The notes under the pieces: model-generated
What the model was told of the DNA's origin: nothing
The model's database searches: none
The model's input: only the letters and a program-made list of their open reading frames with translations
Program-made: the position numbers and the translations under genes
Shown here: piece by piece, positions 1-64,000 of the stretch
Position numbering within the stretch: position 1 is the first letter of the stretch
Layout of the letters: every line of letters begins with the position of its first letter
From: an uncultured Flavobacteriaceae bacterium
GTDB taxonomy: Bacteria > Bacteroidota > Bacteroidia > Flavobacteriales > Flavobacteriaceae
Direction of reading: 5' to 3'
DNA length: 64,000 nucleotides
NCBI GenBank assembly: GCA_947501845.1
Contig: CANMXP010000022.1
Location: forward strand, 1-64,000

Positions 1-1
1 A

Positions 2-661
2 AAAAACCAAAACGAGACCAGATTGTGGAAACCTGTGAGCAAACCCATAAAAATGCTGAAGGTCCTAATTACCGAGCGTAACTCTAGAATTAAAATAAAA
101 AGAACTTTAGTAAAACAACAACACGATTATAAACTGATGCGTGCTATTGAACTGGACAAAGAACTATTGCGCTTAAACAGGCAAATGATCAAATCTTTAG
201 AGAACCAAATAGATTTTCTTGAAAAGAAAATAGCACGCATCATCCTGGCAGATCAAGATCTTAAAGCCCAAGCTGAACTAATAAGAAGTGTCCCTGGTGT
301 CGGAAAGGTGTTATCCTGGTATATGCTCGCTAAAACCGAAGGCTTTACAAAGATCACTGATCCAAGAAAAATGGCATGCTTTTCTGGAGTGGTTCCTTTT
401 GAACACCAGTCGGGAAGTTCTATTTCTAGAAAACCAAAAGTCTCTTACTATGCTGATAAATCGATTAAAAGCGTATTGCATCTGGGAGCTTTGAGTGCTA
501 TAAGACTTGACAATGATCTAGGCATCTATTATAGAAGAAAGGTCGATCAAGGCAAAAATAAAATGTCTGTTTTAAATGCAGTAAGAAATAAAATCATCCA
601 TCGTATTTTTGCCGTAATTAGAAACCAAACTTTTTATCAAAATCGTTTGGTTGTGTCATAG
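2..661 (+). mobile_element. IS110-family transposase, 3' part (cut by window edge)
   Basis: The reading frame is open to the left edge of the window, so the N-terminal DEDD catalytic domain lies outside. What remains (about 219 residues) is a helical linker followed by the C-terminal transposase_20 (IS116/IS110/IS902) domain. The segment RSVPGVGKVLSWYMLAKTEG is the helix-hairpin-helix-like start of that domain, followed by the MACFSGVVPFEHQSGSS region with the conserved serine area, and HLGALSAIRL. IS110 elements are moved by an RNA-guided (bridge RNA) recombinase. Depending on the subgroup, the bridge RNA is encoded upstream or downstream of the gene. The right end of the element should fall somewhere in 661-720, but IS110 elements usually lack terminal inverted repeats and I cannot place it. 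No frameshift is seen in the visible part. Confidence 0.85.
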
Positions 662-889
662 AAATCAGCATAAACTAAAGCCGAAAAATCTCAACATTAT
701 GACAAACAAATGTTTAGTTTTTAAGAGATTCTTCATTACGTTCTGAATGGCATTTTTAAGACAGCCTTTTTTTAAATCAAAATAGAGCTCAATATCTAGT
801 ACTGAGGTTCTGATAAAATATACACATGCTCAATTTAATGGGTGGTTAATTTTAAAATATTCCTTTTCTTTGCACCACAATAAGATATT

Positions 890-2068
890 ATGAGTCAAGA
901 AGTTTCTAAACGATACGCACAACGTGGGGTTTCCGCGTCTAAAGAAGATGTGCATAATGCGATAAAAAATATAGATAAAGGATTATTTCCAAAAGCATTT
1001 TGTAAAATAGTACCAGATTATTTAACTAATGACGATGACTATTGTTTAATCATGCATGCAGATGGTGCAGGTACCAAGTCTTCCTTGGCCTATATGTATT
1101 GGAAAGAAACGGGAGACATTACTGTTTGGAAAGGGATTGCGCAGGATGCTTTAATCATGAATATTGACGATTTACTATGTGTAGGTGCTACCGATAATAT
1201 TATGTTGTCTTCAACTATTGGAAGAAACAAGAATTTAATCCCAGGAGAAGTGCTTTCTGCTATAATTAATGGTACAGAAGAATTATTGGAAGACTTAAAA
1301 TCGTTTGGCGTAACCATTCATTCTACAGGAGGAGAAACTGCCGATGTTGGTGATTTAGTAAGAACGATTATTGTAGATTCTACTGTGACAGCCAGAATGA
1401 AACGAGACGATGTTATTGACAATGCCAATATCAAAGCAGGTGATGTTATAGTTGGTCTAGAATCTTTCGGGCAAGCAACTTATGAGAAATCGTATAATGG
1501 AGGCATGGGGAGTAATGGATTGACATCTGCGAGACATGATGTTTTTAGTAAGTATTTGGCCAAAAAATATCCAGAAAGTTTTGATGCGTCTGTTCCTGAA
1601 GATTTAGTGTATTCTGGAGCTGTAAAATTAACGGATGCTGTTGAAGATGCCCCTATTGATGCAGGTAAGCTGGTATTGTCGCCTACAAGAACGTATGCAC
1701 CAATTATTAAAAAGATATTATCAGAATATAACAGTGAAACCATTCATGGTATGGTTCATTGCAGTGGAGGTGCTCAGACTAAAATCCTTCATTTTGTAGA
1801 TGAATTTCACATCATAAAAGATAATATGTTTCCAATTCCACCATTGTTTAAACTCATTCAAAAACAATCTAAAACAGATTGGAAGGAAATGTACCAGGTG
1901 TTTAATTGCGGACATAGAATGGAATTATATGTCGCTCCAGAAGTAGCAGAAAACATTATTGCTATTTCTAAATCCTTTAATGTTGATGCTAAAATAATTG
2001 GTAGAGTTGAAGCTTCAAAATCCAAAAAATTAACAATAAAATCGGAGTTTGGGAAGTTTAATTACTAA
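890..2068 (+). CDS. purM: Phosphoribosylformylglycinamidine cyclo-ligase (AIR synthase)
   Basis: PurM closes formylglycinamidine ribonucleotide to aminoimidazole ribonucleotide with ATP, the fifth step of cytoplasmic purine synthesis. The 392-residue protein has the AIR-synthase fold. The N-terminal half has HADGAGTKSSLAYMYW at about residue 56 and NIDDLLCVGA, then the glycine-rich HSTGGETADVGD at about residue 144. The C-terminal AIRS_C half has MVHCSGGAQTK at about residue 288. The length and the opening SKRYAQRGVSASKEDVHNAI match the long Bacteroidota form rather than the roughly 345-residue enterobacterial enzyme. It stands alone, with an A-rich leader before the ATG. No other pur gene is adjacent, although purU lies 13 kb downstream. 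Confidence 0.93.
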   Translation: MSQEVSKRYAQRGVSASKEDVHNAIKNIDKGLFPKAFCKIVPDYLTNDDDYCLIMHADGAGTKSSLAYMYWKETGDITVWKGIAQDALIMNIDDLLCVGATDNIMLSSTIGRNKNLIPGEVLSAIINGTEELLEDLKSFGVTIHSTGGETADVGDLVRTIIVDSTVTARMKRDDVIDNANIKAGDVIVGLESFGQATYEKSYNGGMGSNGLTSARHDVFSKYLAKKYPESFDASVPEDLVYSGAVKLTDAVEDAPIDAGKLVLSPTRTYAPIIKKILSEYNSETIHGMVHCSGGAQTKILHFVDEFHIIKDNMFPIPPLFKLIQKQSKTDWKEMYQVFNCGHRMELYVAPEVAENIIAISKSFNVDAKIIGRVEASKSKKLTIKSEFGKFNY

Positions 2069-2144
2069 ATCTCGTATTATTTGTTAAAATGGAATGATTA
2101 TTGATGGGAGATTTTATTAATTAATCAACCTATAGCTATTAGTC

Positions 2145-3107
2145 ATGAAAAATGTGTTATTTATCTCTCTCTGTTTCTTTTATCAGTTGATTTTTTCGCA
2201 ACCAGATTCACTTTTTTTACAAAAAAAAGCGAAAAAACAGAAAGGAGGACCTCAATGGGTACAAAAAAATAAAGCTACCGTAGATTTAAGCCAAGTGGCA
2301 TTTGCTAATTGGAATTCTGGGGGTAGTAATTCTATTTCTGGCCTTTTAGGGGTTCAGTCTTCTGCAAATTATAGAGATAAATTTTTTGCATGGAGAAATG
2401 ATGTCTCTGTACGTTATGGAATAAATAAACAACAAGCAAGAGAACTTAGGAAAACTGATGATCTGTTTGAAATTACTTCAAATTTGGGTTATAAGCCTAA
2501 TAAATCGTCAAATTGGTTTTATTCGGCTAGGCTTAATTTTAAAACCCAGCTTACAAACGGTTATAAATACCCAAATAAAGAAGTCCCAATCTCTAGGTTG
2601 TTAGCTCCTGGATACTTGTTCTTTGGAGGTGGTATGGAATATGGAAAAGACATTGAAGAATTATCGTTTTATTTTTCACCAATAACCTTAAAAGCGACTT
2701 TTGTATTAGATGAAGATTTAGCTAATACAGGTTCTTTTGGTGTAACCCCCGCTGTATTAGACGCAGACGGTAATGTTATTACACCAGGTGAGCACGTAAG
2801 AAAAGAGGTTGGTATTTTAATGACCAATAGCTACGAAATGGAAGTAGCAGATAACGTAAATATGAAGCATGTTGTGAGTTTGTATTCTGATTACGTAAAT
2901 AATTTTGGAAATGTAGATCTAGATTGGAGAATCGATTTTAATTTTAAAGTCAATAGTTTTATAAGGGCTACTTTAGGCTCTCATATAAAATATGATGATG
3001 ATGTAAAAACTAAAGAACCTTCAGAAGTTGAAGGCGAGTTTGATGAAGCTGGTGCCAAGGTACAGTGGAAACAGATTCTAGGCGTAGGGTTTGCTGTGGA
3101 TTTTTAA
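2145..3107 (+). CDS. DUF3078 family outer-surface protein
   Basis: This is a 320-residue protein with a signal peptide (about residues 1-18, cleaved after IFSQ). Its composition is rich in aromatic and polar residues. The pattern VDLSQVAFANWNSGGSNSISGLLG near residues 45-70, followed by many amphipathic beta strands, is typical of DUF3078, a Bacteroidota family probably located in the outer membrane as a small beta-barrel. It ends in a hydrophobic-aromatic strand (GVGFAVDF), as barrel proteins do. No enzymatic motif is visible. It lies 76 bp downstream of purM on the same strand and could be read through from it, but the functions have no obvious link. Confidence 0.75.
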   Translation: MKNVLFISLCFFYQLIFSQPDSLFLQKKAKKQKGGPQWVQKNKATVDLSQVAFANWNSGGSNSISGLLGVQSSANYRDKFFAWRNDVSVRYGINKQQARELRKTDDLFEITSNLGYKPNKSSNWFYSARLNFKTQLTNGYKYPNKEVPISRLLAPGYLFFGGGMEYGKDIEELSFYFSPITLKATFVLDEDLANTGSFGVTPAVLDADGNVITPGEHVRKEVGILMTNSYEMEVADNVNMKHVVSLYSDYVNNFGNVDLDWRIDFNFKVNSFIRATLGSHIKYDDDVKTKEPSEVEGEFDEAGAKVQWKQILGVGFAVDF

Positions 3108-3291
3108 AATAACCCTCCTTTTTTTATTCCAAAAATTTGTTAACTTTTTAATGTTGATAAATATTTAAAATGCTGTTTATTAGTATTTTAAATGAGGTTG
3201 TTTGTAAGCTTTATGATTTTTGTCATATTTTAAGTTGTAAGCTTTTGGTTTATTTATACTGTAATTAAATAATCCAAAATATAACTTACTA

Positions 3292-5847
3292 ATGAATGAA
3301 AATGTGACTAAGACTTCACCAAAAATGTACACACAAGACCAAGCCTTTAATGCATCATTAAAATACTTTAAAAATGACGATTTAGCCGCTCGCGTATGGT
3401 TAAACAAGTATGCACTTAAAGATTCCCAAGGAAATATTTATGAGTTAACCCCAAATGATATGCATCTTCGAATTGCTAGCGAATTGGCAAGAATTGAAAA
3501 GAAGTACGCAAACCCCTTACCTGCAGATGATATTTTTAACTTAATTAAAGATTTTAAATATATAGTACCGCAAGGAAGCCCTATGGCAGGTATAGGGAAT
3601 CCGTTTCAAATAGCATCACTTTCAAATTGTTTTGTAATTGGTAATTCTGGAGAATCAGATTCATACGGGGGCATTATGAAAATTGATCAAGAACAGGTAC
3701 AACTCATGAAACGTAGGGGAGGTGTTGGTCATGATTTGTCTCATATTCGCCCTAAAGGTTCTTCAGTTAAGAATTCGGCATTAACATCTACGGGCATTGT
3801 ACCTTTTATGGAGCGTTATTCTAATTCTACAAGAGAAGTAGCCCAGGATGGGAGGCGCGGTGCATTGATGCTATCAGTTTCTATTAATCATCCAGACTCA
3901 GAAGCCTTTATTGATGCAAAATTAGAACAAGGTAAAGTTACAGGTGCCAATGTATCGGTTAGAATGGATGATGATTTTATGAAAGCTGTAAAAAATGGCA
4001 CAGATTATACTCAGAAATACCCTGTATTTAGTGAAGCTCCTAAGGTTTCTAAAACGATAAAAGCAACCGATTTGTGGAAAAAAATTGTCCATAATGCCTG
4101 GAAATCTGCAGAACCAGGAATCTTGTTTTGGGATACTATTATAAATGAATCCATTCCAGATTGTTATGCCGATTTGGGTTACAAAACGGTATCTACAAAT
4201 CCATGCGGAGAGATTCCTTTATGTCCTTACGATTCCTGTAGGCTCTTGGCCATTAATTTGCTTTCTTATGTAGAAAATCCTTTTACAAAACATGCTAAGT
4301 TTGATTTTTCGTTATTCAAAAAACATATTGTAGCAGCGCAACGTATTATGGATGATATTATTGATTTGGAGCTAGAAAAAATTGATGCTATTTTGCATAA
4401 AATTGATGCAGACCCAGAGTTGGATGAAGTTAAAGCGACCGAACGAAATTTATGGATTAATATTAAACGAAAAGCAGAAGAAGGCCGTAGAACAGGTATT
4501 GGTATTACAGCTGAAGGCGATATGTTGGCGGCACTGGGCATTCAATACGGTAGTGAAGTTGGTAATGCTTTTTCGTTAAAAGTACATAAAACAATAGCCG
4601 TAGAAGCATATAGAGCTTCGGTGCATTTAGCAAAAGAGCGCGGTGCTTTTTCGATTTTTGACTCAGAACGCGAAAAAAATAATCCATTCATACAGCGATT
4701 AAAAGAAGCTGATAGCAAGTTGTATTATGAAATGTTAGAATATGGCAGAAGAAACATTGCATTGCTCACCATAGCCCCAACTGGTACAACAAGTTTAATG
4801 ACGCAAACAACTTCTGGCATTGAGCCTGTATTTTTACCAGTTTATAAGCGTAGAAGAAAAGTAAATCCCAATGATAAGGATGTGCGTGTTGACTTTGTTG
4901 ATGAAGTTGGAGACTCCTGGGAAGAATATGTTGTTTTCCATCATAGATTTAAACAATGGATGGAAGTAAACGGGATAGATACCACTAAAAATTTCTCTCA
5001 AGAGGAGTTAAACGATTTGGTAAAACAATCACCTTACTACAAGGCAACTTCAAACGATGTGGATTGGTTAAGTAAGGTGAGTATGCAAGGTGCTATTCAA
5101 AAATGGATAGACCATTCCATAAGTGTCACCATTAACCTTCCTAACGATGTTTCTGAAGATTTAGTAGGTGAATTATATTTGAAAGCATGGGAAGTAGGAT
5201 GTAAAGGTGTTACTGTTTATAGAGATGGTTCACGTTCTGGCGTATTAATATCTAATGATACTAAAAAAGAGGACGCATCAAAAGATTTATTAACATCATT
5301 TCCAGTAAAACGCCCACAGGTTTTAGAAGCAGATGTAGTTCGTTTTCAGAATAATAAAGAAAAATGGATTGCCTTTATAGGTATTATCGATGAGAAGCCT
5401 TATGAGATTTTTACAGGTTTAACAGATGATGAAGATGGCATTTTAATTCCACGTTGGGTAAATAACGGATTAATAATAAAAAACAGGACAGAAAATGGTA
5501 CGTCTCGTTACGATTTTCAATATGAAAACAAGAGAGGTTACAAGACAACTATAGAAGGCTTGTCCCATAAATTTAACCCAGAATTCTGGAACTATGCTAA
5601 GCTTATTTCCAGTACACTGCGTCATGGTATGCCAATTGATAAAATTGTCGATTTAATTAATAGCTTACAATTAGATAGTGAGTCTATAAATACATGGAAA
5701 AATGGTGTGGGGCGTGCATTAAAGCGTTATGTCGCAGATGGTACTAAAGTTAAAGGACATACCTGTGATTCTTGCAAATCGGAAAACTTAATATATCAAG
5801 AAGGTTGTCTGACTTGTAAGGATTGTGGATCTTCTAAGTGTGGTTAA
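3292..5847 (+). CDS. nrdJ: Adenosylcobalamin-dependent (class II) ribonucleotide reductase
   Basis: NrdJ reduces ribonucleotides to deoxyribonucleotides using a radical generated from adenosylcobalamin, so it needs neither oxygen nor a separate radical subunit. The 851-residue chain has the N-terminal cysteine of the redox pair in IASLSNCFVIG (about residue 117), the RRGGVGHDLSHIRP region, and the finger-loop radical cysteine in NPCGEIPL (about residue 305). The ATP-TGTTSLMTQTTSGIEP stretch contributes to substrate binding. The C-terminus is a cysteine-rich tail with five CxxC-type cysteines (residues about 824-850), the usual re-reduction/zinc tail. The 184-bp leader has no cobalamin riboswitch. 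No nrdA/nrdB genes are present in the window. Function is assigned with high confidence from these motifs. Confidence 0.93.
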   Translation: MNENVTKTSPKMYTQDQAFNASLKYFKNDDLAARVWLNKYALKDSQGNIYELTPNDMHLRIASELARIEKKYANPLPADDIFNLIKDFKYIVPQGSPMAGIGNPFQIASLSNCFVIGNSGESDSYGGIMKIDQEQVQLMKRRGGVGHDLSHIRPKGSSVKNSALTSTGIVPFMERYSNSTREVAQDGRRGALMLSVSINHPDSEAFIDAKLEQGKVTGANVSVRMDDDFMKAVKNGTDYTQKYPVFSEAPKVSKTIKATDLWKKIVHNAWKSAEPGILFWDTIINESIPDCYADLGYKTVSTNPCGEIPLCPYDSCRLLAINLLSYVENPFTKHAKFDFSLFKKHIVAAQRIMDDIIDLELEKIDAILHKIDADPELDEVKATERNLWINIKRKAEEGRRTGIGITAEGDMLAALGIQYGSEVGNAFSLKVHKTIAVEAYRASVHLAKERGAFSIFDSEREKNNPFIQRLKEADSKLYYEMLEYGRRNIALLTIAPTGTTSLMTQTTSGIEPVFLPVYKRRRKVNPNDKDVRVDFVDEVGDSWEEYVVFHHRFKQWMEVNGIDTTKNFSQEELNDLVKQSPYYKATSNDVDWLSKVSMQGAIQKWIDHSISVTINLPNDVSEDLVGELYLKAWEVGCKGVTVYRDGSRSGVLISNDTKKEDASKDLLTSFPVKRPQVLEADVVRFQNNKEKWIAFIGIIDEKPYEIFTGLTDDEDGILIPRWVNNGLIIKNRTENGTSRYDFQYENKRGYKTTIEGLSHKFNPEFWNYAKLISSTLRHGMPIDKIVDLINSLQLDSESINTWKNGVGRALKRYVADGTKVKGHTCDSCKSENLIYQEGCLTCKDCGSSKCG

Positions 5848-5889
5848 TATTTAGATTGTATAGCTAAAAGAGATTTTTTAGGCTTTTAG

Positions 5890-5939
5890 ATGTCCGTTTG
5901 AGTACTTTAGCTGAGCTCAGTCGAAGTACCAGCGGACAT
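5890..5939. repeat. Nested palindrome, REP-like, possible bidirectional terminator
   Basis: Outer arms ATGTCCG and CGGACAT (7/7) enclose GTACTT/AAGTAC arms and a central perfect palindrome CTGAGCTCAG. It lies between the convergent nrdJ and ABC ATPase genes. The core resembles the CTGAG..AGTCGAAG repeat family seen elsewhere in the window. Confidence 0.6.
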
Positions 5940-5951
5940 TAGTTAAACAGC

Positions 5952-6614
5952 TTAAGGTAAGGTGCCTATACTCAAATATTTGTAGTCTTCTAATTCTTTT
6001 AAGTTGTCGATTAACTTTGTGCAACCATTTTTCAAAAGATATGTAGTATCAGAAATAGAAATAATATGTTGATACATATGATCTGTAATGATGATCGCTT
6101 TTTTTTGTTTTTCTTCTTCAATAAGAGTTTTTATTATTTCAATATATAAAGGCGCGACATGCGAGAATGGTTCATCCATAAGTACTATTTTTCTAGGGCA
6201 TTTTAATGTTAAATAAATTTCCATAATTCTACGTTCACCTCCAGATAATTTTTTAAAAGTAAAGTGTTTATAAGGAATAAATGTTTCAAACGTATTGACA
6301 AATAAATCCCAGTCTACCTGAAAAAGTTTAAAGGCTGTCTTAATTTTCATTTCATTAGGAATAAAATGATGCTGAGGTAAATAACTGACCAATTTAGTTT
6401 GGTATAGTGGTTTTAAGATAGGCTTTTTATCAACTCTTATTAACTTATATTTGGCTTTTAAATGACCAAAAACAATGTTTAAAAGACAGCTTTTTCCACA
6501 ACCATTGCTTCCTAAAATCCCAGTGATAGCTCCTGTTTCAGCTTTTAGATATATACCATTTAAAATAGATTTATTATTGAAGTAAAGCTCAACGTTATCA
6601 ACTTCTACAATCAT
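5952..6614 (-). CDS. ABC transporter ATP-binding protein
   Basis: This is a 220-residue stand-alone ATPase subunit. All core motifs are present: Walker A GSNGCGKS (residues about 35-42), Q-loop Q81, signature LSGGE (123-127), Walker B KIVLMDEP (142-149, catalytic Glu148) and the H-loop histidine in IITDH (179). The start codon overlaps the stop of the upstream 95-residue membrane protein by 4 bp, so the two are co-translated. That partner is much smaller than a normal ABC permease. The substrate cannot be told. The ATPase should be active from its residues; its role as exporter or in lipid or protein handling is open. Confidence 0.8.
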   Translation of the reverse strand: MIVEVDNVELYFNNKSILNGIYLKAETGAITGILGSNGCGKSCLLNIVFGHLKAKYKLIRVDKKPILKPLYQTKLVSYLPQHHFIPNEMKIKTAFKLFQVDWDLFVNTFETFIPYKHFTFKKLSGGERRIMEIYLTLKCPRKIVLMDEPFSHVAPLYIEIIKTLIEEEKQKKAIIITDHMYQHIISISDTTYLLKNGCTKLIDNLKELEDYKYLSIGTLP

Positions 6615-6898
6615 ACAAATTCCTTTAGAATTAGTAGGAAAGGAATACTCAAAAAGAGATCAATAATAAATAATAACGAAAACAATTTGAGGGCAGAAAT
6701 ACCTAAGTTTTTGTAAAATATCAGTTTTCGTTTAGCGTGGGTCTCATTTATAAAAAACCACAGAAAAATGACTAATATTAGTTTGGCAATAAGTATGGGT
6801 ATGATACTGTATTTTAAAAATGAAAAAATGATATTTAGCCCAAAAGACCAAAAAATGAAAGGTCTGTAAAAAACGAATATGGAAAATAATTGGTTCAT
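6611..6898 (-). CDS. Small membrane protein paired with ABC ATPase
   Basis: The 95-residue protein has about three hydrophobic segments (residues about 10-30, 32-53 and 68-92) and a short basic loop (THAKRKLIFYKN). It has no recognised domain. It overlaps the ABC ATPase gene by 4 bp (ATGA type), which implies a two-gene operon and a physical complex. It is too short to be a typical six-helix permease. It could be a reduced membrane anchor that oligomerises, or a truncated remnant of a larger permease. Function unknown. Confidence 0.55.
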   Translation of the reverse strand: MNQLFSIFVFYRPFIFWSFGLNIIFSFLKYSIIPILIAKLILVIFLWFFINETHAKRKLIFYKNLGISALKLFSLLFIIDLFLSIPFLLILKEFV

Positions 6899-6990
6899 AT
6901 TATATGATTAGAAACGTAAGAAGTTGAATATTATTCTAACCTTATCATTAATAGACAGGTGCATTCATACTGAAAATTCATAAATTATCG

Positions 6991-6998
6991 TATTTTTG
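6991..6998 (+). promoter_or_regulatory. prfA promoter -7 box
   Basis: TATTTTTG matches the Bacteroidota -7 consensus TAnnTTTG and lies 19 bp before the prfA ATG. I see no clear TTTG -33 element. Confidence 0.45.
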
Positions 6999-7017
6999 AT
7001 GCCCAATTAAAAGGTAG

Positions 7018-8094
7018 ATGTTAGAGAAATTACAAATAGTAAAGCAACGCTTTGATGAGGTTAGTGATTTAATTATTCAACCTGATATTATTTCAGACCA
7101 GAAGCGTTATGTAGAACTTAATAGAGAATATAAAGACTTGCGAATCCTTATGGAAAAGCGAGCACAGTACATAGAGCTCTCAGATAATTTAGAGGAAGCC
7201 GAATCTATTATTGCAGATGGCAGTGATGAAGAAATGGTAGAAATGGCTAAAATGCAATACGATGAAGCTAAAGAAGGTATCCCTAAACTAGAAGAAGAGA
7301 TAAGGGTGCTATTAATACCTAAAGACCCTGAAGATGCTAAAAATGCAGTGGTAGAACTACGTGCAGGAACAGGGGGTGATGAGGCTAGTATTTTTGCTGG
7401 TGACTTGTTTAGAATGTATACTAAATACTGTGAGAGTAAAGGTTGGCGTGTAGATACGGTAGATTTTAGTGAAGGAACCAATGGTGGGTTTAAAGAAATT
7501 CAGTTTGAAGTAAGCGGCGAAGATGTGTATGGAACTTTAAAATTTGAAGCCGGGGTGCACCGTGTACAACGTGTACCGCAAACGGAAACTCAAGGACGTG
7601 TGCATACAAGTGCTGCGACGGTTATGGTATTTCCTGAGGCAGAAGAGTTTGATGTAGAGATTAATCCAAAAGAAGTAAGAATAGATTTTTTCTGTTCATC
7701 TGGTCCAGGTGGGCAATCTGTAAATACAACCTATTCGGCAGTACGTTTAACACATATCCCAACAGGATTGGTGGCACAATGTCAGGATCAAAAATCACAG
7801 CATAAAAATAAGGAGAAAGCTTTTAAGGTATTGCGTTCTCGTTTGTATGATTTAGAGCTAGCTAAAAAACAAGAAGAAGATGCTGCAAAGCGCGGAAGTA
7901 TGGTGTCATCTGGTGATAGAAGTGCCAAGATTAGAACCTATAATTATCCACAAGGCCGTGTAACAGACCATAGGATAGGATTAACCCTTTACGATTTAAG
8001 TAATATCGTAAATGGCGATATTCAAAAAATAATAGATGAATTGATGCTTGCTGAAAATACTGAAAAGTTGAAGGCTAGTGATGATGTGATATAA
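7018..8094 (+). CDS. prfA: Peptide chain release factor 1
   Basis: RF1 terminates translation at UAA and UAG by hydrolysing peptidyl-tRNA on the ribosome. The 358-residue protein has the N-terminal PCRF domain and the conserved [14 protein letters not shown] segment. The tripeptide discriminator PQT in [19 protein letters not shown] is of the PxT (RF1) rather than SPF (RF2) type. The catalytic GGQ sits in [12 protein letters not shown] (about residue 230). The C-terminal [16 protein letters not shown] block is also typical. Length is normal for the family. It is followed by a 76-bp palindromic repeat and then pyrF on the same strand. Confidence 0.96.
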
Positions 8095-8100
8095 ATATCT

Positions 8101-8176
8101 GTCATTCCTATGAAGGCAGGAATCTACTTTATCGTGATTAAGTTTCAATTTAAAAGATTCCTGTTTTGCAGGAATG
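8101..8176. repeat. Short inverted-repeat element (MITE-like relative of the 43.2 kb element)
   Basis: The left arm is GTCATTCCT..GGCAGGAATC and the right arm GATTCCTGTTTTGCAGGAATG. Each arm is itself a hairpin, and together they form a larger inverted pair. Both ends resemble those of the GIY-YIG-containing element at 43234-43658, but only about 32 bp separate the arms. It ends 14 bp before the pyrF start codon. Confidence 0.65.
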
Positions 8177-8190
8177 CTAAAACAGACTAA

Positions 8191-9006
8191 GTGACAACAA
8201 ACCAACTCGTTCAACAAATCAAAAAAAAGAAATCCTTTTTATGTATAGGATTAGATGTTGATTTAAATAAAATACCACCACACCTTTTAAAAGAAGAAGA
8301 TCCTATTTTTGCTTTCAATAAGGCTATTATTGATGCGACACACCATTTATGTGTTGCTTATAAACCTAATACAGCGTTCTATGAAGCGTATGGTTTAAAA
8401 GGCTGGAAGGCATTAGAAAAAACGATCAATTATTTAAACGAAAACCATCCAGAGATATTTACTATTGCCGACGCTAAACGAGGTGATATTGGTAATACAA
8501 GTACCATGTATGCCAAAGCTTTTTTTGAAGACTTAGCTTTCGACTCTGTCACGGTTGCACCATACATGGGTAAGGATTCTGTGGAACCTTTTTTAGCCTT
8601 TGAAAATAAGCATACCATACTTTTAGCATTAACTTCCAATCAGGGTGCTTTTGATTTTCAAACCCAAGTCGTTGAAGGCAAAGAACTGTATAAGCAAGTT
8701 TTAGAGACTTCTAAAACTTGGGAACATTCAGAAAACTTGATGTACGTAGTTGGAGCCACCAAAGCCGAATTTTTAGCTGATATTAGACAAATAATCCCTG
8801 ATAGCTTTTTATTGGTGCCAGGTGTTGGTGCACAAGGCGGTAATTTACAAGATGTTTGTAAATATGGCATGAATAACCAAATTGGGTTGCTTATTAATTC
8901 TTCTCGCGGTATTATTTATGCATCTAAAGAAACTGATTTTGCCAAGGCTTCTGCAATGAAAGCAAAAGCACTTCAGGAGGAAATGGAAACTATTCTAAAC
9001 TACTAA
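8191..9006 (+). CDS. pyrF: Orotidine 5'-phosphate decarboxylase
   Basis: PyrF decarboxylates OMP to UMP, the last step of de novo pyrimidine synthesis. The 271-residue length and motifs are those of the long type-2 (PyrF2) enzyme: [14 protein letters not shown] (residues about 15-28) and [13 protein letters not shown]. The catalytic [10 protein letters not shown] (about residue 90) carries the Asp-Lys-Asp array, and [11 protein letters not shown] (about residue 209) binds phosphate. Translation must start at GTG 8191 because the preceding in-frame codon is TAA. A palindromic repeat sits directly upstream, which may shape the leader. Confidence 0.93.
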
Positions 9007-9023
9007 TTCATTCAGAAGGTAGT

Positions 9024-9105
9024 AAAGAATCTTAAAGACCAGCACCACAGAACACTTCGCTTAAAAGAGATTTCAAAACGAATTGTTATGTGATTTTTAA
9101 GCTTC
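9024..9105 (+). pseudogene. Decayed copy of the 5' end of the BtuF-like gene
   Basis: This stretch closely matches 13041-13147, the beginning of the BtuF-like gene. It shares AAAGACCAG, ACAGAACACTTC, TTAAAAGAGATT and CAAAACGAATTGTTATGTGATTT with only a few substitutions. About 30 bp present in the intact gene are missing, exactly between two copies of GAATTGTT, as expected for a deletion between short direct repeats. The ATG is not preserved and the similarity stops after about 80 bp. It suggests the BtuF-like gene once followed pyrF directly. Confidence 0.7.
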
Positions 9106-9155
9106 GAAGGCAGGCTCGGATTATGATAATTAAAATATGAGGTTGTAAAAGATTA

Positions 9156-12100
9156 CTACTTTATTAAGCTAAATTTAATAATCATTTCTCTTGTGTCTAA
9201 TACTTTTTTTACATAATCTTTAAATTGGGAGTATTCATCAGTAGAAATGGTGTTAGCATTTACATTAGATAAAATATCTATTTTTATTTCATTTGATTTA
9301 GGTGTGCTATATTTTATTGAAAATGTATGTTCTTTAAATTGATAATCAACATTTGAAGGAATTTCAACAAACTTCTGATTTTCTTTAAGTTTTATAAGGA
9401 TGCCTTCTCTATAGAAATCTGTGTTTTCATATTGTTTGTAATCAATAGGGTAAGAACGGCTCTCGTTTTTAATAATGGCATTATTATATGGATTTAAAAA
9501 ATAAGGAACTTTGAAGGTGAATATGTCACCTACCTTATTCACTTTTAATTCTGTGGTAAGATTAGTCTGAAAGTTAATTGTGCCATTATTTTTATCATGT
9601 TCAAAAGAGGCTATATCAACTAATTTTATTAGCTCACTAGATCTGTTGGATACCTCTTTTTCTAATGCTTCCTGTAACAATTGACCTTTTTTGTTTTTAA
9701 AGAGGTCGATATAATACGATGCAATATTTCCAGAAATAGTAGTACTAATATTAATTTTTGAAATATCTAGCTCTAAATCCATTATGTAATCGCTTTGGAA
9801 TTTAGCAGGTTTTCTCAATACGTTTTTAAGATGAACTAATTCTGATGTAAATTTTGCAGAACTATCAAATGGGATTTCAAGAGCTGAAGCATCTCTAAGA
9901 GATAAAGGTAGAGCTGCAAAAGGAAGATACTTATCAGTAAGTTCTAGAAATTGTTCTTCACCATCTATTTTAACTTTAACAATGCAATGATTAAAATCTG
10001 AACTAGGTAAAACCAATTCGTTTTTACCATAATCTGATGTGAGAATAAGCACCATTTTTGCATCCAGTTTAGCTTGTTGCGAAAGAACAAGAAACAAAGA
10101 AGAAAAATCTTTACAATCTCCAAGTTTGGTTTTTATTGTTTTAGATGGTTTTTGTGGGATATATCCACTTTGTCTAAAACTCACCGAACTATAATTCATA
10201 TTGTTAGTTATATAATAATAAATCTTTTTAGCCCTTTCTTCTTCAGAGAATTGTTGATATCCGTCAGGAAATATTGAACTAAAGACTTCTTCAACTACAC
10301 TATCAAATTTTAGTTGATTTCTTACTATATCTGAATACCAAGTCGCAATTTCTCCCCAGGTATCTACAGTACTTATGTGAAGTGTTGTTGTTACATCGTT
10401 AAAAGGAGGCATATAATCTTCAGCAATCGGAATTCCAGGAGTATTATTTAAAGACCACACATGAACATAAAGATTTTCTTTTTTATATGTTTTATATTCA
10501 GCTTTACCGTTAGTAACAACATGGTTTACCTTTTTGTCTCGAGTTAGATATCTATAGGTGTTTTTTATTGTTGGATGATAACCGCCAAAACTATGAGTTA
10601 AAATTTGATCGTTATAAAACCTACCATTTCTTGTATATCTTTTTTCGTAATCAATATATACAACATCTCCAATTGCTAGTTCATCAAACACTAAATTCGA
10701 TCCGTTACGATCTGCAGGGACTGTTTCTTCATTTGGTTTTACGATCTCAGATTTTTTAATTAAATAATCCCCTGTAAGGCCTAAGTTGTATTCTTTAAAA
10801 ATATCTATTCCATTTTGAGATGTTATTTCATAGATTAATGTTGTTTTATATTCACCGCCTCCATTTTTATAAGCAAATAAATCAGTTTGATTCAAAAGAA
10901 CATTTAGACCATAATTATTAGTGTTAATGGTATTTCTTTTTTCTTTTATATAATTATAAGCATCGTCAATATGAAATTCGTTAAGAGGGTTACTGCTTTT
11001 TCGTAAATCATTGATTTTAGTTCTTAAATCTTTATTGGAAGGGCTTCTTTTTAATGCTATTTCATACAATTTGATTGCCTCATTTTTTTTATTTAATTGC
11101 GTATAGGCATCAGCTTTTAGTTTAGTAAATAGATATGAAGTAGGGTAGTTCTCCAATGCCGTTTCAATATATTTTAAGGAACGTTGATATTGCCCCGTGT
11201 TGTGCAAGAGCTTTATTAAATTGTTATGGACGTTATTGTCAAAACCAAATTTTTCTAACGAACTAATGTAAAGTTGTATGGCGTCTTCAATTCTATTTAG
11301 CTTCTTGTAATAATAAGCCAAATATGTTATTGTTGACCAATCGTATTTCAATTCATTAAATTTCTCTAAAACTTTTATGGTTTCATTATCGTCATTAAAT
11401 AATTTTGAATAAAATTCAGAAAATATAGGTATGAATGTAGATGGTATATTTTTGTCATTCAATAAATCATCTAGTTTCTGCCTCATTTGATCTCTGTTAT
11501 TTTGACGCAACGAAATCATAAATTCGGCAGCAATATTCATGAATGAATAATCAACAGAATTTCCAATTTTTTTTAGCTTCGATTCATACTCTTCTATATC
11601 TAACTTCATTAATTCATTAAAATTTTCAAATTCTAACATCAATGATAAATAATAATCAGGATCTGACCTTGAAATGTTATTTTGAATTTTTGTTAATGAG
11701 CTATTATCACCCATTTTAGTGTAGCATTCTGCGAGACAAGACCTTATTAATGAACTATTCGGATATTCTTTTTCCCATTTCTTTAAGAGTTCTAAAGCTT
11801 TATTGATACGACCATTTCTATTGTAAGATAGAAAAAGACAAAATCGATTTAAGTTGATGTCACTATTATTATCTTCAAGTTTCTTCTCAAAATAAGTTTC
11901 TACGCTATGCGGTATTAATATAGGGTTTACTTCATTAATAGTGCTTTTGTTATATTTTCTATCATTGAAATTAATATTAAAATCTTTACATGGTTTTCCG
12001 TTTAATTCATCGAATCGCAAAATGAAGTACGGCGTTTCTCCACTGGTTGCAGATTTAATTAAAATTCTATTAACCCCTTTTTGTAAATTGACAGCATAAG

Positions 12101-12935
12101 TATAAGAATCTAATTCAGTAATATGTTTATTGTCGCTTTCTAAGATAAGTACATCATTAAGCCAAAGCCTAATCAATCCGCCTTTACCTAATTTTAAATG
12201 AACTCTTTTGTCGCTTGGAGCATGGATAAATGTTTGAGCATAGTGTACACCAGATCCGTATTCAGAGTGATTTATGAAAAAATTATAAACTTCGTTGTTT
12301 TCTTTTCGTTTATACCACATGGCATCTCCGTTACTTTGAGCATCGAACATGGTATCGGAATTTGCAATTTCTTCTGGAGGGTATGGCATTTCAATTCCGC
12401 TTGAGTTTAAGTTTTCAAAAACACCACAATATTCCCAATCATGAATAACATTTATATTTTTAAGTAGGTCTCTATATTGATCCCATTGTTTCCTGTGCCT
12501 CTTTGTAATGGCTTGTAGATAAAAAAGCCCACCTTTAACTGTAGAATTAGATATTTTTGAAGCGTCAATTAGATTAGAAGCTTTATATGTATTGGAGCTA
12601 AACCCATTTTCAATATAGTCATCAAAAAAATATGGTAACATCCAATTTGAAAATAAATAGTTTTCATAATTTGAATAATCAGCTATTTTGGATACGAAGT
12701 TAGGATCATTTTGCATGATTCCATTCTCCATTTGGACAAGTTTCTTGAGAATTAAATTTTCTATATCATTGTTTGTATCCAATTCTCCAACAAGTTCTAA
12801 AGCATGACTTCTATTGTTTTTTAAAAGAGCTTCCCAAATTTCATTGTTTTTTTGGGCAATGAGAGAAATGGAAGTTGTAAAAAAAAGAAGAACTAGAATT
12901 AAATTTTTAGAATTGAAGCGAGAAGAATAAATCAT
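9156..12935 (-). CDS. Large secreted DUF3857/transglutaminase-like protein with TPRs
   Basis: The 1259-residue protein has an N-terminal signal peptide (about residues 1-27, ending SLIAQ). Residues about 200-320 look like a beta-rich module. Tetratricopeptide repeats follow (about 370-620; for example AIQLYISSLEKFGFDNNVHNNLIKLL and the SYLFTKLKADAYTQLNKKNEAIKLY region), then DUF3857 (about 670-880). Next is a transglutaminase-like domain with a plausible Cys-His-Asp triad in LGDCKDFSSLF, DFNHCIVKV and ELTDKYLPF (about 940-995), and a C-terminal beta domain. Such proteins are frequent in Bacteroidota and are presumed periplasmic; the substrate is unknown. It is transcribed against its neighbours and separates pyrF from the BtuF-like gene, next to a remnant of the latter, which points to insertion at this site. 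Confidence 0.8.
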   Translation of the reverse strand: MIYSSRFNSKNLILVLLFFTTSISLIAQKNNEIWEALLKNNRSHALELVGELDTNNDIENLILKKLVQMENGIMQNDPNFVSKIADYSNYENYLFSNWMLPYFFDDYIENGFSSNTYKASNLIDASKISNSTVKGGLFYLQAITKRHRKQWDQYRDLLKNINVIHDWEYCGVFENLNSSGIEMPYPPEEIANSDTMFDAQSNGDAMWYKRKENNEVYNFFINHSEYGSGVHYAQTFIHAPSDKRVHLKLGKGGLIRLWLNDVLILESDNKHITELDSYTYAVNLQKGVNRILIKSATSGETPYFILRFDELNGKPCKDFNINFNDRKYNKSTINEVNPILIPHSVETYFEKKLEDNNSDINLNRFCLFLSYNRNGRINKALELLKKWEKEYPNSSLIRSCLAECYTKMGDNSSLTKIQNNISRSDPDYYLSLMLEFENFNELMKLDIEEYESKLKKIGNSVDYSFMNIAAEFMISLRQNNRDQMRQKLDDLLNDKNIPSTFIPIFSEFYSKLFNDDNETIKVLEKFNELKYDWSTITYLAYYYKKLNRIEDAIQLYISSLEKFGFDNNVHNNLIKLLHNTGQYQRSLKYIETALENYPTSYLFTKLKADAYTQLNKKNEAIKLYEIALKRSPSNKDLRTKINDLRKSSNPLNEFHIDDAYNYIKEKRNTINTNNYGLNVLLNQTDLFAYKNGGGEYKTTLIYEITSQNGIDIFKEYNLGLTGDYLIKKSEIVKPNEETVPADRNGSNLVFDELAIGDVVYIDYEKRYTRNGRFYNDQILTHSFGGYHPTIKNTYRYLTRDKKVNHVVTNGKAEYKTYKKENLYVHVWSLNNTPGIPIAEDYMPPFNDVTTTLHISTVDTWGEIATWYSDIVRNQLKFDSVVEEVFSSIFPDGYQQFSEEERAKKIYYYITNNMNYSSVSFRQSGYIPQKPSKTIKTKLGDCKDFSSLFLVLSQQAKLDAKMVLILTSDYGKNELVLPSSDFNHCIVKVKIDGEEQFLELTDKYLPFAALPLSLRDASALEIPFDSSAKFTSELVHLKNVLRKPAKFQSDYIMDLELDISKINISTTISGNIASYYIDLFKNKKGQLLQEALEKEVSNRSSELIKLVDIASFEHDKNNGTINFQTNLTTELKVNKVGDIFTFKVPYFLNPYNNAIIKNESRSYPIDYKQYENTDFYREGILIKLKENQKFVEIPSNVDYQFKEHTFSIKYSTPKSNEIKIDILSNVNANTISTDEYSQFKDYVKKVLDTREMIIKFSLIK

Positions 12936-12988
12936 TGTCTATATTTAGAGTAAATAAAAATCAAATAAATAAAAAAAATACTAGACAT

Positions 12989-12996
12989 CAAAGGTA
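12989..12996 (-). promoter_or_regulatory. -7 box for the DUF3857 gene
   Basis: On the minus strand this reads TACCTTTG, a match to TAnnTTTG, 53 bp upstream of the start codon in the divergent spacer before the BtuF-like gene. Confidence 0.4.
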
Positions 12997-13028
12997 ATGT
13001 ATGAGATAGATAAGCCTTATTTAAATCG

Positions 13029-13847
13029 ATGACAAAAACTAAAGCAATAAAAGACCAGCTTCACAGAACACTTCACTTAAAAGAGATTCCAAAACGAATT
13101 GTTTCACTAGTACCTAGCCAAACAGAATTGTTATGTGATTTAGGTTTGAAAAATTCACTTGTTGGTGTTACCAAGTTTTGTGTCCATCCGAATTATATTA
13201 GAACAGATGTTACGGTAGTTGGAGGGACAAAGCAAATTCATTTAGAAAAGATTAAAGCTTTGCAACCAGATATTATTCTTTGTAATAAAGAGGAAAATAC
13301 TAAAGTTATAGTAGAAACTTGTGAAGCTTTTTGTACTGTGCATGTTTCGGATATTTTCACAATAGACGATAGTCTAGAATTAATTCATCAATACGGAGCG
13401 ATTTTTAATAAACCCAAAGAAGCTTTTAGTATAGTTGATGTCATTCAAAAGGAATTACAAAGTTTTAATGCATTTATAAAGAATAAGTCGATTTTAAAAG
13501 CCGTTTATTTTATTTGGAAAGATCCTTGGATGGCAGCTGCAAGTAATACGTTTATCAATTATTTAATGAATCTTAATAAGTTGGACAACGTTTTTGAAAA
13601 GGAGAGTCGTTATCCTGAAGTAGAACTGTGTAACTCCACTTTAAATAGAGATGTGAATATTGTGCTTTTATCTAGCGAGCCTTACCCGTTTAAAGAAAAG
13701 CATAAAAAAGACATACAAGAATTTTATCCCAATGCTGATATTGTGTTGGCAGACGGTGAGATGTTTTCCTGGTATGGTTCTAGGCTAATTAAAGCTTTTA
13801 AATATTTTCAAAACTTGCGCCTAAATCTTGAGAATAATCAATCTTAG
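13029..13847 (+). CDS. BtuF-like helical-backbone metal/cobalamin-binding protein (no signal peptide)
   Basis: The 272-residue protein has the periplasmic-binding-protein fold of the BtuF/FhuD class. The N-lobe begins KRIVSLVPSQTELLCDLGL and contains VGVTKFCVHP, GGTKQIHLEKIKALQPDIILCNKEEN. The C-lobe includes AVYFIWKDPWMAAASNTFINYLMNLN, a typical class III signature, and VLLSSEPYPFKEKH. Unlike true transport receptors it has no signal peptide or lipobox, so it should be cytoplasmic. It may therefore act in intracellular corrinoid or metal handling rather than uptake. No BtuC/BtuD partners are adjacent. The partial duplicate of its 5' end beside pyrF indicates it was originally the next gene after pyrF. 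The ligand is an inference from family similarity. Confidence 0.75.
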   Translation: MTKTKAIKDQLHRTLHLKEIPKRIVSLVPSQTELLCDLGLKNSLVGVTKFCVHPNYIRTDVTVVGGTKQIHLEKIKALQPDIILCNKEENTKVIVETCEAFCTVHVSDIFTIDDSLELIHQYGAIFNKPKEAFSIVDVIQKELQSFNAFIKNKSILKAVYFIWKDPWMAAASNTFINYLMNLNKLDNVFEKESRYPEVELCNSTLNRDVNIVLLSSEPYPFKEKHKKDIQEFYPNADIVLADGEMFSWYGSRLIKAFKYFQNLRLNLENNQS

Positions 13848-13953
13848 TAGTGTCTTCTACAAAGTTTGCAATTCTATTTTCTAATTCTTTTAAGCTAATT
13901 AGCTTATTTAAGTTTGGCTTTATTTTACCAACTCTACAAAAATGTGTACTCAT
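13798..13953 (-). CDS. Possible 51-residue hypothetical protein
   Basis: A short minus-strand frame starts MSTHFCRVGKIKPNLNKLIS and ends DLGASFENI. It overlaps the 3' end of the BtuF-like gene by about 50 bp. The start is preceded by an A-rich stretch and by TACTTTATATT, a weak match to the local promoter type. It fills an otherwise unexplained gap. I recognise no family, and codon-level support is not available, so this could be chance. Confidence 0.3.
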   Translation of the reverse strand: MSTHFCRVGKIKPNLNKLISLKELENRIANFVEDTTKIDYSQDLGASFENI

Positions 13954-14027
13954 AACTTGTTTTTAATATAAAGTACGTAAAATAGCGTGTCTTGGATGTA
14001 AGAAGAAAGTTAAAGAATTGCTAAATC

Positions 14028-14222
14028 TTATACAGTAGTAGGCAATTCTCTAGAAAGGTATTTCAATCTATTGAGTTCATCAAGGAGTTTAATGGCTTTA
14101 TATTCTGAAATATCACTGAGTGCAGAATCGGTTTGACGAAAATTATAAGCCTGCTCGATGAGTATTTTGTAACGCTCATTGAGTTTTCTTTGATGTGTTT
14201 TTATGTCATCTATATTTTTCAT
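14028..14222 (-). CDS. Small helical protein, resembles Lacal_2735-type family
   Basis: The product is a 64-residue, charged, almost wholly helical protein. The sequence ERYKILIEQAYNFRQTDSALSD followed by a second helix ending in LNRLKYLSREL resembles the short flavobacterial Lacal_2735-type proteins (helix, S/TxR turn, helix), whose function is unknown. I start at the ATG at 14222. The frame extends to a TTG at 14270, but the extra 16 residues contain no alternative ATG and do not resemble the family. The gene appears monocistronic, with the lipoprotein gene lying about 260 bp upstream on the same strand. Confidence 0.5.
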   Translation of the reverse strand: MKNIDDIKTHQRKLNERYKILIEQAYNFRQTDSALSDISEYKAIKLLDELNRLKYLSRELPTTV

Positions 14223-14430
14223 GCGTCCCTCACAAAATAGAAAGTAACTAAATATACATTTTTTATTCAAAAATTAAAAGGAATATTCAAACTATTTCTT
14301 TGAAAATCGCTCATATTAAGGAGGTTGTGAACTTATGTTAATAATATTGTTAGCAGAAAAAGCTTTATTAATTTTTAAGAACTAATTAAAATGATCCATA
14401 TTACTGTTACTTTTGACGGATTATATAAAA

Positions 14431-14456
14431 AAACCGAATGATTAAACATTCGGTTT
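14431..14456 (-). terminator. Rho-independent terminator of the DUF4197 gene
   Basis: A perfect 10-bp stem, AAACCGAATG / CATTCGGTTT, with a 6-base loop is followed on the minus strand by a T-run (TTTTTTATA). It sits 25 bp beyond the stop codon of the lipoprotein gene. Confidence 0.85.
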
Positions 14457-14480
14457 CAAAAATTGTCATGGTTTATTTGT

Positions 14481-15191
14481 TTATCTATTATCTTGTAAAG
14501 CAAAAACCTTTTTTAATAAATCTGTAGTTCTAGAAGAAAACTTTGTTCGGATTTCAGTTTCTTCAACAGCAATCATGGTAAACACCCCTTTTAAAGCTTC
14601 GCCTGTAACATAGTCGGTTAAGTCAGGATTCACATTATTTGTAAAAGGAAGATTGTTATATTTATTAATTAGGTTGTTCCAAATTCTGTCTGCTCCAACT
14701 TTACTAAACGATTTTTCTATAACAGGACTAAATTTATTATATAAAGCTGTTTGGGTTTTACTATTTAAATATCGAGTTGCAGCATCATTATTGCCAAGCA
14801 GAATATTTTTAGCGTCTGCAAACGTAATACCTTTAACAGCATCAACAAAAATAGGAGTAGCTTCTTTTACAGCATCTTCAGCAGCTCTGTTAAGCACTTT
14901 TAAGCCTTCATCAGCTAATTTGCTCAAGCCAACATCTCTAAGTGCTTTATCAACTTTATGCAGTTCTTGTGGTAATAATATTTTTACTAATTCATTTTTA
15001 AAAAAACCATCGGTTTGTGTCAGCTTTGTTACTTGCTTATCTATCCCGAAATCTAAGGCCTGTCTCAATCCTGAGGCAATTTCAGCATTGCCAATACCAC
15101 CGCCTTGAGGTAATTGGTTAACAACTTGTTGTAACTCTGCACACGCAGTAAGATTAAAAATTAAGACGATTGCTAAAAATTTACGAATCAT
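14481..15191 (-). CDS. DUF4197 family lipoprotein
   Basis: The 236-residue protein starts with a lipoprotein signal peptide with lipobox LTAC (Cys17). The mature protein matches DUF4197. It has GLRQALDFGIDKQVTKLTQTDGFF and the FKNELVKILLPQEL segment, KLADEGLKVLNRAAEDAVKEATPIF, the ITFADAKNILLGNNDAATRYL signature, and a C-terminal GVFTMIAVEETEIR. DUF4197 proteins are helical exported proteins of unknown function in Proteobacteria and Bacteroidota. It is a single-gene unit with a strong terminator downstream. Confidence 0.88.
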   Translation of the reverse strand: MIRKFLAIVLIFNLTACAELQQVVNQLPQGGGIGNAEIASGLRQALDFGIDKQVTKLTQTDGFFKNELVKILLPQELHKVDKALRDVGLSKLADEGLKVLNRAAEDAVKEATPIFVDAVKGITFADAKNILLGNNDAATRYLNSKTQTALYNKFSPVIEKSFSKVGADRIWNNLINKYNNLPFTNNVNPDLTDYVTGEALKGVFTMIAVEETEIRTKFSSRTTDLLKKVFALQDNR

Positions 15192-15264
15192 AGTTTTGGG
15201 TTTTATATGTGTAACAAATATATGTTTTAGAAGTTAAAATATCTTCAAATATACTTAATAAAAG

Positions 15265-15292
15265 AAGGCACCTTGTGAGAGTAAGGTGCCTT
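15265..15292. terminator. Strong hairpin, GGCACCTT/AAGGTGCC
   Basis: AAGGCACCTT and AAGGTGCCTT form a perfect 10-bp stem with an 8-base loop. T-rich sequence flanks both sides (TTTTGTG on plus, CTTTTATT on minus). It lies about 200 bp downstream of the purU stop and could terminate either purU readthrough or a small RNA on the minus strand. Confidence 0.7.
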
Positions 15293-15375
15293 TTGTGCAA
15301 ACTAAAATAATTCCACCAGCGCTTCATAGAAACATGAAGTCATGGGCTTTTTATCTTAAACCTGCATATTAGACA
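15265..15375 (-). ncRNA. Candidate small structured RNA downstream of purU
   Basis: This covers most of the 305-bp gene-free gap 15192-15496. On the minus strand a TGCAGGTT..AGTTTGCA closing helix (with G-U pairs) encloses an internal CTTCAT/ATGAAG hairpin, and the terminator hairpin follows. No open reading frame is present. No known RNA family is recognised. The alternative is simply a long purU 3' UTR. Confidence 0.3.
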
Positions 15376-15496
15376 CGAAATAAAAATAAAGTCACAGCTT
15401 TATTAAAAAAATACTGTTAAAATTATTTTAATATATCATAGAGTACTTAAAATACTTGTAATTAAGGCCTTTATTGTTGAGAAACAATAAAATTTT

Positions 15497-16351
15497 CTAT
15501 GAAAAGATCACAGTTTTGTTATTATAAACCATCACTTTTCTATCGGTATGCAATTTAACGGCATTAGCTAAAACAATTTTTTCTAGATCGCGCCCTTTGG
15601 CTATTAAATCTTGTATAGAATGTGTGTGGGATACATGCGCTACATCTTGTTCAATTATAGGGCCAGCATCAAGCTCTTCAGTGACATAATGACTGGTAGC
15701 TCCAATAATTTTAACACCACGCTTATAGGCTGAATGGTATGGTTTTGCGCCTACAAATGCGGGAAGGAAAGAGTGATGTATATTAATTATTTTGTTAGGG
15801 TATTTGCTTATAAGTTTTTCAGAAACAATTTGCATATACCTTGCTAAAACTATAAAATCTATATGGTGTTTTTCTAATAATTCCAGTTGCTTGTTTTCGG
15901 CTTCATTTTTTGTGTCCTTAGTAACGGGAATGTGATGAAACGGAATTTTAAAATTATCGGCAATGGGTTTTAAATCTAAGTGATTGCTTACTATAAATGG
16001 GATTTCTAAATTAAGCTCACCAGAATTATAGCGTCCCAACAGATCGTATAAACAATGATCGTATTTAGAAATAAACAAGGCCATTTTTGGCTTGGTTTCT
16101 GAAGAGTAGACACGCCATTTCATTTCAAATGCATTGGCTAAAGTATTCTTAAACGATTCTTTAAAACCATCTGTGGTAAAGGTACTTCTATCAAACTCAC
16201 TTTCTAATCGCATAAAAAAGATGTTCTGTTCCCTATCTACATGTTGGTCTATATAAACAATATTACCGCCTTCTTTAGCTATAAAATTTGTTACAGAAGC
16301 AATAATGTTGGGACGGTCTTTACAGTGGATTAAAAGTGTAATCTTATTCAT
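15497..16351 (-). CDS. purU: Formyltetrahydrofolate deformylase
   Basis: PurU hydrolyses 10-formyl-tetrahydrofolate to formate and tetrahydrofolate, balancing the one-carbon pool and supplying formate for purine synthesis. The 284-residue protein has an N-terminal ACT domain (residues about 3-85, starting LLIHCKDRPNIIASVTNFI). A formyltransferase domain follows, with the active-site Asn-His-Asp set: IINIHHSFLPAFVGAKPYH (about residue 190), GATSHYVTEELDAGPIIEQ (about 218) and the HTHS segment. The length is typical. It is transcribed away from icmF, with a 150-bp divergent spacer. Confidence 0.93.
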   Translation of the reverse strand: MNKITLLIHCKDRPNIIASVTNFIAKEGGNIVYIDQHVDREQNIFFMRLESEFDRSTFTTDGFKESFKNTLANAFEMKWRVYSSETKPKMALFISKYDHCLYDLLGRYNSGELNLEIPFIVSNHLDLKPIADNFKIPFHHIPVTKDTKNEAENKQLELLEKHHIDFIVLARYMQIVSEKLISKYPNKIINIHHSFLPAFVGAKPYHSAYKRGVKIIGATSHYVTEELDAGPIIEQDVAHVSHTHSIQDLIAKGRDLEKIVLANAVKLHTDRKVMVYNNKTVIFS

Positions 16352-16428
16352 GTGATTAAAAAATCAATTAATGCGCTCAAAATTAGCTTAAAAAATAGAT
16401 AAGAAATAATTGGCATTATAATTTTAGA

Positions 16429-16436
16429 TAATTTTG
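16429..16436 (+). promoter_or_regulatory. icmF promoter -7 box
   Basis: TAATTTTG matches TAnnTTTG, with a TTGG 15 bp further upstream as a weak -33. It lies 65 bp before the icmF ATG. Confidence 0.35.
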
Positions 16437-16501
16437 TGTAAACGGCTTATTTTTTTGAATATTTCGTAAATTGCAACACTGAAAACTTAGATTCTTTACG
16501 A

Positions 16502-19500
16502 ATGAAACAACAGGAAACTTATAAACCCAAACATAAAGTACGTATAGTAACTGCTGCATCATTATTTGATGGGCACGATGCATCTATAAATATTATGCGT
16601 CGAATCATTCAGGCAACTGGTGTTGAGGTCATTCATTTAGGACATGACAGGAGTGTGGAAGAGGTTGTCAATACTGCGATTCAGGAAGATGTAAATGCTA
16701 TTTGCCTGACCTCTTATCAAGGCGGACATAATGAGTATTTTAAGTATATGTATGATCTGTTAAAGGAAAGAGGGGCCAGTCATATTAAAATTTTTGGCGG
16801 CGGCGGTGGCGTTATCTTACCTTTAGAAATTAAAGACTTGATGAATCATGGGATTGCCCGTATTTATTCTCCTGATGATGGACGTGAAATGGGGTTGCAA
16901 GGTATGATTAATGATTTGGTTAAACAATCAGATTTTGCCATTGGAGATACTTTAAATGGAGAGATTGATACTATAGAAAAAAGACATCCAACATCGATTG
17001 CCCGTATTATTTCTTCTGCTGAGAATTTTCCAGAAGTCGCAAAGGATGCTTTAGATAAAATACATTTAAAGAACAAGAATTCAAAAACGCCTGTTTTGGG
17101 AATTACTGGTACTGGAGGTGCTGGGAAATCGAGCTTGGTTGATGAATTGGTTAGACGGTTTTTAATCGATTTTCCGAAGAAAACGGTTGGTATTGTTTCG
17201 GTTGATCCTTCAAAACGGAAAACAGGAGGTGCTTTGTTAGGAGATCGAATTCGTATGAATGCAATTAATTCCCCTCGTGTTTATATGCGTAGTTTAGCGA
17301 CACGTCAATCTAATCTGGCTTTGTCTAAATACGTAAATGAAGCAGTAGAGGTTTTAAAAGCTGCTGAATATGATTTAATTATTTTAGAAACTTCTGGTAT
17401 TGGACAATCGGATACAGAAATTATAGAACATTCAGATGTGTCGTTGTATGTCATGACTCCCGAATTTGGAGCTGCTACCCAGTTAGAAAAAATCGATATG
17501 CTCGATTTTGCAGATTTGGTGGCCATCAATAAGTTTGATAAGCGTGGCGCTTTAGATGCTTTACGTGATGTTAAAAAACAATACATGCGTAATAATAACT
17601 TGTGGGAAGTTCCCCAAGATAAATTGCCAGTTTTCGGAACTATCGCTTCGCAATTTAATGACCCAGGAATGAATACACTATATAAGGCAGTCATTGATAT
17701 GTTGGTCGAACAAGCTGGAGCAGATTTAAAATCAACATTTGCCATTTCGGATGAAATGAGCGAGAAAATATTTGTTATTCCGCCTTCAAGAACACGATAT
17801 TTATCTGAGATAGCAGAAACAAATCGAGCTTATGACCAGAAAGTGAATAGTCAAGTGGAAGTGGCCCAAAAACTTTATGGGATATATAAAACTTTGGAAT
17901 CTGTATTAAATGTCATTGCGAGTAAAACAAAGCAAACCTTTATTGACAAAAATGGTATAAATCATGATGAGATCTTGAAACAAGTTCAGGATGATAATAA
18001 GGACTTTGTAAAATTACTTATTAGTGAATTTGATAAAGTGAAAATGAATCTAGACCCTTATAATTGGGAAGTTATCATAGGTTGGGATGAAAAAGTGAAT
18101 AAGTATAAAAGTCCAATCTATTCGTTTAAAGTCAGAGATAAAGAAATTAAAATAGAGACCCATACAGAATCTCTATCCCATTCTCAAATTCCGAAGGTGG
18201 CATTGCCTAAATATCAGGCATGGGGAGATGTTTTACGTTGGTGTTTACAGGAAAACGTTCCTGGGGAATTCCCTTTTGCATCGGGGTTGTATCCATTTAA
18301 AAGAACAGGGGAGGATCCAGCGCGGATGTTTGCTGGAGAAGGTGGTCCCGAACGTACCAACCGTCGTTTTCATTATGTGAGTATGGGACTGCCAGCAAAA
18401 CGCTTATCTACAGCATTTGATAGTGTGACGCTTTATGGGAGTGATCCAGACCACCGTCCCGATATTTACGGAAAAATTGGAAATGCAGGGGTTTCGGTAT
18501 GTTGTTTAGACGATGCCAAAAAGTTGTATTCTGGTTTTAATTTAGCAAATGTCATGACCTCTGTGAGTATGACTATTAATGGGCCAGCACCAATGCTATT
18601 GGGCTTTTTTATGAATGCGGCCATCGACCAGCAATGTGAAATATATATTAAAGAAAAAGGTTTAGAAAAAGAAACTGAAGCTAAAATCGCTACTATTTAT
18701 AAAGGAAAGGAACGGCCAAAATATAATGGTGAACTACCAGAAGGAAATGATGGCTTGGGATTGATGTTACTGGGAGTTACAGGAGATCAAGTTTTACCCG
18801 CAGATATTTATAATGATATAAAAACAAAAACCATTGCTCAGGTTCGAGGAACCGTTCAAGCAGATATTTTAAAAGAAGATCAAGCTCAAAATACTTGTAT
18901 TTTTTCAACTGAATTTGCGTTGCGATTAATGGGCGATGTTCAAGAGTATTTTATTGAAAATAATGTTCGTAATTTTTATTCCGTATCTATTTCGGGGTAC
19001 CATATAGCAGAGGCAGGTGCTAATCCAATCACGCAGTTAGCTTTGACGCTTTCTAATGGGTTTACTTATGTAGAATACTATTTAAGTCGTGGTATGGATA
19101 TTAATAAATTTGGACCAAATTTATCCTTCTTTTTTTCTAATGGGATCGATCCAGAATATGCGGTTATTGGTCGTGTTGCTCGAAAAATTTGGGCTAAGGC
19201 AATGAAACATAAATACGGTGCAAATACCAGAGCGCAAATGCTTAAATATCATATTCAAACTTCTGGCCGCAGTTTGCATGCTCAGGAAATAGATTTTAAT
19301 GATATTCGTACCACCTTGCAGGCGTTATATGCTATTTACGATAATTGTAATTCATTGCACACCAATGCCTATGATGAAGCTATTACTACACCAACCGAAG
19401 AATCGGTGCGTCGGGCTATGGCCATTCAACTTATTATAAATAAAGAATTGGGATTGGCTAAGAATGAAAATCCAATTCAAGGATCTTTTATTATTGAAGA

Positions 19501-19939
19501 ATTGACCGATTTGGTTGAAGAAGCTGTATTGCTTGAATTTGATAGGATTACTGAGCGAGGTGGTGTTTTAGGAGCGATGGAAACCATGTATCAACGCAGT
19601 AAAATTCAAGAAGAAAGTTTGTACTACGAAACTTTAAAGCATAATGGCGATTTCCCGATAGTTGGAGTGAATACATTTTTAAGTTCAAAAGGTTCGCCAA
19701 CAGTACTTCCAAAAGAGGTCATTCGTGCTACAGAAGAAGAAAAACAGTTTCAGATAAAAACTTTAGAAAACCTTCATAAAGCAAATGATACAAAGGTATT
19801 GCTTAAAGAATTGCAAACGAAAGCTGTTCACAACGAAAATATTTTTGAAGCATTGATGGAAGTTTGTAAAGTATGCTCTTTAGGAGAAATAACAAGCGCA
19901 TTGTTTGAAGTAGGAGGCCAGTATCGCAGAAATATGTAA
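16502..19939 (+). CDS. icmF: Fused isobutyryl-CoA mutase (B12-dependent, with built-in G-protein chaperone)
   Basis: IcmF interconverts isobutyryl-CoA and butyryl-CoA (and related acyl-CoAs) with adenosylcobalamin. Its internal MeaI-type GTPase gates cofactor loading. The 1145-residue order is as follows. A cobalamin-binding domain (about 1-150) carries DGHDAS and VIHLGHDRS. The GTPase (about 195-420) has Walker [10 protein letters not shown] near residue 202, [19 protein letters not shown] and NKFD. A linker follows, then the mutase TIM-barrel (about 540-1145) with [35 protein letters not shown] in two adjoining blocks and [15 protein letters not shown]. Residues about 470-498 in the linker (ending EILKQVQDD) look like a translated palindromic repeat inserted in frame. 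The protein is otherwise intact and should be functional. Confidence 0.93.
17911..17992 (+). repeat. Palindromic repeat inserted in frame within icmF
   Basis: The segment opens TGTCATTGCGAG and closes with CTTGAAACAAGTTCAGGATGA (hairpin at 17974-17990). Both are typical ends of flavobacterial interspersed palindromes and resemble the right arm of the element at 43611-43658 (GGAACAAGTTCAGCAT). It encodes about 28 residues in the linker of IcmF. Confidence 0.6.
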
Positions 19940-19946
19940 GCAGCGA

Positions 19947-20190
19947 ACCACTTTTTGCCAAAGCAAGAAGTGTGTGAGTCGCTTATCCCGAGCGAAGCCG
20001 AGGGATCCTATCAATTGAAATAGAATTATAATGACCACTTTTTGCCAAAGCAAGAAGTGTGTAAGTCGCTTATCCCGAGCGAAGCCGAGGGATCTTATCA
20101 ATTGAAATAGAATTATAATGACCACCTTTTTGCTTAAGCAAAAAGTGTGTGAGTCGCTTATCCCGAATGAGGCTGAGAAGGGGAATAAGA
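19947..20190. repeat. 87-bp tandem repeat, about 2.8 copies
   Basis: Copies start at 19947, 20034 and 20121. The first two are almost identical; the third diverges. Each unit holds a CACTTTTTGC..GCAAGAAGTG hairpin and a TCCCGAGCGAAGCCGAGGGA palindrome. The repeats occupy most of the 423-bp gene-free stretch after icmF. The rest (20191-20362) contains only degenerate fragments such as CTGAAGTACTCAG and nothing else I can name. A minus-strand frame here is just translated repeat. Confidence 0.85.
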
Positions 20191-20362
20191 TTGATATGTG
20201 ATTCCGACTTAATTTATGTAGAGTCTTCCGTCTATGTTCAAGTTATACTAAAGTCGAAATAATCTGAAGTACTCAGTATAACAAATAAGAATAAATTCTC
20301 TTACCTTAATGAGCATTGTATTTCTTTAGAAATTAAGAAAATAACTTTAAAATTATATTTCT

Positions 20363-21526
20363 CTAATATTTCACATAATCGACAATCTCTAAGCCATAAC
20401 CTATTAAACCAACACGCTTAGCATGTTCTTCGGCATTCGAAATTAATCTTAATTTATGAATATTTAAATCGTGCAGTATTTGTGCACCAATTCCAAAGTC
20501 TCTGGCATCCATATTTATTCTTGGTGCTTTATATATTTTGTTAGAGTTTTGGTTTTCTTTTAAAACAGATAGACGTTTTAAAATATTCATAGATTGAGAT
20601 TCTTGATTAATGAATATAATAGCACCCTTGCCTTCATCATTAATAACCTTAAACATATCCACTAATTGTTTGTCAACATTATTGGTCAGAGTGCCTAAAA
20701 TATCATTATTGACTAAGGTTGAATTTATTCTGGTAAGGACTTCTTCATTGTCTTTCCATTGCCCTTTTGTTAATGCTATATGTACTTGGTTATTAGTGGT
20801 TTGCTTGTAAGCTCTTAATCTAAAACTTCCAAAACGGGTTTCAATTTGAAAATCTTCTTTTTTATCAATTAAAGAATCATGTTGCATTCTGTAAGCAACC
20901 AAATCTTCAATAGAAACAATTTTAAGATCTAGTTTTTTAGCAACTTCCATAAGCTCCGGCAAACGCGCCATACTGCCGTCCTCGTTCATGATTTCAACAA
21001 TAACACCAGCGGGTTGTAAACCTGCTAATCTAGCAAAATCAATAGCAGCTTCTGTATGTCCAGTTCTTCTTAAAACTCCACCTTCTTTAGCAACTAAAGG
21101 AAAAATATGTCCAGGTCTCGCTAATTCAAATGGTTTTGTGTGTGGATCGATTAAAGCTTTAACCGTTTTTGCTCTGTCGTTGGCAGAAATTCCTGTTGTA
21201 ACACCGTTACCTCTTAAATCTACAGATACTGTAAAGGCGGTCTCCATAGGGTCGGTATTATTACGAACCATCATATTAAGCTCAAGTTCTTTACACCTAT
21301 TTTCTGTTAATGGTGTACATATAAGCCCTCTACCGTGAGTGGCCATAAAATTTATCATTTGTGGCGTTACCATATCGGCTGCAGCAACAAAATCCCCTTC
21401 ATTTTCACGGTTTTCATCATCAACAACTATAATCACTTTGCCATTTCTAATATCGTCAATGGCTTCGTGTATGGTATTTAGCTTAAACTTAGAAGTTGTT
21501 TTTTGTGTCATAGTATCTGCTATCAT
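20363..21526 (-). CDS. ribB: 3,4-dihydroxy-2-butanone 4-phosphate synthase with degenerate GTP cyclohydrolase II domain
   Basis: RibB converts ribulose 5-phosphate to the four-carbon unit of riboflavin. The N-terminal domain (residues about 15-215) is intact: VVDDENRENEGDFV binds metal, THGRGLICTPLT and TGISANDRAKT follow, and RRTGHTEAAIDFARLAGL plus the E of EIMNEDGS complete the site. The C-terminal domain (about 225-387) is RibA-like, but the three zinc-binding cysteines and the catalytic arginine/tyrosine block of GTP cyclohydrolase II are not there. It is probably inactive or structural, as in many Bacteroidota RibBA-like proteins. The start could be the ATG at 21526 or the one five codons later. 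It lies 16 bp after the LptF/G-like gene, at the end of the ftsK-lolA run. Confidence 0.88.
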   Translation of the reverse strand: MIADTMTQKTTSKFKLNTIHEAIDDIRNGKVIIVVDDENRENEGDFVAAADMVTPQMINFMATHGRGLICTPLTENRCKELELNMMVRNNTDPMETAFTVSVDLRGNGVTTGISANDRAKTVKALIDPHTKPFELARPGHIFPLVAKEGGVLRRTGHTEAAIDFARLAGLQPAGVIVEIMNEDGSMARLPELMEVAKKLDLKIVSIEDLVAYRMQHDSLIDKKEDFQIETRFGSFRLRAYKQTTNNQVHIALTKGQWKDNEEVLTRINSTLVNNDILGTLTNNVDKQLVDMFKVINDEGKGAIIFINQESQSMNILKRLSVLKENQNSNKIYKAPRINMDARDFGIGAQILHDLNIHKLRLISNAEEHAKRVGLIGYGLEIVDYVKY

Positions 21527-21542
21527 AATGCAAAGATATTGC

Positions 21543-23513
21543 TTATTTTAAGGAATTTAAATAATTTAACCTTAAGTCTTCCTTAATTTTCACATTTAAG
21601 AATGCATATGAAATTATATATATAGGCCCTCCAATTAATAAAGAGAAAAAATTAGGTCTTTTATCTTTTTTCTGGATATGGGTATAAAACCTAAATGTAT
21701 TAATCCAAAGCCTTATGTAATAAACTACAAATATGATAAAAGCACCAATACTAACTTTAATTAAAACAGATGCTAGAGATGGTAACTTGTTGTTGTTGCA
21801 TACAAAATATAGAATGAGTAATATAGCTCCTATACTATACGAAATGATGGCAAACTTAGATAGGCCTTTGTGTTTTTTTACGAGATTTTCAGAAATATAA
21901 TAATCAGTATTGATGCTTATTCCTTTGTTGCTAATTTGTTCTATTGAAAGCCCTCGATTATTTAATAGTTTTATAGCTTCATAGCGAATGTTTTCATCAT
22001 GTCCAAGAGCTTTATAGTTACTAATTATATCGATAAGTTCTTCATCTTTATAAGAAGAAAGAAATTTATAATCGACAGCACCTTTTTCTTTAATATTGAA
22101 AACTTTCTTTAATGGATCGATAATATTATCCAATTCAAACAGTCCTCTATCTGCCGTAGCTCTTTTAGTTAAAAAGACACCTAGAGGAAGCATAGTTAAG
22201 GTTGAAAACCAACTGGCTAAAATAGGACTAAGGTTTCCACTTTTAGCACTATTAGTTGCAAAAATACCTATAAAATGATAGGTTAAAAACAATAGGATGG
22301 CTATTACCATAGGCAAGCCAATACCACCTTTGCGTATTAAAGCTCCTAATGGTGCTCCAACAAAAAATAAGATAATACAGGCAAAACCTAATGCGAATTT
22401 TTCATGTAATGAAATGACATGCTTGTTAAGCATAATTTTAGAGTTCTTTCTTGTCTTTTCTTTTGAAATAATGATCTGTTTAGCACTTGTTATTGATTTG
22501 TTGGCAATATCGATTAATTCTGATTTTCTTGTAGGGTTAAAAAGGTCTAAAAGATTCCCTGTATAAATGGAGTCTTTAACTCCTTTTTTAACGACTTTAA
22601 CTTTGAGTTTATTCTGAAGACCAGATCTTTGAAATAAATTTTTTGAAAACAATTGCTGGTCAGATTGTCTTTTTATTGAAAGCGAATCAATGGTTTTATT
22701 TAAACCAAAAATATCGAGCATGTTATACTTGTCTGTTTGCGATTTTTCATCAAAATCAACATTGTTAAGTTTCGATAAATCTATATTAATAATATATTTT
22801 TCGAACGTACTTTTTGCGAATGGCTTTTTTTCTCTTGATTTTGTTTTTTTAGGGGTAATATCCGTGTAATAATTACCATCCAATAATATAAGTTTTAAAA
22901 CATTAGAGTCTTTTTCACTAGCAAGTTCTCCTGTTTTAGACTTTATAGTCGTAGCGTTTTTTCTACCATTTTTTCCTTTAATGTGTATGGTAATATCCTC
23001 TAAATATTGATCTCTGTCTCCATGCTTGTCTGCAAATTTTATATTATACGTACCAACCTCATTAAACTGTCCTTCGGCTAGTAACATAGCAGGTTTTAGT
23101 TTGGCAATGTTTCTTCGTAGGTTAAATGAGTTAAGTTCTGCCCATGGAATAACGTTATTAGAAAATAAAAAAGTAACAAATCCCAGTATAACAATAAAAA
23201 TACTTAAGCCAGACATTGCACGTTGTAGAGAAATACCAGTAGACTTCATAGCAGCGAACTCATAATTTTCTGCAAAAGAACCAAATACCATAATGGATGA
23301 CAGTAATATGGTAAGTGGCAATACCAACGGAATTAACTTGGGCATAAAGTAAATTAAAAATTTAGCAATCACTATAATGTCTAAATCTTTGCCTGCAAGT
23401 TCTTTAATATATAACCAAATGGTCTGTAAAATAAATATCAGCATGAGTATTACAAACACGCTGATAAAAGTTCTAAGATAGGTGGTTAGTATGTATCGGT
23501 CTAATATTTTCAT
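21543..23513 (-). CDS. LptF/LptG-family (YjgP/YjgQ) permease
   Basis: This is a membrane subunit of the lipopolysaccharide export ABC transporter (LptB2FG), which lifts LPS from the inner membrane into the Lpt bridge. The 656-residue protein opens MKILDRYILTTYLRTFISVF, a hallmark of the family. It has three N-terminal helices (about 10-120), a periplasmic beta-jellyroll (about 130-330) and three more helices (about 365-445) containing GAPLGALIRKGG. An extra C-terminal part (about 450-656) with two or three hydrophobic segments exceeds the usual 360-400 residues; long versions occur in Bacteroidota. F and G cannot be told apart here. It is near lolA, which suits an envelope-biogenesis cluster. 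Confidence 0.85.
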   Translation of the reverse strand: MKILDRYILTTYLRTFISVFVILMLIFILQTIWLYIKELAGKDLDIIVIAKFLIYFMPKLIPLVLPLTILLSSIMVFGSFAENYEFAAMKSTGISLQRAMSGLSIFIVILGFVTFLFSNNVIPWAELNSFNLRRNIAKLKPAMLLAEGQFNEVGTYNIKFADKHGDRDQYLEDITIHIKGKNGRKNATTIKSKTGELASEKDSNVLKLILLDGNYYTDITPKKTKSREKKPFAKSTFEKYIINIDLSKLNNVDFDEKSQTDKYNMLDIFGLNKTIDSLSIKRQSDQQLFSKNLFQRSGLQNKLKVKVVKKGVKDSIYTGNLLDLFNPTRKSELIDIANKSITSAKQIIISKEKTRKNSKIMLNKHVISLHEKFALGFACIILFFVGAPLGALIRKGGIGLPMVIAILLFLTYHFIGIFATNSAKSGNLSPILASWFSTLTMLPLGVFLTKRATADRGLFELDNIIDPLKKVFNIKEKGAVDYKFLSSYKDEELIDIISNYKALGHDENIRYEAIKLLNNRGLSIEQISNKGISINTDYYISENLVKKHKGLSKFAIISYSIGAILLILYFVCNNNKLPSLASVLIKVSIGAFIIFVVYYIRLWINTFRFYTHIQKKDKRPNFFSLLIGGPIYIISYAFLNVKIKEDLRLNYLNSLK

Positions 23514-23743
23514 CTGCTCACACGTATTGGTTTTTTATAGTCAGATGATTTAAATAATAATTTTCATTGGCAATTAAATTTTTGCTCATAAAATACTTTG
23601 CACGTTTAAATTTTACTAATCATGTGTTTAACAAGCTAATTATAAAATTACGACCATATGTTACCATTTTGCTCTCATTTAAAAATCTTTAAAAAGGGTA
23701 AGATGTTTTTGAAATGTTAATACTTATTTCACAAGATAATAGC

Positions 23744-24379
23744 CTAATCTAACTTATTAATGTAGTAATCTTGATATTTACTCGCATCAAAGGTAAATAA
23801 GGTTTTTGATAAAGGCTCATTTGTTTTAAAAGAATTAACAGTGAGTGTTGTTTTTGTGCTGTTCTTTCCAAGCTGTATTAAATTGTAAATATGTTTGGTC
23901 TGTGCATCAATACCCAGTAGAATATATTTTATTTCCGATTTTGAATCGATAGGTATTAGTTTGATGTACTGTATTTTTCTACCTTTTATATTTTGTTCAA
24001 TATCTGTGGAGTACATATATCCATCTTCATAAAAAGATAGCATTTTGCTAGGTGTTATAGCATCATCTTCATTATCACTTTCTGATGAAATAGTTACTTC
24101 CTCATCTTCGGGACTTATAGTATAAAGAGTTTTGCCATCAAAAAGACGAATGACACCTAGGATGTTTAATTTGTATTGATCCCCTTTCATGATGACATCA
24201 CCTCGGGTTTCTTGTTTTATGTTTTCTGAAGTATTTTCAAGTGTGTATTTAAAGTCTATTGAAATGTTTTCATAGCTCTTTACCTTTTTAGAAACTTCGT
24301 TTAATAGTGTTTTGGCTTTGTTTTGAGCTAAGCCACTAATTGTAAAAGCAATAAATAAGTATGTAATAATCTTTTTCAT
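23744..24379 (-). CDS. lolA: LolA-like outer membrane lipoprotein carrier
   Basis: LolA carries lipoproteins across the periplasm from LolCDE to the outer membrane. The 211-residue protein has a signal peptide (about 1-18, ending GLAQ), then an unclosed beta-barrel pattern: SYENISIDFKYTLENTSE, TRGDVIMKGDQYKLNILGVIRLFDGKTLYTISPEDEEV and a late TTLTVNSFKTNEPLSKTLFTFDASKY. These match the LolA family of Bacteroidota. It follows ftsK by 14 bp and is probably in the same transcript. Confidence 0.85.
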   Translation of the reverse strand: MKKIITYLFIAFTISGLAQNKAKTLLNEVSKKVKSYENISIDFKYTLENTSENIKQETRGDVIMKGDQYKLNILGVIRLFDGKTLYTISPEDEEVTISSESDNEDDAITPSKMLSFYEDGYMYSTDIEQNIKGRKIQYIKLIPIDSKSEIKYILLGIDAQTKHIYNLIQLGKNSTKTTLTVNSFKTNEPLSKTLFTFDASKYQDYYINKLD

Positions 24380-24393
24380 TTTCCAAATTTAAA

Positions 24394-26784
24394 TTATATC
24401 TCGTTTTCTAAATGTTGATCTAAAGCTGCTAGGTCTGTAATCAAGACCTGTCTGGCTTTACTACCTTCAAAAGGTCCTACAATGCCTGCCGCTTCTAATT
24501 GATCTATTAATCTTCCAGCTCTGTTATAGCCTAGTTTTAATTTTCGTTGCAATAACGAAGCAGAACCTTGTTGGGCTGTAACTATAACAACAGCTGCATC
24601 TTTAAACAGTTTATCCCTGTCTGATATATCTATATCAATACCTGTGCCACTTTCTTCGCCTACGTATTCTGGTAAGAGATAAGCATCTGGATATGCTTTT
24701 TGAGAACCTATATAATCGGTTATTTTTTCAACTTCAGGAGTATCTACAAAAGCACATTGTATACGGATTACATCATTCCCTTGCGTAAATAACAAATCAC
24801 CACGACCAATTAATTGATCGGCTCCAGAACCATCTAAAATTGTTCTTGAATCGATTTTAGATGTCACCCTAAAAGCTATACGAGCAGGGAAGTTTGCCTT
24901 TATAATACCTGTAATAACGTTAACAGAAGGACGCTGTGTGGCTATAATTAAATGAATTCCGATTGCCCTTGCTAGCTGTGCTAAACGCGCTATGGGAGTT
25001 TCTACCTCTTTACCTGCCGTCATAATTAAATCTGCAAACTCATCAACTACCAGAACAATGTAAGGTAAAAATTGATGCCCGTCGTTAGGGTTCAATTTAC
25101 GATCTTTAAACTTCTTGTTGTATTCTGCAATGTTTCTACACATGGCATTTTTAAGAAGTTCATAACGATTATCCATTTCAATACATAAAGAATTTAATGT
25201 ATTGATAACCTTGGTGTTGTCTGTTATAATAGCATCTTCACTATCTGGCAGTTTGGCTAAGTAATGACGCTCAATTTTATTGAAAAGTGTTAACTCTACT
25301 TTTTTAGGATCGACTAAAATAAACTTAACTTCGGCAGGATGTTTCTTGTATAGTAATGATGTTAAAACAGCATTTAAACCTACTGATTTACCCTGTCCCG
25401 TAGCACCAGCCATAAGTAAGTGGGGCATTTTAGCAAGATCGACCACAAAGGTTTCATTACTAATCGTTTTTCCTAAGGCTATTGGTAGTTGCATTTCTGA
25501 AGTTTGAAACTTTTTAGATGCAATAACCGAGCGCATTGAAACGATTGTAGAGTTTTTATTTGGAACCTCAATACCAATGGTGCCTTTGCCAGGAATAGGA
25601 GCAATGATACGAATACCTAGTGCCGACAATGACAAAGCGATATCATCCTCTAAATTCTTAATTTTTGAAATACGAATCCCTGCTTCAGGCACTATTTCAT
25701 ATAGAGTAACTGTGGGACCAATAGTCGCTTTAATACTGGCAATACCAATTTTATAGTTGCTTAAGGTTTCAACAATCTTATTTTTATTTTCTTCTAATTC
25801 TTCCTGATTAATGGTAATGCTTTCAGAATCATATTTTTTTAGCAGATCCAGAGGTGGAAATTGATATTGGGATAGTTCAAGCGTAGGATCGAATTGTCCA
25901 AAATCTTCAACTAATTTATCCGCTAGATTATTTTTTTCAGAAACCTCTTCAGCCACTTTTTCAACTTCCATTTCAAGATTTGGCTCTTCCTTTTCTTCTT
26001 CCTGGACAACTTTAACTTCAAGAGGCGCTATGTCTTTAATAGTTTCTGTTTCCTCTTTAAGTGTTGGGGCAGTATCATTTTGTAAAGGAATTTCATAAGC
26101 AGATTTAATAGCTTCAGCTTCTTCAGACAAATTATTGTCTAACGGGACAATTAAATCATCCTTTAAATCGGAGATCTCATTTTCGAGATCTTTTTTCGCC
26201 GATTTAAAAATATTTGTAAAACTTTCAAAAGTGACTCTGAAACGAATGGCCAAATAAGTAATCAGCCCAAGTAAAAGCAAGAGGGCTATGCCTATTTTGC
26301 CAATATAATCTTGTAGGTAATTATTAATTTCAAAACCAATAGTTCCGCCAAGAATATCTGTTTTAGTTCCAAAGAACCCGAAAAAAACAGACAACCAAAT
26401 AGTAATTAAAATACCCCAAAACCAATGCTTTCTTAATTTGGCTTTATTTAGATTCATTAAAACATAGATGCCAGATAAAAAGATTAAGCCAGCATATATA
26501 AATGAAGCAATACCAAATCCACGCTGTATAAAAAACTCACCAACCCAAGCACCAAATTGACTCACCCAATTTTGGGTTTCTGAAGTTCTGGAAGGAAATG
26601 TATTGATGACGCTTTGATCTGCTTCTCCAGTAAAGAAATAGGAGACTAAAGCTATACATAACCAAATACCACATATAACAAGTAAACTACCAAAAACCAA
26701 CTTTTGTTGATTTGATAGCTTAAAACTTGGCTTTTTAATTTTTTGTTTAGGTGGTTTTTTAGTCTTAGTTCGTCTCTTCGCCAT
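24394..26784 (-). CDS. ftsK: DNA translocase FtsK
   Basis: FtsK pumps chromosome ends through the division septum and activates dif recombination. The 796-residue protein has a basic N-terminus, four transmembrane helices (about 28-50, 85-105, 115-135, 160-180) and a short acidic linker (about 200-310). The motor domain has Walker A GATGQGKSVG (about residue 457) and Walker B VLVVDEFADLI (about 585). The RecA-like sensor segment ARAIGIHLIIATQRPSV follows. A C-terminal winged-helix gamma domain (about 725-790, LLQRKLKLGYNRAGRLIDQLEAAGIVGP) reads KOPS sites. The linker is short, as is usual in this phylum. It leads an operon with lolA. Confidence 0.95.
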   Translation of the reverse strand: MAKRRTKTKKPPKQKIKKPSFKLSNQQKLVFGSLLVICGIWLCIALVSYFFTGEADQSVINTFPSRTSETQNWVSQFGAWVGEFFIQRGFGIASFIYAGLIFLSGIYVLMNLNKAKLRKHWFWGILITIWLSVFFGFFGTKTDILGGTIGFEINNYLQDYIGKIGIALLLLLGLITYLAIRFRVTFESFTNIFKSAKKDLENEISDLKDDLIVPLDNNLSEEAEAIKSAYEIPLQNDTAPTLKEETETIKDIAPLEVKVVQEEEKEEPNLEMEVEKVAEEVSEKNNLADKLVEDFGQFDPTLELSQYQFPPLDLLKKYDSESITINQEELEENKNKIVETLSNYKIGIASIKATIGPTVTLYEIVPEAGIRISKIKNLEDDIALSLSALGIRIIAPIPGKGTIGIEVPNKNSTIVSMRSVIASKKFQTSEMQLPIALGKTISNETFVVDLAKMPHLLMAGATGQGKSVGLNAVLTSLLYKKHPAEVKFILVDPKKVELTLFNKIERHYLAKLPDSEDAIITDNTKVINTLNSLCIEMDNRYELLKNAMCRNIAEYNKKFKDRKLNPNDGHQFLPYIVLVVDEFADLIMTAGKEVETPIARLAQLARAIGIHLIIATQRPSVNVITGIIKANFPARIAFRVTSKIDSRTILDGSGADQLIGRGDLLFTQGNDVIRIQCAFVDTPEVEKITDYIGSQKAYPDAYLLPEYVGEESGTGIDIDISDRDKLFKDAAVVIVTAQQGSASLLQRKLKLGYNRAGRLIDQLEAAGIVGPFEGSKARQVLITDLAALDQHLENEI

Positions 26785-26847
26785 TAATGCGTTGTTAGTT
26801 TAAACAAAAATACAAATTACTAACGTTTATCCTAAGGGAATAGTATT

Positions 26848-27216
26848 TTAAAAAATCTTCGGAATATAAATAATAAAACCAACTATGATAGCAAAAATTG
26901 AAGCGATAAAAACAGCACCAGCAGCGATATCTTTTATTAAACCTATTTTATTATGATGTTCTGGATGAATAAAATCGGCTATGGCTTCTATGGCTGTATT
27001 AACGCCTTCAACACTCATTACAACTCCAATACATAAGAGTTGAATCATCCATTCGGTTGAAGAGATTTCATAATAAAACCCAATAAATGTCACTATCAAG
27101 GCAATTGCAAATTGGATTTTAATACTAGCTTCTGTTTTTAAAAGTAGCAAGGCACCTTTAAAAGCATAACCAATACTTTTAAGCCGATTTATTACAAAAG
27201 GGTCTTTTTTGGTCAT
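26848..27216 (-). CDS. dgkA: Diacylglycerol kinase / undecaprenol kinase family (DgkA)
   Basis: DgkA is a trimeric integral membrane kinase that phosphorylates diacylglycerol or undecaprenol to recycle lipid carriers. The 122-residue protein has the amphipathic N-terminal helix (RLKSIGYAFKGALLLLKTEASIKIQ) and three transmembrane helices. Catalytic residues appear as VEGVNTAIEAIADFI (Glu and Asn) and KIGLIKDIAAGAVFIASIFA (Asp-x-x-Ala-Gly-Ala). Whether the substrate is diacylglycerol or undecaprenol cannot be told. It lies between tpx and ftsK on the same strand. Confidence 0.92.
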   Translation of the reverse strand: MTKKDPFVINRLKSIGYAFKGALLLLKTEASIKIQFAIALIVTFIGFYYEISSTEWMIQLLCIGVVMSVEGVNTAIEAIADFIHPEHHNKIGLIKDIAAGAVFIASIFAIIVGFIIYIPKIF

Positions 27217-27243
27217 AATATTAAACCGAGGTTTAAATAGATT

Positions 27244-27741
27244 TTATAAAGCTTCAAGAGCTGCTTTGTAATTTGGTTCTTGACCTGTTTCTGGGACTTG
27301 CTCTGTATAAGTCACTTGACCATTAGTATCTACTACAATGATACTTCTAGAAAGTAAGGCATCAAAAGCGCCATTTACCATAATTAGACCATAATCTTTT
27401 CCAAATGCTCCCGTTTTAAAATCGGAAAGCATCACAACATTTTCTAAGCCCTCCGCAGCGCAAAATTGATCTTGAGCAAAAGGCAGGTCTCTGGAAATAC
27501 ATAAAACTTTTGTGTTTTCTAATTGACTTGCTTCTTTATTAAAATGTCTAACAGATGCTGCACAGACACCAGTATTTACACTAGGAAAAATATTTAAAAC
27601 TAAATTGTAGCCTTTAAAATCTTCTAATGTTTTGATAGATAAATCTATTGCTACTAATTTAAAATCAGGAATTTGAGATCCAATAGATGGTAGGTTTCCA
27701 GAAGTCTCAACAGGGGTACCTCCTAAGGTTATATTTGCCAT
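27244..27741 (-). CDS. tpx: Thiol peroxidase, atypical 2-Cys peroxiredoxin
   Basis: Tpx reduces lipid and hydrogen peroxides using thioredoxin. At 165 residues it has the family length. The N-terminus TLGGTPVETSGNLPSIGS is diagnostic. The peroxidatic cysteine lies in PSVNTGVCAASVRHF (about residue 59) and the resolving cysteine in DLPFAQDQFCAAEG (about 93). The C-terminal half has the RSIIVVDTNGQVTYTEQVPE block. It is divergent from katG across a 221-bp spacer, so two peroxide-removing enzymes share a control region. Confidence 0.95.
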   Translation of the reverse strand: MANITLGGTPVETSGNLPSIGSQIPDFKLVAIDLSIKTLEDFKGYNLVLNIFPSVNTGVCAASVRHFNKEASQLENTKVLCISRDLPFAQDQFCAAEGLENVVMLSDFKTGAFGKDYGLIMVNGAFDALLSRSIIVVDTNGQVTYTEQVPETGQEPNYKAALEAL

Positions 27742-27870
27742 TATTTATGTTTTTAATTAAGTAATAAAAGTAAGCATATAAAGTTGTTTAGAAATACTAA
27801 TTTTTGAAATAATTTAATTCATTGATAAAAGCTATTTTTATTGTGTGTTTTAATAGTTTTTAATTATGAT

Positions 27871-27885
27871 TTTATAGCTTATAAA
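27871..27885. promoter_or_regulatory. Palindrome upstream of katG (possible peroxide-regulator site)
   Basis: TTTATA-GCT-TATAAA is a perfect 6-bp inverted repeat 35 bp upstream of the katG -7 box. Its core TATAGCTTATA is one base shorter than the TATAGACTTATA core of the palindrome upstream of the peroxiredoxin gene. Confidence 0.35.
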
Positions 27886-27920
27886 TATAAAAAAAACACT
27901 AATTTTTAATACTTAAAAGT

Positions 27921-27928
27921 TAAGTTTG
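27921..27928 (+). promoter_or_regulatory. katG promoter -7 box
   Basis: TAAGTTTG matches TAnnTTTG, 34 bp before the katG ATG. No good TTTG -33 box is seen, which would fit an activated promoter. Confidence 0.4.
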
Positions 27929-27962
27929 TGTAAATGAGTTAAATAACTAATAAAAAATATAA

Positions 27963-30155
<2,193 letters not shown>

Positions 30156-30219
30156 TTAACGTGAATTTGATTTATTAAGAATTGATAATTAGTATGTTAA
30201 AATGATTTAATAAAGAAGC

Positions 30220-30302
30220 ATGTCATTCCGAAGAAGAACGAGGAGGGATCCAATCATGATGAGATGTCTTGTCACTCATGCTTCGCTCTGTCGACATGCC
30301 AG
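30220..30302. repeat. REP-like palindromic sequence
   Basis: GTCATTCCGAAGAAGAACGAGGAGGGATC and the following CTTCGCTCTGTCGACATGCC belong to the interspersed GTCATTC../CTTCGCTC.. family found at several other sites here. The stretch sits in the katG-ankyrin spacer. No gene is seen in it. Confidence 0.55.
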
Positions 30303-30377
30303 ACATTTAAATTTGTTAATTATGTTTCTTATGGGACAATTTATGTTGAACAGACATTAATTATTGGTTTATAAATA

Positions 30378-30418
30378 TTTGAATAGGGACTCGTGTTAAA
30401 TTACATTTGTCCCTATTT
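30378..30418 (+). promoter_or_regulatory. Ankyrin gene promoter with flanking inverted repeat
   Basis: TTTG (30378-30381) and TACATTTG (30402-30409) are separated by 20 bp, a near-ideal Bacteroidota -33/-7 pair. A 9-bp perfect inverted repeat, AATAGGGAC (30382-30390) and GTCCCTATT (30410-30418), lies just inside -33 and just past -7, and could be an operator. The ATG is 20 bp downstream. Confidence 0.6.
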
Positions 30419-30437
30419 ATTTTGAAATTAAAATAAT

Positions 30438-30908
30438 ATGAATGATATAAATTTTTTTCATAGTGCTATCCAATCTGGTGATAAAGACCGTGTAGAAACA
30501 CTTATGAAATTTCACCCTAATTTGATAAATGCTAAAGATTCCAGAGGGTTTACACCTTTAATTTTTGCTTCTTATTTTGATAAGGAAAATTTGGTTAAGG
30601 TATTAATAGAAAATAAAGCAGCTATAGATGATACAGATGCTTCAGGGAATACGGCTTTGATAGGTGTAGCATTTAAAGGCAATGAATCTTTAGCTGAATA
30701 TTTAATAGAAAATGGAGCAGACATTAATGCTAAAAACCATCAAGGAACGACACCTTTAATTTTTGCATCTATGTACAATCAAACTAAAATAGTAGCATTG
30801 TTATTAAAACATGGAGCAGATAAGACTATTAAAGATAATGAAGGCAAAACAGCTTTGAGTTATGCAGAAGAAAAGGGATTTACGGAGATAGCAGTGCTAT
30901 TGCATTGA
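30438..30908 (+). CDS. Ankyrin repeat protein
   Basis: The 156-residue protein is built almost wholly of ankyrin repeats with no signal peptide. They are NAKDSRGFTPLIFASYFDKENLVKVLIENKAAI, DDTDASGNTALIGVAFKGNESLAEYLIENGADI and NAKNHQGTTPLIFASMYNQTKIVALLLKHGADK in consecutive units, plus capping helices. Such proteins bind other proteins. In Pseudomonas, an ankyrin protein (AnkB) encoded beside a catalase is needed for full catalase function. The position after katG suggests a similar partnership, but this gene has its own strong promoter. Confidence 0.85.
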   Translation: MNDINFFHSAIQSGDKDRVETLMKFHPNLINAKDSRGFTPLIFASYFDKENLVKVLIENKAAIDDTDASGNTALIGVAFKGNESLAEYLIENGADINAKNHQGTTPLIFASMYNQTKIVALLLKHGADKTIKDNEGKTALSYAEEKGFTEIAVLLH

Positions 30909-30926
30909 TGCTTTAATAATTTAGTT

Positions 30927-33017
30927 TTAAGGTCTTTTGGTGTATTCAAATCCTAAATTGTCTACATAAATAATGCCGCTTTTGTTCTTATCAAAAATAA
31001 ATTTGATACTATTAATTGGCACTTCTTTTTTAATGTTCGAAAGATCAAAAGAGAATGTTTCAAATGCAATTTCACTTGTAATATTAGAGCTTAAGTTATC
31101 AGCTTTTTTTAATGCTCTCTTAAATCTACTTGGGAGTATTTTTCCAGATCTACTTAATAGGAAACTGATTTTTTCTCCATTTTCATCAAAAATTTGAATT
31201 GTAAAATCGATAGGCAAGTCTGTACCATTTGAAAGATCAAAACGCAGCTTTTGGCTTTCTATAATTGGTGCTGAAGGGATTTCAAACGACACCCAATTTT
31301 TATCTTTATTATGGTCTAATTGTTTTTGCCACTCTAATTTTAAAGCATTTGCACCATGGGCTAATTTTTCATTTTTAAAAGTGACGTGATTGGTTGTGAT
31401 AAAGTCAGTATTTCCATTTTCAAATTCAAATATTATGTTGTCGCTTGCTTTTTGGTGCTGAGATAAACAAATAACTCCAGAATTATAAGACATTGGATTA
31501 TTAAGTAATGGTCTATATCTTTCTTTGCCTTTTATGGTTAATTCTAAAAATGCAAGCATAGAATTTTTGGCAATTTCTCTTTGTTTTTTATCAGATAATA
31601 ATAAATGATAATCCCATTTAGTAGAAAATGGGTGGAAAAACTCATGATCATTACTTCCCCATGACGTATTGAATTGAGAATGATTCGCTCCAAAAATATA
31701 TATGGAAGTTTTTAGTTTATCAATGTCTTTTTGTAAAAAAGTTCGAGAATACTGACCAATTCCTACATAACCCATTTCACCATCATGAGAGCCTTGAAGT
31801 AATAAGTAGTTAACATTATTTAATTCAATAAATTTTTTTCCGAGTGGTTGATAGTTGCCATCTGTGGGAGCAATACTGATTACTGATTTAATTCCAAATT
31901 TGTAATCGAACTCTATAGAAGGGTTATCGGGGAAGTTGTTAAGATTATTCAAAGCTGCAGCAATAGCAACGGCTTCACCTCCGCGGGAATGTCCTATTAA
32001 GGAAATATGGTTCATGTCTACTTTATTGTAGAGAAAAGTAGTGTTGTCTTTATTCCATTGTCTCCAGAGTTTTAAATGCTCTAATAATAACCATCCTCTG
32101 GCCTTATGGTCTCCAGTCAAAGGACTAGTTAACAGTAAATCGGACCAAGAGCGGTTCAGATAATTTTGGTCTACAGATACGACTATATATCCTTTTTTTG
32201 CTAAGAGCTCAGCAATGTATCCATATCCTTTTTCTGAGTAATCCTGCATAGCATGATCGCCATGTACAATAAGTACTATAGGAAAAACACCATGACCTTT
32301 AGGCATCCATACATACCCATTTAAAGGAAGTTTAGTAGCATCAAACCCCCAATATTTTGTTCTGTACCATCCAGGAAAACCGTACCAATTATTAATAAAC
32401 GCACTACCATCTATGCTGTTAGTGATAATATTGGCATCACTAGAAAATTCACTTCGATATTTATCTTTTCCACTACCATAAGTAAATTTTTGTACCTCGT
32501 ATTTTTTATCATCATCATCAGATAAATTTACTAAGGAATCAATAGTTGTGTTTCGATCGCCGATATTTGGCAAATTATTATAGAATCCATTTTTGAATAA
32601 ATAAACTGATAAAAAAACAAATAAAGAAAGTGTAGAAATTAGGACTAAAGACTTAATAATATTGAATTTATCATGCCTTTTGAAAGATTCACTGGTTATA
32701 CATTTCCAATAATATGCTATTCCAACCGCAAAAGATGTAAGTGCAATAGATGGAAGTATATGTAGTCCCAAAATCATTATAATAAATATACTGCCAATAA
32801 CGGCACTAATTGTACGGGGTATATATGGAATGTAATGAATAATTATACTACCTATGGTTACAATGATGAAGGTTATGAGATAGACTATAATATAGAACCA
32901 AAACAGATTGAAATCATTTTGATCTATTATTCTTGCTACTGTGGTTATAAAAAAAACGATGAGCGTGAGGATAAATAACGCTATTTCAGTTTTATTCATT
33001 TTTGAAAACCAACTCAT
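30927..33017 (-). CDS. Membrane-tethered alpha/beta hydrolase with C-terminal beta domain
   Basis: The 696-residue protein has four to five transmembrane helices in residues about 8-150. An alpha/beta hydrolase domain (about 195-510) has HGDHAM oxyanion loop residues near 253, nucleophile Ser in LIGHSRGGEAVA (about 343) and a likely catalytic His in GANHSQFN (about 450). A C-terminal region of about 160 residues looks like a carbohydrate-binding-type beta sandwich (SFEIPSAPIIESQKLRFDLSN, ending in IIYVDNLGFEYTK). The hydrolase part resembles chlorophyllase/PAF-acetylhydrolase-like esterases. The substrate is unknown; the topology suggests a periplasmic active site. It converges on the ankyrin gene with an 18-bp spacer. 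Confidence 0.7.
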   Translation of the reverse strand: MSWFSKMNKTEIALFILTLIVFFITTVARIIDQNDFNLFWFYIIVYLITFIIVTIGSIIIHYIPYIPRTISAVIGSIFIIMILGLHILPSIALTSFAVGIAYYWKCITSESFKRHDKFNIIKSLVLISTLSLFVFLSVYLFKNGFYNNLPNIGDRNTTIDSLVNLSDDDDKKYEVQKFTYGSGKDKYRSEFSSDANIITNSIDGSAFINNWYGFPGWYRTKYWGFDATKLPLNGYVWMPKGHGVFPIVLIVHGDHAMQDYSEKGYGYIAELLAKKGYIVVSVDQNYLNRSWSDLLLTSPLTGDHKARGWLLLEHLKLWRQWNKDNTTFLYNKVDMNHISLIGHSRGGEAVAIAAALNNLNNFPDNPSIEFDYKFGIKSVISIAPTDGNYQPLGKKFIELNNVNYLLLQGSHDGEMGYVGIGQYSRTFLQKDIDKLKTSIYIFGANHSQFNTSWGSNDHEFFHPFSTKWDYHLLLSDKKQREIAKNSMLAFLELTIKGKERYRPLLNNPMSYNSGVICLSQHQKASDNIIFEFENGNTDFITTNHVTFKNEKLAHGANALKLEWQKQLDHNKDKNWVSFEIPSAPIIESQKLRFDLSNGTDLPIDFTIQIFDENGEKISFLLSRSGKILPSRFKRALKKADNLSSNITSEIAFETFSFDLSNIKKEVPINSIKFIFDKNKSGIIYVDNLGFEYTKRP

Positions 33018-33125
33018 ATTTTATCTGTATTTCTGTTAGTAATATTTGCATAACTTTTTTAGAAGACGAAACAGATAAAAAAATGTTACGATACTTTATG
33101 CTTAATCTTTAATTTGAATCTAAAC

Positions 33126-33158
33126 AAAAAACCACCTTGCTTTCGCAAAGTGGTTTTT
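33126..33158 (-). terminator. Terminator of the peroxiredoxin-thioredoxin operon
   Basis: AAAAACCACCTTGC and GCAAAGTGGTTTTT form a 14-bp stem with one mismatch and a TTTC loop. It lies 24 bp past the stop of the last operon gene on the minus strand. Confidence 0.8.
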
Positions 33159-33181
33159 AACTGGTAATTTCTCTTTTTCAA

Positions 33182-33439
33182 TTAGGTATCGATAGAACCT
33201 AAAACACGTTTCATAAAACTATTTAAGGCTTCTTTTTGAGATGTGCCTTCTTTTATCATTTTATTCACTTCTATAGCACCGTACATATTAGAAATAAGTT
33301 CTCCTATAATATCTAATTCTTCATCTTTAAGTGACGAAACTTCAGTTAAAGCTTCTAATGTTTCAATGGTTTCGACGATATAGTCTTCATCATTTTCTTC
33401 AATGAATTGCGTTAAATGTTTTATGATAGGTATTTTCAT
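33182..33439 (-). CDS. Small conserved flavobacterial protein (DUF6952-like)
   Basis: The 85-residue, acidic, helical protein starts KIPIIKHLTQFIEENDEDYI. It has no signal peptide, cysteine or membrane segment. I recall this family as a conserved companion of thioredoxin and peroxiredoxin genes in Flavobacteria, possibly catalogued as DUF6952; the label is from memory and not certain. It is the third gene of a peroxiredoxin-thioredoxin run, so a role linked to thiol redox control is a reasonable inference. A small palindrome separates it from the thioredoxin gene. Confidence 0.7.
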   Translation of the reverse strand: MKIPIIKHLTQFIEENDEDYIVETIETLEALTEVSSLKDEELDIIGELISNMYGAIEVNKMIKEGTSQKEALNSFMKRVLGSIDT

Positions 33440-33456
33440 AAAAAAATATTTTTTCC

Positions 33457-33476
33457 ATTTCCGCGAAGACGGAAAT
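33457..33476. repeat. REP hairpin ATTTCCG/CGGAAAT
   Basis: This is a perfect 7-bp inverted repeat around CGAAGA, a variant of the CATTCCTGCGAAGGCAGGAATC family, inserted between the thioredoxin gene and the next gene of the operon. Confidence 0.65.
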
Positions 33477-33484
33477 CTTTAGAT

Positions 33485-33793
33485 TTAGATTATTTCGTTC
33501 ACCAATTCTTTTAAAACATCAAATTTGTTGGTCTGTGTTTGATTCACAAATTTTCCATCTTTAAAAGCCGCAAATGTAGGTAAATTGTCAACCGTTGCTA
33601 ACTTTCTCGATTCTGGAAATTTTTCAGCATCAGCAATCACAAAAGTTATGTTTGTTAACTCGGAAGCTAATTTTTTAACCTTTGGTTTCATAATGCGACA
33701 ATTACCACACCATGTAGCAGAATATTGTACAACAACAGTCTCGTTGTTAGCAATTAATTCACTTAAATTATCCTGACTTAATTCTTGTACCAT
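33485..33793 (-). CDS. Thioredoxin-family protein with CGNC active site
   Basis: This is a 102-residue single-domain thioredoxin fold. The active site is WCGNC (residues about 28-32) rather than the classic WCGPC, followed by the KPKVKKLASELTNITFVIADAEKFPESRKLATVDNLPTFAAFKDG pattern that contains the cis-proline (LPT) segment. Replacing the proline in the CxxC loop usually raises redox potential. It lies between peroxiredoxin and the DUF6952-like gene and is the likely reductant for that peroxiredoxin. Confidence 0.88.
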   Translation of the reverse strand: MVQELSQDNLSELIANNETVVVQYSATWCGNCRIMKPKVKKLASELTNITFVIADAEKFPESRKLATVDNLPTFAAFKDGKFVNQTQTNKFDVLKELVNEII

Positions 33794-33877
33794 AATATTT
33801 TTGAATTTTCAATAAACCAAGTACCAAATTCCAAAACATAAGTGATTGGAATTTGGTACTTTGATTGTTAGAATTTC

Positions 33878-34522
33878 TTAATTTACATGAGCAGCTAAGT
33901 ACTCGGCAGTTGCATTTCTATTGGCATTCATAGCCTCTTTACCTTCTTCCCAGTTTGCAGGGCAAACTTCTCCTTTTTCTTGTACGTGTGTTAAAGCGTC
34001 TATAATGCGTATAAACTCATTAACATTTCTACCTATAGGCATGTTGTTTACACCTTCGTGTTGTACAACACCATTTTCGTCTATTACGTATGTCGCTCTG
34101 TAGGTTACATTGTCACCTTCAACAGTTACAACACCAGTTTCTTCATTGTATTGCTCGTTAGTGATATCTAAAATCCCTAAAGTAGATGCTAAATTTCTGT
34201 TAGAATCTGCTAAAAGAGGGTATGTAACACCTTCAATACCACCATTATCTTTTGCTGTATTTAACCAAGCAAAATGTACTTCTGGAGTATCGCAAGAAGC
34301 TCCTATAACAATAGTATTACGTTTTTCAAATTCTCCTAATGCCGCTTGAAATGCGTGTAATTCTGTTGGGCACACAAAGGTAAAATCTTTAGGATACCAG
34401 AATAATAATACTTTTTTATTATTGTTTTTTGCCTCTTCAAGAACGTTTACTTTAAAAGTATCTCCCATCTCATTCATTGCGTCAACGTTTAAATCTGGAA
34501 ATTTTTTTCCTACTAATGCCAT
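33878..34522 (-). CDS. 2-Cys peroxiredoxin (AhpC/Prx type)
   Basis: The 214-residue enzyme reduces hydrogen and organic peroxides in the cytoplasm. The peroxidatic cysteine is in FTFVCPTELHAFQ (about residue 51) with the Pro/Thr environment. The conserved Arg region is in NRNLASTLGILD. The resolving cysteine is in KGEVCPANWEEGKEAM (about residue 186), as expected for a typical 2-Cys enzyme. It is the first gene of an operon with the CGNC thioredoxin. The -7 box and a palindrome are seen upstream. Confidence 0.93.
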   Translation of the reverse strand: MALVGKKFPDLNVDAMNEMGDTFKVNVLEEAKNNNKKVLLFWYPKDFTFVCPTELHAFQAALGEFEKRNTIVIGASCDTPEVHFAWLNTAKDNGGIEGVTYPLLADSNRNLASTLGILDITNEQYNEETGVVTVEGDNVTYRATYVIDENGVVQHEGVNNMPIGRNVNEFIRIIDALTHVQEKGEVCPANWEEGKEAMNANRNATAEYLAAHVN

Positions 34523-34562
34523 TTGTATTTAAATTTTATAATTAATATTCATTTTAAGTGAG

Positions 34563-34570
34563 CAAAAATA
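34563..34570 (-). promoter_or_regulatory. Peroxiredoxin promoter -7 box
   Basis: The minus strand reads TATTTTTG, a TAnnTTTG match 40 bp upstream of the start codon. Confidence 0.4.
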
Positions 34571-34612
34571 GACTATAGCATGAGAAAAAGAAATAGGAAT
34601 AAAATTTTAAAT

Positions 34613-34630
34613 TACTATAGACTTATAGTA
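34613..34630. promoter_or_regulatory. Palindrome TACTATA-GACT-TATAGTA upstream of peroxiredoxin
   Basis: A perfect 7-bp inverted repeat with a 4-base spacer lies about 43 bp upstream of the -7 box. ATAG/CTAT half-sites recall OxyR-type operators. The core is nearly the same as the palindrome upstream of katG. Confidence 0.4.
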
Positions 34631-34666
34631 TTTGTTTATAATATCTGATACTGAGAATGTTATGAT

Positions 34667-36157
34667 TTATTTTGATGCCAGTTGTTTTATTTTAATTGAA
34701 AAAGCAGCAAATAACAATGTCATAAAAGGACTTAGTATACTAAAAAACACATAGGGGATATAAGCTGTAGCTCCTGCATACCCAAATAAAACTTTCGAGT
34801 GGTAAGCCCCACAGGTGTTCCATGGAATTAGAACCGATGTAACCGTACCAGAATCTTCAAGTGTCCTACTTAAATTTTCGGGTGCCAAACCTCTATCTTT
34901 ATAGGCTTGTTTAAACATTTTCCCAGGAACAACTAAAGCTAAATATTGATCGGATGCGGTAAGATTTAAAGCCAAACAACTCGCTACTGTACTTGCAAAA
35001 AGCCCAAATGTTGTTGTTGCTAGGCTTAATAAAGATTTTGTAATTCTGGATAAGGCACCAATAGCATCCATAACCCCTCCAAAGACCATAGCACAAACAA
35101 TTAACCAAATAGTGCCAAGCATACCTTTCATGCCGCCAGCCGTAAACAAATCGTTTAATTCTGGGCTTGAGGTTTCAACAGAGGTATCTACGGTTAAAGC
35201 ATTCATAACACCTTGGTAAGCAGATTGAAATGTTAATGTCTCTGCTCCTGCAATTTTTGTTACAATGTCTGGTTGTGCTATTAGAGCAGCTACCCCTCCA
35301 AGTAAAGAGCCTATGAGCAAAGCGATTAAAGGCGGTGTTTTTTTTACGATCATAACAATAACTATAACTGGTACAGCAAATAGCCAAGGGCTTATATTAA
35401 AAGCACCTTTAATGGCAGATAGCTTATCATCTATTTGTGGAGTGCCAGTTATATCGATATTCAGTCCTATTATTATAAAAATAATAAGTGTTACCACTAT
35501 AGTGGGTACGGTAGTTAATGCCATATATTTAATATGACTAAATAATTCTCCTCCAGCCATAGCTGGTGCTAGGTTAGTCGTATCGCTAAGCGGAGACATT
35601 TTATCTCCAAAATAAGCACCAGATAAAACAGCACCAGCTGTCATTCCAACAGATATGCCCAATGTTTCACCAATACCAACAAGAGCAATACCAACGGTTG
35701 CCGAGGTTGTCCAGGAACTTCCAGTAGCTATCGAAATAATAGAACAAATAATAACACATGCAGCTAAAAATATGGTTGGGTTTAATATCTGTAATCCATA
35801 ATAAATCATGGTTGGTATGATACCACTAATTAACCAAGTTCCAGCTAACGATCCAACCATCAGTAGTATAAGTAAAGCACCTGTGGTGGATTTTACATTT
35901 TCGGAAACTTCTTCAAGCATTCTTTTGTATGATACTTTATTTTTAAAGCCAACTATAGCTGCTACAGCTGCGCCCAATAATAGCACAAATTGATTGCTGC
36001 CACTTAAAGCATCGTCACCATAAACATATATGTTATATGCTAACATGCCTACTAAAGCTATCACAGGAATGAGTGCTTCCCAAATGCTAAGTTCTTTATT
36101 CTCTATTATTTTTTGATCTTCTATTTTTATTTCGGAGAGATTGTTTTCGTCTTGCAT
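34667..36157 (-). CDS. NhaC-family Na+/H+ antiporter
   Basis: The 496-residue integral membrane protein has about eleven hydrophobic helices. NhaC-family signatures include GTWLISGIIPTMIYYGL, ATGSSWTTSATVGIALVGIG, GAYFGDKMSPLSDTTNLAPA (the conserved DKxSPLSDTTN motif, about residue 193) and a late LIPWNTCGAYHSKVLFG. It exchanges Na+ for H+ (or malate/lactate in relatives) across the inner membrane. A cytoplasmic charged N-terminus of about 25 residues precedes helix 1. It stands alone, just upstream of the peroxiredoxin operon on the same strand. Marine flavobacteria commonly have several such antiporters. Confidence 0.88.
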   Translation of the reverse strand: MQDENNLSEIKIEDQKIIENKELSIWEALIPVIALVGMLAYNIYVYGDDALSGSNQFVLLLGAAVAAIVGFKNKVSYKRMLEEVSENVKSTTGALLILLMVGSLAGTWLISGIIPTMIYYGLQILNPTIFLAACVIICSIISIATGSSWTTSATVGIALVGIGETLGISVGMTAGAVLSGAYFGDKMSPLSDTTNLAPAMAGGELFSHIKYMALTTVPTIVVTLIIFIIIGLNIDITGTPQIDDKLSAIKGAFNISPWLFAVPVIVIVMIVKKTPPLIALLIGSLLGGVAALIAQPDIVTKIAGAETLTFQSAYQGVMNALTVDTSVETSSPELNDLFTAGGMKGMLGTIWLIVCAMVFGGVMDAIGALSRITKSLLSLATTTFGLFASTVASCLALNLTASDQYLALVVPGKMFKQAYKDRGLAPENLSRTLEDSGTVTSVLIPWNTCGAYHSKVLFGYAGATAYIPYVFFSILSPFMTLLFAAFSIKIKQLASK

Positions 36158-36522
36158 TTGGAAAATTTTTAGTCATGTAATGTTACGATAATCCTTATTT
36201 TTTAGCAAATTGCTAAGCTTCGATTTTTAAATGTTTATTAAAATCTATAATGAATGAGTTAAAATTCATGTGACTTTTCTGTAAAGCTTGTGTCTTATAA
36301 ACTACAGATTATTAATCTTTTAATTATGAAAGTGGTTTAAGTCACTCCTATAATAAAATGACGCAATTTATGATTTTGATTTTTTTTGCAACGACTCTAT
36401 TATTTTTAATAGAGCAGATTTATAATTTAAAACTATCCTCTCATAAGTTAGATTTGCTACCTAGCTTGTTAATAAACTCTCTCCCTTCTACTTAAGTTAA
36501 ATAAAATTGGAGTTAATATATA
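36158..36522. other. 365-bp spacer, no supported gene
   Basis: The region is AT-rich. The only frame with an ATG worth noting is 36358-36495 on the plus strand (45 residues, MTQFMILIFFATTLLFLIEQ followed by a polar tail), which would be a single membrane-spanning peptide. There is no recognisable promoter box or family. I see no terminator or repeat. Confidence 0.4.
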
Positions 36523-36789
36523 ATGAAACGGACTGTAATATCAAGCAAAAATGCCCCCTTTAAAATTAATGATATCAAGCTAAAATTGGAAAAACATAAT
36601 CAGCAATTATCAAAAAGTTTAAAAACACTAGAATATATCTATGTGATAGAAATCAATTACGAAAAAAGGCGTAGTAAAAGCCATTTTGAAGAACTTTTAA
36701 AGTTCAAAACGAATATTCAAAAGCATATAATAAGGACAACCCAAAAAATAAATTATTATAAGTCTTTACAAAAAGAACTAAAATATTAA
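36523..36789 (+). CDS. Small basic helical hypothetical protein
   Basis: The 88-residue protein is rich in Lys and predicted to be coiled coil (NDIKLKLEKHNQQLSKSLKTLE, then HFEELLKFKTNIQKHIIRTTQKINYYKSLQKEL). It has no signal peptide, cysteine or membrane helix, and no family is recognised. The gene is flanked by long spacers on both sides and is probably monocistronic. The strong basic charge would fit nucleic-acid or membrane association, but that is speculation. Confidence 0.5.
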   Translation: MKRTVISSKNAPFKINDIKLKLEKHNQQLSKSLKTLEYIYVIEINYEKRRSKSHFEELLKFKTNIQKHIIRTTQKINYYKSLQKELKY

Positions 36790-36987
36790 TTGTTCGTAAT
36801 TAAAAATAAAACGTTCGCCATCCAGAATTCGTTTCCAGATACATTTATATAAGTTGTTGTTTACTGTTAAGAGGGCTAAAGCAAGTTTAGCATAACGTAT
36901 GAATTACTATAGAACCCAAAAACGGCTATATAAATATTAACGGAGATAATGTGTATTCCAGTTTAAATTGTATTTTTATCTGCATAC

Positions 36988-38010
36988 ATGGATTCATTAA
37001 CTCAAATCGTTTTAGGAGCTGCTTGTGGTGAAGCTGTTCTGGGGAAAAAAATAGGAAATAAGGCTTTATTATTTGGAGCTATTGGAGGTACAATTCCAGA
37101 TTTAGATGTTTATGTAGGGAGTTTGCTGCATCATAACGAAATTGATGCCATGTTGTTTCACAGAGGGTTTATGCACTCTATTTTGTTCTCTGTTCTTGCT
37201 GCATTTCTTTTGGGGTGGTTTACTTATAAGTTGTATAACTCGGGCATTCGTTTGCACAGTACAACTATAAATGATTGGATTAAGTTGTTCTTTTGGTCAT
37301 TATTTACACATCCTATTTTAGATTGTTTTACACCATATGGAACTCAATTATTTACACCATTTAATAATCACCGTGTAGCCTTTAACAATATTGCAGTAGT
37401 AGACCCTATTTATACATTGCCGTTTCTGGTTTGTATGATTGTCTTAATGTTTTTTAACAGAAAATCGAATAGGAGGATGCTTTGGCTAAAGTTGGGCATA
37501 GGTATAAGCTCCGTGTATATGTTGTTAACTATAGGAAACAAGTTTTACATAGATGCTCTATTTAGAAAGTCTATGAAAGAAAACAAGATTAATATTGAAC
37601 GGTACAGCACTCAGCCAGCCATATTTAATAATGTATTATGGTATGGGATTGTAGAAACAGACTCTTCATATTTTGTAGCGAACTACTCGTTGCTAGATAG
37701 CGAAAATAGATTTTTAAATTTTAAAGAATTACCCAAACAACGCGATTTAAAACCTACCGATTTTTATGATATTAAAAATTTGTCATGGTTTAGTAATTAC
37801 TACTATAGTGTCTATAAGATAAAAGACAACGAATATCAGTACAATGATTTACGGTACCCTATTCTAGATGAAAATGACCCAAATTCATCTGTTTTTAGTT
37901 TAACGCTTTATAAAGACAATAATCGATTGAATATAAAACCTTTCGAGCCTAAATTTGATGATTTTGAAACAGCTATGTCCAATTTATGGGAGCGTATCAA
38001 AGGGATTTAA
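36988..38010 (+). CDS. YdjM/DUF457-like membrane-bound metal-dependent hydrolase
   Basis: The 340-residue protein belongs to the LexA-binding, inner-membrane-associated putative hydrolase family. It opens MDSLTQIVLGAACGEAVLG. The metal-ligand motifs are GGTIPDLD (about residue 36), HRGFMHSI (about 56) and THPILDCFTPYGTQLF (about 109). About five transmembrane helices span residues 65-190, followed by a 150-residue soluble C-terminus. The substrate is not established. Its 3' end overlaps the convergent methionine gamma-lyase-like gene by 14 bp. Confidence 0.85.
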   Translation: MDSLTQIVLGAACGEAVLGKKIGNKALLFGAIGGTIPDLDVYVGSLLHHNEIDAMLFHRGFMHSILFSVLAAFLLGWFTYKLYNSGIRLHSTTINDWIKLFFWSLFTHPILDCFTPYGTQLFTPFNNHRVAFNNIAVVDPIYTLPFLVCMIVLMFFNRKSNRRMLWLKLGIGISSVYMLLTIGNKFYIDALFRKSMKENKINIERYSTQPAIFNNVLWYGIVETDSSYFVANYSLLDSENRFLNFKELPKQRDLKPTDFYDIKNLSWFSNYYYSVYKIKDNEYQYNDLRYPILDENDPNSSVFSLTLYKDNNRLNIKPFEPKFDDFETAMSNLWERIKGI

Positions 38011-39229
38011 CCCTTTCAGTTTTAACCCTTAGAATATTTAAGGCTTCCATGCATGCTCGCATCGTTTGGTAAGTACGTTCAATATCTGAATCTAAACCTA
38101 TAGAAAATCGAATCAAACCATCACTAAGCCCCATTTTTTTTTGTTCTTCCTCTGGAATTTCTGAAGAAGTAGAACTGCCAGGAGCACTAAAAAGCGTTTT
38201 GTAAAACCCGAGACTAACAGCTAAATATCCTAAGTTTCTATCTTGCATCATTTCCATAAGTTCATTAGCTTTATCTAAAGAGCCCACATCAATAGTTAGC
38301 ATGCCTCCAAAACCATATTTTTCATTCATCATGCTTTTAAATAATTTGTGTGATGGATGGGATTCCAGCCCAGGGTAAACGGTTTTTAAACCATCTGCTT
38401 CAAATTTTCTAGCCAAATAAGTTGCATTGTAACTGTGTTGCTGCATTCTAATATGTAGTGTTCTTAGGTTTTTTAAAATAGATGCAGCTCGCAAGCTATC
38501 CATTGTAGAACCTAATAGCATAGAAGCACCATCATTCACATTGCGCAACTCGTTTATAAATTCTTGAGTCCCACAGACAACACCTCCAACGGTATCACTA
38601 GATCCATTAATAAATTTTGTTAAACTGTGTATAACCACATCGGCACCTAATATGGCTGGGGATATAGATAGAGGAGAAAAGGTATTATCGACCACTAACT
38701 TTAAATCATGTCTCTTGGCAATAGCTGCTAAGCCTTTAATATTAGCAACCTCTAAAAGCGGATTGCTTACAGACTCACAATACAATACTTTCGTATTTTT
38801 TGTAATGGCGTTTTCAACAATTTCTAAGTTGGTAATATCTACAAAAGAAGTTTTAATATTAAATCGAGGCATGAAATTTTTCAAAAAAGCATAAGTACCG
38901 CCGTAAATGGTCCTACTGGAAATAATGTGATCTCCAGTACCACATAATTGTAATAGCACAGGTGTAATGGCACCCATTCCAGATGCGGAAACATTAGCGG
39001 TTTCTGTACCTTCCATGGCAGCTAAAGCTTCTCCTAAATATAAATTAGAAGGCGATGAGTGACGCGAATATAAATAGCACCCATCGGCATTACCTTCAAA
39101 AGTATCAAACATGGTTTTTGCAGATAAAAAAGTATAGGTTGAAGAGTCTGAAATGGAAGGGTTTACACCTCCAAATTCGCCAAAATATTGTAAGTCTTGT
39201 ATGTTGTTTGCAGGTTTAAAAGCCATCAT
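37997..39229 (-). CDS. Cys/Met metabolism PLP enzyme, probably methionine gamma-lyase
   Basis: Trans-sulfuration family enzymes cleave or form C-S bonds with pyridoxal phosphate. This one has YSRHSSPSN (cofactor Tyr/Arg), SASGMGAITPVLLQL, NPLLEVANI, DNTFSPL and the PLP lysine in VIHSLTKFINGSSD (about residue 200). The divergent Lrp-type regulator recalls the methionine gamma-lyase/MdeR arrangement of pseudomonads, which favours methionine degradation; cystathionine gamma-lyase is an alternative. I start at Met 39229. The frame continues 18 codons upstream to 39283, but MAFKPANNIQDLQYFGEFGG is the family's usual beginning. A second ATG follows directly at 39226. Confidence 0.85.
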   Translation of the reverse strand: MMAFKPANNIQDLQYFGEFGGVNPSISDSSTYTFLSAKTMFDTFEGNADGCYLYSRHSSPSNLYLGEALAAMEGTETANVSASGMGAITPVLLQLCGTGDHIISSRTIYGGTYAFLKNFMPRFNIKTSFVDITNLEIVENAITKNTKVLYCESVSNPLLEVANIKGLAAIAKRHDLKLVVDNTFSPLSISPAILGADVVIHSLTKFINGSSDTVGGVVCGTQEFINELRNVNDGASMLLGSTMDSLRAASILKNLRTLHIRMQQHSYNATYLARKFEADGLKTVYPGLESHPSHKLFKSMMNEKYGFGGMLTIDVGSLDKANELMEMMQDRNLGYLAVSLGFYKTLFSAPGSSTSSEIPEEEQKKMGLSDGLIRFSIGLDSDIERTYQTMRACMEALNILRVKTERVKSL

Positions 39230-39385
39230 GTCTAAGTTTATTATTACTAAATCAAAATTCACCATTATGAGATTAAAAAACAATGAATATTATAATGTTT
39301 AGAAAATAAAACTTGTTTATAGTGTTATTATAGTTTTTTTTATGGTTAATAATCCTTTTTTATATATCTTAATGAAAAATTTTCA

Positions 39386-39847
39386 ATGATGATATTTGAT
39401 GATACCGATAGGAAACTATTACATTACTTACAAACCGACAGTAAACAGACCAATAAAGAGCTTTCCAATAAATTAAATCTTTCTGTAACTGCCGTTTATG
39501 AACGGATTAAAAAACTTGAAAGAGAAGGATATATTAAAGGGTATGTTGCATTAGTTAATAAAGAACGGGTAGATAAGGCCTTTGTGGCTTTTTGTCATAT
39601 CAAGCTTATCCAGCACAGTCAAGACTATGTTGTAAAGTTTGAAAAAGAGGTTGCTAATATAAAAGAGGTGTTGGAGTGTTATCATATTAGTGGTGATTAC
39701 GACTACCTGTTAAAAGTTTTAGTAAAAGATATGCAGGCGTTTCGTGGATTTATGGTTGAAAAGTTAACGACCATCAATCATATTGGTAGTACACACAGTA
39801 TGTTTGTAATAAATGAAGTGAAGCATACAACAGCAATTAATATGTAA
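39386..39847 (+). CDS. Lrp/AsnC-family transcriptional regulator
   Basis: The 153-residue protein has the AsnC-type helix-turn-helix (residues about 4-63: DDTDRKLLHYLQTDSKQTNK, then LNLSVTAVYERIKKLEREGYIKGY). A RAM effector domain (about 67-150) carries the ESGxxDYLLKV-like HISGDYDYLLKVLVKDMQAF motif. Such proteins sense amino acids as octamers. Divergence from the methionine gamma-lyase-like gene, over a 156-bp spacer, suggests it controls that gene in response to methionine or another amino acid. The downstream CPBP gene starts 2 bp after its stop and is probably co-transcribed. Confidence 0.93.
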   Translation: MMIFDDTDRKLLHYLQTDSKQTNKELSNKLNLSVTAVYERIKKLEREGYIKGYVALVNKERVDKAFVAFCHIKLIQHSQDYVVKFEKEVANIKEVLECYHISGDYDYLLKVLVKDMQAFRGFMVEKLTTINHIGSTHSMFVINEVKHTTAINM

Positions 39848-39849
39848 TT

Positions 39850-40476
39850 ATGAATACAACGGTCTATAAGGGTATTGAATTTTTAATAATTTTTATTTTA
39901 CTACCAATTAGTTTTGCTATAGACTATTCGATAAAACTAAAAATGGGAATTGGTCTTATAGGTTTTTTATATATTATTTACATATTGTTAAAGGTTGAAA
40001 AGAAAAAATTTAAAATTGCTCCAGATTTAAAATGGCGCATATTCTGGAAACAAACTCTTTTTAAATTAGTGATTATAGGTATGCTAACCTCATTGTTTGT
40101 TTGGTTAACAGATAGTCAATCGCTTTTTAATGTGTTGCTGAATAAACCTAAATTATGGCTGTTTATATTATTTGTTTACAGTTTCTTTTCGGTATACCCA
40201 CAAGAAATAATTTATAGAACCTTTTATTTTGAACGTTATAAAGCGCTATTTAAAAACGATTCGTTATTTATTTTTGTAAATGCTATTATATTTTCTTTGG
40301 GGCATATATTTTTTAAAAACAGCCTAGTCATTATACTTACATTTTTAGGAGGTTTGCTGTTCGCTATTACTTATATAAATACAAAGTCTACATTATTAGT
40401 GTCTATAGAGCATGCTGTTTATGGTTGTTGGCTGTTTACAATAGGTATGGGCGGTATGTTGGGTTTTCCTGCGTAA
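39850..40476 (+). CDS. CPBP-family intramembrane metalloprotease
   Basis: The 208-residue membrane protein has about six helices. CPBP (Abi/Rce1-like) motifs are YPQEIIYRTFYFERY at about residue 116, IFSLGHIFF at about 153 and SIEHAVYG at about 193. The first motif reads QE rather than the common EE, a form I believe is frequent among Bacteroidota members; catalytic competence is therefore not assured. It follows the Lrp gene by 2 bp and is presumably in its operon. Confidence 0.8.
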   Translation: MNTTVYKGIEFLIIFILLPISFAIDYSIKLKMGIGLIGFLYIIYILLKVEKKKFKIAPDLKWRIFWKQTLFKLVIIGMLTSLFVWLTDSQSLFNVLLNKPKLWLFILFVYSFFSVYPQEIIYRTFYFERYKALFKNDSLFIFVNAIIFSLGHIFFKNSLVIILTFLGGLLFAITYINTKSTLLVSIEHAVYGCWLFTIGMGGMLGFPA

Positions 40477-40575
40477 TTTTTAGAAGCACATACCGAATTA
40501 CTTAAAAAGACTACGTTATTAAATCTTTTTCTTATTTTTGGTCAGCTATTTATTAACCATAAACCAATTAACAAC

Positions 40576-41082
40576 ATGAAAAAATTAAGTTACATTATTT
40601 TGGGATTCATTATTGGAGCAGTACTAACGTATTATTTTTGTCCGAGAAATATTGGCGACACAGAACCCCCCATAGTAGATGCACCAGACGGAGTTATTGA
40701 AATGAGTAAGGCTCAGGAATTAAATAATAATTGGACGGAGTACAGGGAGCCAGCGGTAGATTCTGCAGCACAGCAACAAGGAAGAAAAAAAGATAATCGT
40801 TGGACTGAATGGTCTGTTGATCAAATTAAAAGATATGTGATTTATTCTGAATATGAAGCAAAAAAATTAGGATACGATATTACTGGTTTTCGTGTTTACT
40901 TAGGAGTATATGGAGACAATGCTGGAAAAAAGAAAAAGAATTTAACAACGATGTTTATAGCACCAAGAGGAAAAAAATCGCATGATAAAGCAGGTATGAT
41001 TCCATTTAATTTAAGAGAAAATGATGAAAACATTCCTATACGTCCTTTGAACGATGGAGAAGGAGGTTCTGGAGGTTATTAA
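40576..41082 (+). CDS. Membrane-anchored hypothetical protein of a sensor module
   Basis: The 168-residue protein has one N-terminal transmembrane helix (about 5-22) and a soluble, charged domain. Two NNNWTEYREP/DNRWTEWSVDQIK motifs lie near residues 50 and 75, then GFRVYLGVYGDNAGKKKKNLTTMFIAPRG and a glycine-rich end. No known family is recognised. Nine bp later comes a seven-helix-type protein whose gene overlaps a histidine kinase, so the three look like one operon. It could be the sensory or accessory part. Function unknown. Confidence 0.6.
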   Translation: MKKLSYIILGFIIGAVLTYYFCPRNIGDTEPPIVDAPDGVIEMSKAQELNNNWTEYREPAVDSAAQQQGRKKDNRWTEWSVDQIKRYVIYSEYEAKKLGYDITGFRVYLGVYGDNAGKKKKNLTTMFIAPRGKKSHDKAGMIPFNLRENDENIPIRPLNDGEGGSGGY

Positions 41083-41091
41083 TAAAATTAT

Positions 41092-41850
41092 ATGGACGAG
41101 TTTATAAGGCAAAACTATAGTTTTATAACTCATAGTATAGAATTATTGGCAGCTGTAATAGGCTTATTATTTTATAAAAAGTATAAAGCTACAGCTGCTA
41201 AATATTTTATTTATTTTTTAGTTTATCTGACGCTTTGCGATTTTATTAGCATGTATACAAGAGCGGTAAGACCAGATAGGCTTTTAAGTTTTCTTATAGG
41301 AACTGTTTTTGAGAAAAATTATTGGTGGTCTACATTATACTGGAAAATAGGGGCTACTATGTTTTTCGCCTTTTATTATTATAAAATTCTAAAAGTAAAG
41401 CGTTTTAGAAATATTATAAAATTCAACAGTTATATTTTTCTTCTTTTTTCAGTAATATATATAGCTCTAAATTGGGATAGATTTTTTGTCCGTTTTTTTC
41501 CTGTAATTAGTATACTGGGAGCCATTATTATATTACTATGTGCGGTGTTTTATTTTATTGAAATATTGCAAAGCGATAAAATTTTAACTTTTTATAAATC
41601 CATAAATTTCTATATAAGCTTGGCTATATTTATTTGGTGGATAATTATCACCCCTATAGTATTCTACAATATATATTATACTTATGATATCAAGAGTTCT
41701 TCTAACTTGGATTCTGTGATGTTAAAACGTGAAGTTTATAAAGATTGGGATTTTGTGATATTAAGGCGACAAATTTATTTGTTTGCTAATGTATTTATGT
41801 ATTTAACTTATACTTTTGCTTTAATATGGTGCAAACCGGAGAACGATTAG
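41092..41850 (+). CDS. Polytopic membrane protein upstream of histidine kinase
   Basis: The 252-residue protein has about seven hydrophobic segments (starting about 12, 35, 75, 100, 125, 175 and 225) and little soluble sequence. No family is recognised. Its 3' end overlaps the histidine kinase start by 25 bp, indicating translational coupling. The kinase has only one helix of its own, so this protein is a good candidate for a separate membrane sensor that feeds it. Evidence is positional. Confidence 0.6.
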   Translation: MDEFIRQNYSFITHSIELLAAVIGLLFYKKYKATAAKYFIYFLVYLTLCDFISMYTRAVRPDRLLSFLIGTVFEKNYWWSTLYWKIGATMFFAFYYYKILKVKRFRNIIKFNSYIFLLFSVIYIALNWDRFFVRFFPVISILGAIIILLCAVFYFIEILQSDKILTFYKSINFYISLAIFIWWIIITPIVFYNIYYTYDIKSSSNLDSVMLKREVYKDWDFVILRRQIYLFANVFMYLTYTFALIWCKPEND

Positions 41851-42626
41851 CGAGTACAGCTTCTGAAAGGTATTTATTAGTGTATATGATTGCTGTTTTA
41901 GTAATTATAACATCATTGGTTATTATCTTTTTTATAGTATTTCAAAAAAGAAAAAATAAATTGTTGTTAGATAAAATTAAACAACAACAGGCTTTTGAAG
42001 AAGAAATAGCACAGGCACAAACCGAAATACAAGAACAGACATTAAAAAATATAGGCTGGGAATTACACGATAATGTGGGGCAACTATTATCATTTGCCAG
42101 TATGCAGTTAAGTATTTTAAAAATGCAGGTAACAGATGATGTTAAGGAAAAGTTTAAGGATACCAGCGAGGCACTTAAAAATAGTTTATCTGAAGTACGA
42201 GCACTTTCAAAGACATTAAATAATGAAGTTGTTTTAAATATAGGTTTTGAAAAATCGATTACCAACGAGTTAAACCGTCTTAAAAAGATGAAGTTTGCTT
42301 CTGCTCAGCTTAAAACAGTAGGTGATAAAATCGATTTTGAGAACAGAAAACATGAAATTATTATTTTTAGAATACTCCAAGAATTTTTATCTAATTCGGT
42401 AAAGTATTCAGAGGCCGAAAACCTTGCCATTACGATTGAATATCAAACAGATCATTTAAAAATTACTGCGAAAGACGATGGTAAGGGCTTTGATATGGAT
42501 GACATAGAAAAAGGATCAGGTTTAATAAACATGAAGAGCAGAGCCTCATTGATTCATGCAGAATTTGATTTATCATCTAAACCTAATGAAGGGGTAGAAT
42601 TGATCATAAATTATCCGATTTCTTAA
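41826..42626 (+). CDS. Sensor histidine kinase, NarX/DesK-like (HisKA_3)
   Basis: The 266-residue kinase has one transmembrane helix (about 18-40), a short coiled linker and HisKA_3 with the phospho-acceptor His in GWELHDNVGQLLSFA (about residue 80). An HATPase domain has LQEFLSNSVKYSEA (N box, about 183), DDGKGFD and KGSGLINMKSRA (G boxes). It has no periplasmic sensing domain. Kinases of this type are almost always followed by a LuxR/NarL-type response regulator. None is present here; a repeat array starts about 40 bp downstream. Confidence 0.9.
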   Translation: MVQTGERLASTASERYLLVYMIAVLVIITSLVIIFFIVFQKRKNKLLLDKIKQQQAFEEEIAQAQTEIQEQTLKNIGWELHDNVGQLLSFASMQLSILKMQVTDDVKEKFKDTSEALKNSLSEVRALSKTLNNEVVLNIGFEKSITNELNRLKKMKFASAQLKTVGDKIDFENRKHEIIIFRILQEFLSNSVKYSEAENLAITIEYQTDHLKITAKDDGKGFDMDDIEKGSGLINMKSRASLIHAEFDLSSKPNEGVELIINYPIS

Positions 42627-42664
42627 TTAACAGGTATTTTTGAGAGAAGTCCTATTTCTAAATA

Positions 42665-43165
42665 ATTAGAAGTTTAATAAGACTGTCTAAAAAGCCTTAA
42701 TAATCTTTAATAAGTGTCACACTGAGGGCAGTCGAAGTACTCAAGATAAATTTGAGACATCTCAAAAGGATGAGATTCCTCTTCGTTCCTCGTTCGGAAT
42801 GACAATCGAAAATTTTATGTATCTGAAAATTAGTGATTTATCATTTGTGTTATGACGAACCCACGTTAATTAGAAGTTTCATCAGGCTGTAGATTGTTAT
42901 AAAGCCTTAATAATTTTAATAAGTGTCACACTGAGGGCAGTCGAAGTACTCAAGATAAATTTGAGACATCTCAAAAGGATGAGATTCCTCCTCGTTCCTC
43001 GTTCGGAATGACAATCGAAAATTTTATGTATCTGAAAATTAATGATTTATCATTTGTGTTATGACGAACCCACGTTAATTAGAAGTTTCATCAGGCTGTA
43101 GATTGTTATAAAACCTTAATAATTTTAACAAGTGTCACACTGAGGGCAATCGAAGTGCTTCATAT
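42665..43165. repeat. 209-bp tandem repeat, about 2.4 copies
   Basis: This occupies most of the 651-bp gene-free stretch 42627-43277. Copies begin at about 42665, 42874 and 43083; the spacing of AAGTGTCACACTGAGGGCA (42712, 42921, 43130) is exactly 209. Each full unit includes CACTGAGGGCAGTCGAAGTACTC and GTTCCTCGTTCGGAATGAC segments of the interspersed palindrome family and a CATTTGTGTTATGACGAACC tail. The last copy is cut after about 80 bp. No gene or RNA family is recognised in it. Confidence 0.85.
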
Positions 43166-43233
43166 AGTATTGTACTTAATATTTAGATGATTCTTTTATT
43201 GTGTCAAACACGTTATTTATTTAAGTATTGCTT

Positions 43234-43658
43234 GTCATTCCTGCGAAGGCAGGAATCCACTCGTAAATTAAATAACTCTATTCAAGTAAGTAAGACCAGT
43301 CTTTAGATAGGTCTTTCCAATTAGAGTTATCTTTTTCTATGAGGTCAATTTTCCATTGACGCTTCCACTTTTTCATGTTTTTTTCTCTCTTAATAGCGTC
43401 GTCAATGTATTGATAAGTTTCAAAATATAATAACTTATACAATCCATATTTCTTGGTGAAGCCTTCAACTAATTTATTTTTGTGTTCGAACATACGTCTT
43501 TCCAAATTGTTTGTTACTCCAATATATAGAGTTCCACAGGTCTTATTAGTTAGGATGTATAGATAGTATTGATTCTGGGTTTTATACATAAACATGATAT
43601 TCTTTTAATTGGATTCCTGTTTTACTGGAACAAGTTCAGCATATACCGCAGGAATGAC
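43234..43658. mobile_element. 425-bp inverted-repeat element carrying a GIY-YIG gene
   Basis: The ends GTCATTCCTGCG (43234-43245) and CGCAGGAATGAC (43647-43658) are a perfect 12-bp terminal inverted repeat. Subterminal AGGAATCC (43251-43258) and GGATTCCT (43611-43618) pair as well. The GIY-YIG gene fills nearly all of the interior. No clear target duplication is seen. The element is wedged between the 209-bp repeat array and an aldehyde dehydrogenase gene. It could be a mobile unit or a gene trapped between two repeats. Confidence 0.6.
43278..43595 (-). CDS. GIY-YIG nuclease domain protein
   Basis: The 105-residue single-domain protein is of the UvrC/UPF0213-like GIY-YIG type. The motif appears as YYLYILTNK...GTLYIGVTNNLERRMFEHK in one block, with Tyr, the second Tyr-Ile-Gly, and the conserved Arg. 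A Glu in FETYQYIDDAIKREKNMKKWKRQWK provides the metal-ligand position. It has no extra DNA-binding domain. The family is abundant and patchily distributed in Flavobacteria. Being enclosed by palindromic repeats suggests a link to their spread. It could start at the ATG at 43595 or at Met3. Confidence 0.88.
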   Translation of the reverse strand: MFMYKTQNQYYLYILTNKTCGTLYIGVTNNLERRMFEHKNKLVEGFTKKYGLYKLLYFETYQYIDDAIKREKNMKKWKRQWKIDLIEKDNSNWKDLSKDWSYLLE

Positions 43659-43710
43659 AAAATAGATTAAACAAATATTAAATGCGCTTGTTTGAATCTT
43701 GTCATATTAA

Positions 43711-45090
43711 TTAAGAAAAGTACTTAAACATTTTTTTTAAGAACCCGAATTTCCCTTTATATGGCGCGTATCTTACACCTGGGTCGGACCAATTTCCACG
43801 TTTAGAGATGGCTTTATTATGCGAAAATGTATCGAATCCCGTTTTTCCATGATAAGCGCCCATGCCGCTTGCTCCAATACCTCCAAAAGGTAATCTGTGA
43901 TTTCCAAAATGGATTAGGAGATCATTTACCACACCACCACCAAAACTATATTTGTTAATGGTTTGTTCAATAAAAGTATTATTATTTGAAAATATATAAA
44001 GCGCCAAAGGCTTATCGTAATGCCAAATAACATGTTCTATGTCCTGCTCGGTGTTATAAGTTAGAATTGGTAAGACAGGACCAAAAATCTCATCGCGCAT
44101 TATTTTACTATCCAAATCTGGAGAATCAATTAATGTCGGAGCTATGTAGCAATCTTCTACATCTATATCACCACCAAAAATCACTTGAGATTCGTCCATC
44201 ATGTCTGCAATTCTAGAAACATTTCTTTTGTTGATTATCCTTGGTAAATCAGGAGATTCTTTGGGGTTTTTACCATACCTTTTTACAATTTCGATTTTTA
44301 AAGTTTCAATAAAGGCATCCTTAATATTAGATTTCACAATAATATAATCTGCAGAAATACATGTTTGCCCAGCGTTTAAAAACTTTCCCCAGGAAATACG
44401 GCGGGCGACTAGCTTTAAATTAACTGTATCATCAATAATACATGGCGATTTTCCACCCAATTCTAAAGTAACAGGTGTTAAATGGTTAGCAGCAGCACGT
44501 GCCACAATTTTTCCAACAGGCACACTGCCTGTAAAAAATATATAATCCCATTTTTGGGCGAGTAACGTTGTGGCAGTTTCAACACCACCTTGAACAGATT
44601 TAGCAATGCTTTCAGGAAATGTTTTTTGAATCATATCTGTAATAAGCTGTGATGTGTGCTTAGTCAGTTCACTGGGTTTTAAAACAACAGTATTTCCTGC
44701 TGCAACGGCCATGATTAAAGGTTCCATGGCTAATAAGAATGGATAATTCCAAGGCGCAATAATCAATACATTTCCATAAGGTTGCTTATAAACGTAATCT
44801 TTGGAAGGGAATGTTAACATAGACGATTTTACGCGTTCAGGTTTTGCCCACTTTTTAAGGTTTCTAATGACTAGGTTCAGCTCAGAAATAACGAGGCCAA
44901 ATTCACTAATGAAGGTTTCGAATTCTGGCTTCCTGAAATCCTTTTTTAAAGCTTCATAAATAGCTTGCTCATTAGAAATTATTTCTTGTTTTAAAGTTTT
45001 TAAAAGGGATAGCCTATACGAGACCTCTTTTGTTTTTTGAGTCTTAAAAAATGCCTTTTGTTTTAAAAGTATTTCAGGTATGGTATCCAA
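43711..45090 (-). CDS. Aldehyde dehydrogenase (ALDH3-like)
   Basis: The 459-residue enzyme oxidises aldehydes to acids with NAD(P)+. It has IIAPWNYPFLLAMEPLIMAVAAGN (substrate and cofactor groove, about residue 108), FTGSVPVGKIVARAAA, the general-base Glu in TLELGGKSPCI (about 210), and the nucleophile Cys in NAGQTCISADY (about 243). The EIFGPVLPILTY and FGGIGASGMGAYHGKTGFDTFSH blocks follow. The short length and the GMGAYHGK motif place it with the class 3, coniferyl- or fatty-aldehyde-type dehydrogenases. The actual substrate is unknown. It follows the pseudouridine synthase gene on the same strand. Confidence 0.93.
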   Translation of the reverse strand: MDTIPEILLKQKAFFKTQKTKEVSYRLSLLKTLKQEIISNEQAIYEALKKDFRKPEFETFISEFGLVISELNLVIRNLKKWAKPERVKSSMLTFPSKDYVYKQPYGNVLIIAPWNYPFLLAMEPLIMAVAAGNTVVLKPSELTKHTSQLITDMIQKTFPESIAKSVQGGVETATTLLAQKWDYIFFTGSVPVGKIVARAAANHLTPVTLELGGKSPCIIDDTVNLKLVARRISWGKFLNAGQTCISADYIIVKSNIKDAFIETLKIEIVKRYGKNPKESPDLPRIINKRNVSRIADMMDESQVIFGGDIDVEDCYIAPTLIDSPDLDSKIMRDEIFGPVLPILTYNTEQDIEHVIWHYDKPLALYIFSNNNTFIEQTINKYSFGGGVVNDLLIHFGNHRLPFGGIGASGMGAYHGKTGFDTFSHNKAISKRGNWSDPGVRYAPYKGKFGFLKKMFKYFS

Positions 45091-45116
45091 AAGTGTTTTT
45101 TATAAAGATATTCAAA

Positions 45117-45815
45117 TTATGGGAAACAAGCATCCCAAATAGCATCTTTTGGTAGTGGTGCAGAAATTGCTATCTGTTCTTTTTTAACAGGATGTATAAA
45201 CTCTATATCTCTTGCATGTAAATGGATACTAGCATCTTTATTGCTTCTATTAAAACCGTATTTTAAATCGCCTTTAATAGGGCACCCAATATTTGATAAT
45301 TGAGATCGTATTTGATGATGCCTACCAGTTTCTAAATTAACTTCAAGCAAATAATAGTTATCCAACTTTTTTAACAATTTATAATGAAGAATGGCTTTTT
45401 TACTGTCTGCAACCTCCTTAGTATAAGCGGTAGATTTATTGTTTTTCGGATTCTTTTTAAGCCAATTGGTTAATGTATCCTCAGTTTTTGGAGGCGCATT
45501 TTTTACAACCGCCCAGTATGTTTTTTTTATATCTTTTGAAAGAAATAATTTGTTGAGCCGTGGTAATACTTTACTTGTTTTTGCAAAGATAACAAGTCCT
45601 GTGGTGGGTCTGTCTAAACGATGTACAACCCCTAAATATACATTTCCTGGCTTATTGTATTTGTCTTTAATATATTCTTTTACAACATCGCTTAAAGGTT
45701 TGTCACCAGTTTTATCACCCTGAACAATATCCCCTGCACGTTTGTTGATTATAATGATGTGATTGTCTTCGTATAAAACTTGAAGGTTGGATTTATTGGA
45801 TACAATCTTAGACAT
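45117..45815 (-). CDS. RluA-family pseudouridine synthase
   Basis: The 232-residue protein isomerises uridine to pseudouridine in rRNA or tRNA. The catalytic Asp is in GVVHRLDRPTTGLVIFAKT (about residue 67), preceded by IIINKRAGDIVQGD and followed by YLLEVNLETGRHHQIRSQLSNIGCPIKGDLKYG, all RluA signatures. There is no S4 domain, and the exact target site cannot be inferred. The start codon is one base after the stop of the four-helix-bundle gene, so the genes form a tight minus-strand run downstream of panB. Confidence 0.92.
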   Translation of the reverse strand: MSKIVSNKSNLQVLYEDNHIIIINKRAGDIVQGDKTGDKPLSDVVKEYIKDKYNKPGNVYLGVVHRLDRPTTGLVIFAKTSKVLPRLNKLFLSKDIKKTYWAVVKNAPPKTEDTLTNWLKKNPKNNKSTAYTKEVADSKKAILHYKLLKKLDNYYLLEVNLETGRHHQIRSQLSNIGCPIKGDLKYGFNRSNKDASIHLHARDIEFIHPVKKEQIAISAPLPKDAIWDACFP

Positions 45816-45816
45816 G

Positions 45817-46188
45817 TTAGATTTTTGGATAACTTGATTGTTTTAGAGTAGATTTAAATTTAGAAGTCATTTTTATAATAGATTCTAAGTTTTTAGAAAG
45901 TTTTTCTGACTCTTCATCATTTATAAAGCCTAAATCTGATGCTATTAATAATTGAGTTTCAATTTCGTAAGCGGAACCCAGAGTTATTTGCAAGAATCGA
46001 GCAAAATCTTTATTTGAATGTCTTGATGAACCTTCAGCTATATTAGAAGGGATAGATACAGATGCTCTCCTTAATTGATTGGTTAAACCAAATTTTTCTG
46101 ATTCAGGAAACTTTGACGTTATATTATAAATTTCAGAACAAAACAATCTACTTTTTTTCCAAATTTCTAAGTCTTTAAATCTATGCAT
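45817..46188 (-). CDS. Four-helix-bundle (S23/IVS-type) protein
   Basis: The 123-residue protein belongs to the family once called 23S rRNA intervening-sequence proteins. It has FKDLEIWKKSRLFCSEIYNIT, FPESEKFGLTNQLRRASVSIPSNIAEGSSR (the hallmark) and FLQITLGSAYEIETQLLIASDLGF, predicted as an antiparallel four-helix bundle that pentamerises in solved homologues. Members sit either inside rRNA intervening sequences or, as here, alone between housekeeping genes. Function is unknown. It lies between panB (42-bp gap) and the pseudouridine synthase (1-bp gap). Confidence 0.92.
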   Translation of the reverse strand: MHRFKDLEIWKKSRLFCSEIYNITSKFPESEKFGLTNQLRRASVSIPSNIAEGSSRHSNKDFARFLQITLGSAYEIETQLLIASDLGFINDEESEKLSKNLESIIKMTSKFKSTLKQSSYPKI

Positions 46189-46230
46189 ATAAAATTTCTA
46201 ATAATCTGATAATCCAAGTACCTAAGAAGT

Positions 46231-47049
46231 CTAGTATTGTTCCTTATCACTCGGAAAATCAAGAGTTTTTACATCATTAGCATACTTGGAGATGGCGTTG
46301 GTCATATCCTCATATAAATTCATATAGCGACGTAAGAAACGCGGGTTGAATTCGTGGGTCATTCCCAGCATATCATGTAACACCAATACTTGACCATCTA
46401 CACCATTTCCTGCTCCAATACCTATAATAGGAATGCTGACACTTTCGGCAACCTCTTTGGCCAATTTAGCAGGTATTTTTTCAAGTACAATCGCAAAACA
46501 ACCAATGCGTTCTAGCATCTTGGCATCTTCAATAAGTCGTTGGGCTTCTTCTTCTTCCTTAGCTCTTACTGTATACGTTCCGAATTTATATATCGATTGT
46601 GGCGTTAACCCTAAATGTCCCATAACTGGAATTCCAGCATTTAATATACGCTTTATAGAATCTTTTATTTCTTTACCACCTTCTAATTTAACCGAATGCG
46701 CGCCGCTTTCCTTCATAATTCTAATAGCAGATCGCAAGGCTTCTTTAGGATCACTTTGGTAGCTTCCAAAAGGGAGGTCAACAACCACTAAAGCACGGTA
46801 TATAGCGCGAATTACAGAAGAGGCATGGTATATCATTTGGTCTAAAGTAATAGGCAATGTAGTTTCATGTCCAGCCATAACATTACTTGCAGAATCTCCA
46901 ACAAGGATCACATCGATACCTGCTTCGTCAACAATTTTTGCCATGGTATAATCGTATGCCGTTAACATGGATATTTTTTCTCCATTGGCTTTCATATCAA
47001 CCAATGTTTTAACTGTGATGCGCTTGTATTCTTTTTTAGCTACAGACAT
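46231..47049 (-). CDS. panB: 3-methyl-2-oxobutanoate hydroxymethyltransferase
   Basis: PanB makes ketopantoate from 2-oxoisovalerate and methylene-tetrahydrofolate, the first committed step of pantothenate and CoA synthesis. The 272 residues form a TIM barrel. Metal and substrate motifs are [40 protein letters not shown] (about residue 50), [19 protein letters not shown] (about 118) and the catalytic Glu region VLEKIPA (about 188), then [24 protein letters not shown]. The length is typical. It is first in a minus-strand run with the four-helix-bundle and RluA genes. Confidence 0.96.
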
Positions 47050-47331
47050 AATTTTTCCGATTTTGAAATAGTATGTAAAAGTAATGAATTGAACTCATTT
47101 AATGCTTTTTGATTGAAGTGAAAAATAGATATCTTATTTCAAGATAAACACTTTTTTACAAGAAACAGCATCGATGCATCGTAGGAGAAAAATAAAATAT
47201 TGGAATAGAAAATCATTTGGCAGTTAATTGAAAAACTTAAAAATGAGTTCGTTAGGTGTATATGTTAAACTTTTCTTTAAGTTGTAGCATCATTAAGCAT
47301 GTTATTTTATTTTAGTTGAAATTTATATATC

Positions 47332-47790
47332 ATGGCTCGAACAATATTCTATTTATTTGTCTTAATTACATCTACGATTTATGCTCAAAAAGATGAGCAA
47401 GCTAAAGCAAAAGAGGCCGTGGATACATTTTTTGAAGGATTTCATAAAGGAGATACCACACTTATGAAATCGGTTATGATGGATAAAATAATCATGCAAA
47501 CAGCTTATAAAAACAAAGAAGGAAAGGATGTTTTGGTTACCGATGAACCTGAAAAGCTTATAAATGCTATTGCAAACAGACCAGATAATCAGAAATGGGA
47601 CGAGCGTTTGTTGGATTATAGTGTTCAAGTAGATGGTAATATGGCAAATGTTTGGACGCCTTATGAGTTTTGGTTTAATGATGCTTTTAGCCACTGCGGT
47701 GTTAATTCGTTTCAATTGTTTAAGGACGGCGATCAGTGGAAAATTATTTATTTAATTGATACAAGGAGGAAGGCTACTTGTGGTAAATAG
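47332..47790 (+). CDS. Exported NTF2-like (SnoaL/DUF4440-type) protein
   Basis: The 152-residue protein has a signal peptide (about 1-18, ending TIYAQ) and one NTF2-like fold. KAKEAVDTFFEGFHKGDTTLMKSVM forms the opening helix pair. A cone of strands follows, ending with NMANVWTPYEFWFNDAFSHCGVNSFQLFKDGDQWKIIYLIDTRRK. Such domains bind small molecules or serve as enzymes, and no catalytic set is evident. It is monocistronic, in a 280-bp spacer from panB and about 175 bp from sdaA. Function not known. Confidence 0.75.
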   Translation: MARTIFYLFVLITSTIYAQKDEQAKAKEAVDTFFEGFHKGDTTLMKSVMMDKIIMQTAYKNKEGKDVLVTDEPEKLINAIANRPDNQKWDERLLDYSVQVDGNMANVWTPYEFWFNDAFSHCGVNSFQLFKDGDQWKIIYLIDTRRKATCGK

Positions 47791-47886
47791 AGAGCACAAA
47801 GCCGTTAAGGTGTAAAAGAAACTACTTATTGATATTGATTATTTCTCGGTAAGCTGTAGAATATTATGATAGCAATAAATAACCGC

Positions 47887-47914
47887 TTACTGATTACTGA
47901 TTACTGATTACTGA
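47887..47914. repeat. Microsatellite TTACTGA x4
   Basis: Four perfect heptamer copies are followed by degenerate ones up to about 47943, in the spacer between two convergent genes. No coding content. Confidence 0.8.
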
Positions 47915-47965
47915 ATACTGCTTATTACTTACTGATGAGTACTGCCAACCGAAAACAGAACACAT

Positions 47966-49387
47966 TTAACAATCAGACATATTCACTCCAACGGCTAAAC
48001 CACCCTCTGAGGTTTCTTTATATTTTGTGTGCATGTCTTTAGCGGTTTCCCACATGGTTGAAACGACTTTGTCCAGTGGGACTTTCACGTTTTTAGGATT
48101 TGTGTCCAAAGCCATTTCAGCGGCATTTATGGCTTTAATAGCTCCCATGGCATTACGCTCAATACAGGGTATTTGTACCAATCCGCCAATAGGGTCGCAT
48201 GTTAACCCCAAATGGTGTTCCATAGCTATTTCTGCTGCGACAAGAACTTGTTCTGGAGTACCTCCCAAAAGTTCACATAGCGCTCCAGATGCCATAGCTG
48301 ATGATACTCCAATTTCTGCTTGACATCCACCCATGGCAGCACTAATTGTTGCACCTTTTTTAAAGATGCTCCCTATTTCGCCCGCGACTAATAAAAACCG
48401 CTTAATATCTTCAAAATTGGCATCATGATTTTCGATGACCAAATAATACATTAAAACTGCGGGAATAACTCCTGCACTTCCATTGGTAGGAGCAGTAACA
48501 ACTCTTCCTAAGGAGGCATTGACTTCGTTAACGGCAAGCGCAAAACAGCTTACCCACTTTAAGATTTGTCTAAATTTAACTTCGGTATCTCTTATGGCAT
48601 AAACCCATTCAACAGGCGTTGTGTATGTAGTATGTCCTTTTAAATTTTGGTGCATATCAAAAGCACGTCGCCTTACATTTAAACCACCAGGAAGATTCCC
48701 TTCTGTGTGGCAGCCTATATACATACATTCAAGCATTGTGTTCCAAATGCGCTTTAACTCCTTATCTATTTCTTTTATTGAACGAATCGATTTTTCATTT
48801 TCTAAAACAACTTCAGAAATTGATTTATCTAAGGTCTCGCAAAACTGCAAAAGCTCTGTACCTTTTTCAATAGGGTAAGGGAAAGTGCATTTAATTTCAA
48901 AATTTCTCTTTGAGTTTTCAAGAGCTTCTTTAACTACAAAACCACCACCAATTGAATAAAAAGTTGATGTTATATGTTTCCCGTTTACAGTAGCAGTAAA
49001 AGTTAATCCGTTTGAATGAAATGGTAAAAATTTTCTATGAAATACAATATCTGTTTCTATATTAAAAGTTATAGGTATTTCATTGTTAAAGTTTAATGTT
49101 TTAGTTTTTTTTATTTCAGAAATAATGGAAGTAATGGTTTCTGTAGGAATCGTTTCAGGGTAAAAACCACTTAACCCGAGTATGACAGCATAATCTGTTG
49201 CATGCCCTTTTCCTGTTAATGATAAAGAGCCATATAAATCTACCGAAATAGACTTAACTTCATCAAATTCATTAGTGTCTTTTAACTCTTTAATCCAACG
49301 TTCTGCAGCTCTCCAAGGCCCCAAGGTATGGGAGCTAGATGGGCCAATACCTATTTTTAGCATATCAAAAACAGAAATACACTCCAT
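47966..49387 (-). CDS. sdaA: L-serine ammonia-lyase (iron-sulfur dehydratase)
   Basis: The enzyme deaminates L-serine to pyruvate and ammonia with an oxygen-sensitive [4Fe-4S] cluster. The 473-residue single-chain form begins [24 protein letters not shown] (beta domain). The alpha domain has [37 protein letters not shown] and the cluster cysteines around [12 protein letters not shown] (about residue 218), [20 protein letters not shown] (about 407) and upstream. The length and fusion order match the E. coli SdaA/SdaB type. It is alone and transcribed away from dnaK. Confidence 0.94.
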
Positions 49388-49473
49388 AAATTATCTAATT
49401 GTTATAGTAAAGCAAATATAAACTGTTTCTAATCAAATTAAGAGTCCTTTTCTATTTAGATTGATACAATAAA

Positions 49474-49515
49474 TGACAGCTTGTCAGTATTTTTCAAATG
49501 GCATAATGATTGACT
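49474..49515 (+). promoter_or_regulatory. dnaK upstream palindrome and -24/-12-like element
   Basis: A palindrome TGACA-GCT-TGTCA (49474-49486) precedes TGGCATAATGATTGAC (49499-49514). GG and GA of the latter are spaced as in a sigma-54 promoter, although the -12 element has GA in place of GC. The ATG is 57 bp further on. A regulatory role in heat-shock control is possible. Confidence 0.3.
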
Positions 49516-49569
49516 ATTACAAAACGAGTTTAAAAAAGAACATTGAACACAAATAAAGTATAAAATATT

Positions 49570-51480
49570 ATGAGTAAAATTATTGGAATCGATTTAGGAA
49601 CAACCAACTCTTGCGTTTCTGTAATGGAAGGTAATGAACCTGTTGTAATCCCAAACGCAGAAGGTAAGCGTACTACACCATCTGTAATCGCTTTTGTAGA
49701 AGGGGGAGAAATTAAAGTTGGTGATCCAGCAAAACGTCAGGCAGTAACAAACCCAACAAAAACTGTTTATTCTATTAAGCGTTTTATGGGTAATAAATAC
49801 TCTGAATCTAAAAAAGAAGCAGAACGCGTACCATATACCGTAGTAAAAGGAGATAATGACACACCTCGTGTAGATATTGATGGTCGTTTATATACACCAC
49901 AAGAATTATCGGCAATGATTCTTCAAAAAATGAAGAAAACGGCTGAAGATTATTTAGGTGCAGATGTTAGTGAAGCTGTAATTACTGTGCCTGCTTATTT
50001 TAACGATTCACAACGTCAAGCAACTAAAGAAGCAGGTGAGATTGCAGGTTTAAAAGTTCGTAGAATTATTAACGAACCTACAGCTGCAGCTTTAGCTTAT
50101 GGTTTAGATAAAAAAGGACAAGACCAAAAAATAGTTGTTTTTGATTTTGGTGGAGGAACACATGATGTCTCTATCTTAGAATTAGGTGACGGTGTATTTG
50201 AAGTATTATCTACAGATGGTGATACACACTTAGGAGGTGATGATGTTGATGAAAAAATCATTAACTGGTTAGCAGAAGAGTTTAACGCTGAAGAGAATAT
50301 GGATTTACGTAAAGATCCAATGTCTTTACAACGTTTAAAAGAAGCTGCTGAAAAGGCTAAGATTGAATTATCATCGTCTGCACAAACAGAAATCAACTTA
50401 CCATATATCACAGCAACAGCTAGTGGGCCAAAACACTTAGTACGTACATTAACACGTTCTAAATTTGAACAATTAATTGACGATTTAGTAAAACGTACTA
50501 TAGAGCCTTGTCAATCTGCTTTAAAAGCAGCTGGCTTATCAAAAAGTGATATTGATGAAGTTATTTTAGTAGGTGGTTCTACACGTATCCCTGCTGTACA
50601 AGATGCTGTTGAGAAATTCTTTGGAAAAGCGCCTAGTAAAGGAGTGAATCCAGATGAAGTTGTATCGTTAGGAGCTGGTATACAAGGCGGTGTTTTAACA
50701 GGAGATGTAAAAGACGTATTGCTTTTAGATGTAACACCATTATCTCTTGGGATTGAAACAATGGGTAATGTATTTACAAAGCTTATTGAAGCAAATACAA
50801 CCATTCCTACCAAGAAGTCACAAGTATTCTCTACGGCTGCGGATAATCAACCATCGGTTGAAATTCATGTATTGCAAGGAGAAAGAGCTATGGCAGCAGA
50901 TAATAAAACAATTGGACGTTTCCATTTAGATGGTATTCCACCAGCAAGACGTGGAACACCGCAAATTGAAGTGATTTTTGATATTGATGCTAATGGTATT
51001 ATTAAAGTAAGTGCTGAAGATAAAGCAACAGGTAAGAAACAGGATATTAGAATTGAAGCATCTTCTGGTTTAACGGAAGAAGAAATCGAAAAGATGAAAG
51101 CGGATGCTGAAGCGAATGCTGAGGCAGATAAAGCAGCAGCAGAAAGCGCTCAAAAATTAAATGAAGCCGATTCTATGATTTTCCAAACAGAAAAATTATT
51201 GGAAGAGTCTGGTGATAAATTATCTGCAGATAATAAATCTAAGATTGAAGGTGCGTTAGAGGAATTGAAAAAGGCTTATGAAACGAAAGATCTAGCAACT
51301 ATTCAACCAGCTTTAGATAATATTAATGAAATATGGAAAGCTGCAAGCGAAGAGATTTATAAAGCACAAGCTGAAGAAGCACAACAAGGTGGTGGTGCTC
51401 CAGGACCTGATGCTAGTCAAAATGGACAAGCAGAAGAAGGAAGCGACGTAGAAGACGTAGACTTTGAAGAAGTCAAGTAG
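49570..51480 (+). CDS. dnaK: Chaperone DnaK (Hsp70)
   Basis: DnaK is an ATP-driven chaperone that works with DnaJ and GrpE on unfolded proteins. The 636 residues start [20 protein letters not shown]. The nucleotide-binding domain runs to about residue 383, with [19 protein letters not shown] and [11 protein letters not shown]. The linker [18 protein letters not shown] leads to the substrate domain, and a helical lid ends in acidic [11 protein letters not shown], the docking tail. One unusual change is Phe-Asp-Phe-Gly-Gly-Gly-Thr-His in the phosphate-2 loop, where most DnaKs have GGGTFD. The last 23 bp of the gene are repeated downstream. No dnaJ or grpE is nearby. Confidence 0.97.
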
Positions 51481-51552
51481 CCTGTCCTGAGCGAAGTCGA
51501 AGGATAGACTTTGAAGAAGTCAAGTAGTAGCTTGTTCTGAGCGAAGTCGAAG
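51458..51552. repeat. Tandem duplication of dnaK 3' end plus palindrome
   Basis: The 23-bp sequence TAGACTTTGAAG..CAAGTAG at 51458-51480 (end of dnaK) recurs perfectly at 51505-51527. Each copy is followed by a CTGAGCGAAGTCGAAGG palindrome (51487-51503 and about 51537-51553). The unit is about 47-50 bp. Confidence 0.85.
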
Positions 51553-51578
51553 GCTCTTAAAAATAAAAGTTAAAAGTA

Positions 51579-51609
51579 AAAAGCGCAACCATTTTGGTTG
51601 CGCTTTTTT
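51579..51609 (+). terminator. dnaK terminator
   Basis: The stem AAAAGCGCAACC / GGTTGCGCTTTT with a 5-base loop and a T-run forms a strong rho-independent terminator, about 100 bp after the stop and beyond the repeat. Confidence 0.9.
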
Positions 51610-51682
51610 ATTATCAATAGGTAGGAGTTTTCAAAATTAGATTGTTATATAATAAAACCCAAATCGTTAAATTAAATAACAA

Positions 51683-52879
51683 ATGAAACACCTATTACAA
51701 TCAACCTTGGCGTTTTTATGCCTTATTTTTAGTTCTACAACATTTGCACAACAAGACAAAACCATGTACATTTTTGGCCACAGCCTTATTGTACATGATC
51801 CTCCAGCGATATCAACCCCCAGCAATGAAACTACCGTTCCGCATTGGCTGCATTTTTTAGCAGATGAAGCAGGAAATTCTATTGCTGTAAGTGGGCAATA
51901 TGGATTTTTGGAACAACATGACGATTTACCTCCTATTGCTCAATGGGGGTTTGATCATGTAACACCAGCTTGGGAATCGGATACAGAAAATTTTACAGAT
52001 GCAAATTTTGATACCTTCTTATTAACTGCAGGATCTCATATTCAAGGGCAACCTGCTAATGTTAATTATTATAATAGTAGTGTATCCCCTTTATCTGCAA
52101 CTTTAACTATTTTGGACTGGATAGACAGTCAAGAACCCAATGGCATAACCTATATTTATGAAAATTGGCCAGAATTAGCCATTTTCACAGATCATAATCA
52201 AGGGTTTCCACCAACATCAGAAGATCTTGAGAATTATCATGAACGTACATTGGGATCTTTCCATGATTGGTGGATTGAATATCAGGATTTTGTTCATGCT
52301 GCACGCCCAAATGAAAATATTAGAATGATTCCTGTTGGTCCAATAATATCTAAATTGTTAACAGAAACAAACTTAGACCAAATACCAGCTTTAGATTTAT
52401 ACGAAGATTCAGCTTCGCACGGTAGACCAACACTTTATTTTTTGGCTGGTTTGATAACTTACATGGCAGTTTATGAAGAAAAAGCGCCAGCTACATATAC
52501 TATTCCTAGTACAGTAAGCTCATTGGTTCAAGATAATTTTCAAAGCACTATAGATTTTATTTGGAATGAATTATTAGCGTTTAATTACAGTGATGGTAGC
52601 AGTCGCGTTTTTGCGAACAATGTGTTACATGTTGATTCTAATAATCATCAAACCAATAATATATCGGTGGTTCCAAATCCAGCAAAAGATTTCATAGATA
52701 TAATAAGCAATCATTCAGAGTACAGTGTTGATCTGTTTGATGTTAAAGGAATAAAAATAAATATAAAGCAAGATGTGACCCATAATAGGGTCGATATCTC
52801 AAATCTACCTGATGGATTATATTTTCTAAAAATTAATATAGATGGCAATCAGGTTATAAAAAAGGATTTAAAAAGCTAG
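51683..52879 (+). CDS. Secreted SGNH-like hydrolase with T9SS sorting domain
   Basis: The 398-residue protein has a signal peptide (about 1-22, ending TTFAQ). The mature N-terminus KTMYIFGHSLIVHD places a Ser in a GxS turn, as in SGNH/GDSL esterases. A late YEDSASHGRPTLYFLAGLI provides a plausible Asp/His pair (about residue 243). Residues about 318-398 are a type IX secretion C-terminal domain: NNISVVPNPAKDFIDI, VDLFDVKGIKI, VDISNLPDGLYFLKI and a basic KKDLKS end. It should therefore be exported across the outer membrane by the gliding/T9SS machinery. The substrate is unknown; the esterase assignment is tentative. Confidence 0.75.
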   Translation: MKHLLQSTLAFLCLIFSSTTFAQQDKTMYIFGHSLIVHDPPAISTPSNETTVPHWLHFLADEAGNSIAVSGQYGFLEQHDDLPPIAQWGFDHVTPAWESDTENFTDANFDTFLLTAGSHIQGQPANVNYYNSSVSPLSATLTILDWIDSQEPNGITYIYENWPELAIFTDHNQGFPPTSEDLENYHERTLGSFHDWWIEYQDFVHAARPNENIRMIPVGPIISKLLTETNLDQIPALDLYEDSASHGRPTLYFLAGLITYMAVYEEKAPATYTIPSTVSSLVQDNFQSTIDFIWNELLAFNYSDGSSRVFANNVLHVDSNNHQTNNISVVPNPAKDFIDIISNHSEYSVDLFDVKGIKINIKQDVTHNRVDISNLPDGLYFLKINIDGNQVIKKDLKS

Positions 52880-52904
52880 CTGTTAATATTTTTATTGATC
52901 CAAG

Positions 52905-52942
52905 CGCAACCAATTGATAATCTATCATTTGGTTGCGTTTTT
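52905..52942 (+). terminator. Terminator after T9SS protein gene
   Basis: CGCAACCAA (52905-52913) pairs with TTGGTTGCG (52929-52937), followed by TTTTTTT. The stem shares the CGCAACC/GGTTGCG core of the dnaK terminator. Confidence 0.85.
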
Positions 52943-53012
52943 TTATGAGTTGGAGTCGATAAGTTTTTTAATAGCAATAAAACCGATACTTTTGACGGAA
53001 ATATAGCAGGGC

Positions 53013-54242
53013 ATGTCATTTTCATCACAAATAAAATCCAATTACCAACCTAAGCGTTTAGCTGTAAAACTTAATGCTAAAGGGGAGCAGTTTGTGATTA
53101 AAAAGCACCCCTGGGTTTTTTCAAATAGTATTGTTAAGATTAATGACAAAGCAAGAACAGGAGATCTAGCGATTATCTTCAGTAAGAATAAAAACAGAGT
53201 CATAGGCTTAGGATTGTATGATGCCTATTCTCCCATTCGTATTAAAATAATTCATAGTGATGCTGAAAAAGCAGAAATAAATACCGCTTTTTTTCATGGA
53301 AAGATAGAAGAAGCTTATAAAAAACGATCAGACTTATTAAAAACTAACACGACAAGTTACCGTTTGTTATTTGGAGAAAATGATGGGTTTCCTGGTTTAA
53401 TAGCAGATGTCTACGATACCGTTTTAGTCGTAAAACTATATTCAGAGATATGGTTACCATATTTGGAATCTATTTTAAAAAGCTTACAAGTAGTTTCTAA
53501 TGCAGATACTATAGTAATTCGTTTAAGTAGGGGATTGCAACAATCTAAAAACCATCAATTAAAAGATGGCGATGTGGTTTATGGTATATTAGAGAATGAA
53601 GTTGTACAGTTTATTGAGCATGATGTAAAATTTTCTGCCAATGTTATTAAAGGTCATAAAACAGGTTATTTTTTAGACCATCGCGCTAACCGAAAGCAAG
53701 TAGGTGAGTGGAGTAAAGGCAAAACAGTTCTAGATGTTTTTTCCTATGCTGGTGGGTTTTCAGTTCATGCGTTATACAATGATGCTAGAGAAGTTACAAG
53801 TTTAGACATAAGTAAGCAAGCATTAGAAATTGCTATACAAAATGGAAAACTAAACCCCTATGCTGGTAAACATAAAACAATTGTAGGAGACGCTTTTAAG
53901 TCGCTTAAAGAACTCATTAAAAACAATATGACTTTTGATGTTGTTGTAATAGATCCTCCAAGTTTCGCAAAACAAGCTTCCGAAATAGAATTAGCTAAGA
54001 AAAAATATGCCCAATTAGCAGAGTTAGGGGCTCAACTAACTGCCAGCAAAGGGCTTTTGGTCTTAGCGTCTTGTTCGTCAAGAGTCTTGGCCCAATCTTT
54101 TTTTGATATTAATTTACAAGTATTAAATAATCAATCACGACGCTTTAATAATATTTTAAATACATATCACGATATAGACCATCCCATTAGTTTTCCTGAG
54201 GGCGCTTATTTAAAATGTGGCTATTACAGATTCCTTAATTAA
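53013..54242 (+). CDS. RlmI/RlmK-like 23S rRNA cytosine methyltransferase
   Basis: The 409-residue class I SAM methyltransferase has an N-terminal PUA domain (about 15-95, with KRLAVKLNAKGEQFVIKKHPWVFSNSI). A central RAMP-like domain has YRLLFGENDGFPGLIADVY, and the catalytic domain has GYFLDHRANRKQVGEWSKGKTVLDVFSYAGGFSVHALYNDA split over motif I (about residue 240), then FDVVVIDPPSFAK (motif IV, about 305). LVLASCSSRV holds the motif VI cysteine (about 350). This matches RlmI, which makes m5C1962 in E. coli 23S rRNA. The exact site here is inferred by homology. Confidence 0.9.
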   Translation: MSFSSQIKSNYQPKRLAVKLNAKGEQFVIKKHPWVFSNSIVKINDKARTGDLAIIFSKNKNRVIGLGLYDAYSPIRIKIIHSDAEKAEINTAFFHGKIEEAYKKRSDLLKTNTTSYRLLFGENDGFPGLIADVYDTVLVVKLYSEIWLPYLESILKSLQVVSNADTIVIRLSRGLQQSKNHQLKDGDVVYGILENEVVQFIEHDVKFSANVIKGHKTGYFLDHRANRKQVGEWSKGKTVLDVFSYAGGFSVHALYNDAREVTSLDISKQALEIAIQNGKLNPYAGKHKTIVGDAFKSLKELIKNNMTFDVVVIDPPSFAKQASEIELAKKKYAQLAELGAQLTASKGLLVLASCSSRVLAQSFFDINLQVLNNQSRRFNNILNTYHDIDHPISFPEGAYLKCGYYRFLN

Positions 54243-54269
54243 ACGACATCTTTTTAAACGGAAGAAGTT

Positions 54270-54770
54270 TTATAAAAATGTGCCTTTTTCGTCAGTGATT
54301 ACCATAATAGATTGATCTTTATTTGTTATTTTGACTTTGTATTTCTGCTGTAAAAAATCTTTATTGCAATGATATTTAATGAGATAAGCATCTTCAACGA
54401 TACCCCAATTAGGAAAACGCTTTGAAATAGCTTGCATAACTACCAATGGTAGTCTCACATTGTTGTACTTCTCGTTAGTTCGTATTATTTTTCCGTGTTT
54501 ATTATAGGCTGCAATTATTTTACCTTGAGGCACATAAAAGGATACTTCATAAATTTCATCAGCATGATCGTAAAGCTTAGAGAGTCCTTTATGTTCATAG
54601 TTTAAAATTTCTTTTTCTAACTTTTTAACACGTTCAGGCATATTATTAGAATCTATAGCATCTAAATATTGATAATTTAAAGATATAACAGTATTTGGTA
54701 ATTCAATTGTTTGTGAATAGGCTTGGGTGGTAAGACCAAAAATAAATAGACCAAGAAGTATTTTTTTCAT
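54270..54770 (-). CDS. Exported PepSY-like (DUF2874-type) protein
   Basis: The 166-residue protein has a signal peptide (about 1-19, ending AYSQ). One domain follows with the pattern LPNTVISLNYQYLDAIDSN, EIYEVSFYVPQGKIIAAYNKHGKIIRTNEKYNNVRLPLVVMQAISKRFPNWGIVEDAYLIKY. The turn YNKHGKIIRTNEK before a helix ending in RFP is characteristic of the PepSY-like putative periplasmic proteins of Bacteroidota. Function unknown. It is divergent from the NMO-type gene, with palindromic sites in between, so it may share control with it. Confidence 0.65.
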   Translation of the reverse strand: MKKILLGLFIFGLTTQAYSQTIELPNTVISLNYQYLDAIDSNNMPERVKKLEKEILNYEHKGLSKLYDHADEIYEVSFYVPQGKIIAAYNKHGKIIRTNEKYNNVRLPLVVMQAISKRFPNWGIVEDAYLIKYHCNKDFLQQKYKVKITNKDQSIMVITDEKGTFL

Positions 54771-54811
54771 GACGAACTATATTGAGTTATGAATATTTAC
54801 CTATAAAATTA

Positions 54812-54827
54812 ATTATGCACGCATAAT
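54812..54827. promoter_or_regulatory. Operator-like palindrome 1
   Basis: ATTATGC-AC-GCATAAT: perfect 7-bp arms with a 2-base spacer, 42 bp upstream of the minus-strand PepSY-like gene. Confidence 0.5.
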
Positions 54828-54907
54828 AAAACAATGATAAAAATCATAATATCAGTGTTTTATAAATGTTTTTTTGTTGCATCTGTACAACTAATTGAAT
54901 ATCAGTT

Positions 54908-54923
54908 ACTATGCGTGCATAAT
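54908..54923. promoter_or_regulatory. Operator-like palindrome 2
   Basis: ACTATGC-GT-GCATAAT is one mismatch from the site at 54812 in inverted form. It ends 6 bp before the TATATTTG -7 box of the oxidoreductase gene. Confidence 0.5.
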
Positions 54924-54929
54924 ATTTGT

Positions 54930-54937
54930 TATATTTG
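54930..54937 (+). promoter_or_regulatory. -7 box of the flavin oxidoreductase gene
   Basis: TATATTTG matches TAnnTTTG, 15 bp before the ATG at 54953. The nearby palindrome would overlap the polymerase footprint. Confidence 0.5.
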
Positions 54938-54952
54938 TTCAAACTTTTATTC

Positions 54953-55900
54953 ATGGCTACTAAACTTACCGAATTACTTCGTATAAAACACCCAGTGATA
55001 CAAGCTCCTATGTTTTTGGTATCTAATGTCGCCATGGTAACAGAAGCGATGAAAGGAGGTATTGCGGGTTGTATACCAGCATTAAACTACAGAACTCTTG
55101 AAGAATTAAGGGCAGCTATAAAAGCATTAAAAGCAAATAAGGTAGAGGAAGGGGCTTTTGGATTTAACTTAATTGTTAATAAATCTAATGTAAAGTATAA
55201 AGGGCAATTAGAAGTGCTTTGTGAAGAAGGCTGCGATTTTATTATTACGTCTTTGGGAAGCCCAGAGGAAACAATTAATCAAGCACATAAAGTTGGGATA
55301 AAAGTTTTTTGTGATGTGGTCGATTTAAAGTTTGCAAAAAAGGTAGAGCAACTTGGAGCAGATGCTATTATAGCTGTAAATAATCAGGCTGGTGGTCATC
55401 GAGGAGACAGCTCTCCAGAAAATTTAATTAAAGAATTAAGTGAAAGTTGTCGTATACCTATAATTTCTGCTGGGGGGGTTGGTACTAAAGCAGATATAGA
55501 TAATATGTTAAATTATGGCGCAGCAGGAGTATCGGTTGGAAGCCCATTTATAGCATCAGTAGAATCCAGTGTAACGAATGAGTATAAACAAGCCTGTGTT
55601 GATTATGGAGCGAATGATATTGTTATGACCGAGCGTATTTCAGGCACCCCATGTACGGTGATAAACACACCTTATGTCCAAAAAATAGGGACAAAGCAAA
55701 CTTGGTTGGAATCTGTTTTAAATAAAAACAAAAGACTTAAAAAATGGGTAAAAATGATTCGCTTTTCAATTGGCATGAATGCCACTAAAAATGCGGCTAC
55801 TAAAGCCACTTATAAAACCGTATGGGTAGCAGGGCCTAGTATTGAGTACACTAAGGAAATTCTACCAACTAAAGACATTATAAATCGTTTGGTTAATTAA
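54953..55900 (+). CDS. NAD(P)H-dependent flavin oxidoreductase / nitronate monooxygenase family
   Basis: The 315-residue TIM-barrel flavoprotein begins ATKLTELLRIKHPVIQAPMFLVSN (FMN phosphate and substrate entry). It has GGIAGCIPALNYRT and the catalytic-region NNQAGGHRGDSSPENL (about residue 145) with the conserved His. IPIISAGGVGTKADI and LNYGAAGVSVGSPFIA (phosphate site) follow. Relatives include nitronate monooxygenase and FabK-type enoyl reductases; the true substrate is open. I use the ATG at 54953. The frame reaches a non-ATG start at 54926, but that leader lies in the promoter region. Confidence 0.88.
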   Translation: MATKLTELLRIKHPVIQAPMFLVSNVAMVTEAMKGGIAGCIPALNYRTLEELRAAIKALKANKVEEGAFGFNLIVNKSNVKYKGQLEVLCEEGCDFIITSLGSPEETINQAHKVGIKVFCDVVDLKFAKKVEQLGADAIIAVNNQAGGHRGDSSPENLIKELSESCRIPIISAGGVGTKADIDNMLNYGAAGVSVGSPFIASVESSVTNEYKQACVDYGANDIVMTERISGTPCTVINTPYVQKIGTKQTWLESVLNKNKRLKKWVKMIRFSIGMNATKNAATKATYKTVWVAGPSIEYTKEILPTKDIINRLVN

Positions 55901-56249
55901 CCAAAGCAATTTTAGCATTCCTTTTATTCTTGTTTTTCCCAACAAATAAGCTAATAGTAGCACTAGCGGTTAATCCTCCTAACGAAGTAGCAACTAATTC
56001 ACCAGTATTAAAGCGGTTATTTTCTTTACTGCTATCTAAAACCTCTTTAGCCAGACCGGCTAATGTTGAAGTACCTAAGCTATACCAAAAAGCTTTTTTC
56101 TTGTTTTTTGTAGCAGAATATACTACAGTGTATGTGGTTGCAGATATAACAGCTCCAACTCCAAAATGTAATTTATGATCCGATGTGATGGATTGAGCAC
56201 CACATAAACCTGTGAAAGACAGTAGTATAATTGCAATAGTAGTTTTCAT
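55893..56249 (-). CDS. Small exported or membrane protein, YfiM/DUF2279-like
   Basis: The 118-residue protein has a signal peptide (about 1-18, SFTGLCGAQS). A compact hydrophobic domain follows with SDHKLHFGVGAVISATTYTVVY, KKKAFWYSLGTSTLAGLAKEVLDSS and TGELVATSLGGLTASATISLFV. The DHKLHFGVG/GxxKEVxD pattern resembles YfiM and DUF2279 envelope proteins. Function unknown. Its stop overlaps the end of the oxidoreductase gene by 8 bp, convergently. Confidence 0.65.
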   Translation of the reverse strand: MKTTIAIILLSFTGLCGAQSITSDHKLHFGVGAVISATTYTVVYSATKNKKKAFWYSLGTSTLAGLAKEVLDSSKENNRFNTGELVATSLGGLTASATISLFVGKNKNKRNAKIALVN

Positions 56250-56370
56250 TCAAATGATTGGTTTTTAGTTTCTTGAGTGTAATTTTATATAATATTTACA
56301 ATATGATTCATAAATATCTGATGAAATACAATTTTATTTGATTAGAGGCTCATATTTTTAGCATATTGTC

Positions 56371-56378
56371 TACATTTG
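56371..56378 (+). promoter_or_regulatory. -7 box of the PPOX-AKR operon
   Basis: TACATTTG matches TAnnTTTG, 20 bp before the ATG at 56399. Confidence 0.45.
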
Positions 56379-56398
56379 AGGTATATATAATCATTATT

Positions 56399-57004
56399 AT
56401 GCATATTAAAACAGAATCACAGCTCCGTGAATTATATGGTTTTCCTAGTGGAAGAGCCAAAGATAAGGGGCTTTCTAGTTTAGAAAAACATACGATTCAT
56501 TTTATTGAAAGATCTCCATTTTTAGTGATGTCTACATCAAATAATGCGGGTAAATTAGATGCGTCTCCACGAGGAGGAGAACCAGGGTTTGTAAAGGTGG
56601 TTCATGAAACAGAAATAGTAATACCAGATGCCAAAGGAAACAATAGATTGGATAGTATTGTAAATATTGTAGAAACAGGAACAGTTGGCTTATTATTTTT
56701 GATCCCAGGTGTAGATGAAACTTTGCGTATAAATGGCCGAGCTTCTATTAGTACTGATATTGAATATTTAGAATTATTTGCCTCAGAAAGTAACCCACCA
56801 AAAGCATGTATTATTGTTACTATTGAAGAATTATTTTTACATTGCGCTAAGGCTTTTATGCGTTCTAAATTATGGGATGAAAAAGCAAAAATTAATAGAG
56901 AGTCATTTCCAACTATGGGACGGATGTTAAAAGATCAGTTAGGGTCTGTTGAAGCTCCAGAGTCTAGGGAGGATATGATTAAACGATACAAAAAAGATTT
57001 ATAA
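56399..57004 (+). CDS. PPOX-type FMN-binding flavoprotein (MSMEG_1061-like)
   Basis: The 201-residue split-barrel flavoprotein belongs to the pyridoxamine-phosphate-oxidase superfamily. It has RSPFLVMSTSNNAGKLDASPRGGEPGFVKVV (about residue 38) and IPDAKGNNRLDSIVNIVETGTVGLLFLIPGVDETLRINGRA across the FMN site. The C-terminal HCAKAFMRSKLWDEKA motif is typical of the MSMEG_1061-like subgroup. The substrate is unknown. I start at the ATG 56399 because the 11 upstream codons coincide with the promoter box. A 9-bp gap separates it from the aldo/keto reductase gene, so they are one operon. Confidence 0.85.
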   Translation: MHIKTESQLRELYGFPSGRAKDKGLSSLEKHTIHFIERSPFLVMSTSNNAGKLDASPRGGEPGFVKVVHETEIVIPDAKGNNRLDSIVNIVETGTVGLLFLIPGVDETLRINGRASISTDIEYLELFASESNPPKACIIVTIEELFLHCAKAFMRSKLWDEKAKINRESFPTMGRMLKDQLGSVEAPESREDMIKRYKKDL

Positions 57005-57013
57005 GATTTATTT

Positions 57014-58000
57014 ATGAAAACAAGGAAATTAGGAAGTAAAGGATTTAATGTAAGTGAAGTCGCTTTGGGGTGTTGGCAATTAGGAGCAGACTGGGGAAAT
57101 TCAATAACAAAAGAAAAAGGTTTAGCTATATTAGAAGCAGCAGTTAATAATGGTATTACTTTTTTTGATACGGCAGACGTTTACGGAAATGGCAGAAGTG
57201 AAAAACTTATAGGTGAATTTTTAAATATTACAGATAAAAATATACAAATAGCCACTAAGTTTGGTAGGGCAGGAGATGCTTATCCAGATAAATATTCCAA
57301 AGATGTTTTACGTAGAACAGTTGAAGGTTCTTTAAAACGTTTAGGTGTTAATGCCATAGATTTACTTCAGTTACATTGTGTACCTGAATCGTTGTTACTA
57401 GAAGGCGATATATTTGATTGGCTTCGTGATTTAAAACGAGAAGGGCTTATTAAAAATTTTGGGGCAAGTGTAGAAACTGTCGAACAAGGTTTAATATGTT
57501 TAAAACACGACGATATACTTTCTCTGCAAGTAATATTTAATGTTTTTAGACAAAAATTAGTTAAAGAATTATTACCCCAAGCAGAAGAAAAAGGTGTTGG
57601 TATTATTGTAAGATTACCTTTGGCTAGTGGTTTATTAACAGGGAAATTTGATAAGAACACAACTTTCTCTAAAGATGACCATAGGCATTATAACAGAAAT
57701 GGAGAAATGTTTAATGTGGGGGAAACATTTGCTGGATTACCTTTTGAGAAAGGCTTAGAGTTTATAGATACGATTTCCAGCACTATTTTACCAGAAGGCT
57801 TATCTATGGTTGAATTAGCATTGCGTTGGATTTTAGATCACCAGGCCGTAAGTTGTATCATTCCAGGTGCAAGTTCTGTAAAACAAGTGTTGTCGAATGT
57901 AGGAGTTTCTAATATAGAACCTTTATCTGCTGAAACACATCAAGCCTTATCAAAATTGTATTCAGAAGACATGCATCAATATGTTCGAGGTGCTTATTAA
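57014..58000 (+). CDS. Aldo/keto reductase
   Basis: The 328-residue NADPH-dependent carbonyl reductase is a TIM barrel. The catalytic tetrad is visible: Asp and Tyr in FFDTADVYGNGRSEKLIGEF (about residues 51-56), Lys in IQIATKFGRAG (about 82), and His in DLLQLHCVPE (about 119). The C-terminal NADPH-binding region is CIIPGASSVKQVLSNVG (about 294). It is the second gene of an operon after the PPOX flavoprotein. A role in detoxifying reactive carbonyls or quinones is a general inference. The next transcript begins with a cobalamin riboswitch about 30 bp after its stop. Confidence 0.92.
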   Translation: MKTRKLGSKGFNVSEVALGCWQLGADWGNSITKEKGLAILEAAVNNGITFFDTADVYGNGRSEKLIGEFLNITDKNIQIATKFGRAGDAYPDKYSKDVLRRTVEGSLKRLGVNAIDLLQLHCVPESLLLEGDIFDWLRDLKREGLIKNFGASVETVEQGLICLKHDDILSLQVIFNVFRQKLVKELLPQAEEKGVGIIVRLPLASGLLTGKFDKNTTFSKDDHRHYNRNGEMFNVGETFAGLPFEKGLEFIDTISSTILPEGLSMVELALRWILDHQAVSCIIPGASSVKQVLSNVGVSNIEPLSAETHQALSKLYSEDMHQYVRGAY

Positions 58001-58012
58001 TCATAAAAATTA

Positions 58013-58020
58013 TATATTTG
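58013..58020 (+). promoter_or_regulatory. -7 box of the riboswitch transcript
   Basis: TATATTTG matches TAnnTTTG. The predicted start near 58026 lies just before the riboswitch fold. Confidence 0.45.
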
Positions 58021-58029
58021 AATAATTAT

Positions 58030-58168
58030 TTAAAGGTTTAGCTGAAGCTAGATAATAAGGAATTGTGTTAAAATCACAAGCTGTCGCGCAACTGTAAGTA
58101 ATATAAAATATTACAAGCCAGATACTTCCCTTTAAAAAATGACAAACGTGCTTTCGCGATTTAAAGCC
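58030..58168 (+). ncRNA. Cobalamin (B12) riboswitch
   Basis: The conserved core is unmistakable: AGGAATTGTG..AATCACAA, GCTGTCGCGCAACTGTAAG (the B12-box type CGCAACTGT) and AAGCCAGATACTTCCC (GCCAGAtAC with TTCC closing to GGAA). The stem GCTTT (58150-58154)/AAAGC (58163-58167) presents a CGCG loop. That loop can pair with the CGCG at 58085-58088, the L5-L13 kissing interaction of this RNA class. Adenosyl- or methylcobalamin binding should turn the downstream gene off. Confidence 0.9.
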
Positions 58169-58172
58169 AAGT

Positions 58173-58260
58173 CAAGACAAATGTAATTACCTACAAGCCT
58201 AATTTATTACGTTATTGTTGGTGTCTTGCTTCTTTTTATCCTGCACAAAATATAGAAGCA
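58173..58260 (+). promoter_or_regulatory. Putative riboswitch expression platform
   Basis: CAAGACA (58173-58179) can pair with TGTCTTG (58222-58228). Alternatively TGCTTC (58227-58232) can pair with GAAGCA (58255-58260), directly in front of the ATG. The two helices compete for 58227-58228. This would fit control of translation initiation; no T-run terminator is seen. Confidence 0.4.
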
Positions 58261-58752
58261 ATGAATCAAAAATCACGCACCTTACAAGGCCCCTTAAAAT
58301 GCTGGGATATTTACTCCATGCATTTGGCACAACAAGCTATCAATTTTGATAAAGAAAAGGAGATTGAAATTTTAAAAACGTACCAAGCTAAATTTGATTG
58401 GTTTTTTGATGTCGAAGACCTACTCACCAATAACAAATTTGAAGCTTTGGTACTTACCGATCTTGAACAAGAAATTCAATGGGTAAATAAAGGATTTACA
58501 AAAATTACAGGATATTCCTTTAAATATGCTAAAGGTAAGAAGCCTAATTTTTTACAAGGAGAAAATACATCTCCCGAAACCTTGAATAATATACGCAACT
58601 ATTTAAAAAGAGGGGTTCACTTTAAAGAAAGTATTGTTAATTACAGAAAGAATGGAGAGATGTATCATTGTAGTATTGAAGTCTATCCTTTAAAAGATAG
58701 TAATGATATTACAACACATCTTTTAGCTTTAGAAAAAGAGGTTAGACTTTAA
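58261..58752 (+). CDS. PAS/LOV-like single-domain protein under B12 riboswitch
   Basis: The 163-residue soluble protein has a helical N-terminus (about 1-50) and one PAS domain (about 55-163). The domain pattern, VNKGFTKITGYSFKYAKGKK-PNFLQGENTSPETLNNIRNYLKRG and NYRKNGEMYHCSIEVYPL, is that of LOV-type PAS domains (FLQG, NYRKNG). The flavin-adduct cysteine of GxNCRFLQ is replaced, reading KKPNFLQ, so classical LOV photochemistry is not expected. There is no output domain. Its transcript starts with a cobalamin riboswitch, an unusual target because such switches normally control B12 uptake, synthesis or B12-independent isozymes. Confidence 0.8.
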   Translation: MNQKSRTLQGPLKCWDIYSMHLAQQAINFDKEKEIEILKTYQAKFDWFFDVEDLLTNNKFEALVLTDLEQEIQWVNKGFTKITGYSFKYAKGKKPNFLQGENTSPETLNNIRNYLKRGVHFKESIVNYRKNGEMYHCSIEVYPLKDSNDITTHLLALEKEVRL

Positions 58753-58760
58753 ACTAAAAT

Positions 58761-59645
58761 CTATTTTATTGGCAAATAAAATTCTGTTTTTAATTTATGA
58801 GGTTCTACACGTTCAGGGTTGCTTATGTATTTTTCTCTAGCAACTTCATCACGCAACTCATAATCATTATTTAACAACCAATCGTTAAAAATATAGTCGT
58901 AAACATTGGCAAAATATTCATAACTTCCTTGGTATAAAAATACCGCAAACTTACCGCCTTTAAGTGTTTTAACTCCAATGTCTCCAGTGGCTTTGGCATC
59001 TTTATGTATGATTAAACAAGAATCGTATCTAATTTTGTCCTCGTCGGTTACTTTTGGGTCATCATAAGGCAAACCTATGTGTTCTATACCAGCGGTAAAT
59101 AGTTTTTGTTCTTTTACTTGTTCCCAGAGTTTTTTCCAAGTGCCTGAATAATTTAATGATTGGTAGGCGCCCTGTAGGCGGATATAGATACATTTTTTAT
59201 CTTCTATATCTATAATTTTTGGTTTTTTTATATTTAAATTTTGACTGTGTTCTGTACTGGAAATTGTTTCCATGATCTTCGATTTTTTAATTGTGAATAA
59301 TTTGTTTTTACGATACGCAGTTGGAGATACTCCAAAATGATTTTTAAACTTTTTAGATAAAGATGATGGTGTTTCATAACCAACATTATAAGCAATGCTT
59401 TCCATATCTAAAGTGGTGTAACGAATCATTTTAGCAGCTGTTTCTACACGTGTTCTAGAAATGTATGCTCCAATAGGCTCACCTAAAAGCGCTCTACTAA
59501 TACGATGAAAATGAAACGGTGAAAAATGTGAGATCTCGGCCAGCGTTTTTATATCTATTACACTATCTAAATTGTTATGTATGTATTCTACAATAATATT
59601 TAGTTTTTGTTCATAAAAAGCCTTGTTGGTTTGTTTCAGTGTCAT
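58761..59645 (-). CDS. AraC-family regulator with GyrI-like effector domain
   Basis: The 294-residue protein has two AraC helix-turn-helices at the N-terminus (about 15-110): IDIKTLAEISHFSPFHFHRISRALLGEPIGAYISRTRVE, then AKMIRYTTLDMESIAYNVGYETPSSLSKKFKNHFGVSPTAYRK. A GyrI/AraE_rob-type ligand domain (about 135-294) is marked by GIEHIGLPYDDPKVTDEDKIRYDSCL, GGKFAVFLYQGSYEYFANVYDYIFNDWL and the PERVEPHKLKTEFYLPI ending. This is the SbmC/Rob-like layout linked to sensing cationic or amphipathic drugs. Convergent to the PAS gene with an 8-bp gap. Confidence 0.92.
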   Translation of the reverse strand: MTLKQTNKAFYEQKLNIIVEYIHNNLDSVIDIKTLAEISHFSPFHFHRISRALLGEPIGAYISRTRVETAAKMIRYTTLDMESIAYNVGYETPSSLSKKFKNHFGVSPTAYRKNKLFTIKKSKIMETISSTEHSQNLNIKKPKIIDIEDKKCIYIRLQGAYQSLNYSGTWKKLWEQVKEQKLFTAGIEHIGLPYDDPKVTDEDKIRYDSCLIIHKDAKATGDIGVKTLKGGKFAVFLYQGSYEYFANVYDYIFNDWLLNNDYELRDEVAREKYISNPERVEPHKLKTEFYLPIK

Positions 59646-60029
59646 TTTTAAAGTATTGATGTTGCAAATGTATTCACTAGTTAAGATATAAACTTTTCCA
59701 AACTTGCTGAGTTATTATAATTTCACAATCATATAAAATAAAAAATTAATCATTTTTTATGTAACTTATAATACATATCGCCGTCATACGTTAAAATGTT
59801 AGAATTTAAATAGAATCAGTCAAAAATTAAAACTTTATAATTTCTTAAAATATGCATAGAAACCTAAACTTTTTGGATATGTAAATTATGTGAAAAGTTT
59901 GTGAAAGTTTATCATTTCATTATTACTTAAGTACAGGAAATTCTAAGTTTGTTTATGTAAGGAGATCTATGTTAGACTATTATTAGGCAAACCATTTTTT
60001 AGAACATAATAATTTAAAAATTTAAACTT
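59646..60029. other. 384-bp divergent spacer
   Basis: For the AraC gene, CAAATGTA at 59665-59672 (minus-strand TACATTTG) is a -7 box 20 bp from its ATG. Toward the serine hydrolase I find no good promoter match. The remainder is AT-rich with no frame, hairpin or repeat that I can support. Confidence 0.5.
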
Positions 60030-61793
60030 ATGAAATCAATTTCAAATTACTTTTTACACAAAACAGGGTTTTTAATACTTTTTTTATTATTAATGTGCAG
60101 TGTGGGCTTTGCGCAATCAAAAGTAGAGCAAATCGATAAACTTATGAGTATGTATGAGGCCTACGGTAAGTTTAACGGTTCTGTTTTAGTATCAGATCAT
60201 GGGAAGGTTATTTATAAAAAAGGTTTTGGTATGGCAAATATGGAATGGGATATTCCTAACCAGCCAAACACAAAACATCGATTAGGATCTATTACTAAAC
60301 AATTTACGGCTATGCTCATATTACAATTAGCAGCTGAAGGGACATTAGATTTACAGGAACCTATTATTAAATACCTACCAGATTACCCAAAAGAGAGCGG
60401 CAGTAAAATAACAACACATCATTTGTTAACGCATACGTCGGGAATACCAAACTATACGGCATTTCCAAAGTTTTTTCAAGAAGAAAGTCGTAACCCCTAT
60501 ACACCAGATGAATTTGTGAAAAAATTTGCAGACAAAGCATTGGATTTTTCACCTGGAGAAAAATTTAGTTATAGCAATTCTGGGTATTTTCTTCTTGGTG
60601 TTATTATTGAAAAATTATCTGGAAAAACGTATGAACAAATGCTCCATGATAAAATTTTCACACCACTAAACATGAATGAATCAGGTTATGATAATCATAA
60701 GGATATTTTGAAAAACAGAGCCACTGGTTACGAAAAAAGAGGAGGAAAGGTCATAAATTCAAATTATTTGGATATGTCTATCCCATATGCCGCTGGTTCT
60801 ATGTATTCAACCGTTGAAGATTTGTATAAATGGGATCAGGCTTTATATACGAATATCCTATTACCAAAAACATATATGAACATGTATTTTAAGCCTTACA
60901 TACCTGCTTTTGGTAATAGTCATTATGCATATGGTTGGGGTGTAGGTTATAACAAAATAGGGAAGTCTGCCGATAGTATTTATACCATAGGTCATGGCGG
61001 TGGTATTAATGGTTTTAATACCAATATTTCCAGAATACCTTCAGATAAATCATTAATTGTGCTTTTAAACAATACAGGAGGTGCTCCGCTTAACCGAATA
61101 ACCAATGCTATTCAAGGGATTATATATGGTAAAGATTATGATTTGCCTAAAAAGTCGGTAGCAAAAGATCTTTTGGATGTTATAGAGAAAGAAGGCATCG
61201 ATACAGGAATGGCACATTACAATACCATTAAAGATTCTGAAGCTTATGATTTAAATGAAAGAGAAATGAATGGAATTGGGTATGAATTAATGAGTTCTGG
61301 TAAGGTAGAAGCAGCAGCAAAAGTATTTAAACTCAATATTGATGCATTTCCAAAATCGTCTAATGTATATGATAGTTATGCAGAAGCACTTATGAATTTA
61401 GGAAAAGACGAACAGGCTATTGAGAATTATAAAAAGTCTGTTGAATTAAACCCCAATAACCAAAGTGCAATAGGTTATTTAAAGAAGTTGGGAGCAGATG
61501 TAAGCGATTTGGTAAAAGAAGTTATTGTATCTGAAGACATTTTAGAAACCTATTTAGGAAAGTACGAACTCATGCCAGCTTTTATTGTCACCATAACAAG
61601 AGAAGGCAGTCAACTAAAGGCTCAAGCTACGGGACAACCTATATTTGATGTTTTCCCTAAATCTGATCATGTATTTTATTTTAAAGTAGTTGAAGCTCAA
61701 CTCACTTTTAATAAGAATGATGAAGGTAAAATAACTAGTGTTACGCTTTTACAGGGCGGTCAAGAGATTACAGGTAAACGACTAGAGGAATGA
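60030..61793 (+). CDS. Exported serine hydrolase (beta-lactamase/DD-peptidase class C fold) with TPRs
   Basis: The 587-residue protein has a signal peptide (about 1-28, ending VGFAQ). The class C penicillin-recognising domain (about 35-370) has catalytic SxxK in RLGSITKQFTAM (about residue 90), YSN in KFSYSNSGYFLLG (about 183) and HGG in TIGHGGGINGF (about 325). Tetratricopeptide units follow (about 430-490; SYAEALMNLGKDEQAIENYKKSVELNPN in one unit), then a DUF3471-like C-terminal beta domain. Related proteins hydrolyse peptides or esters rather than antibiotics. It carries its own strong terminator; function beyond hydrolase is unknown. Confidence 0.88.
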   Translation: MKSISNYFLHKTGFLILFLLLMCSVGFAQSKVEQIDKLMSMYEAYGKFNGSVLVSDHGKVIYKKGFGMANMEWDIPNQPNTKHRLGSITKQFTAMLILQLAAEGTLDLQEPIIKYLPDYPKESGSKITTHHLLTHTSGIPNYTAFPKFFQEESRNPYTPDEFVKKFADKALDFSPGEKFSYSNSGYFLLGVIIEKLSGKTYEQMLHDKIFTPLNMNESGYDNHKDILKNRATGYEKRGGKVINSNYLDMSIPYAAGSMYSTVEDLYKWDQALYTNILLPKTYMNMYFKPYIPAFGNSHYAYGWGVGYNKIGKSADSIYTIGHGGGINGFNTNISRIPSDKSLIVLLNNTGGAPLNRITNAIQGIIYGKDYDLPKKSVAKDLLDVIEKEGIDTGMAHYNTIKDSEAYDLNEREMNGIGYELMSSGKVEAAAKVFKLNIDAFPKSSNVYDSYAEALMNLGKDEQAIENYKKSVELNPNNQSAIGYLKKLGADVSDLVKEVIVSEDILETYLGKYELMPAFIVTITREGSQLKAQATGQPIFDVFPKSDHVFYFKVVEAQLTFNKNDEGKITSVTLLQGGQEITGKRLEE

Positions 61794-61830
61794 TTTGATA
61801 ATATAGATCTGTTATTGTTTTAAAATTTAT

Positions 61831-61862
61831 AAACACTTCCTAGTTTTAGGAAGTGTTTTTTG
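61831..61862 (+). terminator. Terminator of the serine hydrolase gene
   Basis: AAACACTTCCTA / TAGGAAGTGTTT is a perfect 12-bp stem with a 4-base loop and a T-run. Confidence 0.92.
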
Positions 61863-61954
61863 TTTATAAATTATTGATATATTAGAAGTTAATTACATGT
61901 ACATATTTGGTTTTTAATCTAGAAGTATAAATAAGAGCATAAAACAAAAAATTC

Positions 61955-63193
61955 ATGCAAGATAAAAATAAGGAAGACAAAGAAAATCATATTCACGACG
62001 CTAATCAAGTTAAGAAACTCTACAAAGAAGCTTTAGAGCAGATAAATAAGCTTGTTAAAAGCACATCCAATTATATTGATCTTTTTCATGATTTAGACGA
62101 TATGCTGGATAGTACAAAAGAAAAAGCAAAACAGGTTTTTGGAGATGGTTTCTGGAAGTATCAAGAACCAATTCATGATCTTATTGAAGCACACACAGAA
62201 CAAGCATATATAACCGCTGCTGGGAAATGGCGTAATGACTCACAGCTTAGAAAAAAACTATTCAATTTCTTTATTAGCCCTTATAAAAACCTCGATAACC
62301 CATATAGCGGATTAAGGGCTAGGTACGATCTAATTGCTCGATTAGAAGATGAGGAGTCAACAGAGATGGTATTTAATCAAGTACTAGAAACTTACAATAT
62401 GGGAGTTGATGAAGATATTGATCTTTCTGCTTTTTATGGGGTGGTATATTTATCAAATATCCCCAAACATAGATCAAGAGTTCTAGAGCTTCTTAGGACT
62501 GGCTTTTTTAAAGTTATTTCCAATACTAAAGATGATGGTCTAGTTAACGATCGTGTATTTATTTGTATTGGTCGTTCTTTAGCAATGATTGGAGAGAAAG
62601 CCACAGCTTCTAAAATTTATGATGCTTTAATTTTTGCCTCAGACAAAAAACAACATTACGAAATGAATGTGGCAGCCTCGTACTTAACTCTTAACCTTGT
62701 GGCATTAGATTATACTGGACCAATTGATGCTTTGCATATTTTTGTTAAAGAATTTGAAGAAACCTACAGGGGAGATAGTTTTGTAATGCGTGTTCAGTTT
62801 GCCCTCTGGATTCTAACCAATAAAGGAGAAAAGGCCTTAGAATATCTCCAAGATAAATCTCATACAAAAAATCTAGAACTGGTTGCCACTGCTCTTGCGG
62901 ACTTAGATTATAAAAATGGTCTAAAAACATTACAAGAGTACCTGCCAGAAATAAAAAATGAAGTAACCTATGAAGTTTTCAAAGAGGCTATTACCAGATT
63001 GCAAAATCAAGATAGTAAGCCTTCAAATAAAAACCGAATGATTTGGTTATTTGGATATGTATCGCGTGCAGAAATAGCTTTGGGGAATAAATCGGACAAC
63101 GTATTTTTACACAGAGCAAAATTACGTTCGGAAGAGGTCATGAACTATTACGAAGTTTTTGAAATTGATGATAGTATTCCAGAAGATTTGTAA
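61955..63193 (+). CDS. Orphan all-helical cytosolic protein
   Basis: The 412-residue protein has no signal peptide or membrane helix and is predicted almost entirely helical. The N-terminus is coiled-coil-like (QVKKLYKEALEQINKLVKST). Then come HEAT/TPR-like helix pairs, for example STEMVFNQVLETYNMG, HRSRVLELLRTGFFKVI, DRVFICIGRSLAMIGEKATASKIYDAL and YLTLNLVALDYTGPIDALHIF. No family is recognised and no catalytic motif is visible. It could be a scaffold or an immunity-like protein. It is convergent with another unrecognised gene. Confidence 0.6.
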   Translation: MQDKNKEDKENHIHDANQVKKLYKEALEQINKLVKSTSNYIDLFHDLDDMLDSTKEKAKQVFGDGFWKYQEPIHDLIEAHTEQAYITAAGKWRNDSQLRKKLFNFFISPYKNLDNPYSGLRARYDLIARLEDEESTEMVFNQVLETYNMGVDEDIDLSAFYGVVYLSNIPKHRSRVLELLRTGFFKVISNTKDDGLVNDRVFICIGRSLAMIGEKATASKIYDALIFASDKKQHYEMNVAASYLTLNLVALDYTGPIDALHIFVKEFEETYRGDSFVMRVQFALWILTNKGEKALEYLQDKSHTKNLELVATALADLDYKNGLKTLQEYLPEIKNEVTYEVFKEAITRLQNQDSKPSNKNRMIWLFGYVSRAEIALGNKSDNVFLHRAKLRSEEVMNYYEVFEIDDSIPEDL

Positions 63194-63216
63194 TGAATAA
63201 GTTACACTTGAATAAA

Positions 63217-63960
63217 CTAAAAAGTCTTTTTCCATTTTTTAAAATTGTCTCCTTCTATAAAATCTGGATGTCCTTCTAAAACCTGTAAAAAGGAAGATAA
63301 TCTTGAGGTTTCATTTTTTACAAAATTATCAGGCATAGAAAAAACAAAATCCAAGGAGATTTCAGCAGTAAGACCAGGAGAAGCACCCCAATCAAGCAAC
63401 TTATTAAGCCATTTAAGATTTATATTATTGGGGACACTATGCGAAACTAAATAACTTGCTGGAGTTTGAAAAAGCTTATTAACCGTATTTACGGTATTCA
63501 CGGTATCTATATCTGCCCCTTTTTCTATAAGTTTCTGTGAAATTTCTTCAAGTTGAAACTCACTAGCCATAAAAATAGCGGGATCTCCCCAAATTCCATG
63601 GGGTGTACATCCTTTGTCTAAACCTTCCAAAATTCTTGAAGAAGCTATTTTTTCACTTTCAGAGTTCCAGCTTCTCCAATGCATTAAGTAATAATTAACA
63701 TCACAAATCTTATCTTCCATAGATGCATAGCACGCTCTCATATAATCTGAACCAGTATCGAAAAAATCTCTTTGTAAGTGTTTATATATTTTATTCCACC
63801 AAGCATCATATGCTTTCTCTATGTTCTCATGCATAGTGCATACTTCTTCCTGTCCATTTTCACTAAAAATCAAACTGTGTTCTTTTATCTGGATATCAAG
63901 AGAATTGTTATATAAACCAACAAGTTGTAAAGGTAATTTAGCGGCAGTAAGATGTTTCAT
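63217..63960 (-). CDS. Hypothetical protein with degenerate ankyrin repeats
   Basis: The 247-residue soluble protein has an N-terminal part of unknown fold (about 1-115, with several Trp and Cys residues). Two to three ankyrin-like units follow: GIWGDPAIFMASEFQLEEISQKLIEKGADID, TPASYLVSHSVPNNINLKWLNKLLDWGASP and SLDFVFSMPDNFVKN. Between them a 9-bp microsatellite (about 63480-63508) encodes Asn-Thr-Val three times, which could vary in length. No family recognised. Convergent with the preceding gene, 23 bp apart. The start lies 40 bp from the window edge. Confidence 0.6.
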   Translation of the reverse strand: MKHLTAAKLPLQLVGLYNNSLDIQIKEHSLIFSENGQEEVCTMHENIEKAYDAWWNKIYKHLQRDFFDTGSDYMRACYASMEDKICDVNYYLMHWRSWNSESEKIASSRILEGLDKGCTPHGIWGDPAIFMASEFQLEEISQKLIEKGADIDTVNTVNTVNKLFQTPASYLVSHSVPNNINLKWLNKLLDWGASPGLTAEISLDFVFSMPDNFVKNETSRLSSFLQVLEGHPDFIEGDNFKKWKKTF

Positions 63961-64000
63961 TTATATGTCTAATTTTGGAAGATTAATAATATTACTAATT

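Follow-up and report, generated by a model that had tools for sequence, protein, structure and literature searches.

Towards the end of the window, by which we mean the whole 64,000-nucleotide stretch of DNA that was analysed, a compact cobalamin riboswitch directly precedes the gene for a small LOV-like PAS protein. The features of this locus, with the switch helices as predicted from leader alignment and folding, are as follows.

58013..58020, + strand: -7-like promoter box TATATTTG, just 5′ of the aptamer (TAnnTTTG in 20/25 compact leaders)
58017..58147, + strand: cobalamin riboswitch aptamer, compact, without the long P6 extension (RF00174, 58.1 bits, E 8e-12)
58085..58088, + strand: L5 CGCG of the L5-L13 kissing pair (pairs with 58155-58158 in 25/25 leaders)
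58150..58167, + strand: P13 hairpin GCTTT-CGCGATTT-AAAGC, the loop of which would dock on L5 (98.3% of cells paired, 25 leaders)
58163..58177, + strand: putative anti-sequestor 5′ strand (AAAG, AAG, CAAGA), overlapping the P13 3′ arm (minimum free energy, MFE, fold of 58138-58275)
58224..58235, + strand: putative anti-sequestor 3′ strand TCTTGCTTCTTT, common to the sequestor (pairing across leaders and MFE fold)
58226..58261, + strand: putative start-codon sequestor hairpin TTGCTTCT...AGAAGCAA (83.9% of cells paired)
58261..58752, + strand: gene for the 163-aa LOV-like PAS protein (PAS_9 E 4e-13; dN/dS 0.12-0.32)
58761-59645, − strand: convergent AraC/GyrI-like regulator gene, 8 nt beyond the PAS stop

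The PAS gene is therefore the sole gene before a convergent one, as the first-pass annotation of this DNA had described it. That annotation also read the leader as a full cobalamin-riboswitch core and proposed a scan with RF00174; in our covariance-model scan the match spans the full model (1-189), far above the gathering cut-off of 31.5 bits, and it is the single Rfam gathering match in the 64 kb. Because only 9 nt stand in place of 62 model positions in the RF00174 alignment, the long P6 peripheral extension is lacking, and we take the aptamer to be of the compact, Cbl-II-like subclass. Our own compact model, R1, scores the window aptamer at 151.8 bits, the window being among its 20 training rows (together with 17 of the 80 loci surveyed below, L147, and L148), and compact loci outside the training set (L051, L053, L058, L065) reach 113-152 bits. 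The compact aptamers of L064, L065, and L147 were missed by Rfam locus scans and became visible through alignment and R1; compact cobalamin aptamers may thus be under-counted in databases. The box upstream of the aptamer, TATATTTG, is one that we assign to the Bacteroidota TAnnTTTG promoter type, and the compact riboswitch probably has its own promoter. Above the cut-off, the window genome (G000) carries one further cobalamin riboswitch; it is followed by a gene for a btuB-like receptor and by a DUF5074-like one, and genes resembling cobU/T/S and btuFCD stand in divergent orientation (named by eye and from BLAST against L104).

The PAS protein is predicted to have a LOV fold, consisting of an N-terminal helix (15-45) and a PAS/LOV core (62-160; AlphaFold2, mean pLDDT 90.5). 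Pfam finds only PAS_9 and PAS_4 in it; the best NCBIfam match, the YtvA blue-light receptor family, scores 62 bits, far below the 250-bit cut-off, and among nine such matches the general PAS domain model TIGR00229 alone passes. Since Pfam and NCBIfam give PAS domains and no enzyme replacing a B12 enzyme, the protein is not a B12-independent isozyme. The fold search gave 573 PDB matches at E ≤ 0.001, and every one of the 50 listed is either a LOV domain or an engineered LOV protein, with several at 0.9-1.4 Å; CagFbFP, phototropins, and YtvA head the sequence search, which includes one non-LOV Eag-channel PAS (4hp4) among the 60 matches listed. The photoactive LOV Cys sits in a GRNCRFLQ motif, and the usual LOV flavin contacts are Arg, Gln, Asn, Asn, and Gln. 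In our alignment (A3, from which five of 80 loci with partial matches were left out: L087, L091, L102, L118, L123), the adduct-Cys position is Pro95, with Pro in 75 of 76 sequences and Ala in one, a count biased by the use of Pro in one of the two search patterns for picking relatives. Gln99, Asn127, Tyr135, and Cys137 are invariant (76/76), Glu158 is present in all 74 sequences with a letter at that position, and the position after the adduct-Cys site is variable, with Arg in 6/76. Two flavin contacts are thus kept throughout (Gln99, Asn127), while Cys137 stands for the second Asn and Glu158 for the last Gln. Comparison with the LOV photoreceptors (YtvA, aureochrome, and the short LOV protein DsLOV) and the engineered CagFbFP shows a common LOV fold, FLQG and NYRK motifs, and N-terminal helix, whereas the adduct Cys, the second Asn, the last Gln, and the conserved Arg are not retained. 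By its residues the protein is LOV-like, yet it is no LOV photoreceptor by the defining one, in line with the first-pass description of a LOV-like PAS protein with a replaced adduct Cys. The unlinked relative L022 has a Cys one place earlier in the alignment, within a stretch lacking the FLQG motif, and its equivalence is doubtful. Riboswitch linkage as a marker of Cys loss was ruled out, as the unlinked L012, L015, L016, and L018 have Pro too. The gene itself is under purifying selection across the 21 pairs compared.

These residues bear on the possibility that the product is a B12-gated light or flavin-redox sensor, signalling through flavin without the usual adduct or via the invariant Cys137, and made only when B12 is scarce. 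Such a role would accord with the LOV character of the fold matches and top sequence matches and with the invariance of Gln99, Asn127, and Cys137, but we regard it as unlikely given the Pro at the adduct site, the rarity of Arg, and the second Asn and Gln replaced by Cys and Glu, as well as the Eag-channel match and the absence of an output domain.

Conservation of the arrangement was assessed by scanning contigs with the PAS alignment and retaining the best 80 of 324 relatives, picked by protein alone, with riboswitch positions taken from RF00174 searches of 79/80 genomes (all but that of L083), locus scans, leader alignment, sequence, and R1 over all 80 loci. A cobalamin riboswitch lies upstream on the same strand in 43/80 loci, against 0.056 expected by chance within 3.5 kb. 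No linked riboswitch was found in 34/80, five of which have at most 3.0 kb upstream (L062, ~0.56 kb; L087, L095, L111, and L113, 1.9-3.0 kb), and three (L099, L112, L116) end too near the gene to assess. R1 over all 80 loci gave no further riboswitches, and the calls of none are still not absolute, since Rfam locus scans missed some compact aptamers. Overlaps lying downstream or on the opposite strand (L054, L069, L071, L080, L097, L116, L120) and the overlap in L061 were taken as other contigs; rescans of the overlap sites in L061, L071, L080, L097, L116, and L120 revealed no riboswitch there; for L054 and L069 the rescan was with R1. The linked loci fall into five architectures, with gene identities from Pfam on representatives and BLAST clusters:

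riboswitch-PAS: 26 loci, 21 compact and 5 longer (L072, L073, L075, L092, L120)
riboswitch-metE-PAS: 12 loci, of which L083, L117, and L122 also have a CWC gene, and L117 and L122 also a thioesterase gene in between
riboswitch-btuB-DUF5074-PAS: 3 loci (L093, L104, L105)
riboswitch-thioesterase-PAS: 1 locus (L128)
riboswitch-CWC/DUF5522-PAS: 1 locus (L107)

Linkage in L064 and L065 comes from alignment, sequence, and R1, with no Rfam gathering match, and L107 is counted as linked from an R1 match (29.6 bits, E 0.017) at the same place as an RF00174 genome-search match of 47.6 bits. The L128 PAS protein groups among Flavobacteriaceae on the tree, its record naming a proteobacterial genus. On the sequence evidence, the presence and family of the riboswitch, the conserved adjacency, the repeated placement of PAS genes behind other cobalamin riboswitches, and the missing adduct Cys are firm; a wider B12 regulon includes the PAS gene, a conserved target of cobalamin riboswitches. 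We consider it likely that the compact riboswitch controls translation of the LOV-like PAS protein as part of a B12-scarcity regulon of many Bacteroidota.

The genes that travel with the PAS gene hint at what this protein may do. The metE cluster has 12 genes in the 80 loci, every one of them situated between a riboswitch and the PAS gene. All 15 genes of the 4HBT thioesterase cluster (15/80 loci) adjoin the PAS gene on the same strand, and 11 belong to riboswitch units; a thioesterase gene of this kind recurs beside PAS in L145 (68.5% identical) and, by eye, in L043. In three Zunongwangia loci (L077, L081, L085) the PAS and 4HBT thioesterase genes adjoin with no riboswitch in the locus, so the pair exists outside B12 control too. 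A Cys_rich_CWC gene sits between cobalamin riboswitch and PAS gene in L083, L117, L122, and L107 (in L107 with DUF5522). The PAS protein might be a sensory adaptor, binding a ligand or acting in redox sensing and, being without an output domain, working via a partner; it could come into play once B12-dependent metabolism fails, alongside MetE, BtuB, and the 4HBT thioesterase, the last of which may free CoA from acyl-CoAs blocked at the B12-dependent methylmalonyl-CoA mutase. A bolder version, which strikes us as decidedly unlikely, is that a Cys-less LOV-like flavoprotein using Cys137 and Glu158, made in the absence of cobalamin (perhaps of methyl- or hydroxocobalamin), replaces B12-dependent light or redox sensing together with the thioesterase and CWC proteins. 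If true, Bacteroidota would possess a sensory branch of B12 starvation parallel to the MetE-like and ribonucleotide-reductase-like stand-ins for B12 enzymes.

The metE units also raise the question of whether the PAS protein is an accessory of MetE, or of MetH reactivation, rather than a sensor. The metE-PAS units in 12/80 loci and in L144 are consistent with the former, and the occurrence of MetH in all 28 genomes tested leaves room for the latter. However, no metE was found in 10 genomes whose PAS gene is riboswitch-linked (G002, G008, G010, G028, G439, G447, G524, G558, G402, G336), so MetE cannot be the common partner, and a dedicated MetE partnership was rejected. In G000 itself metE lies elsewhere (L150, 4825-7757); an Lrp/AsnC-like gene diverges from it, and the 12 kb read there contains no cobalamin riboswitch. 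An accessory role of either kind is, in our estimation, quite improbable.

The compact riboswitch also serves other genes. A whole-genome search of 30 genomes with R1, with 109 first-look candidates scored per genome, gave matches in 10, five of them on PAS genes (G000, G002, G439, G061, G077) and five away from them (G199, G087, G091, G094, G523). Compact riboswitches precede two class I ribonucleotide reductase-like subunit genes in Zunongwangia (L152-L154, by eye) and epimerase-like and MetE-like genes in G199 (L155; names by eye except for the metE BLAST matches), and a 148-nt riboswitch precedes metE in G350 (L156; 62.8% identical to that of L109 by BLAST). These targets rule out the compact riboswitch as a PAS-only element and show that the PAS gene has its control element in common with B12-replacement genes. 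Elsewhere, a cobalamin riboswitch lies 5′ of nrdG-nrdD-like genes (by eye) in L139 (G004) and L149 (G522), which we take to encode the anaerobic, B12-independent ribonucleotide reductase.

How the riboswitch could act on the PAS gene is suggested by the leader. The L5-L13 kissing pair CGCG/CGCG and the alternative helices reaching the ATG, both noted in the first-pass annotation, were recovered by leader pairing and the MFE fold. Across 25 aligned compact leaders (A5), the kissing pair shows two single-side G-U changes and is otherwise invariant, no P13 pair is changed on both sides, and three of the eight sequestor pairs have changes on both sides. Jointly, L5-L13, P13, and the ATG hairpin have 91.9% of cells paired compared with 38-47% when slid, and the 8-pair core of the anti-sequestor forms in 82.3% of cells compared with 30-56%. 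The MFE structure of 58138-58275 is the anti-sequestor prolonged into the P13 3′ arm, in a fold no more stable than shuffles (z -0.22). The number of paired cells in the leader helices beats most shuffles (reached by 15/500 and 3/500), and the covariation score of the 25 leaders does not exceed them (132/500 and 103/500); the switch model therefore draws on conserved pairing and mutual exclusion rather than on strong covariation. With corrinoid bound, L5 would dock on the P13 loop and P13 would remain closed, which would break the anti-sequestor, let the ATG hairpin close, and turn translation off. Without ligand, the P13 3′ arm would join the anti-sequestor, leaving the ATG free and allowing the PAS protein to accumulate. 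Most likely, then, the PAS protein accumulates when B12 is scarce, a direction that we infer and that fits the leader. Action through a short upstream ORF was rejected, as the sole such frame seen by eye in the leader is an ATG-TAA near 58182, missing from several relatives.

The opposite direction of control would make the riboswitch an activator and the PAS protein a product of B12-replete cells. Genes for MetE and BtuB are normally repressed by B12. The placement of PAS genes in riboswitch units with both, along with a sequestor that abuts the ATG, renders activation highly improbable, even though an activating corrinoid riboswitch has been described (PMC10653944). The closer likeness of the repressive scheme is to env8, in which, according to PMC10907184, the P13 hairpin of the expression platform docks on L5 upon ligand binding and represses translation. 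The window leader is proposed to resemble it in having P13-L5 docking as the repressive step and to differ in that the RBS of env8 lies within the P13 loop, whereas P13 of the window ends 93 nt 5′ of the ATG and would act via the anti-sequestor and sequestor.

Within the genus Flavivirga, the PAS gene was found at strong E-values in 9/12 genomes, the window's own included, and the riboswitch lies directly 5′ of it in all nine. In the three genomes without the gene (G004, G007, G009), all RF00174 matches are at least 196 nt long, and the R1 compact model finds none. With nine genomes holding the pair and three holding neither member, the compact riboswitch and the PAS gene are present or absent together in the genus. 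The aldo-keto reductase gene upstream varies (whole, a remnant, absent, or with another gene in between), and the pair is retained. That the PAS gene is a bystander left behind a riboswitch once belonging to a since deleted metE or btuB, with recent btuB loss the case that the first-pass annotation had named against itself, is very unlikely in this clade and scarcely tenable in general: although Echinicola, which groups with the Flavivirga-Algibacter clade (support 84/94, drawn open), has metE between riboswitch and PAS gene, such that the ancestral unit may have held metE, the compact riboswitch stays directly on the PAS gene in 9/9 Flavivirga genomes and 21/80 wider loci (six of the 21, L050-L055, being the Flavivirga genomes G002, G011, G008, G006, G005, and G010 counted in both sets) despite changing upstream neighbours, start-codon pairing is kept across leaders, the gene is selectively constrained, and the family is linked in four other architectures. 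Overall, the central claim made from the single window stands: the LOV-like PAS gene is preceded, and most likely controlled, by a cobalamin riboswitch. The other riboswitch architectures could not be seen from there.

Cobalamin riboswitches are known for controlling B12 supply and B12-independent enzymes, and the PAS gene is a new target class of this known riboswitch. The product of Mycobacterium tuberculosis ppe2 is presumably unrelated to the PAS protein and without a PAS domain. The ppe2 B12 riboswitch resembles the present case in having a target of uncertain function (PMC11260477). In PMC3766115, targets fall into four categories (B12 biosynthesis, B12 or precursor transport, cobalt transport, and isozymes), and the sole Bacteroidetes group in Table 2 is Bacteroidaceae. 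Relative to the RF00174 regulons presented there, our locus is alike in aptamer family, L5-L13 pairing, occurrence in the same genomes, and the presence of PAS genes in metE and btuB units, and it differs in that the target is small, of sensory type, and outside all four categories. A cobalamin riboswitch 5′ of a TonB-dependent transporter gene is reported for Flavobacterium psychrophilum (PMC9723704). Among the papers listed in our literature searches, mostly outside subscription journals, none connects a PAS or LOV gene to a cobalamin riboswitch as far as the text was accessible, and those containing both "PAS domain" and "cobalamin riboswitch" make no link between the two. A conserved sensory-type target in five architectures across Bacteroidota would mean an undescribed signalling or accessory arm of the B12-scarcity response, and the PAS protein seems to be a component of that response which has so far escaped notice. 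The riboswitch link also offers a way into an uncharacterised family of solo PAS proteins, and it can be tested directly in marine Flavivirga that are in culture.

The link is patchy in the wider family. A survey of 159 Flavobacteriaceae genomes (about one per genus; profile matches at E ≤ 1e-33) yielded 43 matches in 40 genomes, nine of the 43 being riboswitch-linked, with calls from one search for 36 PAS carriers and from separate scans for G000, G002, G028, and G031. Among strong matches (E < 1e-45), 8/26 are linked (G000, G002, G028, G031, G439, G447, G524, G558). The ninth linked case is G522, which has a PAS protein of a distant type (26% identical to that of the window) in a riboswitch-metE-PAS unit, a type found beside a pyruvate-kinase-like gene. 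Among 11 further class-sample genomes that have small frames, two are linked, G336 (the L120 genome) and G402. A tree of 83 proteins requires a minimum of 15 changes between linked and unlinked, 9 for the solo architecture, 9 for metE, and 2 for btuB; if only well-supported branches count, fewer are forced (solo 4, metE 6, btuB 2, none 7), with L107 entered as unlinked and, for the figure of 7, three unassessed rows counted as other. Architecture labels are more clustered on the tree than in shuffles. The changes point to repeated gain or loss of linkage, which a functional tie of B12 status to the PAS protein would produce, and the patchiness means that the PAS family must also work outside B12 control. 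In L045, L046, L047, and L144, a distant solo PAS subfamily adjoins a conserved block beginning with a pyruvate-kinase-like gene, and riboswitch-metE precedes the PAS gene in L144 only. In L082 and L083, a TPP riboswitch (6616-6721; 54.9 bits, cut-off 54.3) lies just 3′ of the PAS gene.
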